A stretch of 41,978 bases of DNA from a virus. The first letter of the stretch is position 1, and the number at the start of each line of letters is the position of its first letter. Positions 1 through 41,978 of the stretch are shown here, in pieces. The notes under the pieces were generated by a model. The model was not told the DNA's origin, made no database searches, and was given only the letters and a program-made list of their open reading frames with translations. The stretch spans positions 1 through 41,978 of IMG/VR virus record IMGVR_UViG_3300028364_001256, one strand, 5' to 3'. A program made the position numbers and the translations under genes.

Positions 1-165
1 ACAGCTTAATATTTTTAAACCTTGTTTTTTTATGTTAATACTTGCGTTAAAATCTCTGTCGTGTATGGTATTACAACTTGGACAAGTCCACTCTCTATCT
101 TTTAGAGTTAGGTCTTGGTTGATGTAGTTGCACACATTACAAGTTTTGCTACTCCTTAAGCCCAT
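1..165 (-). pseudogene. TnpB (IS200/IS605 family) C-terminal zinc-ribbon fragment, runs off the window
   Basis: Read on the minus strand, this stretch encodes TCNVC, then TCPSC about 20 residues later, then [10 protein letters not shown]. This is the four-cysteine zinc ribbon and the last RuvC motif (DRDxNA) that end TnpB/OrfB proteins. The large N-terminal and central RuvC parts are missing. The reading frame opens at an ATG at 165-163 and overlaps the last bases of the GIY-YIG gene (stop at 156-158). The left end lies outside the window. TnpB is an RNA-guided nuclease of IS200/IS605 elements; this fragment cannot be active alone. It is most likely a fossil of an insertion element, although coupled translation from the overlapping ATG is possible. 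Confidence 0.75.
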
Positions 166-860
166 GCAAATATATAGTTTCTTATGTGTTTTAATTTACC
201 ATTACAAACCTTACTTATATTCCCTGAATCAATACCTAATTCAATAGAAGCTTCTTTTTGTGAATTAAACCTTTTTAAAATAACTCCATTATTATCTATT
301 AATACAATAGGTTTTCTCACTTTATTTTTTATCTGTTCAATTCTTTCTTCCGACAATTTAGCACCCCTCATACCATTATTCTCGGTACGCTGTTTACTCA
401 TAAGATTGCAAAATTCTTTTGAGCGTTTTTGTCCTTTTGCTGGATGTTCTTTACCTAATAATGGATGTGGTATATTTTCCCATTGTGGGATTCCTTTTCT
501 TTTGTGAGAGTTATGTTTTGATTTTTGTTCATCACTCCATTTGAATCCTGTATTGTCAGGTGGCTCGATTCCCCCTTCGTTTTTATTACAAAGGTTATTT
601 CCAAAATAAAAACTTATCCAATATTTTTCTCGTTCTTTCCAATTTATAAGTTCTGTGGTTTCGATAATTACCAATAAAGGTGTCTGATTATTTTTTTTTA
701 ATCTTAAAATCCATCGTGATAAATGAATGTTATCTGGTTTGTGTTTAGCATTAAATATATGAGAGGCATATCTTTTCTTCGGAGATTTAGATTTACCAAT
801 ATATCTAATAGTATCAGTTTCAGGACATTTCAAACCATATATATATACTTCGTCATTCAT
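156..860 (-). CDS. GIY-YIG homing endonuclease with NUMOD DNA-binding repeats
   Basis: This 234-residue protein begins with a GIY-YIG nuclease domain: VYIYGL at residues 5-10, RYIGKS at 19-24, the expected catalytic arginine at 30 and a glutamate in the WKEREKYW stretch near residue 75. The middle (about 108-160) has NUMOD3-like motifs ([12 protein letters not shown]). The C-terminal 50 residues (from [10 protein letters not shown]) form a NUMOD1-like helix-turn-helix module. Such proteins cut DNA at a long recognition site and spread their own gene, and they are common as free-standing genes in T4-like phages. A host-type promoter lies 25 bases upstream. The gene occupies the position of the missing tnpB body between remnants of TnpB and TnpA. 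All domains look intact, so it may be active. Confidence 0.88.
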
Positions 861-885
861 TTACTATAAATAGTTTTATTTCTTA

Positions 886-916
886 CAAAGATATAACATT
901 TCTACACATTATACAA
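886..916 (-). promoter_or_regulatory. Bacteroidetes-type promoter for the GIY-YIG gene
   Basis: On the minus strand TATCTTTG (893-886) matches the Bacteroidetes -7 box TAnnTTTG. A TTG at 916-914 stands 20 bases upstream as a -33 element. The start codon follows at 860. The promoter therefore looks like one read by host RNA polymerase, unlike the late motif used by tail genes. Confidence 0.55.
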
Positions 917-923
917 GTTTTAG

Positions 924-1121
924 TCCAAAAAATCTAATTACATCAGTACAAATCGGTCTAAACATTACCTAAAATGTCATTTAATCTTTGTTTGTAAATA
1001 TCGCAAACCAATGTTGGTTGGTCAGTTAAATGATGATATTAAACAAATATTTCAATCTATTGCCAATGGCTCAGATTTTGAAATTGAAGTGATGGAAACA
1101 GATGTAAATCACGTTCTTTAG
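924..1121 (+). pseudogene. TnpA (IS200/IS605 Y1 transposase) N-terminal remnant
   Basis: The plus strand reads NRSKHYLKCHLIFVCKYRKP, then MLVGQL and later METDVNHVL before a stop at 1119-1121. This is the N-terminal half of an IS200-type TnpA: the HLIFVCKYRKP strand and the approach to the HUH metal-binding motif. The frame ends exactly at the first histidine of that motif, so the second histidine and the catalytic tyrosine are missing. No ATG opens the frame after the stop at 921-923, so the start has decayed too. The orientation is divergent from the TnpB fragment, as in IS605. The product cannot transpose anything. Confidence 0.72.
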
Positions 1122-1146
1122 TCCAATATCCTCTTTTTTTTCTCAT
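1057..1146 (-). pseudogene. Truncated phage gene start, joined to the TnpA remnant
   Basis: Directly after the late-type motif at 1171-1164 an ATG at 1146 opens a 29-codon minus-strand frame beginning MRKKRGYWTKER. GYWTKE motifs are known near the N-terminus or in repeats of phage endonuclease and DNA-binding proteins. After about residue 12 the frame runs antisense through the TnpA remnant and stops at 1057-1059. The natural reading is that a phage gene under its own promoter was cut by the IS-related rearrangement at about position 1117-1121. The function of the lost gene is unknown. Confidence 0.4.
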
Positions 1147-1152
1147 AAAAAA

Positions 1153-1180
1153 AATCGTTTAATATAAATACTAAACGATT
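1153..1180 (-). terminator. Rho-independent terminator downstream of the glycan operon
   Basis: AATCGTTTA (1153-1161) and TAAACGATT (1172-1180) form a perfect 9-bp stem. On the minus strand the stem is followed by a run of T (plus-strand A at 1147-1154). It ends transcripts arriving from the gene at 1220-1858. Its loop also contains the late-type motif GTATTTAT, so terminator and promoter are merged. Confidence 0.65.
1164..1171 (-). promoter_or_regulatory. Late-type motif GTATTTAT in a hairpin loop
   Basis: The sequence on the minus strand is TTAGTATTTATATTAAA, followed 17 bases later by the ATG of the truncated gene at 1146. It matches the motif found before the tail operons of this window, so the truncated gene was probably expressed late. 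Confidence 0.45.
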
Positions 1181-1219
1181 CGATTAAATATTAATATAAA
1201 TAATGGTTGGCAATTATTT

Positions 1220-1858
1220 TTACACCAAGGCTACAATATATCTTTTGAGACGTTCGAAATTCGGAAAGATTTTATAATAAGATTGGTAGGTTTCGGCATC
1301 GGGGTCAGTGAAATACGTGTCTTCTGTTATCAGACGTTCATTGAGTCTATGAATCATATCATTTATGTTGAATTGAAAGAATTCGTACATCTTGAGATTA
1401 ATGCCAGTTATTTTACCATCAACTAACACATACAACATTTCATCTCGGTACTGATAGATTTTCAGTATTTCTTTTGGAAGCACATCCATAAGGTCTTGGA
1501 TATCCTTGATTTGAAAGAAAACGGGGTCTAAATTGATATAACCGTATTTCGGACTAAAATAAAATTCGGGTACGAGATTCACGAATTTATCGACACCCTT
1601 GACATGGGATGCCTTGCTCTCCCTGAAATCAAACTCCCAATACAATTCATCGGTAACGATTTTCTTTTTGAGTATATCTGCATTTTGAATCACCTCATTA
1701 TCGGGATTACAAGATTTCATAAAATTCCAACCCACGTAAAGCGTGGGCAATGACTTATCGATTTCATCGTGTGTCTTGCGTTCATTAAAATAGTTAATGT
1801 AACCCATTTTAGTATGGTTTACGAGTTCGCCTTCATGAATAACGTTACCTATTTTCAT
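1220..1858 (-). CDS. Phage protein of unknown function
   Basis: This protein of about 212 residues starts at the second methionine of the frame (MKIGNVIHEG), which overlaps the 3' end of hldD by 14 bases; the first in-frame ATG, at 1885, would overlap by 41. It has no signal peptide, membrane segment or motif that I recognise. It is rich in aromatic residues (LPTLYVGWNF, LYWEFDF, VPEFYFSPKYGY), which suggests a compact globular fold. It is the last gene of the minus-strand glycan run and is followed by a terminator. Its position beside the heptose genes is the only functional hint, and that hint is weak. Confidence 0.6.
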   Translation of the reverse strand: MKIGNVIHEGELVNHTKMGYINYFNERKTHDEIDKSLPTLYVGWNFMKSCNPDNEVIQNADILKKKIVTDELYWEFDFRESKASHVKGVDKFVNLVPEFYFSPKYGYINLDPVFFQIKDIQDLMDVLPKEILKIYQYRDEMLYVLVDGKITGINLKMYEFFQFNINDMIHRLNERLITEDTYFTDPDAETYQSYYKIFPNFERLKRYIVALV

Positions 1859-2798
1859 TCTGTAATTGTTTAATATATATTTCAATACCTTTTTCTAAAC
1901 TAAGAAACTCGTAACCACCTATGGCTTCCATGAGTTTATTCATATCGGCTTCGGTGAAATACTGATAACTGTCTCTGATTTCTTCTGGGGTGTCAATATA
2001 CCGAATATCTACGGGTTTGTCAAGACTTTTAAAAATTGCCTGTGCTAAATCGTTGTAGATTCTGGCTTTTCCCGTACCGAGATTATAGGTTCCCGAAGAC
2101 ATGGCGTGTCTGATATCATGTGTTAATAACATCAGATTAACGACATCATCTACATGTATGAAGTCACGCATTTGATGACCATGTAGATAATCGTCTCGAT
2201 GTGATTTAAAAAGTCTGGCTTCTCCTGTTTCCATGATTTGATTATAGAGATGCCAGACCACGGATGTCATTCTGCCTTTATGATCTTCATGTTGTCCATA
2301 AACATTAAAGAAACGGAATCCAAACCAATGCGGTGGAGTGCGTTCTTCATGAAGTACCCATTCATCGAAATTGAGTTTCGACCACCCATATGCATTTAAC
2401 GGCATTAAACGCTCTTCCATTAAATCCTCATCAAACCCCAATACACCTTCACCATAAACCGCAGCACTGCTGGCGTAAATCAATGGAATCTTGAAATCGG
2501 TACAGAGTTCCCAAATGAATTTACTGTAATTCGTGTTCAGGTGTTTAAATATTTTTTCATCGATTTCCATTGTATCTGTTCGTGCTCCGAGATGATAAAC
2601 CATTTTTATTGCGTTTCCATTAAAACCTAACCACATATATGAATCCTCAACACTGAGATACGTAATGTCTCGATGTCCACGACTAACAATCCTACTAATA
2701 TTATTATCGACAACCACGATATTCTTGTGTCCGTTTTCAATTAATCGCTTCACGAGATTATATCCTATAAACCCTGCACCACCTGTAACTACTATCAT
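1845..2798 (-). CDS. hldD: ADP-L-glycero-D-manno-heptose 6-epimerase (HldD-like SDR)
   Basis: This 317-residue extended SDR has the NAD(P)-binding TGGAGFIG at residues 5-12, HLGARTDT near 69-76, the active-site SSAAVYG at 110-116 and the YxxxK pair Tyr137/Lys141. The HLGA(R/C)(S/T)DT segment and the overall length are typical of HldD (RfaD/WaaD). That enzyme turns ADP-D-glycero-D-manno-heptose into the L-glycero form used in lipopolysaccharide cores. The gene ends a compact set with the nucleotidyltransferase and kinase of the same pathway, 6 bases from its upstream neighbour. A related NDP-sugar epimerase is possible, but the neighbourhood favours HldD. Confidence 0.85.
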   Translation of the reverse strand: MIVVTGGAGFIGYNLVKRLIENGHKNIVVVDNNISRIVSRGHRDITYLSVEDSYMWLGFNGNAIKMVYHLGARTDTMEIDEKIFKHLNTNYSKFIWELCTDFKIPLIYASSAAVYGEGVLGFDEDLMEERLMPLNAYGWSKLNFDEWVLHEERTPPHWFGFRFFNVYGQHEDHKGRMTSVVWHLYNQIMETGEARLFKSHRDDYLHGHQMRDFIHVDDVVNLMLLTHDIRHAMSSGTYNLGTGKARIYNDLAQAIFKSLDKPVDIRYIDTPEEIRDSYQYFTEADMNKLMEAIGGYEFLSLEKGIEIYIKQLQNENR

Positions 2799-2804
2799 AA
2801 CACC

Positions 2805-3227
2805 TTAATTTTTTTTTATAATGTTTGTACTCGATTTGTCGTTCTTGGGGAAATATACGACCCCAGATTTCGTGCATTCCGCACCAATAATTACCTTGTC
2901 TTGGTAATCATCACCTGTGACCATGTAATCGACTTCAAAGACCTCAATGAATTTCCGCAATTCATCGTCATTATGAAAAATAACCACGCTATCAACCATC
3001 ACGAGATTGCCAAGCATCTTTGCTCGGTCGTGTTGATTGTTAATGGGTCTGTCATCGCCTTTAAGCTGCTTTACTCTTTCATCACTATCTATACCCACAA
3101 TGACTCTGTTCTGCGTTATGGTGTAAAGAAAACTGGCTCCATTTGTCTCATATCGCTTGGCGTACCACAACAAGTCCAAGTGACCTGTGTGAAGTATGTC
3201 GAAGCATCCGTTTACCCATATATTCAT
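2805..3227 (-). CDS. Heptose-1-phosphate adenylyltransferase (stand-alone HldE C-terminal domain / HldC type)
   Basis: The 140-residue protein is a cytidylyltransferase-fold enzyme. It starts NGCFDILHTGH, where the HTGH at 13-16 is the nucleotide-binding HxGH motif, and ends with KSSTNIIKK, the ISSTxxI-like motif. The asparagine in NGCFD and the segment VDYMVTGDDY match RfaE domain 2, which transfers AMP to D-glycero-D-manno-heptose 1-phosphate. In enteric bacteria this domain is fused to the kinase; here the two are separate genes with a cupin between them. The start overlaps the upstream cupin by 4 bases (ATGA type). A glycerol-3-phosphate cytidylyltransferase is the main alternative. Confidence 0.8.
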   Translation of the reverse strand: MNIWVNGCFDILHTGHLDLLWYAKRYETNGASFLYTITQNRVIVGIDSDERVKQLKGDDRPINNQHDRAKMLGNLVMVDSVVIFHNDDELRKFIEVFEVDYMVTGDDYQDKVIIGAECTKSGVVYFPKNDKSSTNIIKKN

Positions 3228-3598
3228 GACTGACTATCTCCTTTCTTAATTCTATAGCTATCTTCTGGTTTATCAGGTGTACTTGCTTCAAAAATATCAC
3301 TGTCTTCATGTGCCACTAATTGATGTAAAATACCTCTGTTAATTGACACAACATCTCCTTGTTTCAACTCCAAACTATAGGCTTCAGTGGTATCAGGGTC
3401 AACACCTCTTAACTCAAAACTACCTCTGGCAACATACCATGTCTCGTGTTTTTCAATATGCATATGAAGACTAAATGCAGCACCCTTATCAAAATGAAGA
3501 ATTTTGCTACAATACCCATCAGCATTATGGATGTGGAGTTCATAACCCCATCCCTTTTCAATCTTAATTGGTTGTTCTATAATTAATCTCCTACTCAT
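3224..3598 (-). CDS. Cupin, mannose-6-phosphate isomerase type II-like
   Basis: This 124-residue single-domain cupin has the metal site HMHIEKHETWYV (His45, His47, His51, Glu52) and a second motif around GDVVSINRGILHQL with the matching histidine. The opening EKGWGYE stretch is typical of the mannose-6-phosphate isomerase-like cupins that act on sugar phosphates. It overlaps both neighbours by 4 bases (heptose adenylyltransferase and heptose kinase), so the three are translated together. The substrate is probably a sugar phosphate or sugar nucleotide of the same pathway, but the exact reaction cannot be read from the sequence. Confidence 0.75.
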   Translation of the reverse strand: MSRRLIIEQPIKIEKGWGYELHIHNADGYCSKILHFDKGAAFSLHMHIEKHETWYVARGSFELRGVDPDTTEAYSLELKQGDVVSINRGILHQLVAHEDSDIFEASTPDKPEDSYRIKKGDSQS

Positions 3599-4356
3599 AT
3601 CTTATCTGGGTCTACAATTGCAACACCTTTTTGACTAACAACCCATGCAGCACATCGATTTGCAAAAGTTATTGCCTTGCGAATATCGGCATTTTTTATG
3701 TAATCTGCAACTAATCCCGCAAGAAAAGTATCACCAGCACCACTAAGGTCTCTGACTTCGTGCTTGATATCAATTGGAAATGCTTCACAAAAATTTAATT
3801 CAGCACCAGCATTTCCCTTGGTTACGATTAAATCCCCATCATAATCAAAATCCCCAGACCAATTTTCATTAAATTCTTTTTCATTGAGTTTAATAAACTC
3901 GACACCTGCTGCCCAATCACCAATTTTTTTCTTCGAATCCATGAAAACTAATTGATGATTTTGAGTAATTGACTCGATATCAATTTCACTCAGAAACCCT
4001 TTATTATAATCACTTATAACAACTATGTCATACTCATCGAATTTAATTTCTTCATAAGTATTTAAACCAATTTGTCTAACTTCATCACTCTCATCGACCC
4101 TCAACAACATCTGATTACTGACTTCATCAACATATCTAGTCTTGACTGGTCGGATATCGTTTGTAATTAAATCTGCTTCGACTCCAAGAGCAAGTAAGTT
4201 CATATGTACATTTATTGCCATTCCACCATTACCGAAACTTCTGGTTGGTTTCATTACGGGTACTGGTGCTTCAGGACTTAACCTATCACATGTTCCGTAC
4301 CTAAACATGTCCTGACAACTATCTCCTATTACTAATACTTTTTTCATATTATTCAT
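3595..4356 (-). CDS. PfkB-family heptose-7-phosphate kinase (stand-alone HldE N-terminal domain / HldA type)
   Basis: The 253-residue protein opens with VLVIGDSCQDMF and then CDRLSPEAPVPV, a signature of RfaE domain 1, followed by GNGGMAINVHMNL. The ATP and catalytic motif LSGAGDTF lies at 204-211, with Asp209 as the base. The expected role is phosphorylation of D-glycero-D-manno-heptose 7-phosphate at O1. It is shorter than the usual kinase domain (about 310 residues), mostly through loss of loops. The ATG at 4356 overlaps the stop of the upstream glycosyltransferase (ATGA); the ATG at 4347 is an alternative. Isomerase (GmhA) and phosphatase (GmhB) genes are not in the window. Confidence 0.8.
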   Translation of the reverse strand: MNNMKKVLVIGDSCQDMFRYGTCDRLSPEAPVPVMKPTRSFGNGGMAINVHMNLLALGVEADLITNDIRPVKTRYVDEVSNQMLLRVDESDEVRQIGLNTYEEIKFDEYDIVVISDYNKGFLSEIDIESITQNHQLVFMDSKKKIGDWAAGVEFIKLNEKEFNENWSGDFDYDGDLIVTKGNAGAELNFCEAFPIDIKHEVRDLSGAGDTFLAGLVADYIKNADIRKAITFANRCAAWVVSQKGVAIVDPDKI

Positions 4357-5405
4357 AATTTACTGAAATTATGATTTTTAAAATCCTCAAATATTGTACT
4401 ATTTTCCCAAATTTTATTATCTAAAATAAAATCTATTTTTTCATACATCTCATTCTCATTTTCAAATTCATATATTAAATCACCAAAATAATTTCTGATT
4501 GATTTTTCTGAAACAACAGTTCTATTATTGATTAATAATTCGAAAAGTCTAACTTGTTCCTGTAAACAAGAATCATAAAAATGTAAATTAATAATAATTT
4601 TCGAATTAAATATATAATCATATATTTCATCATCAAAAATTGCAGTAATCGCATGTTTTTCTAAACCATAGTCTGTGATATTAATTTTTGCTGAGATGAT
4701 ACACATATTGTATTTCTCAACTAAATTTAATAAATATTTTGCCCTTTTATCGTTAATTGTACCAAAAAACAATAAATCATATTTAGGGTTTTCAATTTTA
4801 TTTTCTTTAATTAATTTTGATGTATATTCCAATGGAATATGTTTTATCTTAGTTGTAACGCCTTCCGATTTAATAAAATCAATATTATCTAAATCATAGT
4901 CCCATATTTCATCACATTCTTCCAATGCTCTTCGTATATTTCTTGTTACTTTTATAAGTTTAGGGTCACTACTTTTGCTATTATACCAAATACTTTTATT
5001 ATCAAAAAGTTGTTCTAATTGATAAATCACTACTTTTCTATTAGGATATTCTTTTCTTATATCGTTAATATTAAAAGTAATGTTATATCCCAACACAACT
5101 AATGTATCTTTATATTCAATTAAATTTCCATAGTTTGACATTATCATTTGTTTTACTCCCTCAAATACATATTTTCGTTTTGTATCAAAATTAATAACAC
5201 ACTCGATTGAATTGGTTGGTGGTTTAGGAACGATTCTTCTAACACCACTTCTAACATCATTTCTACTTACCATATCAACACGTAGAGGTTTAGGTGTTGC
5301 ACCAACACCCCGTCTAATTCTATCTCTATCCCTCATTTTTATACCTTGTTTAATTTCAATTCTTTTCTTTATTATTTTTTTTATTGACCGACCCCCTCTT
5401 TTCAT
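4353..5405 (-). CDS. Putative glycosyltransferase with basic N-terminal extension
   Basis: About residues 70-350 look like a GT-B-type transferase. They include VVIYQLEQL, a DEIWDYD stretch, IPLEYTS, DLLFFGTIND and a C-terminal donor-site region SCLQEQVRLFELLINNRTVVSE, in which a glutamate precedes a helix ending in VVSE. The first 65 residues are unusual: very rich in Arg and Lys with GVGATPKPLRVDMVSRNDVRSG, as if added for binding nucleic acid or phosphate. The gene is very AT-rich, more so than the heptose genes downstream. The acceptor and sugar are unknown. It lies between the broken epimerase and the heptose kinase and probably works in the same glycan pathway. Confidence 0.6.
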   Translation of the reverse strand: MKRGGRSIKKIIKKRIEIKQGIKMRDRDRIRRGVGATPKPLRVDMVSRNDVRSGVRRIVPKPPTNSIECVINFDTKRKYVFEGVKQMIMSNYGNLIEYKDTLVVLGYNITFNINDIRKEYPNRKVVIYQLEQLFDNKSIWYNSKSSDPKLIKVTRNIRRALEECDEIWDYDLDNIDFIKSEGVTTKIKHIPLEYTSKLIKENKIENPKYDLLFFGTINDKRAKYLLNLVEKYNMCIISAKINITDYGLEKHAITAIFDDEIYDYIFNSKIIINLHFYDSCLQEQVRLFELLINNRTVVSEKSIRNYFGDLIYEFENENEMYEKIDFILDNKIWENSTIFEDFKNHNFSKL

Positions 5406-5409
5406 AAAT

Positions 5410-5665
5410 TTAATTTATTTTTTTCACGGGAACTCCAGCATACGTACCAAACTTACCCAATTTTAGATGTTTTTCCAATAAGAATACATATTTTTTCACC
5501 TTATCGTGATTACTATATGCAATTTTTACTTCATTTCTTGCTTCTTTATATTGAATTCAGGTGAATATCTAAATGTTATTACAATCTCTTTCAACATTAA
5601 AGCTACTTCATTTAACGAATAATCTTTATCTGCACCAATATTAAGAATTTCACCATCACAATTAG
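5410..5665 (-). pseudogene. Broken NDP-sugar epimerase/dehydratase, C-terminal remnant with frameshift
   Basis: The minus strand reads CDGEILNIGADKDYSLNEVA, a typical C-terminal segment of extended-SDR sugar epimerases. Near 5553 the homology jumps frame to IQYKEARNEVKIAYSNHDKV and continues to a stop at 5410-5412. Each half is a good match to the epimerase C-terminus, but they are in different frames, with a stop (TGA) directly before the second. The N-terminal Rossmann domain is absent; the exostosin-like gene ends at the start of the remnant. A real epimerase was therefore both truncated and frameshifted. The residual 256 bases have no intact gene. Confidence 0.75.
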
Positions 5666-6180
5666 ATATTAATTGTCATTTCATTCTTTAATTTTTTTAG
5701 ATTAGCATCAACCCAATCTTTTCTATATATATATTCATCATTATGACGATAAAAATAATATCCATCATAGTGGTCACAATAATCTTCTATTATTGGAATT
5801 GATTTGAAAATAATGGATTCAAAAAAACGATATGTCCATATAAAATCACCATTAGGACATAGTGTGAATTTAGCTTTACTCATCTCGTTAAAATATTCTT
5901 CGTCTTTAACTTTTATTTTTATATCTCTACCTCTTTCAGAATGTTTAATTGTTGCATCTGGGAATAATTTTAAAAAATCTGAACGTTTTTTATTAATTTT
6001 ACCTATAAATAAAAAATCAATGGTTTTCTTTAAATCATAGTTAAACATATACTTAGGAAATATAAGGGTATATTTTTTATCTCCAATCATTGTCCAAGGA
6101 GTTGGGTGATTTATTGTGATTTTATCAACCCTATTTAATTCCTCTAACGCTTGTTTTGCCCTAATTTCTTGTAATAACAT
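5662..6180 (-). CDS. Exostosin-like glycosyltransferase, short form
   Basis: The 172-residue protein has the C-terminal half of an exostosin/GT47-type transferase: IDFLFIGKINKKRSDFL, then FTLCPNGDFIWTYRFFESI and SIPIIEDYCDHYDG. The segment with CPNG, YRFFE and IPII forms the donor-sugar site in that family. Family members usually exceed 300 residues, so the acceptor-side domain is largely missing. It may be truncated or an unusual compact form. It lies 2 bases from the upstream methyltransferase gene, and its 3' end abuts the broken epimerase. Composition is strongly AT-rich. Confidence 0.6.
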   Translation of the reverse strand: MLLQEIRAKQALEELNRVDKITINHPTPWTMIGDKKYTLIFPKYMFNYDLKKTIDFLFIGKINKKRSDFLKLFPDATIKHSERGRDIKIKVKDEEYFNEMSKAKFTLCPNGDFIWTYRFFESIIFKSIPIIEDYCDHYDGYYFYRHNDEYIYRKDWVDANLKKLKNEMTINI

Positions 6181-6182
6181 AT

Positions 6183-6986
6183 TTAAAAAAGATTAGTTTT
6201 ATTATTTGTTACATATACCAAAAAGTTATTATTTGTGTGGGTTTTTACTTCTTCATCCTCAATAACAACTATTTTAAAATGTTTTTTTAATTCATTAATT
6301 AGGAAATTTTTTCTTTTAATATCACTAATATTCATCAAAAAATATCCATTATCTACGAATTGAATTATATTATCAATATAGTATTTAATACCTTCATTAT
6401 CAAATTCAGATAAACACCAATTACTTATAACTAAGTCGTACTTATCTTTAAAGTTATTAATACTAAGTTCATCAGTATTAATATAATTTACGTTTCGGTA
6501 ATTAAATAACTCTAAATATTTTCTACATAATGACAATGGTTGTTTAACGTCAACACAAGTGTAATGATTAACACCATTGTCTAAAAGTATTTTAGCTTGA
6601 CCCCCATACCCACTACCAATTTCTACTACATTTAATTTATTTATATCACCAAACTTATTTATAATATCATTTAATAAATACATAAAATATAATGTTCCTG
6701 ATGATATTTTACCTATATCAGGATAATTATACAGTTTAGGATTTCCATATAAGTCGTTGGTTTTATATGTTTTAACATCTTTAAATATTGGGGTCTCCTT
6801 TATTTTATCATATAATATGTCGGATACGTTTTTACCCCTAACATCGTTTCCAATTATTAAACTAAAAATACTATTTTGTTTAAAATTTTTGAACAAAATC
6901 TCATCATTAACAATCTTGTCACATTCATTAAAAAATTGATTACCAAAAGTATCCTTAAATAACCATTTACCTCTATTATCTTTCAT
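6183..6986 (-). CDS. Putative sugar O-methyltransferase (SAM-dependent)
   Basis: The 267-residue protein has a class I methyltransferase core. Motif I is VVEIGSGYGGQ at residues 120-130, an acidic end of the next strand is seen in YTCVDVKQPLSL, and the later strand DLVISNWCLSEF follows. An N-terminal part of about 110 residues with YGNPKLYNYPDIGKISSGTLYF resembles the putative sugar O-methyltransferases found in O-antigen and capsule clusters. It probably methylates a sugar of the glycan made by this run. The start at 6986 follows a 36-base gap after the upstream gene. AT content is high. Confidence 0.7.
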   Translation of the reverse strand: MKDNRGKWLFKDTFGNQFFNECDKIVNDEILFKNFKQNSIFSLIIGNDVRGKNVSDILYDKIKETPIFKDVKTYKTNDLYGNPKLYNYPDIGKISSGTLYFMYLLNDIINKFGDINKLNVVEIGSGYGGQAKILLDNGVNHYTCVDVKQPLSLCRKYLELFNYRNVNYINTDELSINNFKDKYDLVISNWCLSEFDNEGIKYYIDNIIQFVDNGYFLMNISDIKRKNFLINELKKHFKIVVIEDEEVKTHTNNNFLVYVTNNKTNLF

Positions 6987-7022
6987 TATCTTAATTAATA
7001 TATTTGGTTGTAATTATATAAT

Positions 7023-7703
7023 TTAAAAATCTTTTAGTTTTTCCTTCATTCTAAATTTTTCCCACCCAACCGATTTCTTAAATCCTATACGTACTGCATT
7101 AAAATATTTTCTTGTGTCCATAACAGTAATATCAGCAAATGTTCTATGGTCAGTACCAATTAATAATTTACTTCCTTTTATTTCGAAATCCCATGGAGAA
7201 TATTCACTTTTAAGTGTTTCTAATAAAAAGGATTTTTTCCATATTGAAGGTTGTACTGATATTATATATCTACTATTTAATGTATATTTATTATATGGAC
7301 ATCCAACCTCAGTATCACTTACATCAAACTGTGGAGTCAATGGTCCCGATATTTGTATCCTATTCATATCATATTTTTTCATAGCATCTAACCAATCATT
7401 CATTTGTTCCTCACTATATGTGTAATCTAAGAAATAATCTTCGAGAATAAAAAAAATATAATCTTCCTCACATGCTTCAATTCCTTGTCGCATTCTTTCG
7501 CCCCAATTATTCATACCTGCCGATACTGTCTTACCCTGAAGTATTGTTTCAAACTTTGTATTAGTATAATTAGGTACTCTAATGGTTTCACCAATAAATA
7601 AATTTTGGGTGTTAAATTTCCAATACCTATCAAAACAAATTTGAAATGATTCCCAAAGTGGTGAATATAAATCACAAGTTCCAATTAATACAGATAACTT
7701 CAT
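7023..7703 (-). CDS. Glycosyltransferase-like protein (GT-A type)
   Basis: The 226-residue protein begins KLSVLIGTCDLYSPLW, as many GT2-like enzymes do. It has MNNWGERMRQGIEACEEDYI followed by FFILEDYFL, where LEDY would take the place of the metal-binding DxD. The arrangement WGERM...LEDYFL occurs in glycosyltransferases of Bacteroidetes surface-polysaccharide clusters. No membrane segment is seen. It lies one base from the upstream dehydratase gene, so the two are probably translated together. Donor and acceptor are unknown. Confidence 0.62.
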   Translation of the reverse strand: MKLSVLIGTCDLYSPLWESFQICFDRYWKFNTQNLFIGETIRVPNYTNTKFETILQGKTVSAGMNNWGERMRQGIEACEEDYIFFILEDYFLDYTYSEEQMNDWLDAMKKYDMNRIQISGPLTPQFDVSDTEVGCPYNKYTLNSRYIISVQPSIWKKSFLLETLKSEYSPWDFEIKGSKLLIGTDHRTFADITVMDTRKYFNAVRIGFKKSVGWEKFRMKEKLKDF

Positions 7704-7704
7704 A

Positions 7705-8562
7705 TTATATTAATTTTTTTATTTCACTAATCGTAAATTGTTCCACTTCATTTGAGAATGGACCCTCATCCAACACCTTCTCATGTAAATTTTCCCCATC
7801 TTGTAACCCAATTATTTTAACTGGAATATCAACCCCGTTAGAATATTTTTCAATCATTGCGGTTAATAAATTACCAACAGTCATTGACTTCATATTTGGG
7901 CAGTATGGTATAGTATCGACAGATTTTTCCATACAATCATAAATTAAATCCAATGCTTGTTCAACCGTCCAAAAGAATCGTGTTGCATTAGGTTCAGTCA
8001 CAATAACCTCTTTGCCCTGTTCAATTAAATCTTTCCATTTACATAGCACAGAACCAGTAGAATAAAGTACATTGCCATATCGTACCATTCTGTATTCACA
8101 GTTTGGATTTAGATTTTGAAATTGATTAGATATGCGTTCCATTAACATTTTAGTTGCACCATATACACCAGCTACTTGAGCAGCCTTATCTGTCGATATC
8201 GCAAGAATGAAATCGAGGTCTTGCGATAAGGATTGTTCATAAATATTAAGTGAACCAATTGTGTTGGTTTTTATTGTTTCACGAACGAATTTTTCTGCAA
8301 GACCAATGTGTTTCGATGCAGCCAAATGAAACACACCATTAACACCCTTCATTGCTTGTTGTACATCGAAATTATCAGAAACATCTCCCGGGTAAATTTC
8401 AATGGTTGGGTGAAGTCCTTTTAGAGCCACCAATGTTCCCTCATCACGTCCAATTACACGAACCCTACCGCCTTTATTTAATATGTTATTTACAAGTGGT
8501 TTACCTAAAAAACCACCCCCACCAGTTACAAGATATAGTTTATCTTTCTCTATTTTTATCAT
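7705..8562 (-). CDS. NDP-N-acetylhexosamine 4,6-dehydratase (PseB/CapD-like SDR)
   Basis: The 285-residue protein has the nucleotide-binding TGGGGFLG at 13-20, HLAASKHIGLAE near 79-90, STDKAA at 123-128 and YGATK with Tyr134/Lys138. STDKA in place of the usual SS(A/S) and the YGATK motif mark the polysaccharide biosynthesis (CapD/PseB/FlaA1) group. Members dehydrate UDP-GlcNAc at C4-C6, with or without C5 inversion, on the way to deoxyaminosugars. Large CapD members have membrane helices; this one is the short soluble type, closer to PseB. Later enzymes of the pathway (an aminotransferase) are not in the window, so the host or another phage region must supply them. Confidence 0.82.
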   Translation of the reverse strand: MIKIEKDKLYLVTGGGGFLGKPLVNNILNKGGRVRVIGRDEGTLVALKGLHPTIEIYPGDVSDNFDVQQAMKGVNGVFHLAASKHIGLAEKFVRETIKTNTIGSLNIYEQSLSQDLDFILAISTDKAAQVAGVYGATKMLMERISNQFQNLNPNCEYRMVRYGNVLYSTGSVLCKWKDLIEQGKEVIVTEPNATRFFWTVEQALDLIYDCMEKSVDTIPYCPNMKSMTVGNLLTAMIEKYSNGVDIPVKIIGLQDGENLHEKVLDEGPFSNEVEQFTISEIKKLI

Positions 8563-8573
8563 AATTCTAATAT

Positions 8574-9407
8574 TTAAAAAAGGTTAAATTCATTGGAAAT
8601 CCAAGGTGCTGATTTTAAATACTCATTACCATCAAATGTAATTTCGGCATTGAAATCCAGATTCTCGATTTCTTTTATTTTTGTATTATTATTTAATTGA
8701 TATCCATAATCAGTCTTCCTATTTATTGATATACAATAATCTTGAAATTTAAAATGACCACCAGTCAATTTATTGGAAATATTAACCCTTGCATTTGGGA
8801 TTCCATATGCGTCTGCTGCAATCATCCCATGCAAACATGAGGATACAACTTTTTCAACCTCTAATAGCTCGTCAATGAATCCTTCTTTACCAGCACAAAT
8901 ATTAATAATTTTAACTCCTTGTCTTTCTAAATTCCTAAGAACCTGAATATCCTTTTCGGATTGGAATTCAATATAATGTGGTATAATTCCCAATTTATAT
9001 TTCTTATCGATTTTTGGGTTATAAATGAGAGGATATAGTAAAGCAGGGTCTCCATATATTTCTGGACAATCAATATTTCGTAATTGTAATTGCTTTCTGG
9101 TTAATGGTCCTCTTACAGAATATATTTTTTTAGGTGTGCCACCAATACTGTGGTTCATAATACAACCAGTTCCCCATACGATTGAGTCTACATTTGTAAA
9201 ACTCATAACACTACCTGTTGAATAAATCTTATATTTATTATATGGAAATCTAACATTAAACACATCATCGGCTTTCAACTTATCGGATTTTGATAATTCC
9301 TTTATAATATAATATGGAATTAAATCGCCCCAATTTTGAACATTACTTAATGACATCATCCTATCATTAAACACAATATCTACAAGATATTTAATATTTT
9401 CTGCCAT
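8574..9407 (-). CDS. Polysaccharide pyruvyltransferase family protein
   Basis: The 277-residue protein shows the family hallmarks in order: NWGD at 25-28, SVRGPLTRKQL, IYGDPALLYPL, and near the end of the core SSCLHGMIAADAYGIP. This matches the polysaccharide pyruvyltransferase family (CsaB/ExoV/WcaK group), which adds pyruvate ketals from phosphoenolpyruvate to sugars. Some relatives in O-antigen clusters act as glycosyltransferases instead. The gene is between the dehydratase and a glycosyltransferase with gaps of a few bases. A pyruvyl group would give the glycan a negative charge. Confidence 0.82.
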   Translation of the reverse strand: MAENIKYLVDIVFNDRMMSLSNVQNWGDLIPYYIIKELSKSDKLKADDVFNVRFPYNKYKIYSTGSVMSFTNVDSIVWGTGCIMNHSIGGTPKKIYSVRGPLTRKQLQLRNIDCPEIYGDPALLYPLIYNPKIDKKYKLGIIPHYIEFQSEKDIQVLRNLERQGVKIINICAGKEGFIDELLEVEKVVSSCLHGMIAADAYGIPNARVNISNKLTGGHFKFQDYCISINRKTDYGYQLNNNTKIKEIENLDFNAEITFDGNEYLKSAPWISNEFNLF

Positions 9408-9410
9408 TAT

Positions 9411-10193
9411 CTATTTAATTTCCTCTATATTAAAAATATTATCAACAATATTTACTTTCATCACATGATTTTTACCTTGAAAATGAATAATAACATCGTC
9501 ACCCAATTGATAATCTTCGAAATTTTTAATCATTTCTTCCAATTGACCAATAAAATTTTGTCTTGTATATTTATTATTCATTTTCATCCTCATATTGCTT
9601 CTAATATATGCCATATGATGCATCATAATTTCATTTTCTGAAAAAACATGAACATTCCCACCACTTCCTTGTCTGGTTGCATCTACAAAATATCTCCAAC
9701 CAAAAGAACCTAATTTATTATTAATCGAATAAATTAATGGTGCATAATCAACATATCCATTCAAAAAATTATTTATTTGCACCGTAGGATATTTATAATA
9801 TCTATACATCCTTACAATAGTGGCATTATAATTATATCTAATAATCTCTTTTTTTGCCCATTCTAATTCATTTTTTTTATAAAATTCATCAACATCTAAA
9901 TTCATGAAATGCGTACAGCTATTTTCTTTTAAATGTTCTAAACCAATGTTTCTTTTCATCACCTCATTCTGTTGTGCGCTTATTCCCAGATTTGGTTCGT
10001 AGAATATCAAATGATTCACCAATTTTTTATCAACTAAATCTTTAAGAATTGGAAAATTATCTAAATACTCACCAAAATTACTTGTGGTTTGATACACTAT
10101 ATTAATATAATCAACATTATCGATAATTGACAAAATACTTGATTCCAGTAATTCAATACCATCAAACACATTATATGTTACACCTAATTTCAT
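9411..10193 (-). CDS. Glycosyltransferase (GT-A fold, DVDEF motif)
   Basis: The 260-residue protein begins KLGVTYNVFDGIELLESSI and contains FMNLDVDEFYKK with Asp100 and Asp102, a DxD-type metal and nucleotide-sugar site followed by EF as in GT2/GT92-like enzymes. A later HVFSENEIMMHHMAYIRS stretch provides histidines near the expected acceptor site. It overlaps the start of the pseudo-operon partner downstream by spacing only (3 bases) and overlaps the upstream kinase-fold gene by 4 bases. The transferred sugar is unknown. Confidence 0.68.
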   Translation of the reverse strand: MKLGVTYNVFDGIELLESSILSIIDNVDYINIVYQTTSNFGEYLDNFPILKDLVDKKLVNHLIFYEPNLGISAQQNEVMKRNIGLEHLKENSCTHFMNLDVDEFYKKNELEWAKKEIIRYNYNATIVRMYRYYKYPTVQINNFLNGYVDYAPLIYSINNKLGSFGWRYFVDATRQGSGGNVHVFSENEIMMHHMAYIRSNMRMKMNNKYTRQNFIGQLEEMIKNFEDYQLGDDVIIHFQGKNHVMKVNIVDNIFNIEEIK

Positions 10194-10708
10194 ATTATTT
10201 TATTTTTTAGTTGACTAAATGCATAGTCATCATCTAATTTACCGTTATTTAAAAAGAATTGGTTTAATTCTTTGGGAAAAATATTTAGATTTTCGTGAGA
10301 TACGTACTGAAAACTTTCATCAGCACTGTCTTCAATATCATCATTAATGAATGTAGTCCAACCAAAATCAATTAAATAAATCTTACCATCACCAATTAAG
10401 ATATTATCATCATTAATATCATTATGTTGACAGTTAAATTCTTTTAATTTTTTCTTAATATTATCAAGTTGTTCTTCAAAATCACTCGGAAGATTTTCTT
10501 TTGTTACTTTACGACCAACAAAACTCATTGATATTACTTTTTTGCTGTCATTAGACCCCACTAAATTTGGTATAAAATCTAAATCCTGAAATCGATTTAA
10601 CCAAAAAACTTCACGTTCATATACATGAAAATGTTGATATTTATTATTACCGATGTTTTTATAGACCACATTATTTATGAATAATATGTCTGCTGTTGAT
10701 GCCCTCAT
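10190..10708 (-). CDS. Small protein-kinase-fold enzyme (LPS/Kdo-kinase or Ser/Thr-kinase like)
   Basis: The 172-residue protein keeps the catalytic half of the kinase fold: HNDINDDN at 95-102 (catalytic Asp97, metal-binding Asn102) and LIDFG at 112-116 (Asp114). A lysine at 17 and glutamates at 31-33 may be the ATP-binding pair of a minimal N-lobe. At this size it resembles the compact kinases of the WaaP/KdkA and RIO group rather than full Ser/Thr kinases. In this setting phosphorylation of a core heptose or Kdo is an attractive guess, because the same run makes ADP-heptose. It overlaps both neighbours by 4 bases, so kinase and methyltransferase are coupled. Confidence 0.65.
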   Translation of the reverse strand: MRASTADILFINNVVYKNIGNNKYQHFHVYEREVFWLNRFQDLDFIPNLVGSNDSKKVISMSFVGRKVTKENLPSDFEEQLDNIKKKLKEFNCQHNDINDDNILIGDGKIYLIDFGWTTFINDDIEDSADESFQYVSHENLNIFPKELNQFFLNNGKLDDDYAFSQLKNKII

Positions 10709-11370
10709 TTATACGCTACATATACTTTTCTAAAGTTATTTACTTCACAAATATATTCAACTCTGCTAAAATATTTATTTAGAGCATTATTAAAATTTTC
10801 TTCGGTATATTCTTCGGTAATAATATCTCGATTATATTCGATATGTTTAAAGAAATTAACGTTCGTGTCGTTTGGTGCATCCACCCATTCAATAATTAAA
10901 TATTCATCAGTAAAGGAACTAAACCATTCAATTATTTTATCTAAGCTACCAAATTTATCAGATGTGCATGAATATATCCAATGAATTAACGCTAATGCTA
11001 TTGTTATGTCAACATGTTCATTAAAACCCTCGACATTTTCTAACTTCGTTTCTATATTTAAACTCAATTTATTTGAAATCTTCTTAATAATATCTAAATG
11101 TTCTTGGTCAATATCAACCGAAATAATTTTATTTGAATCGTGATGTAATGCTGGATAAACGCTAAATAACCCATTTGCACAACCTAAATCAACAATTTTT
11201 TTGTTTTCGACAACTAAATAAGGTTTGATTGCATTGAATTTCTTACTATCGTAGAATAACATCCTGTCTTTAATTGTGTAGCTACCATATCCTTTTACAA
11301 TAATATTGTCATTAATAATAGTTAGTGATGGTTTTTGTGCGTGTTGGTTTGGTGTTTTACATAAATCCAT
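10705..11370 (-). CDS. SAM-dependent methyltransferase (class I)
   Basis: The 221-residue protein has motif I IVDLGCANGLFS at residues 59-70, a second strand ending in SVDID (the acidic residue that binds the ribose) and a later strand YLIIEWVDAP. About 55 residues precede the core, with KGYGSYTIKDRMLFYD, as in small-molecule methyltransferases that start from a sugar or phospholipid. It is encoded with a kinase-fold protein by an ATGA overlap, which suggests both act on the same product. The substrate is unknown. Confidence 0.68.
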   Translation of the reverse strand: MDLCKTPNQHAQKPSLTIINDNIIVKGYGSYTIKDRMLFYDSKKFNAIKPYLVVENKKIVDLGCANGLFSVYPALHHDSNKIISVDIDQEHLDIIKKISNKLSLNIETKLENVEGFNEHVDITIALALIHWIYSCTSDKFGSLDKIIEWFSSFTDEYLIIEWVDAPNDTNVNFFKHIEYNRDIITEEYTEENFNNALNKYFSRVEYICEVNNFRKVYVAYK

Positions 11371-11380
11371 TATAATAATT

Positions 11381-12853
11381 TTATATCTTTATTTTATTTT
11401 TTTCTATAAATACTCTTAATCTCTCAAAGTCAACCATAAATCTCTTATCACCACCAGCAATCTTATTTCTACTGATAGATTCATAATGAAATGCGACTGC
11501 ATCACTTACAGTTATGTTCTTAAGTCCCTGATGCTTACACTTGAGATTTAATTCCACGTCTTCCAAACATTCAATATAGTTTTCATTAAATCCATCGAAA
11601 GAGAGGAATAATTCTTTTTTAATTAACATGAATCCACCAGTATTTCCCTGTGAATTGTAGTTGACTTTTGTTTGGTAGTTTTCGGTTTTTCTGATATCAC
11701 GGTGTGATAATTTTATCGCATCACCGTCCCGAACCAATGTAATTCCGTTATGTTGGATGCTGGCATCGCCATAGTGTAACCTTATACCAATTGTCCCGAC
11801 CTTCTCTTTGTTCTCATTATAAATATCAACAACCCTACTCAGAGCATCATTCAGTAAGATGATGTCATCGTTACAGAATAACAGGAGTTCGGTATCGGCA
11901 CTGACATGATTTTTCACCACGTCATTATTAATCTTGCCGAAGTTATAGTAGTCATAACGCACAAGCCTGACTTTATCACTCAGTAAGCCATCATATGCTT
12001 TAATCACGTCTTCAGAACTACCAGTATCAGCAATAATAATTTCGTAATTATCATATGCAACTACGTTTCGCCACGAATAAAGATTGTTCTCAATATATTT
12101 TAAATTGTTCTTCGTTGGAATAACGACTGTGACTTTGGGTTGAGTTTCTGGTGGAAGAAAGTCATTAAATGGCGGTTCTACCACTAATGGCAATTCGTCT
12201 GCATATAGTTTTACTAATTGTATTTTATTCGTCTCCCACTCTGGAGTTGTTTGACCAATTGAATTATGTAAAATTCTTATTGAAGTCGTGACTCCAATAT
12301 TACAACCATCGAGATAATTAGGAATACAAAAACTCAAGTCATAAAAATGGAATCCTTTAAAACTTTCATCGAATTTATGAATAATGGTGTCTGGGTCGAA
12401 TGCCATGAATAATCCATCGATTAATACAACCTCTTTCACACCAAATATTTCTGGTGAATATTCACTATCCCAAGTACTCAACCCATTTGTGTGTTGAACG
12501 ATTCCCACCATCTTGCTTCGGTCTTCCCACCATGTGCCTGACACTGGTAAGTATGTGCTGCCAGCAACTCCAATAATATCAAAACCAGTATTATTGAATT
12601 TACCCAATAACTGTTTTCCCCACTTAGGAGTTTTAAATACAATATCGTTATGGCACATAACGAAAACACAATCTTTTTCACTGTGTTCATCAATTGCCTG
12701 ATTATAAACTTCAGGAAGACTGAATTGATTAAAATTGGGGTAACAAATGGTTTTGTGTCTTGCACCTATTGTCGCCTTGATGTGGTTGATAAAATCCTGA
12801 TTAAATTCTTCGCTACGATGTGATGAAAACACCACTACGATATTGTTTTTCAT
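11381..12853 (-). CDS. Two-domain GT2 glycosyltransferase
   Basis: In this 490-residue protein the N-terminal half (about 1-210) is a GT2-like domain with NNIVVVFSSHRSEEF and FVMCHNDIVF, a loosely kept DxD. The second half (about 225-490) is a clear GT2 domain: KVTVVIPTKNN, EIIIADTGSSED, LLLFCNDDIIL and the later ECLEDVELNLKCKHQG, as in rhamnosyltransferase-type enzymes. Tandem GT2 proteins often build a repeating glycan or add two sugars in turn. No membrane segments are seen, so it acts in the cytoplasm or at the inner face of the membrane. Its composition is nearer to the tail genes than to the AT-rich block downstream of it. Confidence 0.85.
   Translation of the reverse strand: MKNNIVVVFSSHRSEEFNQDFINHIKATIGARHKTICYPNFNQFSLPEVYNQAIDEHSEKDCVFVMCHNDIVFKTPKWGKQLLGKFNNTGFDIIGVAGSTYLPVSGTWWEDRSKMVGIVQHTNGLSTWDSEYSPEIFGVKEVVLIDGLFMAFDPDTIIHKFDESFKGFHFYDLSFCIPNYLDGCNIGVTTSIRILHNSIGQTTPEWETNKIQLVKLYADELPLVVEPPFNDFLPPETQPKVTVVIPTKNNLKYIENNLYSWRNVVAYDNYEIIIADTGSSEDVIKAYDGLLSDKVRLVRYDYYNFGKINNDVVKNHVSADTELLLFCNDDIILLNDALSRVVDIYNENKEKVGTIGIRLHYGDASIQHNGITLVRDGDAIKLSHRDIRKTENYQTKVNYNSQGNTGGFMLIKKELFLSFDGFNENYIECLEDVELNLKCKHQGLKNITVSDAVAFHYESISRNKIAGGDKRFMVDFERLRVFIEKNKIKI
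11406..11413 (-). promoter_or_regulatory. Possible internal late-type motif GTATTTAT
   Basis: The motif lies in the last codons of the two-domain glycosyltransferase, 35 bases before the start of the methyltransferase gene. It matches all eight bases of the motif seen before tail operons, but here it also encodes part of VFIEK, so it could be chance. If used, it would give the downstream genes a late promoter. Confidence 0.25.
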
Positions 12854-13719
12854 GATAATTTTCTCGTTAATTCATTTGGCATTACACCATTATCTATCAT
12901 TAACTTAAAATGTCCTTTAGTAACATCGGCATTACTTAACGCAAACGCTTTTTCTTCAGGTAAACCCATTCTAAGATATTCTTTATGTTGACTAATACTA
13001 CAACTTTCTTCTGGTTCTAATAATCTCATTCCATCCAAACCACTCGCAATTTTTGACGGGGCAATCCCTCTTCTCGTTGCTTCTTCCTTTCCCATTTTTT
13101 TCCATTTATTTGGTGGAATATTTGTATGTTTTACTGAAATCGAACGATTCTCAACCATGACTTTATGTTGTCCACCCTCCCCATATTTAAGTGCATTAAA
13201 ATATTTTGAATTAAATTTCTGGTATTCTACATCAAGATGGGCAAGTATTTCGTGTTTCAGTTTGATTTCATTTACGACTTCAAATAATTTCCTTACAGCT
13301 GGAAGTATGTCTTTACGGATTGCACGTTTGAAATCCTTGGCAATTGGTTTACGACTCGTCATCGCCAAACCATAGAGTCCAGACTCTTTAATTAGGGTAA
13401 CACTGTTCGAAAACTTAGATATAATGGAGTCTCCAGAGGTCTCGATGTTTAACATCGAACCCTTGTCACTATAATGAGAAAGGAAATCGTTAAATAATTT
13501 ACGATTATTTTTCTTATTGAGAATTAATATCTCATCAGCATCCAAATCAGCATATTGAATTGCATGTGATAAATCACTAAAACCTAAAATTTGTTGAATT
13601 TCTTTTCCAACAAACCAATAAGTATCTTCTTCCTTGGAACTTTTAATTATGGTTAGGTCTCCAAAAATCTGGTGAGGAAATGATTTAACATAATCATTGA
13701 ACTTCAATTGTTTTTTCAT
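12850..13719 (-). CDS. Bro-N domain (phage antirepressor-type) protein
   Basis: The N-terminal half carries a Bro-N domain: TYWFVGKEIQQILGFSD, then HAIQYADLDADE, SVTLIKESGLYGLAMTSRKP and the closing RKDILPAVRK. Bro-N binds DNA in phage antirepressors and in baculovirus Bro proteins. The C-terminal part (about 150-290) has no domain that I recognise. I chose the ATG at 13719 (MKKQLKFND) rather than the one at 13752, because promoter-like boxes lie between the two. The gene overlaps the two-domain glycosyltransferase downstream by 4 bases, so it is the first gene of the glycan run and may regulate it. Confidence 0.8.
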   Translation of the reverse strand: MKKQLKFNDYVKSFPHQIFGDLTIIKSSKEEDTYWFVGKEIQQILGFSDLSHAIQYADLDADEILILNKKNNRKLFNDFLSHYSDKGSMLNIETSGDSIISKFSNSVTLIKESGLYGLAMTSRKPIAKDFKRAIRKDILPAVRKLFEVVNEIKLKHEILAHLDVEYQKFNSKYFNALKYGEGGQHKVMVENRSISVKHTNIPPNKWKKMGKEEATRRGIAPSKIASGLDGMRLLEPEESCSISQHKEYLRMGLPEEKAFALSNADVTKGHFKLMIDNGVMPNELTRKLS

Positions 13720-13724
13720 TATCG

Positions 13725-13753
13725 TAAATTTACCGTTATTGCACAACTGCAAA
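13725..13753 (-). promoter_or_regulatory. Possible host-type promoter of the Bro/glycan operon
   Basis: On the minus strand TTTG (13753-13750) is followed after 17 bases by TAAATTTA (13732-13725), one base off the Bacteroidetes -7 box TAnnTTTG. The ATG at 13719 follows. No late-type motif is present here, so the glycan run seems to use host polymerase. The match is imperfect. Confidence 0.35.
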
Positions 13754-13776
13754 CTTACAGAATAAAAATCAAACTA

Positions 13777-14097
13777 TCAAGTATTTCTATTTTTTACGTT
13801 AATAAGTGCTGCCTCGTAGTCACTTAGGGCTTTCTGAAGGGGGAACGGTATGCGAATCAATGCACCATCAGGTATATCGAATTCATTCATGTAAATTCTA
13901 TTGGCGTAAAGAATCAAAAAATCGTAGAAAGGATTTCCATAGTATTTCAAACTGATTCTATCCATACGACTATTTGTGGTATTCCAATACTCATATTTAT
14001 CACTACTGTTTTGTGGTAAAACAACAAATGGCATCATATCGGTTGTGCCGTCATCGTTTTTCAACACATTATATCGGTTATAATCTGGTTTTGGCAT
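13777..14097 (-). CDS. Baseplate wedge protein, T4 gp53-like
   Basis: The 106-residue protein has SRMDRISLKYYGNPFYDFLI followed by LYANRIYMNEFDIPDGALI and RIPFPLQ. This is a LysM-like fold as in T4 gp53 and in the LysM proteins of other contractile injection systems, where it helps close the wedge ring around the tube. The length is about half that of T4 gp53, so it is a minimal version. It overlaps the large baseplate gene by one base and ends the late tail operon that starts upstream of that gene. Confidence 0.72.
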   Translation of the reverse strand: MPKPDYNRYNVLKNDDGTTDMMPFVVLPQNSSDKYEYWNTTNSRMDRISLKYYGNPFYDFLILYANRIYMNEFDIPDGALIRIPFPLQKALSDYEAALINVKNRNT

Positions 14098-17000
14098 TAC
14101 GATTCTCCTTCTCTTACATTATTGTTATTCTGACCATTAATTAGATTATCATATGCACTATTTAATGCATCTCTTTTAGTGGTCAACACGCCTTCCATGT
14201 ATTCCTGTTGTTTCTCGGCTTCCTCAAATGGTCTGGCATACATGCCTCTATCGGTGAAACTTGAATTGGCGTAGTAGTTGAAACTAACGGCATTTTGTAG
14301 GGCATCGATAGGTCCTTTCAGCGATTGACCACCGATTAACTTCATTTGTAACGTGATATTAGCAAACATAGGTTGTAATCCGAATCCCTCTGGGTTTAAA
14401 TCCCAAGGTGCATCAGCATAGTCAATTGTTACGCTCTCAATAACCACTTTGGTGTGAAAGAAGTCCCCGACTCTCAACACACATATGGGTTGACGACCAA
14501 ATACCGAGTTTCTGGCTCTCAATACACCGTTATCATCTCGGTCTAAGTCATAGCGTTTCGCAGCACCCTGTCTAGTGCATTGATGCAAGAACGTCAGTCT
14601 TCTATGAAAGTCTTCTGGTGTCTGACTATGAAAAACAGGATTGAATTCGTTTTTCTCAATGGATTCGGTTCCCATTAGCATCGCCTTACTTCTTTCCTTA
14701 TAGATGTTTTCAGCAATATTCTTTTTGGCTTTATTCAGTTTCTCCGTTGTTACTCTGATTTCATCTTCAATGTCTTGGAGATTTTTTTGTTGTTCAGATG
14801 TCAATGTCTTTTCAATCTTATCTACTGGTGTCGTGTTTCTCACGAACTTAAGCGTTGCCGACCTCTCTCGTTTAACGTCTTCTAAATGCATGTTTTCGGG
14901 TTTAGCACCGATTTCACTATTACCAAAACTACCAGTACTTTTAAAGGTCTTGATGTTGTTCTGCTCTAATTCTCTGGCTACACTTTCACCAAACATATTA
15001 GCTAGTCTTCTGACCACAAGATATTTAGCTGCTTCTACCCTTCGGTTACCAAGTGCTTCATTATATGCTTTTTCATTGGCACTTAAATAAAGTTTCGATG
15101 CCTCACCACTTATCTCTATGTTATAATATTTTCTGAATTGCTCGTCACTAAAGAAATCCAATAAATTCACGTTTAACGGACACGTACCGAATTGGTCGTT
15201 TTCTCCAATTGCATCCCCACCGTATTGAGAAAAATTCTCTACGAAAGGTTTTAATCCATACGTTTCCTTACTGCTTCCAGTAATACCTGTTTGAAAATAG
15301 ATGTTTTCGTTTAACCCAAACCCATTACCATTATCACTGGACCCAAAATTCTTTATTATTTCATAATGCTCTGGGTCTTTATACATTATATCAACAATAG
15401 TGGTAACATTACCACTATTAGGTTCATCGTTTGGAAAAAATATCTTGACTTCACGTGTACTGATTGTAGGGGGTTCGGCTGGGTCGTCAAGACCAGTCAC
15501 TTCGGGTTTCTGATTCTCAAGGTCTTTGAGTTTTTTTTCAAGTGTTTCAACTACGACTTCATCAGGTAAGGGGTCACCACCAAAAGCAAAGAAATCCGCA
15601 ATAGCCTTATGTTTTCCATTTAAGTTATTGGTTTGAATATTTCTAACGTGTTCAGGATAATCAACAAGTAACGTAAAACTAACCACTGCACTTCTTTCGG
15701 AATTCATGTAGTTATACATGGGTTCATTCCTACCTATCATAACAGTTGAATCGTATTTAGCACTTGCCACTTCATTGATTTCTATGTTATATGGTGGGAA
15801 CCACATCTGACGACCAGCAAATTGACCGACCTCACTCAATGGTATTGGTGAACCATATTCATCATCAATAACCCCATATTTTTCTCTCTTAATTGTACCA
15901 ATGGCAAGATTCTCGATGCTAAACATGAGATTCTTATTATCGATACCGCCTTCAGTATTTCGTGTTGGATGTATTCTCGGTAACACTCTTTGATGCACAA
16001 CGGATTCTGGACTACCAAGATAAACTTTATTACCATTAAAACGAATGAGTTTTGCGAATTTACCGTAGGGGTCGAGTGTGGTGTGTTGACGCACACCAGC
16101 TTTACCTGCTTGGGCACTATTGAGTTCTCCTTCAATGTCGGTTTGTGCATACACACTATTATTTCCTCTCCAGAGACCAGACCCTTGAAATCCTACGACA
16201 TCACTGTTTTCACCTTTTTTAAATACTTTTCTCGTGATGTCAACAAATCTACCTTCGGTGGCATTCAGAAGATTCTTGGTGTAATCCAGTAATCCAGTTT
16301 TTATTTTGTTAGTATCGAATACACCCGAATCATCATCATCATCTCCACGTTTTAATCCGATTTCCACTTCAGCATATTCACCAACACCATCTCTACCCCA
16401 AGCCAGATTACCAACAATATTATTATCTGGACTGAGATTCGAAACCCCACCAACAAAATCTTCGGTTCCTCGACTTCTATCGACACTCGTACTTCCGAAA
16501 TTATCATCGATATAATCTTGACTCGGTGCGTATTCCTGAACCTCGGTCATCGAGAATCCACTGTAATTGGCACGCATTTCGAGATTAGCAGCATTAATAG
16601 CATCGGAATTCAAATTGGTATTCCAATACGGATGATATAATCTATTATTGAAATTAAACCAGTTTTTACCTATACGAATGGTTTGTGAACGATTTAAATC
16701 AATAGGTTGACCCACGTTTTCAGAATAATCAAGATATAATTGACTGAATTGCGAATCGTCTTTGGAATTATAGAGTTTATATGTGTTTCTATTAATATTT
16801 TTAAAATAATGTGCGAGTTGACCCTCACCAGTGTTTCTAATTGCATTGGTTGTCGTGAAATCTTTTTCAGTAAATGGATTACCGTCACCAAAAACATCGT
16901 AAGTCTCGACACCTAAATATTTTTCACCGAAACCCGCAATCTTTTCCAACATGGTTTTATCTTTGGGGTCTTTAAGTGTAATGCGGTTGTCGATATTTCG

Positions 17001-17408
17001 TTTCCAAACCTTTTCAGGATTACCTCTAAGTAGTTGAGATGTATCGAGACTTCCCAGATATTTGGTGCTGATATTCTGTGCTGAGTTCAAAAGCATTTGT
17101 TTACTCAACATAATTAATCCTATTCTAGCAAGTGATGACTGACTGGAACCAAAACTATCTGCAACATTTCCCAATAAATTGGTCTGAGTACTGATATTAT
17201 TATACTGAGGTAAGACATTTAACACGCTTGCAATACCATTGGCTACCTGACCTTTATTTCTAAGAGAAAACGTTTTATTGGTTTCGTATTCATTTTCCAG
17301 ATTATAAATATTACGACTGGCAATCATATCACGATATTCTTCTATCGGAATAAAACTGCCTCTATAATATATATTACCATCAGATAATCTTGAAGGAGTG
17401 TCAGCCAT
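14097..17408 (-). CDS. Large baseplate or tail-hub structural protein
   Basis: This 1103-residue protein lies between the tape measure and the gp53-like wedge protein, where T4 has its tube-cap and tube-initiator genes (48 and 54). A domain around residues 520-600 (GRQMWFPPYNIEINEVAS, then RSAVVSFTLLVDYP) and a C-terminal one (QPICVLRVGDFFHTKVVIES, then PMFANITLQMKLIGGQSLKG) look like the beta-rich, tube-type folds of hub and tube proteins. The N-terminal 500 residues have no match I recognise. A coiled-coil stretch (LTSEQQKNLQDIEDEIRVTT) lies near 860-900. The late motif GTATTTAT stands 15 bases before the start codon. The exact baseplate position is an inference. Confidence 0.6.
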   Translation of the reverse strand: MADTPSRLSDGNIYYRGSFIPIEEYRDMIASRNIYNLENEYETNKTFSLRNKGQVANGIASVLNVLPQYNNISTQTNLLGNVADSFGSSQSSLARIGLIMLSKQMLLNSAQNISTKYLGSLDTSQLLRGNPEKVWKRNIDNRITLKDPKDKTMLEKIAGFGEKYLGVETYDVFGDGNPFTEKDFTTTNAIRNTGEGQLAHYFKNINRNTYKLYNSKDDSQFSQLYLDYSENVGQPIDLNRSQTIRIGKNWFNFNNRLYHPYWNTNLNSDAINAANLEMRANYSGFSMTEVQEYAPSQDYIDDNFGSTSVDRSRGTEDFVGGVSNLSPDNNIVGNLAWGRDGVGEYAEVEIGLKRGDDDDDSGVFDTNKIKTGLLDYTKNLLNATEGRFVDITRKVFKKGENSDVVGFQGSGLWRGNNSVYAQTDIEGELNSAQAGKAGVRQHTTLDPYGKFAKLIRFNGNKVYLGSPESVVHQRVLPRIHPTRNTEGGIDNKNLMFSIENLAIGTIKREKYGVIDDEYGSPIPLSEVGQFAGRQMWFPPYNIEINEVASAKYDSTVMIGRNEPMYNYMNSERSAVVSFTLLVDYPEHVRNIQTNNLNGKHKAIADFFAFGGDPLPDEVVVETLEKKLKDLENQKPEVTGLDDPAEPPTISTREVKIFFPNDEPNSGNVTTIVDIMYKDPEHYEIIKNFGSSDNGNGFGLNENIYFQTGITGSSKETYGLKPFVENFSQYGGDAIGENDQFGTCPLNVNLLDFFSDEQFRKYYNIEISGEASKLYLSANEKAYNEALGNRRVEAAKYLVVRRLANMFGESVARELEQNNIKTFKSTGSFGNSEIGAKPENMHLEDVKRERSATLKFVRNTTPVDKIEKTLTSEQQKNLQDIEDEIRVTTEKLNKAKKNIAENIYKERSKAMLMGTESIEKNEFNPVFHSQTPEDFHRRLTFLHQCTRQGAAKRYDLDRDDNGVLRARNSVFGRQPICVLRVGDFFHTKVVIESVTIDYADAPWDLNPEGFGLQPMFANITLQMKLIGGQSLKGPIDALQNAVSFNYYANSSFTDRGMYARPFEEAEKQQEYMEGVLTTKRDALNSAYDNLINGQNNNNVREGES

Positions 17409-17423
17409 TTCAAACTTTTTTTA

Positions 17424-17431
17424 ATAAATAC
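17424..17431 (-). promoter_or_regulatory. Late-type promoter motif before the large baseplate gene
   Basis: The minus strand reads CGCAAGTATTTATTAAAAAA; the start codon at 17408 follows 15 bases after the motif. It separates the gp53-type operon from the tape measure. Confidence 0.6.
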
Positions 17432-17778
17432 TTGCGTATTGATTTTATTATATATACCTTTACCTTGAGAAAATCTGTATTCGAACCCCGACCCGCTAAT
17501 CCATTTTATATTATCAATACATTATTGGGTAATAATACAATTAATTAAAAATTTTTATATGAAATACAAACTAAGAAAATATAATTCAATTTTAATTGAA
17601 TATAGCTATCCCATTATGTCGAGTTTTTCTTTTTTTCTTTGGAAAGAATGATAAAACGAAGTAAATTTGTTATCGGTTCAAAGAATTGATAATCGTATTG
17701 ATTACTTGGAAACGTGTCAAAGGTACGACTTTTTTTTGACAAATGCAAGAGTTTTTACTAAATCACGGTAAATATTTT
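17432..17778. other. 347-base intergenic region with a host-type promoter, possible small RNA
   Basis: No gene of useful length lies here. The minus strand has a host-type promoter at 17743-17718, and its transcript would cross about 290 bases before reaching the late motif. The region also has a short palindrome, ATTCAATT-TT-AATTGAAT (17583-17600). A 30-codon plus-strand frame at 17561-17653 has no recognisable product. A small RNA or a long leader for the baseplate gene are both possible. Confidence 0.35.
17718..17743 (-). promoter_or_regulatory. Host-type promoter in the long intergenic region
   Basis: The minus strand has TTTG (17743-17740), 14 bases, then TACCTTTG (17725-17718), a full match to the Bacteroidetes -7 box TAnnTTTG. 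The spacer is shorter than the usual 19 bases. No coding frame follows directly, which suggests a non-coding transcript or a second promoter for the baseplate gene at 17408. Confidence 0.4.
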
Positions 17779-20268
17779 TTATTTATTGTTTCTACGGTCT
17801 TCTCTGGCTTGAACAGCTAGTTCGGTATTATAGACTTTACGCATGAATCTATTACCATCGATATTCAATGTAACGGTGTTTTCAAGATTCACACTACTTT
17901 TATCAAATTCTACTCGAAGTGGTTTACTCATTAAATCAGCAAGTCCATCAATTGCACTGTTTCTTCTGAGTTTAACACCACTAATGGTTTTAATTGCATC
18001 GGCTATTCTTTCATAATCCGCAGCACTACCACTAAGTCCTTCTTTAATATTTTTTAATGAATCACCTACGGTTGCGAGTTCTGGTGCACTTTTTGCCATT
18101 CTTCTCAATACCATAGAAAGTCCAATCGCTGATGGGAGTGTTATTGCTGCTGCACCGAGACTAGCAGCTATTCCCACAATACCCCCGCTTATTTTCATCA
18201 TATCGTCCCCAGCACCTTTACTGGATTCAAACATTTCACCAAAACCCTTTGCCATGAAACCAATACCAGCAGCAGCGATACCCACTGCACCCCCTACCAT
18301 AAGAAGTGCTGCACCGAGAGCCAAGAGCGGACCGGCTGCTGGAGCAGCAACGGCAGCAACCAATGCAATACCAATAGCAGCAAGTGGAAATGTAACTGCC
18401 ATTGTTGTGGCTATTTTTTGTAGATTTTCAGCTTGTTCGGGTGTTAATTTACTCATGGAATCCGCTAATTCACTCAGACCTTTGGCAGCAAGCATGATAC
18501 CCGCTCCAGCACCTGCCATTGCAGCACCTGCTCCAGCCCCCGCTCCAAGTGCTTGCATTCCTTTAGCTTTACGAAGACCAGCAGCTCCTTTACGTACCAT
18601 ACCTGTTTTAGTGAAATCGGAACCGGGTACACCAGCAGCCATTCCACCTGCCTTACCAGCAGTACCTGAAAATTTTTGAGCAACAGACGCTTTTAATGCT
18701 CCAGCTGTAATATTTAATGCTGCGGTTACGCCTTTCCATAATAATGCAGCAGCAACTAATTTTCTCGCTATTGAAGCAAGAGGTTTTTCGGATTGCATGA
18801 ATTTCGCAATTCCTTCAGTGAATTTAATTATGACATCCCTATTATTTTTAACCCATTCATTTAAATTACGTAATGCAGGTACGAGTGTTGATTTGAGTTC
18901 GTTAAGCGTGGCTTTAAGAACTTGTTCAAATGTTTGTGCTTCTTCAGCACGTTTTTCTAGTGTTTTTTGTTCGATTGTAAATGTTTTTGCCTGTTCTTTA
19001 GTTAATGCACTGATATTTGTCATGGTTCCAGCGAGGTTTACTTGGAATCGACCAGTTTCTTTATTCATTGCAGCAGCACCTGCAAGTAGTTCCTTTTCTC
19101 TATCACTTAATCCCATTCCTGCAAGTTCTTTTTCGGTAGCAATAATGTCAAATCGTCTTTGTGCGATTTCAAACATCTCATCTTTCGCTATTCCCAGAGA
19201 TTTTGCTACTTGTGTAAGTCTATCACGGTCGGCAGGACTTATGATTTTTTCAAATGTTCCGTCAGCGGTTTTTTTCAACGTATACATCCCCGTGGTCATT
19301 TCACTGATTTTTTCAATCATTTTATCGGGTTCGTTACGAGCTATATATAACCACTGGAACGGGTCCATCTTAGCGAATTCCCCGCCCATTACTTGAAGTT
19401 GTGCACCTAAATCAATAACGTTTTCCAGTCCTCTGGTGGCTTCAGCTACACCAAGTGCGGATTCCATACTAACACGGGTCTTCTCGGCATCTTGTGCCAT
19501 TTTAGCAAAGGAAGCCACACCTTTTTGAAATGTAAATGTGCTGAGTTCTTTGAAGTTATCAGCAACTACTTGAAGTACTTTTGTTGTATTTACACCCATT
19601 CTTTCACTGGTTTCAACAACACCTTGAACGTAATCCATCGTGGATTTAGCATTGAATCCCATGAATTCGAACCGTGCACCGAGTTTAGCTGCTTGTTCAA
19701 CACCGAGACCCGTACCAACACCAATGGCTTCGATATTTTTTAACATATCACCTGTGAGAACATGTGCACGACCAGTTTCATTAGCGAAGGTAGATATAAT
19801 TGTCGCAGCATCTTCAAGACCACCACCTAATCTACTCATAAAACCAGCAGATTCTTCAAAACTCTGACGCATGGCAGCAGCTTTAGTCCCTGTAAGTCCA
19901 AGAGTTAGATTTGTAGATTTAATTGCTTTATCTTGTTGTATTAAGAAGTTATAACTCTCTCTTAATGCAGAATTAAATTGTCGTGCTAAATCTATTCTTT
20001 TTTTATACTCTTTATTACCTTTTTTTGTTTCTTCGGTAATATCTTTTTGTTCTTTTTCAATTTCGGAAAGCAGTTCGATTTCTTCTTTAGTAAGTTCATT
20101 ACCTTTGAGAAGTAATTGATTAATAAGTTCCTGATTGTTCTTATAGATTTGTTGTTCCGCTGCTCGTTTACTTTCTTCAGTAAGTATACCCTTACGAAGT
20201 GTTAACGATTCTCGTAACGCATTATTTTCATCTTTAAGTCCTTTTATTAAATCATCTCTATCAGCCAT
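17779..20268 (-). CDS. Tail tape measure protein
   Basis: The 829-residue protein begins with about 110 residues of charged coiled coil (EESKRAAEQQIYKNNQEL, then EKEQKDITEETKKGNKEY). A helical middle follows with repeated Gln, Glu and Ala. Residues of about 530-720 are long Ala/Gly-rich hydrophobic stretches (GAGAGAAMAGAGAGIMLAA, GPLLALGAALLMVGGAVGI). This layout, and a position directly after the gp26-like hub gene, is typical of tape measures of contractile tails, which fix tail length and later pass into the cell envelope. The late motif lies 18 bases before the start, behind a terminator hairpin. Confidence 0.88.
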   Translation of the reverse strand: MADRDDLIKGLKDENNALRESLTLRKGILTEESKRAAEQQIYKNNQELINQLLLKGNELTKEEIELLSEIEKEQKDITEETKKGNKEYKKRIDLARQFNSALRESYNFLIQQDKAIKSTNLTLGLTGTKAAAMRQSFEESAGFMSRLGGGLEDAATIISTFANETGRAHVLTGDMLKNIEAIGVGTGLGVEQAAKLGARFEFMGFNAKSTMDYVQGVVETSERMGVNTTKVLQVVADNFKELSTFTFQKGVASFAKMAQDAEKTRVSMESALGVAEATRGLENVIDLGAQLQVMGGEFAKMDPFQWLYIARNEPDKMIEKISEMTTGMYTLKKTADGTFEKIISPADRDRLTQVAKSLGIAKDEMFEIAQRRFDIIATEKELAGMGLSDREKELLAGAAAMNKETGRFQVNLAGTMTNISALTKEQAKTFTIEQKTLEKRAEEAQTFEQVLKATLNELKSTLVPALRNLNEWVKNNRDVIIKFTEGIAKFMQSEKPLASIARKLVAAALLWKGVTAALNITAGALKASVAQKFSGTAGKAGGMAAGVPGSDFTKTGMVRKGAAGLRKAKGMQALGAGAGAGAAMAGAGAGIMLAAKGLSELADSMSKLTPEQAENLQKIATTMAVTFPLAAIGIALVAAVAAPAAGPLLALGAALLMVGGAVGIAAAGIGFMAKGFGEMFESSKGAGDDMMKISGGIVGIAASLGAAAITLPSAIGLSMVLRRMAKSAPELATVGDSLKNIKEGLSGSAADYERIADAIKTISGVKLRRNSAIDGLADLMSKPLRVEFDKSSVNLENTVTLNIDGNRFMRKVYNTELAVQAREDRRNNK

Positions 20269-20286
20269 CCGATTTCCGTGTTTTAT

Positions 20287-20294
20287 ATAAATAC
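20287..20294 (-). promoter_or_regulatory. Late-type promoter motif before the tape measure gene
   Basis: The minus strand reads TTTTGTATTTATATAAAA; the tape measure ATG at 20268 is 18 bases further on. The motif directly follows the terminator hairpin at 20298-20325. Confidence 0.6.
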
Positions 20295-20297
20295 AAA

Positions 20298-20325
20298 AGA
20301 CCGAGATTTTTTATGGTCTCGGTCT
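20298..20325 (-). terminator. Terminator between gp26-like gene and tape measure
   Basis: AGACCGAGA (20298-20306) and TCTCGGTCT (20317-20325) form a perfect 9-bp stem followed on the minus strand by TTTTG. The stop codon of the frameshift extension (20311-20313) lies in its loop. It ends the gp26-like transcript just before the late motif of the tape measure gene. Confidence 0.75.
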
Positions 20326-20520
20326 GAAATTGTTTTTACTATGTTCTTTTTCTCTCATTTTTTCGATTTCCTCGTATTCTTTCTCAAGTAAAAACAGGAA
20401 ATGTCGTCTACGATAAATCGGAAGACGTTCAACATAATCGGCTTGAAACTTAGCGTGTTTAGTTAGGATGAAAATCTCTTCATCAACTAATTTTTTATAT
20501 TCACCCGCTAAGTGCTTGGG
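20311..20520 (-). CDS. -1 frame extension of the gp26-like protein (no start codon of its own)
   Basis: This frame encodes 69 residues beginning PKHLAGEYKKLVDEEIF, then HAKFQADYVERLPIYRRRHF and a charged C-terminus EKMREKEHSKNN. It has no ATG, GTG or TTG in the open part upstream. It joins the gp26-like gene in the -1 frame exactly at a run of nine T residues (plus-strand A at 20521-20529). Slipping back one base there gives ...DFFFPKHLAG..., so the longer product would have about 387 residues. The helical, charged sequence looks like a real protein. It is probably made only as a fusion, like the GT extension of tail assembly chaperones. Confidence 0.75.
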   Translation of the reverse strand, partial: PKHLAGEYKKLVDEEIFILTKHAKFQADYVERLPIYRRRHFLFLLEKEYEEIEKMREKEHSKNNFRPRP

Positions 20521-21464
20521 AAAAAAAAATCTATGCCGATACTTAGTTGGGTGTTAAACGTATAGCCGTCAGGAGCCGTGAATTTATAATCCATATCAAC
20601 ATCAGGACTAACATCGAGAATTTTTTTTCTGATTGTCAGGGCATCAAGTGCTGGCATTACATCAACAAATTTATTGATATAAGTTGGGTCGGTTTTTTCA
20701 CCTATACCAACAATATGTGCCTTGAGTTTCATAGTGTTATAGTCATTATATTCCAAATTCATAGCTTCTTTATGTGCTTCGGCTTGTTTAAATAACATGT
20801 TTTCCTCACCACTTGTTAGAAGTCTGAATCTAACGTTTTTCTTACGCATGGGAATCTCAACATTAAAACATTTGTTGTCATCGGGTAATTCCTTGGGTTG
20901 TTTATATCTTAATTTAAGTAAATCGACTTTGGTTTGAAATTGTTTACCTGTTCTGGGGTCGGTGACCTGAACACTGTATTCATGACCGTAACTCGAACTA
21001 CGTAAAAACAATAAAATAGCGTTTCTATCGCCAGATAATAAATCGTCTGGATTAATACCTTTGGTTTTAATTTTTCTTTTAAGTAGGACATCGAGAACCG
21101 TTCCGTTTTCAATAAGTGAAGGAGTTGTCAGTAAGTCCTCGTCTTTTGAGGTCATGTATTCCACGTTTACTTCGGAAATTCCGTGATTATAATATAATCC
21201 CTTAGATGGAAGTTTAACGACTTCATAACTCATCATTAGGTCGGGGTCGGTTTCTTTCGACATGGTGTTTTCAAATTCCTTTGGATTAAAATCTCTATTA
21301 CCCGTAGGTAGTGAATCGGCAATTACTTTATCTGGGTCAATAGATTGTGGTGATGCTGGTGGTAAATTACCTTCATTACGCATTTCTTTGTATTTTTTTA
21401 ATACATCAGCAATGGGTTCTTTCTTAGGTGGAACTCCTTGTTGTTCTTGCATTTCTTTGTCCAT
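20508..21464 (-). CDS. Baseplate hub / tail assembly protein, T4 gp26-like
   Basis: The 318-residue protein has the pattern of the T4 baseplate family that includes gp26: VVKLPSKGLYYNHGISEV, then EYMTSKDEDLLTTPSLIENG, LLSGDRNAILLFLRSSSYG and EYSVQVTDPRTGK. The first 75 residues are proline- and charge-rich and look flexible. The gene lies directly upstream of the tape measure, the usual place for tail assembly chaperones. Its last codons are GAT TTT TTT TTC CCA AGC ACT TAG, a T9 slippery site leading into a -1 frame extension of 69 residues. The late motif lies 37 bases before the start. Confidence 0.8.
   Translation of the reverse strand: MDKEMQEQQGVPPKKEPIADVLKKYKEMRNEGNLPPASPQSIDPDKVIADSLPTGNRDFNPKEFENTMSKETDPDLMMSYEVVKLPSKGLYYNHGISEVNVEYMTSKDEDLLTTPSLIENGTVLDVLLKRKIKTKGINPDDLLSGDRNAILLFLRSSSYGHEYSVQVTDPRTGKQFQTKVDLLKLRYKQPKELPDDNKCFNVEIPMRKKNVRFRLLTSGEENMLFKQAEAHKEAMNLEYNDYNTMKLKAHIVGIGEKTDPTYINKFVDVMPALDALTIRKKILDVSPDVDMDYKFTAPDGYTFNTQLSIGIDFFFPST
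20521..20529 (-). other. T9 slippery site for probable -1 frameshift
   Basis: On the minus strand the zero frame reads GAT TTT TTT TTC CCA. The heptamer T TTT TTT fits the X XXY YYZ rule for -1 slipping by the ribosome, and a run of nine T could also cause polymerase slippage. The zero frame stops four codons later; the -1 frame is open for 70 codons. Confidence 0.7.
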
Positions 21465-21501
21465 ATTATAAAATTTTATAGTTTATTATTGTTTTTCAAT
21501 G

Positions 21502-21509
21502 ATAAATAC
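21502..21509 (-). promoter_or_regulatory. Late-type promoter motif before the gp26-like gene
   Basis: The minus strand reads TTATAGTATTTATCATTG. The gene starts 37 bases further at 21464. phoH diverges from here on the other strand and has no clear copy of this motif, as expected for a non-late gene. Confidence 0.6.
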
Positions 21510-21626
21510 TATAAAAAAAATTTTCGTCAGGGTTTCAAGATTTTTAACTAAAACACGTATTAGTAGTTGTAAGCATAAAGTTATTTTTTAATAAAAATTG
21601 AATTAAAGCAATACTTTAAATGAAAT

Positions 21627-22439
21627 ATGGGAAGAGATAGATTTAAGGATGAAAAAGATTATAATGAAATGATTATGGTTAATAGTGGAGAAGAAATTAG
21701 ATTGATTAAATCCATGATAAATAAAATCATACCAAATGATTTAAAAATAAAAGCAGCGAATGACAGTCAAATCGCATTAATAAAATCGATTAAAAGCAAT
21801 GAAATCACGATTTGTGCAGGACCGGCAGGGACTGGAAAAACCTTTGTTGCAATGGGTATCGCTTTAAATCTCTTGAAGAAATCAACGAATCGCTTCAAGA
21901 AAATATATTTAGTAAAATCAGTGAAACCGCTTAAGGACGAAGAAGTTGGTTTTCTGCCCGGTGATATTCAAGAAAAAATTGAACCCGCAATGTGGAGTTT
22001 TTATCTCAATATGGAGAAGGTGGTAACTGATGCTTCACTTAAACAATTGGTTGAGAAAGACATCGTGAGACCAGCACCACTTGCGTTTATTAGGGGTGCG
22101 AGTCTCGATGACTGTATTATTATTGCCGATGAAATGCAAAACGTGACATTTGATAATTCCAGAACGCTTTTAACTAGAATCGGTAGTAACGCCAAAATTA
22201 TTTTACTTGGTGACACGAATCAAATCGACATGAGAAATAAAGACGATAGTTCATTGGAAATTCTTTTGGATTTGTTTCGGGAAACCCAGAGTATGGGTGT
22301 GATTAAAATGAGTGATGAAGACACGAACATAAGAAATCCCCTGATTAGCGTGATTGAGAAAAAATATAAAGAATATATTGAAGTCAATAAACCAAATAAT
22401 AACGGCAACGGCAGAAAAAAACAAAGATTAAATGACTGA
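21627..22439 (+). CDS. phoH: PhoH-like ATPase
   Basis: The 270-residue protein has the P-loop GPAGTGKT at 65-72, then VKSVKPLKDEEVGFLPGD, which is characteristic of PhoH, the Walker B segment CIIIADEMQN and the sensor stretch KIILLGDTNQID. PhoH proteins are RNA/DNA-helicase-like ATPases and are frequent in marine and T4-like phages, where their role is not settled. An ATG seven bases upstream (21620) opens only a six-codon frame, so 21627 is the start. The stop overlaps the next gene by 8 bases. Confidence 0.9.
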   Translation: MGRDRFKDEKDYNEMIMVNSGEEIRLIKSMINKIIPNDLKIKAANDSQIALIKSIKSNEITICAGPAGTGKTFVAMGIALNLLKKSTNRFKKIYLVKSVKPLKDEEVGFLPGDIQEKIEPAMWSFYLNMEKVVTDASLKQLVEKDIVRPAPLAFIRGASLDDCIIIADEMQNVTFDNSRTLLTRIGSNAKIILLGDTNQIDMRNKDDSSLEILLDLFRETQSMGVIKMSDEDTNIRNPLISVIEKKYKEYIEVNKPNNNGNGRKKQRLND

Positions 22440-22719
22440 CGAAAAGAAAATATTGGTGTTTTACATTGGAGTGGCTGGTATTCGTAGTGAAGACCTTCAG
22501 GACTTCGTACAGAGGGTTTCACAGCGCATAACTCCAAGCACATTTGAAGGAGAGATATTAATGATACCGACTCAAAGCACTGACACTAGAGTAGAATGTG
22601 TAAATCCCGTATATATCACAGATAAGGAATTAATAAAAAAACATACTGACCTCATGCAAGAACTACAGGTTGAACTCAGACATCAGGTCGCAGAATTAAA
22701 GGAGAATAGTAATGAGTAA
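22432..22719 (+). CDS. Small phage protein of unknown function
   Basis: The 95-residue protein starts KKILVFYIGVAGIRSEDLQD and ends in a helical, charged tail (LMQELQVELRHQVAELKENS). A beta strand followed by a helix and a segment EILMIPTQSTDTRVECVNP suggest a small alpha/beta fold. It overlaps phoH by 8 bases and the next gene by 8, so translation is coupled through the operon. A Shine-Dalgarno-like AAAGGAG lies in its 3' end before the next start. I do not recognise a family. Confidence 0.6.
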   Translation: MTDEKKILVFYIGVAGIRSEDLQDFVQRVSQRITPSTFEGEILMIPTQSTDTRVECVNPVYITDKELIKKHTDLMQELQVELRHQVAELKENSNE

Positions 22720-23455
22720 ATTAAATGTTGGTATCGATATCAACGAAATATTGAGAGCCAGATGGCTACAATTTGATAGGTATTACGCACAGGAATTCGG
22801 TGAAGACGATGAGGAAGTACCTGCATCATATACCTATGATTTTTTTAATACATATAATTGGGAAGACACAGTGGAAACCGTTAAGGAATTACGTGAACCC
22901 GATGATATGCCAGACGACATCAATCCAATACATTATCAGGTCGATAAAGAAGGTGATGCGGATGCCGATGCTTTTTTATTTAAGAAAGCCGAACAACTAA
23001 AATTAACTGCACGTGAGGTATATAATCGTTTTATGTATCAGGACTTTCTGTTTGAAATACACGGCAGTGCACCAATTATGTATAGAAACATGGATGTTGA
23101 CGTTAATAACTTCTTAATGAAATACGAGGACACCGTAGATTTTACCGTGATTTCGGTAGAAAACAGATTCAGTATTCCACCTACGCTTTTCTTCCTAAGT
23201 AAGATACAGTCAAGATTCAAAAACTACATTTTTGTTGACAAGTCTCTGGACATGTGGAAACACGTGGATGTGCTGATTACAACAGACCCTGAAATCCTTA
23301 AAATGGGTGTGCCTTGGGGTAAGAAATTAATAAAACTTAATAGACCCTATAACGAAAACATAGAGAAGGGTACTATGGAAGCACTTCAAATCAAAGATTT
23401 GATTGAAGACAAGAAATTTCAAAAAATAATAAAATATAAAAATAAAAAGAAATGA
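22712..23455 (+). CDS. HAD-like protein, possible degenerate 5'-nucleotidase
   Basis: The 247-residue protein begins with VGIDINEILRARW, placed like HAD motif I (DxDx[TV]) but with Asn instead of the second Asp. Later stretches fit a HAD core: DFTVISVENRFSIPPTLFFL (motif II area) and IFVDKSLDMWKHVDVLITTD. They recall deoxyribonucleotidase-type HAD proteins of T4-like phages. An insert of about 90 acidic residues carries DKEGDADADAF. Loss of the second aspartate would weaken phosphatase activity, so a binding or structural role is possible. It overlaps the next gene by 4 bases. The family assignment is tentative. Confidence 0.45.
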   Translation: MSKLNVGIDINEILRARWLQFDRYYAQEFGEDDEEVPASYTYDFFNTYNWEDTVETVKELREPDDMPDDINPIHYQVDKEGDADADAFLFKKAEQLKLTAREVYNRFMYQDFLFEIHGSAPIMYRNMDVDVNNFLMKYEDTVDFTVISVENRFSIPPTLFFLSKIQSRFKNYIFVDKSLDMWKHVDVLITTDPEILKMGVPWGKKLIKLNRPYNENIEKGTMEALQIKDLIEDKKFQKIIKYKNKKK

Positions 23456-24594
23456 GTGAAGAATTAAAAAATGCAACACAACAAGCAGAAACAGAACAAG
23501 TAGAACGTGTTAAATCTGCTCTTGAAAAAGTAAAGAATAGGGAATCTAAATTCTTATTTGTTGTACCAGAATCACAGAATCCTGTTGCAAGTATCTATGA
23601 AATATATTTTCACGCAACCGTGGTGAAAAACATGGGGTTTAACGTAAAAATAATGGTAGAAAAAGGAGATTATGTCGTTCCATCGTGGATTGAAAAAGAA
23701 TTAACGGATTTCGAACACGTTTCGATGGCAGACCCGAAGTTAACGGTCGGACCAGAAGACGTTATGATTATTCCAGATGTGTTTTCAAATGTCATGGAAC
23801 AAACAAAAAACCTTCCATGTTTAAGAGTGGGTTTATTACAGTCTGTGGATTACATGATGAATTCGCTGATACCCGGCACCGACTGGGGTGCGTTTGGAAT
23901 TCAAGACGTTATCAGTACATCTCAAACACTTAAAGAATGGGTTGAAACATTTTATGGTCAAGATAAGTTTGACATTAAAACCTATAACATCGGAATTCCA
24001 GAATACTTCAGTAAATCAGATAAGCCTCAGAAACCCGTGATTTCGGTTATTGGTAGAAACGCAAATGAAATTTCGAAATTCGTTAAGCTGTTTTTCATCA
24101 AGTATCCTCAATACAACTGGGTTACATTCGACCCAATGGTAACCAAGAGCAAGCCACCACAGCCAATGAGAAGAGTGGATTTCGCCAAGAGACTCAAAGA
24201 AAATTTTGCAGCCGTATGGGTAGATAGAATTTCGTCTTTTGGTACGTTTCCGTTGGAATGTATGAAATCTGGTACAATTCCGATTTGTCTTAAACCCGAC
24301 ATCATGCCAGAATACATGATTGAAAGGGATGAAGAAGGAAACCCAGTAAAAGCCGTTGAGGGTGCTGGTGTCTGGACAGAAAACTATTATGACCTTCCGA
24401 TATTAACTGGTGAGGTTTTAATTAAATTTCTCGATGATAATATTTCTGATGAGATTTATGTGAAGATGAATTCTGTTGTTGAGAAATATAATCAGAACGA
24501 CAGTGAAACCAGACTAACTGAAATATATAACGGACTACTGGAAAAAAGAGTATCGCTTTTCGAAAAAGCTCTTGAACCAGTTGAAGAAAAATAA
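23452..24594 (+). CDS. Phage glycosyltransferase (GT-B, GT4-like)
   Basis: The 380-residue protein has a GT-B layout. An N-terminal half contains FLFVVPESQNPVASIYEIYF and MIIPDVFSNVM. A C-terminal donor domain holds PVISVIGRNANEISK and AVWVDRISSFGTFPLECMKS, then GTIPICLKPDIMPEYM; the FGTFPLEC...IP segment is the usual nucleotide-sugar site. It starts 4 bases inside the HAD-like gene and precedes a GT2 enzyme, all in an operon ending in the late sigma factor. This is separate from the minus-strand glycan run. It might glycosylate phage DNA, virion proteins or host surface; the sequence does not decide. Confidence 0.72.
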   Translation: MSEELKNATQQAETEQVERVKSALEKVKNRESKFLFVVPESQNPVASIYEIYFHATVVKNMGFNVKIMVEKGDYVVPSWIEKELTDFEHVSMADPKLTVGPEDVMIIPDVFSNVMEQTKNLPCLRVGLLQSVDYMMNSLIPGTDWGAFGIQDVISTSQTLKEWVETFYGQDKFDIKTYNIGIPEYFSKSDKPQKPVISVIGRNANEISKFVKLFFIKYPQYNWVTFDPMVTKSKPPQPMRRVDFAKRLKENFAAVWVDRISSFGTFPLECMKSGTIPICLKPDIMPEYMIERDEEGNPVKAVEGAGVWTENYYDLPILTGEVLIKFLDDNISDEIYVKMNSVVEKYNQNDSETRLTEIYNGLLEKRVSLFEKALEPVEEK

Positions 24595-24617
24595 TAAGAA
24601 CTTTAAATAAGAAACAA

Positions 24618-25451
24618 ATGAATACTACAGTAATAATTCCCGTTCACGAATATAATGAAGTGATAAAGGGATATTTAGATAAAGCAATTGAATCAGTAGT
24701 TAAACAAGAAGGGGTTGATGAGCTTCCAAAAATGATTTTAGTATATCCAGCAGAACTCGATGCCAATATTGTGGAATTAAGGGATTCTTTAATTAGGGAG
24801 AATGATAACGTTAGTAATGAGAGTTTTGTGTTGATAAAAAATGACGGTAAAGCCGATTATCAGTCACAAGTGAATCTCGGTGTTAAATCCGTAACTACCG
24901 AATATTTCTCGGTACTTGAATTCGATGATGAGTACTCAAATGCGTACCTAAAAAACGTAGAGAAGTTTATCAAGGCGTATCCCGATATAGATGTTTTTCT
25001 CACCATGATGATTGAGGTCAATGAGAAAAACGAAGGCATTAAAATGACAAATGAAACCGTATGGGCACAACAATTTGTTGGTGAGAACGGGGAAATGGGT
25101 TATCTTAATTTAAACGCATTGAAACAATACACGGATTTTAAATTAAGTGGTGGAGTTATAAAGAAATCTGAATTCGAGAATTTAGGTGGTTATAAATCAA
25201 ATATTAAATTGACGTTTATGTATGAGTTCTTGCTCAGAGCATTAAATAATGCCTGTAAGATATATACGATTCAGAAACTCGGATATAAACATTTATCCAC
25301 ACGTCAGGGAAGCATGTTCACCACTTATCTGAATGAAATGCCTGTTGAAGAAAGGAAGTTTTGGTTTGAAACAGCGACTAAGGAATCTAACTTCATGAAC
25401 GACAGACCTATTGACACATCAAGATTACAGAATCTCGTTACTCAGAAGTAA
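24618..25451 (+). CDS. GT2-like glycosyltransferase
   Basis: The 277-residue protein begins TTVIIPVHEYNEVIKGYLDK, the first strand of GT2 enzymes, and has VLEFDDEYSNAY with Asp103/Asp104 as the DxD-like metal site. LSGGVIKKSEFENLGGYKSN matches the conserved (G)G...GGF/Y segment near the acceptor site. The gene follows the GT-B enzyme by 23 bases and precedes the sigma factor by 21. Two transferases of different folds side by side suggest a two-step glycosylation. Confidence 0.72.
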   Translation: MNTTVIIPVHEYNEVIKGYLDKAIESVVKQEGVDELPKMILVYPAELDANIVELRDSLIRENDNVSNESFVLIKNDGKADYQSQVNLGVKSVTTEYFSVLEFDDEYSNAYLKNVEKFIKAYPDIDVFLTMMIEVNEKNEGIKMTNETVWAQQFVGENGEMGYLNLNALKQYTDFKLSGGVIKKSEFENLGGYKSNIKLTFMYEFLLRALNNACKIYTIQKLGYKHLSTRQGSMFTTYLNEMPVEERKFWFETATKESNFMNDRPIDTSRLQNLVTQK

Positions 25452-25472
25452 TATCGTTTAATATTATTTTAA

Positions 25473-26345
25473 ATGGCGAAAAAAACAAGTAATCAATATT
25501 TTGCAGATAAAGAGGAACAAGCCGTTATAAATTATATTAATTCTGATTCGCTGGAAGAAAAAAATAAAATTTATAACGACATCCTCATCGAACCATTTCG
25601 TAAGATGATTCAATCAATACTTAGAAGGTATCCAATTCATATCGGTAATTATGGGATGGAAGAAGTGGAGTCAAATGCTTTAACGCATTTAATTGAACAC
25701 ATGGTTAAATATCGTCCGTTTATTATTGAACGCAGAAAAACTGATTCTGAAGACGGTAAATGGTATAAGTTAGGTGATAAATATAGGTTCTTTGGGTCTC
25801 TTGATGCCGAGAATAAATTGGAAATCCTAAAGGGTCTTGATGATGGATACGTTTATAGGATTTTTTATTCCAGAGCATTTAGTTATTGTCAGACCATAAT
25901 TAGAAATCATTATAAAGACCACAGTAAAAAAAGCTATACTGAAAAAAAAGTTAATCTGCCTTTTGATGACTATATCGATGACATTAATGAGAATCTTGAG
26001 TTTACGTATGAAATAGAAACGGAGGCACAGCATCAACTCGAAAGACTAATTAATTCCGTGGTTAATAAAATCGAAAAGCGAATCGAAACCGACCTAACTA
26101 TAAAGAAAAACGAAGAAATAGTGGGTGATGCAATCATTAATGTTTTGAAGAACTGGCAGGTTTTGTTTATGGAAGACAGTCCCGATGGAAGATATAATAA
26201 AAAAGTCACAAATAAATTTGCGAAGAACAAGATTTTATTATACCTCAAAGAACAAACAGGTTTAACAACTAAAGAAATTCGAGTCGGAATCAAGCCGTTT
26301 AAGGATATATATTTTCTTGAAAAAACCGATTACTTCAATGATTAG
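25473..26345 (+). CDS. Late-transcription sigma factor, T4 gp55-like
   Basis: The 290-residue protein starts with YFADKEEQAVINYINSD and IYNDILIEPFRKMIQSILRR, the pattern of phage sigma proteins (region 2 type). Then comes EVESNALTHLIEHMVKYRPF and later AFSYCQTIIRNHYKDHSKKS, as in gp55-like proteins of T4-type phages. T4 gp55 (about 185 residues) directs host RNA polymerase to late promoters; this one is longer, with a C-terminal extension of about 100 residues. It is followed by the first plus-strand late operon. It is the natural partner of the GTATTTAT motif, although that pairing is an inference. Confidence 0.78.
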   Translation: MAKKTSNQYFADKEEQAVINYINSDSLEEKNKIYNDILIEPFRKMIQSILRRYPIHIGNYGMEEVESNALTHLIEHMVKYRPFIIERRKTDSEDGKWYKLGDKYRFFGSLDAENKLEILKGLDDGYVYRIFYSRAFSYCQTIIRNHYKDHSKKSYTEKKVNLPFDDYIDDINENLEFTYEIETEAQHQLERLINSVVNKIEKRIETDLTIKKNEEIVGDAIINVLKNWQVLFMEDSPDGRYNKKVTNKFAKNKILLYLKEQTGLTTKEIRVGIKPFKDIYFLEKTDYFND

Positions 26346-26360
26346 AAAATAAAAAAACCT

Positions 26361-26368
26361 GTATTTAT
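26361..26368 (+). promoter_or_regulatory. Late-type promoter motif before the plus-strand baseplate operon
   Basis: The plus strand reads ACCTGTATTTATATGTAC, 20 bases before the ATG at 26389 and just after the sigma factor gene. It would start transcription of the genes up to the spike at 29913. Confidence 0.6.
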
Positions 26369-26388
26369 ATGTACTAAAACTATAAACA

Positions 26389-26784
26389 ATGAGCAGACCA
26401 AAACGAAAACAACTTAAATTCGATGAAGATAGCGTAAATAAACTTCTTCAGGAAATTTACAACGAAAGTCATAACATCAAGGCGAAAATCACGAGACTCT
26501 ATAATAAATGGGAGACACAGGTTAAAGAAACAGGTGAAGTGGCAGCAATTGGTGGTGAAATCGTAAAACTAATAGCTGCTGAAGCCAAGAATCAAGACCA
26601 GAAAATTATGATTCTTAAGTATTTAAAGGAAGTAGTCTTTGAAAAAAATAAAGAAGGTGGGGGGTTTCAAGGCGGTTCGAGTTCAAGTGGTAATAATGAA
26701 ATTCTTAGTACCGATAGAAGAAACGAACTGTTGAATTTCGTAGAAGAAGAAATGGCTAAGAAAGAAGGTAAAAAAACTGAATAA
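26389..26784 (+). CDS. Phage protein of unknown function, late operon
   Basis: The 131-residue protein is largely helical: LLQEIYNESHNIKAKITRLY and EIVKLIAAEAKNQDQKIMIL form likely coiled coils. A Gly/Ser linker (GGGFQGGSSSSGN) and an acidic-basic tail follow. Small helical proteins at the start of late operons can be terminase small subunits, scaffolds or baseplate parts, but no motif decides this. It overlaps the next gene by one base. Confidence 0.55.
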   Translation: MSRPKRKQLKFDEDSVNKLLQEIYNESHNIKAKITRLYNKWETQVKETGEVAAIGGEIVKLIAAEAKNQDQKIMILKYLKEVVFEKNKEGGGFQGGSSSSGNNEILSTDRRNELLNFVEEEMAKKEGKKTE

Positions 26785-28121
26785 TGAGTTTAGCTGACGA
26801 TAAAAGAAATATCTTTAATAAGATTGGTGCATATACATCTTTAGTGGAAGCGGGTGATTTGCCTGAACAAACGGATTTATTCCCTTCCATCAGTAATAAA
26901 GACGACATTGTGCCGTTTATATTAGATGTTTTGAAAACCGTTGCGGGAACCCTTGTGCTTAAAGAAGCCATTGGTAAATTATTTACTGAGGTTCTGGATG
27001 ATGCTGAACCCCAAATAAAAACAGCACTGAAAAAACAATTCATACAAGCCGATGCCAGTGCAGCACTACCTACAACACCATTCGATTTCAAGAATGACGG
27101 CATAAAAATCCCTGTTAAGGAAATCGATGTTTCGGGAAAGTTTCAAGTAGATGCCAGTTCTCAGGGTGGAGAACTTTTATATGGTTCTACAGATAATTTC
27201 GATAAAAAGATGCGTGAGGCGATAGTCAATGCTGGGACACCAACGACATTTCTAAACATGACAATGACATATGATGATAGTAATGATGAAATTCAAATCA
27301 AACCCAGTAGCACTTTCAGTGGGAATATCGGCACTTTCTTCGGTAATTTTATCGATAATACACAATTAATCGATAAGACTGTAATCATATCAGCGGTATT
27401 AAATGCGATTTATGGAACACTATCCAAAGAGCAGGGAAAAACGGTTGAACAACAATATGAGGAAGAAAAAATCAATGCTATACTTCAAAACGTATTAAAT
27501 GATGACGATTCATTTGTGATTTCACTAGATAGATTCGATGAACTTCAGAATCGTGCGAAAAACGTGGTTAATGGCACATTGGAGTATGATATGGGGTGTG
27601 GATTAATGCCAGCGGAACTCGGACTAAATGACCTTACAGACGTGATGTCAGTAATTTCTGGTTCAACAGACCCATCTCTTGTAGCTGATAAAATAGAAGA
27701 AACAATAGGTAAGAGTACAAGTGGTAGTACTGATACACAAGAACTTACTGAAGAAAATCAGGAAACCATTAAAGACGGTTTTTTTCAAAAGATAATACAG
27801 GTCTTCACAACAAAATTACTTGAAGCCGTAACCACAGCACCACAAATAAGGGTGTTAATGGGAATGCAAAGCGCATTAATGAATAATGGCACGGTTTTAC
27901 TTAATAAAGCCAGTGAAGACATGAAGAACTTTAAGACATGTATAAAGTGTATGTCTAAGGAAATAATGAAAATCGTAGCAGCTTTTTTATTTACATTAGC
28001 TGTTGCCTATCTTACAAAACTTCTGAAACCAGTGGTTAGGAAGGTATTGAAAGAACAAATAAATCAATTTCGTGATACACTTATAAGTTTATCACCGATA
28101 CCATTAAATCAAATATTATGA
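26784..28121 (+). CDS. Probable virion or baseplate protein of unknown function
   Basis: The 445-residue protein has several beta-rich stretches in the middle (TFLNMTMTYDDSNDEIQIKP) and a helical C-terminus with one strongly hydrophobic segment (IMKIVAAFLFTLAVAYLTKL) near residue 400. Cysteines in CIKCMSK and CGLMPAE are scattered. It lies in the late operon that ends with the gp5-like spike, so it is probably a structural or assembly protein of the baseplate. The hydrophobic segment could be a membrane-interacting part used during DNA injection. No family is recognised. Confidence 0.55.
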   Translation: MSLADDKRNIFNKIGAYTSLVEAGDLPEQTDLFPSISNKDDIVPFILDVLKTVAGTLVLKEAIGKLFTEVLDDAEPQIKTALKKQFIQADASAALPTTPFDFKNDGIKIPVKEIDVSGKFQVDASSQGGELLYGSTDNFDKKMREAIVNAGTPTTFLNMTMTYDDSNDEIQIKPSSTFSGNIGTFFGNFIDNTQLIDKTVIISAVLNAIYGTLSKEQGKTVEQQYEEEKINAILQNVLNDDDSFVISLDRFDELQNRAKNVVNGTLEYDMGCGLMPAELGLNDLTDVMSVISGSTDPSLVADKIEETIGKSTSGSTDTQELTEENQETIKDGFFQKIIQVFTTKLLEAVTTAPQIRVLMGMQSALMNNGTVLLNKASEDMKNFKTCIKCMSKEIMKIVAAFLFTLAVAYLTKLLKPVVRKVLKEQINQFRDTLISLSPIPLNQIL

Positions 28122-28399
28122 TAGTTGACCAAAAATTAAACAAGGGTTTTGCGGGTGTTTATCTTATCGATGGAGAATTCGATGGGACACAACTCGCTAC
28201 CACAGTCAAACCGAATTGGTTCAGGAGGGTCATGATAAGACTTTTCATTGGTTGGAAATGGATTAGTATTTTAAGGCTAAAAGAATTACAAAAAGCTGCT
28301 GCTGAAAAAAAAAAGCAGTTAAAATTAGCTGAAGAAGAACTGAAAAAAGCTAAAGAAGAACAGGAAGTCGTGAGGTTAGGAGAACCCATTACTGAATAA
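28118..28399 (+). CDS. Small late protein with C-terminal coiled coil
   Basis: In this 93-residue protein a first half with GFAGVYLIDGEFDG and basic, aromatic residues (WFRRVMIRLFIGWKWISI) is followed by a Lys/Glu/Ala-rich coiled coil (AAAEKKKQLKLAEEELKKAK). It overlaps the upstream gene by 4 bases. Function is unknown; the operon position suggests a small virion or baseplate component. Confidence 0.5.
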   Translation: MIVDQKLNKGFAGVYLIDGEFDGTQLATTVKPNWFRRVMIRLFIGWKWISILRLKELQKAAAEKKKQLKLAEEELKKAKEEQEVVRLGEPITE

Positions 28400-28409
28400 A
28401 TAATATAAT

Positions 28410-28817
28410 ATGGCTACCGATTACACTGATATAGCAACAATAATTGCGGGATTTGGTGTGGTTCTGGCTCTTAGTTCGATTGGCGGTTCACCACCAATCC
28501 CAACACCACTTATTCTTGTTGGTGTACCAAGACGTTCAGGACTCTCTCCCACGAAGATAGCATCGAATATTATCTCAAGGAAATCCGAGGCAGGACTACC
28601 TGTGGGTGCATTACCAAGTGGTGCGGTTAATCCCGATGAAATCATGGAAAGAATCAGAGTTGAAGAAATAATTAAAGCACTTCAACAAGACGCTAAGATA
28701 AGTGTGGCTATACCGCCCGGTATCACTCTAACGGCAGCTGGGGTGTCACCAACAGGACCAGTCTCGGTATTCGGTTCAACAATAACGTTTATAAAAGGTT
28801 ATGGTGTGATACAATAA
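28410..28817 (+). CDS. Small late virion-associated protein
   Basis: The 135-residue protein opens with a hydrophobic stretch (IATIIAGFGVVLALSSIGG) that may be a membrane segment, and goes on with proline-rich turns (PPIPTPLILVGVPRRSG) and beta-prone C-terminal repeats (SVAIPPGITLTAAGVSPTGP). It ends one base into the next gene. Such small Gly/Pro-rich proteins next to a spike gene often sit in the baseplate, but I recognise no family. Confidence 0.5.
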   Translation: MATDYTDIATIIAGFGVVLALSSIGGSPPIPTPLILVGVPRRSGLSPTKIASNIISRKSEAGLPVGALPSGAVNPDEIMERIRVEEIIKALQQDAKISVAIPPGITLTAAGVSPTGPVSVFGSTITFIKGYGVIQ

Positions 28818-29020
28818 TGGAAAACCCAAACAAAATAACGCCAACTGAGTTGCTTAAAAAAGCTAATGATATCAAAGCTAGACACGATGCTTTGAAACAG
28901 GAAATCATTAATAACGTAAATGAAATCGAAGTCCTTGAAAAATTATTGAATCAGAAAGTCGAGGAATTACAGGAACTCGAAAAAAATTATGTGGAAATCA
29001 TTGAAACACTAAATCAATAA
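28817..29020 (+). CDS. Small coiled-coil protein
   Basis: The 67-residue protein is almost entirely a coiled coil: heptad-like Leu, Ile and Val positions in NNVNEIEVLEKLLNQKVEEL. It overlaps both neighbours by one base. It probably binds a partner from the same operon, perhaps as an assembly chaperone for the spike encoded next. Confidence 0.5.
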   Translation: MENPNKITPTELLKKANDIKARHDALKQEIINNVNEIEVLEKLLNQKVEELQELEKNYVEIIETLNQ

Positions 29021-29913
29021 TGGCAGGATATGATAAACCAATAATTCAGACAAGTAACCCCAATAAAAAGGAGAGTGCTGGTATTGTGCGTCAAAGAGTG
29101 ATGTACTATGGAAATGTTATTAATATTGATGATAAAACTGATGGCGGTAGAATTAAGGTAAGAATCGATGGACTCGATAATCAGATACCGAACGAAAAAC
29201 TACCTTGGGCATATCCCGAACTCCCCAAGTTTTTCCATGCCATACCTAAAGTCGGTGAAATGGTAAGGATTAGTCTCGAAGACATTAACTTCCCCCAGAG
29301 AAGCAGATATTGGATGGGTGCTATTATTTCACAACCACAAAAAATAGAGTATGATAACATATATACTGCCCTTTCCACCACCAATGTAGGTCTTACTCCC
29401 GCTGAAAAAGCACCGTCAAAAATACCTGATGCCGAAGGCGTGTTTCCCAGAAAAGATGATGTGGCTATTGTTGGTAGGGTCAATACTGATGTTATTTTAA
29501 GAGTGAATGAAGTTCATTTGAGAGCGGGAAAACATGAAAACGGAGACGTGCTAAAACTCAATACCAAGAACCCCGCACATTTTAGTATGATTTACGAACC
29601 GCTATCAGGAGATACCAACTACTATAGTAATTCTGTGCTTCTCAGTGATAAAATCGCTTTAATTAGTCACAGTGGAGACCCTAAATTCAAGGCAGCAAGA
29701 CTAACCAATGAAGACCGTCAGAGGATTTTCAATGAGGGACATCCGATTGCTCGTGGAGACGTTCTTGTTGAAGCACTGAATGTAATTAGAACCGCATTGA
29801 TTGGTCATATCCACGGATATTCAGGGGTCGCTCCAGATAAAAATGAAATAATAAAAAAACTGGAAGAACTACAGCTTGAATTAATTATGCAAAAAAATGT
29901 TGTAACTAATTAA
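29020..29913 (+). CDS. Baseplate spike protein with OB-fold, T4 gp5-like (no lysozyme domain)
   Basis: The 297-residue protein has an N-terminal OB-fold: VMYYGNVINIDDKTDGGRIK, then VRIDGLDN, LPWAYPELPKFFHAIPKVGE and MVRISLED, as in gp5/VgrG-type proteins. A beta-rich middle follows, with DVILRVNEVHLRAGK. The C-terminal part has IARGDVLVEALNVIRTALIG followed by HIHGYSG. The lysozyme domain and the long beta-helix of T4 gp5 are absent, so the peptidoglycan-cutting step must be done by another protein. It closes the late baseplate operon. Confidence 0.75.
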   Translation: MAGYDKPIIQTSNPNKKESAGIVRQRVMYYGNVINIDDKTDGGRIKVRIDGLDNQIPNEKLPWAYPELPKFFHAIPKVGEMVRISLEDINFPQRSRYWMGAIISQPQKIEYDNIYTALSTTNVGLTPAEKAPSKIPDAEGVFPRKDDVAIVGRVNTDVILRVNEVHLRAGKHENGDVLKLNTKNPAHFSMIYEPLSGDTNYYSNSVLLSDKIALISHSGDPKFKAARLTNEDRQRIFNEGHPIARGDVLVEALNVIRTALIGHIHGYSGVAPDKNEIIKKLEELQLELIMQKNVVTN

Positions 29914-29929
29914 TTTTTTCGTATTTTTG
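29900..29929 (+). promoter_or_regulatory. Bacteroidetes-type promoter for the nuclease gene
   Basis: TTG (29900-29902), exactly 19 bases, then TATTTTTG (29922-29929), a full match to TTG-N19-TAnnTTTG. The ATG at 29935 follows only five bases later, so the mRNA would have almost no leader. The gene is thus set apart from the late operon before it. Confidence 0.6.
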
Positions 29930-29934
29930 TTTTC

Positions 29935-30720
29935 ATGAAAATCGAGATACCAAATAAGTTTTTCACTACCTTTAACGATGTTGAATATCATGATGAACCA
30001 CATGAATATCTTGTCGATGGTAAGAAATTAATAAGTGTCACGACAATAATTCATAGATATCAAGAAGAATTCGCTGAAGACTATTGGTCAAAAACTAAAG
30101 CCGAAGAATATTCACTCACTCAAAAAGAAGTTCTCAGGGGTTGGGAATTTATTAACAAAAAAGGCACGATGAAAGGCAGTGCGATTCACGACTATGCTGA
30201 ATCCAAATTTTTAAATAAAGTCTTTCCATACCCCAAACAATTAATATTGGATGAATTCGGATTCGACCCAATAGAAAAAGAATATAAAATCACCAAAAAC
30301 CACGTAGATAATTTTTATAACGATGTCAGAGGTAAATTAATTCCAATAAGACCAGAATTTGTGGTTTACGACAGGGAATCATTAATTGGGGGTATGGTCG
30401 ATATGTTGTTTTATAACGTTAAAGCCAAGTGTTTTCAAATCTGGGACCATAAAACAAATAAAAAACTATCGTTAACATCGGATAGAAAAATGAAAGATGA
30501 ATTATACATGTTAGATGATTCTGATTTAAATTTATATTCTTTACAATTAAGTTTTTATAAATTAATTATTGAGAAAAATACTGGAATTAAATTAGGTGAC
30601 TCATACATTATATGGTTCAGTCATAATAATGAAAACTATGAAATTATTAAAATAAAAGATATGTCATATTACGTTAATCTCATCACGAAAAAAAGAATCG
30701 AAGAACTCAAAGCAGCATAA
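29935..30720 (+). CDS. PD-(D/E)XK nuclease, RecB/Cas4-like
   Basis: The 261-residue protein has the conserved order of the family: GSAIHDYAE with His85, PEFVVYD with Glu141, GGMVDML with Asp156, IWDHKTNK with Asp171 and Lys173, and then LYSLQLSFYKLIIE carrying the QxxxY motif. These are the metal-binding and catalytic residues of RecB/AddB/Cas4 exonucleases. No cysteines for an iron-sulphur cluster are seen, so it is not a true Cas4. A recombination or DNA-processing role during replication is likely. It ends at a terminator shared with the tail tube gene. Confidence 0.82.
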   Translation: MKIEIPNKFFTTFNDVEYHDEPHEYLVDGKKLISVTTIIHRYQEEFAEDYWSKTKAEEYSLTQKEVLRGWEFINKKGTMKGSAIHDYAESKFLNKVFPYPKQLILDEFGFDPIEKEYKITKNHVDNFYNDVRGKLIPIRPEFVVYDRESLIGGMVDMLFYNVKAKCFQIWDHKTNKKLSLTSDRKMKDELYMLDDSDLNLYSLQLSFYKLIIEKNTGIKLGDSYIIWFSHNNENYEIIKIKDMSYYVNLITKKRIEELKAA

Positions 30721-30733
30721 TGTAAAGACATAA

Positions 30734-30762
30734 AAAAACCACGTATTGTTTACGTGGTTTTT
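30734..30762. terminator. Bidirectional terminator between nuclease and tail tube genes
   Basis: AAAAACCACGTA (30734-30745) and TACGTGGTTTTT (30751-30762) form a perfect 12-bp stem with a five-base loop. A-rich and T-rich arms on either side let it work on both strands, and the two genes converge here. Confidence 0.85.
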
Positions 30763-30787
30763 AACTATAATTGTAAGTGGCTGATTC

Positions 30788-31285
30788 TTAAAGATTTAGA
30801 ATGCAACGCCAAGGCTGGATTTCAAGTGTAATATTGGTTAATTCATCATTTGTGTAATCGTTATCACCAAAGTCAATACTTACGATTTGACATTGTTGTA
30901 GTGTCCATTTCTCGACTTCTACACCTGTTGGGTCTAATGATTTCAAGGTAATATCTTTTTTATACCCAGCTGCGTATCCCATACGACCTGTAAGAGATTC
31001 TGCGTGAAGTCTCACCCATTCCATGAGTTGCTGTGAGGTTGATGGTCCTATCGGGTCAAGAAAAGTAATCGACATGCTATCCCAAGTATATCTACCAGCA
31101 ACATAGTTTTGTTCGTTCATATATTGAATAGGAACGCTGTTTATTTTCATTGAAGGTCTCTTGAACTTCTGAACCTTCCAAACTTGAATACCTAAAGAAT
31201 CATCGAATACCGCAAAGAAACGATTAACACGTTTCGGTTCGTATTCAAACGGCATCGTTCTTATCATTGTTTCTTCTGTTGCCAT
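30788..31285 (-). CDS. Tail tube protein, T4 gp19-like
   Basis: The 165-residue protein is the same size as T4 gp19 (about 163). It shows the tube-protein pattern: RFFAVFDDSLGIQVWKVQKF at the N-terminus, then SMKINSVPIQYMNEQNYVAG, SITFLDPIG and the C-terminal LQQCQIVSIDFGDNDYTNDE followed by ITLEIQPWR. It forms the inner tube through which DNA passes. The late motif stands 45 bases upstream. It is transcribed toward the terminator shared with the nuclease gene. Confidence 0.85.
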   Translation of the reverse strand: MATEETMIRTMPFEYEPKRVNRFFAVFDDSLGIQVWKVQKFKRPSMKINSVPIQYMNEQNYVAGRYTWDSMSITFLDPIGPSTSQQLMEWVRLHAESLTGRMGYAAGYKKDITLKSLDPTGVEVEKWTLQQCQIVSIDFGDNDYTNDELTNITLEIQPWRCILNL

Positions 31286-31330
31286 ATTTTTGAGTTATTA
31301 ATTGTTTCTGTTTATTTTTTACGTTTAATA

Positions 31331-31338
31331 ATAAATAC
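31331..31338 (-). promoter_or_regulatory. Late-type promoter motif before the tail tube gene
   Basis: The minus strand reads ACCTGAGTATTTATTATT, 45 bases before the ATG at 31285. The motif overlaps the base of an imperfect hairpin (CTC/GGTATT against AATACC/GAG, 31338-31364) that may end the upstream transcript. Confidence 0.6.
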
Positions 31339-31374
31339 TCAGGTATTTGAAAAACAATACCGAGAATCTAAGAT

Positions 31375-31755
31375 TTATTCCTGTGGCAGTTTCCCTGTTC
31401 TTTGATAATATCTCAGTCCTTTCTTTGATAACGCCATTAGGTCTTTCTTAGTGATTTCTTTTTTCTTTTCGACTTTAAATGGTTTTGCGGGAAATTTATC
31501 AGGATAATTGGAAGCTGGTGGATTATATTTATCAACTTCAAGTTCTTCTTCAATTTCATCTTGAGTTGGGAGTTCAGTGTTCTCCATTTCTTTTTCCAGT
31601 TCTTCCTCAAACATTTTCATAAATTCAGGGGTTACTTCAGGTGCTTTAGCCTTTTCTTCCGTAATCTCTACTTTTATTTCCTTTTCTTCAGTGGGATTGT
31701 ATTCTGTTGTTGTGTTCAGTGCGGATTTACTGGCTCTACTTTTTCTTCTAGTCAT
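31375..31755 (-). CDS. Small acidic protein between tail tube and sheath
   Basis: The 126-residue protein has a basic start (TRRKSRASKSALN), then a long Glu-rich middle (FMKMFEEELEKEMENTELPT) and a lysine-rich end (KKKEITKKDLMALSKKGLRY). The low complexity suggests disorder with one helical end. It lies between the sheath and tube genes with its own late motif, so it is made with them and may help tail assembly. No family is recognised. Confidence 0.55.
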   Translation of the reverse strand: MTRRKSRASKSALNTTTEYNPTEEKEIKVEITEEKAKAPEVTPEFMKMFEEELEKEMENTELPTQDEIEEELEVDKYNPPASNYPDKFPAKPFKVEKKKEITKKDLMALSKKGLRYYQRTGKLPQE

Positions 31756-31787
31756 ATTGTTTGGTGTTTATTACGATTATTTTCACA

Positions 31788-31795
31788 TAAATACT
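31788..31795 (-). promoter_or_regulatory. Late-type promoter motif before the small acidic gene
   Basis: The minus strand reads TTATAGTATTTATGTGAA, directly after the sheath terminator stem at 31800-31833 and 32 bases before the ATG at 31755. Confidence 0.6.
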
Positions 31796-31799
31796 ATAA

Positions 31800-31833
31800 A
31801 AGAGGAAACCCGCTCGAAAGCGGGTTTCCTCTT
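31800..31833 (-). terminator. Strong terminator after the tail sheath gene
   Basis: AAGAGGAAACCCGCT (31800-31814) and AGCGGGTTTCCTCTT (31819-31833) form a perfect 15-bp stem with the four-base loop CGAA, followed on the minus strand by TTTTATAG. It is the strongest hairpin of the window and runs straight into the next late motif. Confidence 0.85.
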
Positions 31834-31847
31834 ATTAAAAAATTTGA

Positions 31848-34616
31848 TTATGCACCAACGTCATCAAAACTTGCACCACTTGGGGTTATGGTAAATGTGA
31901 TACCAATAAATTCAAGAGCACGTGTTGGTTTTAAGAAGATTTCTCCATAGAGTTCGTTTCTATCACGAGTCTCAGGTGTGTTATTACTGTTATCCATTTT
32001 GATTCTGAAATCCGTAAGACCTCTTTCACGCTTAATACTATCAAGAATAGGATTAGTTTGATTAAGGAATGAATCAATACTGGCTTGGTCATTCTGTTCG
32101 AATAACAATCTAACAGCGATGTTAGATATAAGAACCTTGATTTGAAGCAGTAATCTGCGAACATTAATTCTATCAAGAGCACTGTCTCTAACCTGTAGAG
32201 TTTTGTTACCGAAAATCGCTGTACCCGTATCAGCGAAATCCGCTAATGGGTTGATTCTGCCACCGTAAAGAATGTCTCTGGCTTCCAGACTGAGTTTGTA
32301 CATTGACTTCCTTGCATTGGTAACACCACGTGTTAAACCAGCTGGTGCGAACCAAGGGAATCTCGTGTTATCGGTAAACGCCATCGCCTTAACAACTTCA
32401 CCAGTTGGTGGGATATATACGTTTACATTGTTCTGAGTATCTCTGATTTGAATCCAAGGGAAGTAAGTACAGCTATAATTACTATCAATACCTGTTTCAG
32501 TAAGAGTATTGGTAATTTGTCTCGCTGCAAAAACATCTTCATTACCACCACCACCAACGGTTGGGTTGGTAATATTAGGTAATTCAGGTGAATCAATAAC
32601 ATAGAGTGTATCGGTTCGCTGTTCTTCAATCATTTCGATTGTGTTCTGAATCAGAATAGTATGGTCAGCCCAATTAATACCCGGTGTGGCAAAAATATTA
32701 ATCGTCACGTCTTCGGGGTTAGCGAAGGTATCAATAGCCATTTCCCATGCTTGGAAATCGTTATTTGGTACTTCATTTGCTGAAAACGTACCGCTTTGTC
32801 TTCCACCTTGTCTATATGCATCATCAACTGAACGAGTTCTACGATTTACATCCCAACCATCAAAACCACCAGCAGGAACCAAGGTGAATTTTCTTGTTGC
32901 TATGTTATAGTATGGGTTTGTTGGGTCATCGGTATTCACATATGTTTTGAAATCACCTTCACCTGTTTCAAACTCATAACCATCAAAAGTAAATGTTGCT
33001 CCACTATCCATATGGAAACCTTTGGATTTCGTGAATCCACTTGAAGGCTGTCCGCTATAGAAGTTAATGAAATCAAACATGTTTTGATTGATACCGTCAC
33101 CAGTATAACCCAATTCAGAAAGACCAAGATATGTCTTACTTACTCTATCGGTGTCGGCATACTCTGTTTTGTAGAATATTGCTGGTGGAATACCTGTAGT
33201 ACTACCACTAACATTCACAGTGTAGTTGTTTAATATGTAGCCTTCAAAACCAGCGGGGAACACATCATTTGGAAGGTCACCTGCGATTTCAGCCATAATA
33301 TATTTACTGTTGAGACTGTATTCACCATCGGAAGTTCCGATTTTCTGTCCAACATAATTACTTGCACCTTTTACCAGTGTACATTTTTGGATGGTTTCCA
33401 AAACACTTGGATTATCATCGGTATCATAGAATTCCCTGACAACGACATCAAATTCCAGTGTATATGGATTAATATTCTGAATCGTTACTTTAATTTCTTC
33501 GTTTGCACTATCACCATCAGAGATAGTGATGAATTTGAATAGTCTGTCAACCGTATTACCTTTAATTTGAGAAACAACCCAAGGGGTTTCGGGAGTCTTG
33601 TAACTGGTTTCGTAATCACCAAAAATGTTATTATCCTCTTCAGTAACAACCATTTCGGTTTTCACACCATACACAAGACTATTTTCATCAAGTTTCATAA
33701 TTAAGTCAGGATAGACTGCCTGAACCCAAATCATGGTATCCTTATCTTTTGGGGTATTACCGATTACATTAGGTAGAAAACTACTATCGTTAGGATTTAA
33801 CGAAACGGTGTAGCTACTTCCAGTACTTCCAGTTACATAGTATGGATTATTTGGGTCAGTATTTGTGGCGATTAATTTAAATTCTTCATAAATATCACCA
33901 ACACCCAGTAATGTTTTATTGTTAGTAATGCTAAGATTAGTTGTTTCAAAATTAGGTGTTGCACCAACCTTACTATCAATTGCAATTTCAGAATCACCAC
34001 GACTTCTAATCACAGCCACAACCATATTCTCATATTCGGCTAATGATGTGCCTGTGTACATGGTTACCACATCAGTAACAGCACCAACACCCTCATTGTA
34101 TGTGGTAGCAGTAAATTCGTGAACATATTGTGTGAAAACATCACCACTTCTTGTGTAGCCAGTAGCTGTTGTTCCTGTAGCACCAAGACTACCAAGAGCA
34201 ACGCCCAGATAACTATTACCTGAAAACGGAATGCTTGTTCCTGTGGTAGCTGATACACCTGTGACGCTATCTAAATCAACCCCAGCTTCAATAACGATGT
34301 TCCACGATTGCCCCGCCTTATATCCACTAAGACCCAGTACTCTGGTCACATATAATTGTTGCGCTTCTTCGAGGAAGGCGTTAGCAACATAAGGTAATTG
34401 ATATTGAAGACTTCCATCGGGAAATCTTTTCGTGCTTTGAATTCCAAAACTTTCTTTGAATTCGGTCTGGTCTTGAATGAAGACGGGTTCAAATGCAGGT
34501 CCCTTCAAGGTTTCTCCAGCCAATCCCAGTGTTGTGATTCCCACATTACGTGTAACATAAGTTAAGTCACGTTCTTTAAATTTTACACCCGGAGAGGTAA
34601 ATACAAAATCTGCCAT
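31848..34616 (-). CDS. Tail sheath protein, T4 gp18-like, enlarged
   Basis: The 922-residue protein begins FTSPGVKFKERDLTYVTRNV, the usual N-terminus of phage sheath proteins. The C-terminal part has AARQITNTLTETGID, FPWFAPAGLTRG, REARDILY-like EARDILYGGRINPLADFADT and DSALDRINVRRLLLQIKVLI, then the closing KPTRALEFIGITFTI. T4 gp18 has 659 residues; the extra length lies in a beta-rich, Thr/Gly/Ser-rich insert at about 120-560, probably domains on the outer tail surface. Contraction of the sheath drives the tube through the envelope. The late motif is 63 bases upstream. Confidence 0.9.
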   Translation of the reverse strand: MADFVFTSPGVKFKERDLTYVTRNVGITTLGLAGETLKGPAFEPVFIQDQTEFKESFGIQSTKRFPDGSLQYQLPYVANAFLEEAQQLYVTRVLGLSGYKAGQSWNIVIEAGVDLDSVTGVSATTGTSIPFSGNSYLGVALGSLGATGTTATGYTRSGDVFTQYVHEFTATTYNEGVGAVTDVVTMYTGTSLAEYENMVVAVIRSRGDSEIAIDSKVGATPNFETTNLSITNNKTLLGVGDIYEEFKLIATNTDPNNPYYVTGSTGSSYTVSLNPNDSSFLPNVIGNTPKDKDTMIWVQAVYPDLIMKLDENSLVYGVKTEMVVTEEDNNIFGDYETSYKTPETPWVVSQIKGNTVDRLFKFITISDGDSANEEIKVTIQNINPYTLEFDVVVREFYDTDDNPSVLETIQKCTLVKGASNYVGQKIGTSDGEYSLNSKYIMAEIAGDLPNDVFPAGFEGYILNNYTVNVSGSTTGIPPAIFYKTEYADTDRVSKTYLGLSELGYTGDGINQNMFDFINFYSGQPSSGFTKSKGFHMDSGATFTFDGYEFETGEGDFKTYVNTDDPTNPYYNIATRKFTLVPAGGFDGWDVNRRTRSVDDAYRQGGRQSGTFSANEVPNNDFQAWEMAIDTFANPEDVTINIFATPGINWADHTILIQNTIEMIEEQRTDTLYVIDSPELPNITNPTVGGGGNEDVFAARQITNTLTETGIDSNYSCTYFPWIQIRDTQNNVNVYIPPTGEVVKAMAFTDNTRFPWFAPAGLTRGVTNARKSMYKLSLEARDILYGGRINPLADFADTGTAIFGNKTLQVRDSALDRINVRRLLLQIKVLISNIAVRLLFEQNDQASIDSFLNQTNPILDSIKRERGLTDFRIKMDNSNNTPETRDRNELYGEIFLKPTRALEFIGITFTITPSGASFDDVGA

Positions 34617-34679
34617 ATTATTTATTATTTAATTTTCTAATTTATTTTTCACTATTAATAGAATGTCGATTCTTTTCCA

Positions 34680-34687
34680 ATAAATAC
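34680..34687 (-). promoter_or_regulatory. Late-type promoter motif before the tail sheath gene
   Basis: The minus strand reads TTCAGTATTTATTGGAAA. The short arms TTCTTTTC (34670-34677) and GAAAAGAA (34700-34707) flank it. The sheath ATG at 34616 is 63 bases away, the longest leader among the late operons here. Confidence 0.6.
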
Positions 34688-34742
34688 TGAAAAATAATCG
34701 AAAAGAAGTTTTTACCAGATTATTATCACGCTGATAGAAATA

Positions 34743-34877
34743 CAGATTTCCTCAGATTTTCTGATTTTTGGTCTCGATTTTTCTCGATTTCCATATTTTT
34801 GTCTTTTTTCCTAAAAAAATTGCTTAAATTCACTTAGATTTTTTTAGGAAAAAAGACAGATTTTTTTGATTTTTCTC
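34743..34877. repeat. Repeat-rich spacer with a perfect 20-bp inverted repeat
   Basis: GTCTTTTTTCCTAAAAAAAT (34801-34820) is matched by a perfect inverted copy at 34838-34857 with a 17-base spacer. Before it, 34743-34792 has at least five short copies of GATTT with C-rich joints (CAGATTT, CGATTTTTC); GATTTTTCTCG recurs at 34868. The region lies between two divergent late motifs, so neither operon would read through it as an ordinary terminator. Confidence 0.7.
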
Positions 34878-34883
34878 GTATTA

Positions 34884-34891
34884 GTATTTAT
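34884..34891 (+). promoter_or_regulatory. Late-type promoter motif before the plus-strand virion gene
   Basis: The plus strand reads ATTAGTATTTATAGAAAA, 13 bases before the ATG at 34905. Because it lies inside the frame that extends upstream from that ATG, it also supports 34905 as the true start. Confidence 0.6.
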
Positions 34892-34904
34892 AGAAAACCA
34901 AGAT

Positions 34905-37043
34905 ATGAACAAATCACAACGCATATACCTTAATACAAGTAACACAGGGAACCAAAACGATAACAAGTTTATCACGGTAAGACTGGAACAGGATGTCGAG
35001 ACACTGGAATTCATGTCAATGACCTTGAGAACCAAAGACGTGTATCAGAACTTCAATGCGGATTACGGTGTGCTTGTTGGCAGAGTTCTTGCTAATGGTG
35101 GTATTGGTGTGCCGAATGCCAAGATAAGTATTTTCATTCCGTTAACTGATGAAGATGCCAGTAACCCCGATACATATAAATTATACCCATATACCACCCC
35201 AAGAGACAAGAACACCGAGGGCAAGCGATATAATCTGTTACCACGTGTAAGTAAACGTGACCCAGAAGACGGTGAAATTAAACCTAAACAGGCATTCGGT
35301 AGCTTCCCAATAAAAGAAGAAATTGTAACAAATGAAACCTTTCTGGAAGTCTATAAAAAATATTATAAATACACAACCACAAGTAATGATGCTGGTGACT
35401 ATATGATATTCGGAGTACCAACTGGCACACAAATCGTGCACCTGAGTGTTGATATAACGGATATTGGTGAATATAGTATGAATCCCGCAGCGATGGTAAC
35501 GAATCTCGGTTATTCGCCAAACCTATTTACAGATAATAACACCAGAATCAAACCCAGTAATGATTTAGGTGATTTACCACATATCGAAACTCAGGAAATC
35601 AGTGTTGATATTAGACCATTTTGGGGAGATGTCGAAAATTTTGAAATAGGAATTACCAGACAGGATTTTAGAATACGTGCAACGCTCACAAACACATTCG
35701 TTATGTTTGGAAGTGTTTTTACTGATGGTAATAATGCCATGTATGGTGAGAACAGTTTTGGTACTACGAGAAGAATACAAGAACTTTTTAGTGCACGTCA
35801 AAACGTTAATGAAACAGCGGGAATGTTTTCAAAAAGAATTGGTAAAGTAATGGAGAAAATATATTATTATCCGTCACATATTAGTGATGCTGATATTAAT
35901 TCGGGAAACGTTGAAGATGATTGTAGTGATATGGAAATACTTGACCCAAATAATTATTCAATTTACAAACGAAATGGGGATTTTGTTTTTATTATAAATT
36001 GTAACAGAAATAAAGTAGTTACTGGTGATGACGGAAGTCCAGTATCCGTTTCTAACACCAATCCAAATGGGATTTTTACTGAATTCAGGGGATTCGTAAC
36101 TCTTGAAATTACCGAGAATGAATTACCTATGAATTTCAATGGTAATATAGGTAATAATGCAATTGTTGAACCATTCAGATACAGATTTAAATTCCCACAA
36201 TATGCTTCACCAAAAAATGGGTTAGGTTGGAACACAGGAAATAATCACATCAGTGTTATAAATTGGAGGAAACAAAATTTTAGATTTGAAAGTAAGAAAT
36301 TTTACAGTTTTTCAAGATTCCATGCTACCGTTGCAAATGAAGGTGGTACTGATAGTAATCAATTCACTGATGATGACCCAAATGGTTTTTTTAGTAAAGA
36401 TTTTATTAATGATATCACAAAAGAAATAAACGTTATCTCGGACAATGAAATAAATAATGTCGGTGTGATACTTACCAATAATTATCAAAACACCACTGAC
36501 GACACAAACTACAGTAATTCTCAATACGGATTCCCATCTAATCGAACAACAAATACAGCACATCGTTTCGGTGCTAATTGGATGAATCTCTCAATACATT
36601 TTCCACAGGTTGGGAAACTCGTTAGCGCATATAATAGAATTGAATATGTTCAGGTTGCAGACCATTTTCATAGACAAGGAGAGGGTGATGGTAATGAGGA
36701 ATTCAATGGATTTTTTCTGAATGATAACGACATGATTATTGCTGCTGGTGACATCAACACCAAATATTTTCCACGTTCAGACCTGCATTGGACGGATATT
36801 ATTGAAGTTCCCGTTGAAGACATAAAGAAATTTAACACAATCACATTAAAAGGTTTTAAAGATGATGTGTTTAGTGGGGTATTACAGGGGAATTATCGTA
36901 ACGGTAACACTCCTTGCCCCTATAACGGTGGAAATGAAAACGGTGTGCCGACAGCAAGTAATGATGAAAGAATTTATTTTTACAAGGGATTAAACGATGC
37001 TGATTGTATAAAATATCTGCTTGAACTTGGTCTGGTAACATAA
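34905..37043 (+). CDS. Large virion protein with a carboxypeptidase-regulatory-like (Ig-like) domain
   Basis: The 712-residue protein starts MNKSQRIYLNTSNTG. About residues 40-170 contain VLVGRVLANGGIGVPNAKIS, then IFIPLT and NDAGDYMIFGVPTGTQIVHL. This is the beta-sandwich pattern of carboxypeptidase regulatory-like domains, which in phages sit on tails and baseplates and can bind sugars or proteins. Later parts are Asn/Thr/Phe-rich and beta-prone, with no domain that I recognise. The upstream TTG extension to 34866 is rejected because the late motif lies in it. It is likely a tail or baseplate surface protein. Confidence 0.65.
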   Translation: MNKSQRIYLNTSNTGNQNDNKFITVRLEQDVETLEFMSMTLRTKDVYQNFNADYGVLVGRVLANGGIGVPNAKISIFIPLTDEDASNPDTYKLYPYTTPRDKNTEGKRYNLLPRVSKRDPEDGEIKPKQAFGSFPIKEEIVTNETFLEVYKKYYKYTTTSNDAGDYMIFGVPTGTQIVHLSVDITDIGEYSMNPAAMVTNLGYSPNLFTDNNTRIKPSNDLGDLPHIETQEISVDIRPFWGDVENFEIGITRQDFRIRATLTNTFVMFGSVFTDGNNAMYGENSFGTTRRIQELFSARQNVNETAGMFSKRIGKVMEKIYYYPSHISDADINSGNVEDDCSDMEILDPNNYSIYKRNGDFVFIINCNRNKVVTGDDGSPVSVSNTNPNGIFTEFRGFVTLEITENELPMNFNGNIGNNAIVEPFRYRFKFPQYASPKNGLGWNTGNNHISVINWRKQNFRFESKKFYSFSRFHATVANEGGTDSNQFTDDDPNGFFSKDFINDITKEINVISDNEINNVGVILTNNYQNTTDDTNYSNSQYGFPSNRTTNTAHRFGANWMNLSIHFPQVGKLVSAYNRIEYVQVADHFHRQGEGDGNEEFNGFFLNDNDMIIAAGDINTKYFPRSDLHWTDIIEVPVEDIKKFNTITLKGFKDDVFSGVLQGNYRNGNTPCPYNGGNENGVPTASNDERIYFYKGLNDADCIKYLLELGLVT

Positions 37044-37045
37044 AA

Positions 37046-37070
37046 AACCCCAAAACGTTGTCTTGGGGTT
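37046..37070 (-). terminator. Terminator for the lipoprotein gene
   Basis: AACCCCAA (37046-37053) and TTGGGGTT (37063-37070) form an 8-bp stem. On the minus strand it is followed by a T run (plus-strand A at 37042-37047). It also lies just after the stop of the plus-strand virion gene, so it may stop that transcript weakly. Confidence 0.65.
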
Positions 37071-37090
37071 CAATATGTTTCACCGAAAAT

Positions 37091-37543
37091 TTATTTGGTT
37101 AAGGTATATACCCCACCAATGGGAACATTAGTGAACACCGCATCGAAGAGTTCTAATCTCAATATTGTGTTATCAAAATCATTAACATTTAAAATTTTAA
37201 AAACATAATAATTACCCCCAATTGTGAGATTATTATTTTTAAGGGTATAGTTATGTACCCAATCAAGATTATTTGGGTCATCATCATCAATGCAATCCGA
37301 GAACAACCTAAGTGTTGTCGTGGTCACATCAAGAACTTCAAACGTTATGAGATCATATTCCTCATTCAGATCATCATCGCAAGCTGTATATACTTCACCT
37401 TTAAACTCAAGGGATTCAAAGTGCCAGTCACCAACAAGGTCTTCTACGATGATGCCTTCGGGAGCAGGGTCTACTTTTTCGCAACTCGTGCTCATCAGAG
37501 CCAGAGTAAAAATCATTGTAAGTAAATAAATCGCTTTTTTCAT
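37091..37543 (-). CDS. Lipocalin-like lipoprotein (moron candidate)
   Basis: The 150-residue protein has a lipoprotein signal: KK, a hydrophobic core (AIYLLTMIFTLALM) and STSC with Cys21 as the lipid anchor. The mature part has LVGDWHFESLEFKGE, as in lipocalin-like lipoproteins of Bacteroidetes, and acidic DDDLNEEYD and DDDDPN patches. It would be exported and anchored in a membrane. It is transcribed against the neighbouring virion genes, lacks the late motif and has its own terminator. Such insertions (morons) often change the host surface, for example to block superinfection; that role is an inference. Confidence 0.72.
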   Translation of the reverse strand: MKKAIYLLTMIFTLALMSTSCEKVDPAPEGIIVEDLVGDWHFESLEFKGEVYTACDDDLNEEYDLITFEVLDVTTTTLRLFSDCIDDDDPNNLDWVHNYTLKNNNLTIGGNYYVFKILNVNDFDNTILRLELFDAVFTNVPIGGVYTLTK

Positions 37544-37634
37544 TTTTTCTATTTTTTAGTTTTTAATTGTTAAACACACGATATTATACGAAGAAAAATC
37601 ATAAAGGTTACGTTTTCACGAAATTATTTTCACG

Positions 37635-37642
37635 GTATTTAT
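37635..37642 (+). promoter_or_regulatory. Late-type promoter motif, almost leaderless
   Basis: The plus strand reads TTCACGGTATTTATGTTATATGG. The ATG at 37648 comes only five bases after the motif, so transcription would start at or next to the start codon. It argues for 37648 as the start of this gene. Confidence 0.55.
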
Positions 37643-37647
37643 GTTAT

Positions 37648-39258
37648 ATGGATAGAAGCGTTGAAATATTACTGGGTTCTCGAAGAGATATTAATGCTGT
37701 TAATACCGAGGAATTCACTAAAGCCGAACTCACGAGAAAGACTTCAGAAATTACAGAATTTACTGTGAATGATGTCGTGGATGCCACAGAGGTTTTTGAT
37801 GAGGAACGTGCCAACAATCCAGTATATAGAATATACGGTAGAATCGAATACATGTCGTTACTCAATGGTTTGGTTAATAATTATGACGAACTCGATGATT
37901 TTTTTACTCCCGATTATACTGATGATTCAAAAAACCTATTAAATTCTTTCGATTTCTATCTTGTCAGACCCGCAAGTAGCGGATATACTCGTGCTGGTAG
38001 TCTTAATAGTAGTAATTATCTCAGACTGTTCCAAGTAATTGCAACACCAAATGACTTCGAATTATTTCCTGCGGGTTTCACAACCAACGTATATGATGAA
38101 CAGACCTATGGTTTTGCATTTAATATCGATTTTGATGTGAGCCAGTATTTCGATAATTTCGGGTTCCCGATTACCGAATTATTTCTATTTGCAAAATATA
38201 AATTAAAAACCAATGGGAATGGTGTGGCAGAAACCATGCAATACACGAGATACATTACAACGGGTACTGGAATTAAAACCAATTATTCACCTAAAGACTT
38301 AAATATTGGAGATATTGTGGAAACCGCAACAACGGGTAAAATTGGTGAAGTTATAAATTACGATGAAACCCAATACAGACAAACCCTTGTTGACAATCAG
38401 ACCATATACATTAAAACCCAATATGAAACCAGTGGTGGTAGTACAAGATATCTTGTTTGGAAATACAACCCCTTCATTCCGTTAAGACTAAGATATCTCA
38501 GTGATGACCTAAGTACAGCTGAAATGACGAAATTGGTTGAAAACTCCATAAGTCTGGATATTGAATATACAAGCAATCCAACATTTAATTGGACTGTGGA
38601 GAAATCCACACAACAAATTGTGGGTTCGGATGAATCTGTTATAACAAATTGGACATCAATTAATGGCGGTGGTGGCATATCTGGAAATCTAACAAATGGA
38701 ACCATTACATTTGGAGGGGTTGGCACATATAAACTCGATTTTAACGCCAAGATAAAATTTCCACGAAACAGTTATAGGTACTACGCCATAACTAAAATAC
38801 AGAAACAAAGTGGAAGCAGTTGGGTTGATATTTCTGGAAGCACAATCTTATTTGAAAATACTCATGAGAGTAAAAGCGTTAGACTTGAAGAAAATTTTGT
38901 TCTTACCGACACAATTCGAGTCGTAACTAAACTAATACCCAATCCCAATGAACTCGTGCCAGAAGAAACCGAGATTCCCACATACGCAACAGAACTCGAC
39001 AACGGTCAATACGTGTGGAGAGAAATAGTTCCACAGGGATTTACTGAACCCCTAAGTGGGAATGGTGTTGATTACCCTTTCATGAACGGCAGAAGATATT
39101 TATTTGCACCGCTTATACTCAGCATCTCACCTGACTTAAGTGATAGTAATACTTCAACAGTATTTAGTCAGATATCTATGAATAGTGATTCAACATTATT
39201 GGAATTCGTTCCAGAACCCGAAAATGATTTAAATGATATAGGAAAGCCATGTCGATAA
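37648..39258 (+). CDS. Probable virion structural protein
   Basis: The 536-residue protein starts MDRSVEILLGSRRDIN; an upstream ATG at 37567 in the same frame is rejected because the late motif lies between the two. The sequence is beta-rich with FDFYLVRPASSGYTRAGSLN, FELFPAGFTTNVYDEQTYGF and a Ser/Gly/Thr-rich Ig-like stretch near 330-430 (TNWTSINGGGGISGNLTNGT). It overlaps the following gene by 10 bases. Its position after the lipoprotein and before another late structural gene suggests a tail or baseplate component. No family is recognised. Confidence 0.55.
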   Translation: MDRSVEILLGSRRDINAVNTEEFTKAELTRKTSEITEFTVNDVVDATEVFDEERANNPVYRIYGRIEYMSLLNGLVNNYDELDDFFTPDYTDDSKNLLNSFDFYLVRPASSGYTRAGSLNSSNYLRLFQVIATPNDFELFPAGFTTNVYDEQTYGFAFNIDFDVSQYFDNFGFPITELFLFAKYKLKTNGNGVAETMQYTRYITTGTGIKTNYSPKDLNIGDIVETATTGKIGEVINYDETQYRQTLVDNQTIYIKTQYETSGGSTRYLVWKYNPFIPLRLRYLSDDLSTAEMTKLVENSISLDIEYTSNPTFNWTVEKSTQQIVGSDESVITNWTSINGGGGISGNLTNGTITFGGVGTYKLDFNAKIKFPRNSYRYYAITKIQKQSGSSWVDISGSTILFENTHESKSVRLEENFVLTDTIRVVTKLIPNPNELVPEETEIPTYATELDNGQYVWREIVPQGFTEPLSGNGVDYPFMNGRRYLFAPLILSISPDLSDSNTSTVFSQISMNSDSTLLEFVPEPENDLNDIGKPCR

Positions 39259-40034
39259 TACAAGAAAAAATATATTTAAATAAAAACAGTACAGGTGCAA
39301 CACTTACCTTTGGTTTAAGTGGTAATGTTAATGTGTCTGGTTATCAGCAGGAAATCGACAGACTTACTGAACAGACCAAACAGGAATTAATTAATCCCAT
39401 AACGGACTATGAAATAGTTAGGTTCACTCCAAGCAGAACGAGAAATCTTAGGTTTTATTTTTTAAATGCTGGTAATACTACACATGGTAACACATTCACC
39501 AACGCAGGATTTACGAGTTCCGAACTCAGTAATAGAGATGATGTGATTAGAAACAGTTTTATTATTGCTGATTTATATGACACCATTACTGCTAACACCC
39601 AAACCAGACTAACCACAACATATCAAACTAAAATGGGTTCAGTTCCTAATTATACGTTGCAGACTGATTTGAATCATCAGCTTTGTGGTATAAATATTCC
39701 CAAATGGTATCTCAATACCCTAACAGATAGTTTTGTTGTTGCATACATGAAATTAAGTTTTTACAATGCGAAAGACGGCAAATTACAGCTTTTCTATAAT
39801 AATTCGATTAACGACCTTGCTGACCCAGAAAACATGTATTTCAGAGTCTTTTTATACCCACAATCCAATACATGGAGATTCGCAACCGACCCCGTGAATG
39901 CATATGAACTCACACCGAATAGCGCATATGTTCAGAGAAACAATGATACGTTTCAGAATTTCGAAAACAAGAAACAAAACTATCCAACTGGAAATGTGTT
40001 TGAGGACGATGGTACTTATGATGTTATAGAATAA
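39249..40034 (+). CDS. Probable virion structural protein
   Basis: The 261-residue protein starts 10 bases inside the upstream gene. It is Asn/Thr/Tyr-rich: SGNVNVSGYQQEIDRLTEQT, LRFYFLNAGNTTHGN and KLQLFYNNSINDLADPENMY, then FRVFLYPQSNTWRF. The composition and repeated aromatic strands suggest a beta-rich capsid- or tail-associated protein. It converges with the minus-strand gene at 40035, with no gap and no clear terminator between them. Confidence 0.5.
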   Translation: MSIIQEKIYLNKNSTGATLTFGLSGNVNVSGYQQEIDRLTEQTKQELINPITDYEIVRFTPSRTRNLRFYFLNAGNTTHGNTFTNAGFTSSELSNRDDVIRNSFIIADLYDTITANTQTRLTTTYQTKMGSVPNYTLQTDLNHQLCGINIPKWYLNTLTDSFVVAYMKLSFYNAKDGKLQLFYNNSINDLADPENMYFRVFLYPQSNTWRFATDPVNAYELTPNSAYVQRNNDTFQNFENKKQNYPTGNVFEDDGTYDVIE

Positions 40035-40805
40035 TTAATTATCGACACTATATCCGATTCTCGGTTGTCTCATGGTCTTAACTATTTCAAATTCCTTCTC
40101 GTCTTGAATGAAACCCAGAATTTTTAAAGCGTATTTACTAACAAAGAAACGGTCACCATCAATGTTTTCAATCGGATTGGCTTCAGCAAAACCCTCAAAT
40201 AACAAGGGCAGTGGATTACCTTTAACCCAAACGTATTCCTGACGACTAGCAAAATTCTTTAACACTTGTTCATCATAAAGATTTACATCAACACGGTATT
40301 TCGTGAATAATGCCACCTCATATGTTAAGTCAACATTGACGGGTTCAGGCATTTTCATTTGTAGATATATGACTTGACCCTCATCCATTATCGGAACATT
40401 CATATATCTGAAGCTACGGGGTTGTGGAATACGGTGTTTAATACCCAAACGAGTACCGATTTGTTTATCAATACGTCTTACCGTGATATAGGGTGTCGGC
40501 ACGTTTTTATCGTTATCCATGAATTTCCAAGTTTTACTGAATTCACCCCAACGGTCGTTATCAAGATAGAAACTCGGTACGGACTCATTGTCAAGAGTGA
40601 GTTTCATATTATATTCATTTACGTAATCAAAAACAGCTCGGTCAAGGTCTTCGAATAATATGGTTCTCGGTAGATAATTGGTTTTCTTATCGGTTTTAAC
40701 CATGAGTTCGTGAATTCTATCCATTCCGTATTCCAAATACTTGTTTCCTACCTCTGGCGGGTTGGTATCAATCATTACTTTACTTTTCTTTTTTGGAAGC
40801 GACAT
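40035..40805 (-). CDS. Virion or tail-completion protein of unknown function
   Basis: The 256-residue protein begins with a lysine-rich stretch (LPKKKSKVMIDTNPP). Its C-terminal half has VNVDLTYEVALFTKYRVDVN, LYDEQVLKNFASRQEYVWV and FVSKYALKILGFIQDEKEFE, an alpha/beta layout that recalls tail terminator and sheath-stabiliser proteins of contractile tails. That similarity is weak. The late motif lies 15 bases upstream, so it is a late gene, opposite in direction to the KTSC gene. Confidence 0.5.
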   Translation of the reverse strand: MSLPKKKSKVMIDTNPPEVGNKYLEYGMDRIHELMVKTDKKTNYLPRTILFEDLDRAVFDYVNEYNMKLTLDNESVPSFYLDNDRWGEFSKTWKFMDNDKNVPTPYITVRRIDKQIGTRLGIKHRIPQPRSFRYMNVPIMDEGQVIYLQMKMPEPVNVDLTYEVALFTKYRVDVNLYDEQVLKNFASRQEYVWVKGNPLPLLFEGFAEANPIENIDGDRFFVSKYALKILGFIQDEKEFEIVKTMRQPRIGYSVDN

Positions 40806-40820
40806 GTGCTCGATTTTAAT

Positions 40821-40828
40821 ATAAATAC
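40821..40828 (-). promoter_or_regulatory. Late-type promoter motif before the minus-strand virion gene
   Basis: The minus strand reads AAGAGTATTTATATTAAA, 15 bases before the ATG at 40805. It ends only two bases from the -33 box of the divergent host-type promoter. Confidence 0.6.
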
Positions 40829-40830
40829 TC

Positions 40831-40861
40831 TTTGATTTTATTATTTTTATACTTATATTTG
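40831..40861 (+). promoter_or_regulatory. Bacteroidetes-type promoter of the KTSC/MazG operon
   Basis: TTTG (40831-40834), exactly 19 bases, then TATATTTG (40854-40861): a perfect match to TTTG-N19-TAnnTTTG. The first gene starts at 40879. This is the best host-type promoter of the window and argues for a Bacteroidetes host. Confidence 0.7.
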
Positions 40862-40878
40862 CTCAATAAACACACGCA

Positions 40879-41217
40879 ATGATAGTAGAACGAAAAGAAG
40901 TACTGGATGATGATAATGATATCGGATATATTGAAGCCATCTATAAGTCAGAAAATATACTGAATACCGTGTATTTCGTGAAAAGCCAGAGACTGTATAT
41001 CGGATTTAGTCGTGGTAATATGTATTCTTATGAAAATATTGACCCTGAACTCTATCAGGAATTTGAGGATACCGAGTCTCATGGAAAATTTTTTCACACC
41101 AGAATCAATAACAGATTTCCATATCGTAAGGAATACACACTCAATCCTTCTGAATTAAAAGAATATCAGGAAATCGTGAAAAATAATATTATCGAAGAAG
41201 ACCAAGAAGATGAGTAA
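40879..41217 (+). CDS. KTSC-domain protein
   Basis: The 112-residue protein carries the KTSC pattern: AIYKSENILNTVYFVKSQRL, then YIGFSRGNMYSYENIDPELY and QEFEDTESHGKFFHTRINNR with the FPY turn. KTSC is a small domain of unknown role seen in phage and bacterial proteins, often near RNA- or DNA-related genes. It is the first gene after the host-type promoter, so probably early, and overlaps the next gene by 8 bases. The C-terminus is very acidic (IIEEDQEDE). Confidence 0.72.
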   Translation: MIVERKEVLDDDNDIGYIEAIYKSENILNTVYFVKSQRLYIGFSRGNMYSYENIDPELYQEFEDTESHGKFFHTRINNRFPYRKEYTLNPSELKEYQEIVKNNIIEEDQEDE

Positions 41218-41515
41218 TAACATTGAAGAACTCAGGAGTCAGAACGCCTTGATGAAACAGGCGTTACTGTTTTACGGTAACAAAGAAAATTATATCGAAC
41301 ACAAGAAATATAAAGAACCGTCATTGATTCAAGCCGATGAAGGCAGCCAAGCTAGATTCGCACTGGAACAACTACAGGCGATAAACGATATCAACGACAA
41401 GATGGATGAAGATTATCTGAAATTGATTGAGAATGAACTCGGTAAAACCGAAACACCTGAAGGTATAAAAAAATTAATTAAGGAAATTAAAAATGTTGGT
41501 GATGGAAACGTTTAA
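41210..41515 (+). CDS. Small phage protein of unknown function
   Basis: The 101-residue protein is mostly helical and charged: IEELRSQNALMKQALLFYGN, QARFALEQLQAINDINDKMD and a lysine-rich tail. It is tied to its neighbours by overlaps of 8 bases upstream and 23 bases downstream. No family is recognised. The helical character and operon suggest an early accessory protein, perhaps a small regulator. Confidence 0.5.
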   Translation: MSNNIEELRSQNALMKQALLFYGNKENYIEHKKYKEPSLIQADEGSQARFALEQLQAINDINDKMDEDYLKLIENELGKTETPEGIKKLIKEIKNVGDGNV

Positions 41516-41873
41516 AGAATATCAGGAAAAAGCAGTAAGTCTTGGCATCTCGTTGGATAAATTTAAAGCAATGCACCCAGAAACACCCGATGATGTTTTG
41601 GAATTACTTGCAGTTGCCTATGACGGTCTGGGACTTGGAGAAGCAGGTGAGGTACAAGGTAAAATCAAAAAGATTATAAGAGATGCAGGTGGTGTAATAA
41701 CCGATGAACATCGAGATGCGATTAAAGCTGAACTTGGTGATACTCTTTGGTATATGGCAAGTATGTGTAAGAATCTCGGATTCAGTCTTGAGGATGTTGC
41801 AACATACAATATTGAAAAATTAATTGGAAGACACGCTCGTGGAACTGTTCACGGAAGTGGAGATAATAGATAA
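41493..41873 (+). CDS. MazG-like nucleotide pyrophosphohydrolase
   Basis: The 126-residue protein has the MazG-type metal site: GLGLGEAGEVQGKIKKIIRD with Glu50 and Glu53, then KAELGDTLWYMASMCKNLG with Glu80 and Asp83. A C-terminal helix contains YNIEKLIGRHARGT. It is a compact single-domain form as found in phages, where such enzymes may hydrolyse dNTPs or the alarmone-type nucleotides of the host. The start at 41493 (MLVMETF) overlaps the upstream gene by 23 bases; the ATG at 41502 is an alternative. Confidence 0.78.
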   Translation: MLVMETFKEYQEKAVSLGISLDKFKAMHPETPDDVLELLAVAYDGLGLGEAGEVQGKIKKIIRDAGGVITDEHRDAIKAELGDTLWYMASMCKNLGFSLEDVATYNIEKLIGRHARGTVHGSGDNR

Positions 41874-41907
41874 TGAATAATATTAATAAAATATTGTTGG
41901 GTTTATT

Positions 41908-41923
41908 GTTATTTTTCAATAAC
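41908..41923 (+). terminator. Weak hairpin at the end of the MazG operon
   Basis: GTTATT (41908-41913) and AATAAC (41918-41923), with one further pair outside, form a short stem without a T run. It stands before a late motif, as the stronger hairpins elsewhere do, but termination here is doubtful. Confidence 0.3.
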
Positions 41924-41928
41924 ACCAA

Positions 41929-41936
41929 GTATTTAT
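41929..41936 (+). promoter_or_regulatory. Late-type promoter motif at the right end
   Basis: The plus strand reads ACCAAGTATTTATCGTAA, 12 bases before the ATG of the partial gene at 41949. The next late operon therefore starts at the window edge. Confidence 0.55.
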
Positions 41937-41948
41937 CGTAAAAATATT

Positions 41949-41978
41949 ATGGTAGAAAAAAATTGTTTAACTTGTGGT
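41949..41978 (+). CDS. Start of a late gene, cut by the window end
   Basis: Only ten codons are inside the window: MVEKNCLTCG. The CLTC pair could be the first half of a zinc ribbon, but too little is present to name a product. The late motif 12 bases upstream supports it as a real start. Confidence 0.5.
   Translation, partial: MVEKNCLTCG

Follow-up and report, generated by a model that had tools for sequence, protein, structure and literature searches.

Conserved -1 slippery site in a gp26-like phage gene points to a probable T4-family tail assembly chaperone made by frameshifting

The gp26-like gene of the viral sequence analysed here (the window, the whole stretch of 41,978 nucleotides) probably yields two proteins from a single message, through -1 ribosomal frameshifting at a T_TTT_TTY site near its 3' end, and encodes a chaperone of the gp26/gp51 family; we put the probability of this reading at about 0.85. 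The features concerned are collected in Table 1. The short product scored 41.7 bits against the PF12322 T4_baseplate profile (cut-off 24.5; E 1.4e-10), which places it in that family, and it also matched the phrog_150 baseplate hub profile (E 9.3e-12). It consists of an N-domain of about 240 amino acids and an additional N-terminal arm of about 75 amino acids that is specific to the clade of the window.

Table 1. Positions of the features discussed, in window coordinates
Feature	Position	Strand	Details
gp26-like short form (TAC-N, 'G'-like)	20508..21464	-	318 aa; PF12322 protein
Frameshift site GAT TTT TTT TTC	20520..20531	-	direct reading; conserved in relatives
0-frame stop TAG	20508..20510	-	few codons past the slip codon TTC
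-1 frame extension ('T'-like domain), giving the long form GT when fused	20311..20529	-	selection and profile matches
Hairpin AGACCGAGA-CCATAAAAAA-TCTCGGTCT	20298..20325	-	-13 kcal/mol, z -4.3; followed by TTTTG
Next gene downstream, probable tape-measure protein	17779..20268	-	829 aa; position only
Tail sheath gene	31848..34616	-	phrog_23 tail sheath, E 7e-63

Read directly, the gene ends GAT TTT TTT TTC CCA AGC ACT TAG, just as the initial annotation of this DNA had described it, with nine T residues (the complement of the A's at 20521-20529) that contain the heptamer T TTT TTT. Two heptamers lie in register for a -1 slip, T_TTT_TTT (20529-20523) and T_TTT_TTC (20526-20520). With TTT at 20529-20527 as the codon phase, the -1 frame reads FFFPKHLAGEYKK...NNFRPRP and then meets a TAA at 20313-20311 (full reading, FFFPKHLAGEYKKLVDEEIFILTKHAKFQADYVERLPIYRRRHFLFLLEKEYEEIEKMREKEHSKNNFRPRP). 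The open continuation that had been proposed is therefore present, with 68 residues beyond the shared FFFP rather than the 69 first counted. Its first ATG, GTG or TTG lies 152 nt past the 0-frame stop, within the extension, making an independent start unlikely. Indeed, the extension had been described as lacking a start codon of its own; none lies ahead of it in the window, and the relatives have no conserved start.

A scan with the window extension itself returned 67 viral contigs of up to 365 kb, containing 51 distinct sites. The closest IMG/VR relatives (L001-L004) share the site, the 0-frame stop and the -1 frame, and the same arrangement extends throughout the clade: in 67/67 contigs the extension is shifted by -1 with respect to the gp26-like gene, with a run of T8 or T9 (T9 at 43 of the distinct sites), and in 67/67 loci the 0-frame stop is at the same place. 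The seven bases past the third base of GAT/GAC are all T at every one of the 51 sites. The sites themselves vary (GAT or GAC; TTC, TCC or TCT), while the frame relation is constant across the 67 contigs. At six distinct GACTTTTTTTTC sites the first heptamer is lost and T_TTT_TTC remains; in the TCC and TCT variants it is T_TTT_TTT that remains. Past the 0-frame stop, the -1 frame showed pairwise differences of 7.8, 2.8 and 20.1 at its first, second and third codon positions, and over 50 aligned codons in 50 distinct sequences it contained no stops, compared with an average of 2.1 and 6.5 stops for each sequence in the two alternative frames. The pattern is indicative of purifying selection on the -1 extension and, with the lack of stops, rules out a sequencing error. 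The initial annotation had named conservation among relatives as the test of its proposal, and the outcome was favourable, with the T run kept in register, the -1 frame conserved and no in-frame fusion. We also looked for a stimulatory RNA structure beside the site: alifold, applied to the 51 distinct sites in six ranges, found none (z -0.03 to +0.47; pseudoknots lie outside its model), and single-sequence folding gave no support for a hairpin or pseudoknot (mean z -0.2).

A wider set of loci was then read, comprising 80 further viral contigs, six isolates and two huge phages. Nearly all have a shifted-frame extension of 55-110 residues directly past the gp26-like gene. The extension lies in the -1 frame in the window clade, in XacN1 and in LR756511 with L171-L173, and in the +1 frame in most of the wider relatives (about 80 loci, isolates included). 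The -1 frameshift originally suggested thus holds for the window clade but not for most of its relatives. Among 77 distinct +1 sites, 47 read TTT TTT TGG, 19 TTT TTT TAC and four TTC TTT TGG, with a few others. A profile made from +1 extensions only found the -1 extension of the window among 8411 six-frame segments (E 7.6e-8) and, more weakly, the extensions of LIS04, GXN1, SP-15 and LR756511; profile-profile comparison of +1 with -1 extensions gave Prob 97.5 and E 7.7e-12 over 65 columns. These matches indicate that one domain is reached through two frames. Fifteen contigs from bacterial or archaeal MAGs comprised one -1 case (a Bacteroidota bin) and fourteen +1 cases. A gp26-like gene with a +1 extension was seen on a 2.8 Mb contig (L182; WOR-3 MAG chromosome CP070664.1, 2763512-2770258), where it could reflect a prophage or a misjoined assembly. 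A scan of viral contigs for relatives of XacN1 gp26 found none, and a scan with SP-15 gp26 returned SP-15 itself.

Every -1 lineage has a -1 heptamer in register: GA[T TTT TTT] in the window, GC[T TTT TTT] in XacN1, and [T TTT TTC] in LR756511, L171-L173 and the cyanophages P-SSM2 and S-PM2. Within the +1 group, the last base of the codon ahead of the site is C in 43 cases and T in 2, against an expectation of 75% T from codon use in the same genes (P about 3e-24, uncorrected for kinship). Both T-ending cases precede TTC, so T_TTT_TTT is absent from this group, and the second codon of the +1 site is never TTC. It seems that the -1 site has been eliminated from the +1 phages. This avoidance, the lack of TTC as second codon and the retention of in-register heptamers in the -1 lineages, even where the run is only T7 or T6, favour codon-phased ribosomal slippage over slippage by the polymerase. 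Run length and phase nevertheless do not predict direction without exception, since in a Winogradskyella MAG contig (L188:3001-3741) the site AAC TTT TTT TTC CCT contains the -1 heptamer T_TTT_TTC, yet the extension is in the +1 frame; this locus is possibly an intermediate between the two classes. Slippage by -2 is disfavoured as an account of the +1 group because members with TTC TTT TGG cannot re-pair at -2, but it is possible for LIS04 (TTT TTT AGT), where +1 re-pairing is poor.

Polymerase slippage would work by adding an extra U within U9, such that a fraction of the mRNAs encode the fusion in one frame, and on a T9 run the same two proteins would be expected. Runs of this length are, in general, known to cause polymerase slippage in other systems, and the lack of an RNA structure beside the site in the alifold analysis is in keeping with it. 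We nonetheless consider this explanation unlikely. Only T8 is present at 8 of the 51 distinct clade sites, and XacN1 (T7) and LR756511 (T6 then C, [T TTT TTC] TTC) have runs too short for efficiency but keep the heptamer. Moreover, the removal of the in-register -1 heptamer from the +1 group makes sense only with codon-phased slippage.

Two further explanations dispense with recoding. The extension might be a small gene in its own right, translated by reinitiation or from its own start, as could be suggested by the ATG a few bases past the 0-frame stop in cyanophages, the ATG at 'KKMVDEE' in several members of the window clade and the small ORFs that depositors annotate on fragments of the extension. 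This seems very unlikely, since the window, L001 and L002 have no ATG, GTG or TTG before nt 143-152 past the 0-frame stop, the T run is retained, and the -1 frame of every member is conserved as far as the slip site, a constraint that would serve no purpose in a separate gene. Alternatively, because homopolymer runs are error-prone, the T run might have been miscalled, or an inactivating frameshift acquired, the true gene being one continuous frame. We give this virtually no credence: the same two-frame layout occurs in 67/67 contigs despite the varying site, singly sequenced isolates show it as well, and a homologous extension lies in another frame in about 80 other loci. A sequencing error in the homopolymer was accordingly rejected.

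Comparison with T4 places -1 frameshifting in the window beside a different arrangement of the same parts. T4 gp26 (208 aa) and gp51 (249 aa) are both PF12322 proteins, gp51 being the longer at the C-terminus. gp26, of the same protein family as the window short form, ends at the same FF motif, and gp51 has a C-terminal domain at the place of the window extension. In T4 the two forms come from two divergently placed genes, whereas the window has one gene and a conserved -1 slippery site. A direct HMM search with the extension profile gave no match to T4 gp51. Profile-profile comparison of the gp51 C-terminus with the extension reached only E 0.01 without the cyanophages but E 9.4e-4 with them as a bridge (score 21.2, compared with 14.2 or less in 40 shuffled controls), which is suggestive of homology. 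The T4 genome has two PF12322 genes. In contrast, a count with a family profile that does not reach the T4 genes found the gp26-family gene in single copy in all 15 frameshift-type records, namely eleven contigs of the window clade (200-365 kb), immuto, Mel-JY01, SP-15 and one +1 contig. No second, in-frame fused PF12322 gene of the T4 type was found in these 15 records, a result that applies to the window (42 kb) by kinship. The cyanophages S-PM2 and P-SSM2 resemble the window: they have a single full-length phrog_150 gene that ends FF with [T TTT TTC], and a gp51-type C-terminal domain follows directly in the -1 frame. However, they have an ATG just past the 0-frame stop where the window has none, so that reinitiation is possible in these phages.

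What the two products might do is suggested by gene order and, to a lesser degree, by predicted structure. The next gene downstream (20268-17779) had no family match in Pfam or phrog profile searches. In immuto and LIS04 the gene that follows the gp26 homologue, past the extension region, is annotated as a tape measure, and we assign the window gene the same identity from its matching position. The tail sheath gene in the window indicates a contractile-tailed phage. As in G/GT-type genes, then, there is a slippery site near the 3' end, a conserved extension in the shifted frame and a position before the (positional) tape-measure gene. An AlphaFold2 model of the gp26-like protein, built with 93 homologues, had a pLDDT of 89. 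When it was compared with 350,542 PDB chains by Foldseek, the first match was the HK97 tail assembly chaperone 2OB9 (E 0.33, prob 0.69), the closest solved fold; VIA gave Z 5.7 and an rmsd of 8.0 over 87 residues for this pair, with YqbN (3KLU) next (Z 5.3). The match is weak by score, yet it points to the function expected from gene order. A search of PDB sequences with the family profile returned nothing meaningful, and it detected no sequence similarity to known chaperones. Tail assembly chaperone is thus the best-supported function, in agreement with the initial annotation, and we regard it as very probable that the window gene is a T4-family chaperone of the frameshifted kind.

The chaperones of lambda (gpG/gpGT), HK97, P2 and Mu occupy the same place before the tape-measure gene and likewise comprise a short form and a rarer, C-terminally extended form made by slippage near the 3' end. 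They differ in that the window N-domain is larger (about 240 aa plus the 75-aa arm) and showed no detectable sequence similarity to theirs in the PDB sequence search, and the site, T_TTT_TTY, is not that of lambda. The 3' end of TAC-N likewise bears a poly-T -1 site in the myovirus chaperone of phage Adele, whose downstream part was misannotated as a separate gene (PMC12846349); Adele belongs to other phage families (Vandenendeviridae/Andersonviridae), and the likeness considered here is one of mechanism.

These comparisons suggest a model whereby most ribosomes would terminate at the TAG (20510-20508) and release the short protein. A minority would slip back one base with tRNA-Phe on the U-run, at T_TTT_TTT or T_TTT_TTC, both of which are in register, and would then read on in the -1 frame, adding a charged helical domain of 68 residues. 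By analogy with the lambda gpG/gpGT model, in which a short and a frameshifted long form act in tail assembly (PMC5009743), the short form would cover the tape measure specified by the next gene, and the long form, which is rarer, would use its added domain to bring in tail-tube subunits. The conserved T run, the selection on the -1 frame, the homology of the extension across frames and the single gene copy are observed; the ribosomal nature of the slippage, its efficiency and both tail-assembly roles we infer. Environmental relatives would mostly gain the same domain by +1 slippage at TTT_TGG or TTT_TAC, the window clade and one or more other lineages by -1 slippage, and Straboviridae such as T4 through a second gene that has it in frame.

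The direction of slippage was mapped onto a tree of 116 proteins, in which the root and the order of events are not settled. The -1 label needs three changes on this tree, forced by well-supported branches: the window clade (100/100), LR756511/L171/L173 (100/100; inside a group with the +1 phages SP-15, LIS04 and GXN1, 98/86) and XacN1. Since XacN1 sits on a long branch and its place is unsure, we claim only at least two changes of direction. We think it reasonably probable that direction changed between -1 and +1 at least twice with the same added domain, that the T4 lineage replaced frameshifting by gene duplication and fusion, and that TTT_TGG/TTT_TAC is a new, widespread +1 signal.

Parts of this picture have precedents. 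In PMC3004832, T4 gp26 and gp51 appear as chaperones of hub assembly. T4-like tail assembly chaperones are described as one short gene and one fused long gene by Vladimirov, Gautam & Davidson (2022), as cited in PMC10885494, a pair that we read as gp26/gp51. The link to T4 in the initial annotation is therefore not new, chaperones of the gp26/gp51 type having already been reported, as far as those citations show. The same 2022 paper is cited in PMC12846349 for T4-like phages whose TAC-N genes contain poly-T -1 signals, so that frameshifting in T4-like chaperones as such may already be published there. The direction of frameshifting is known to vary between phages, and a 2016 review regarded the G/GT frameshift as widely conserved in long-tailed phages 'except T4' (both PMC5009743). 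In the open-access literature we found no earlier account of the window clade, of +1 sites of the TTT_TGG/TAC class or of a reversal inside this family; both the clade and a switch of slip direction among members of a single gene family look new. The result is a large set of frameshifting T4-type relatives, some -1 and most +1, at nearly the same Phe-Phe motif, in which one can test how recoding sites switch direction and how gene duplication takes their place. In the isolate genomes (L007, L008, L010 and L012) the gene is annotated as 'baseplate hub' or hypothetical, the extension being a separate small hypothetical gene in immuto, Mel-JY01 and SP-15 and left blank in LIS04; none of the four genomes has an annotation for the joined product.

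Finally, we examined the region between the extension and the tape-measure gene. The long-form stop TAA sits in the loop of the hairpin at 20325-20298, and a similar hairpin recurs in the window-clade relatives examined. The initial annotation had placed this stop in the loop of a terminator. The loop is as described; the sense-strand T tail is short, however, and a terminator scan called the hairpin on the + strand only, so that a terminator is plausible but weak. The hairpin is a possible attenuator or terminator ahead of the tape-measure gene. An TATTTATA motif lies at 20286-20293 (-) and again at 865, 40820 and 11405 (-) and 26362 (+), 5-35 nt upstream of several window gene starts in the sense direction. 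In 44 of 51 distinct relatives it is found close to the hairpin that precedes the start of the tape-measure gene. It is a possible phage promoter motif, and its reverse complement is the T4 late motif TATAAATA. Elsewhere in the tail gene block, an anti-repressor-like gene (12850-13752, -; phrog_2011, E 1.1e-15) adjoins a baseplate-wedge-like gene at 13777-14097.
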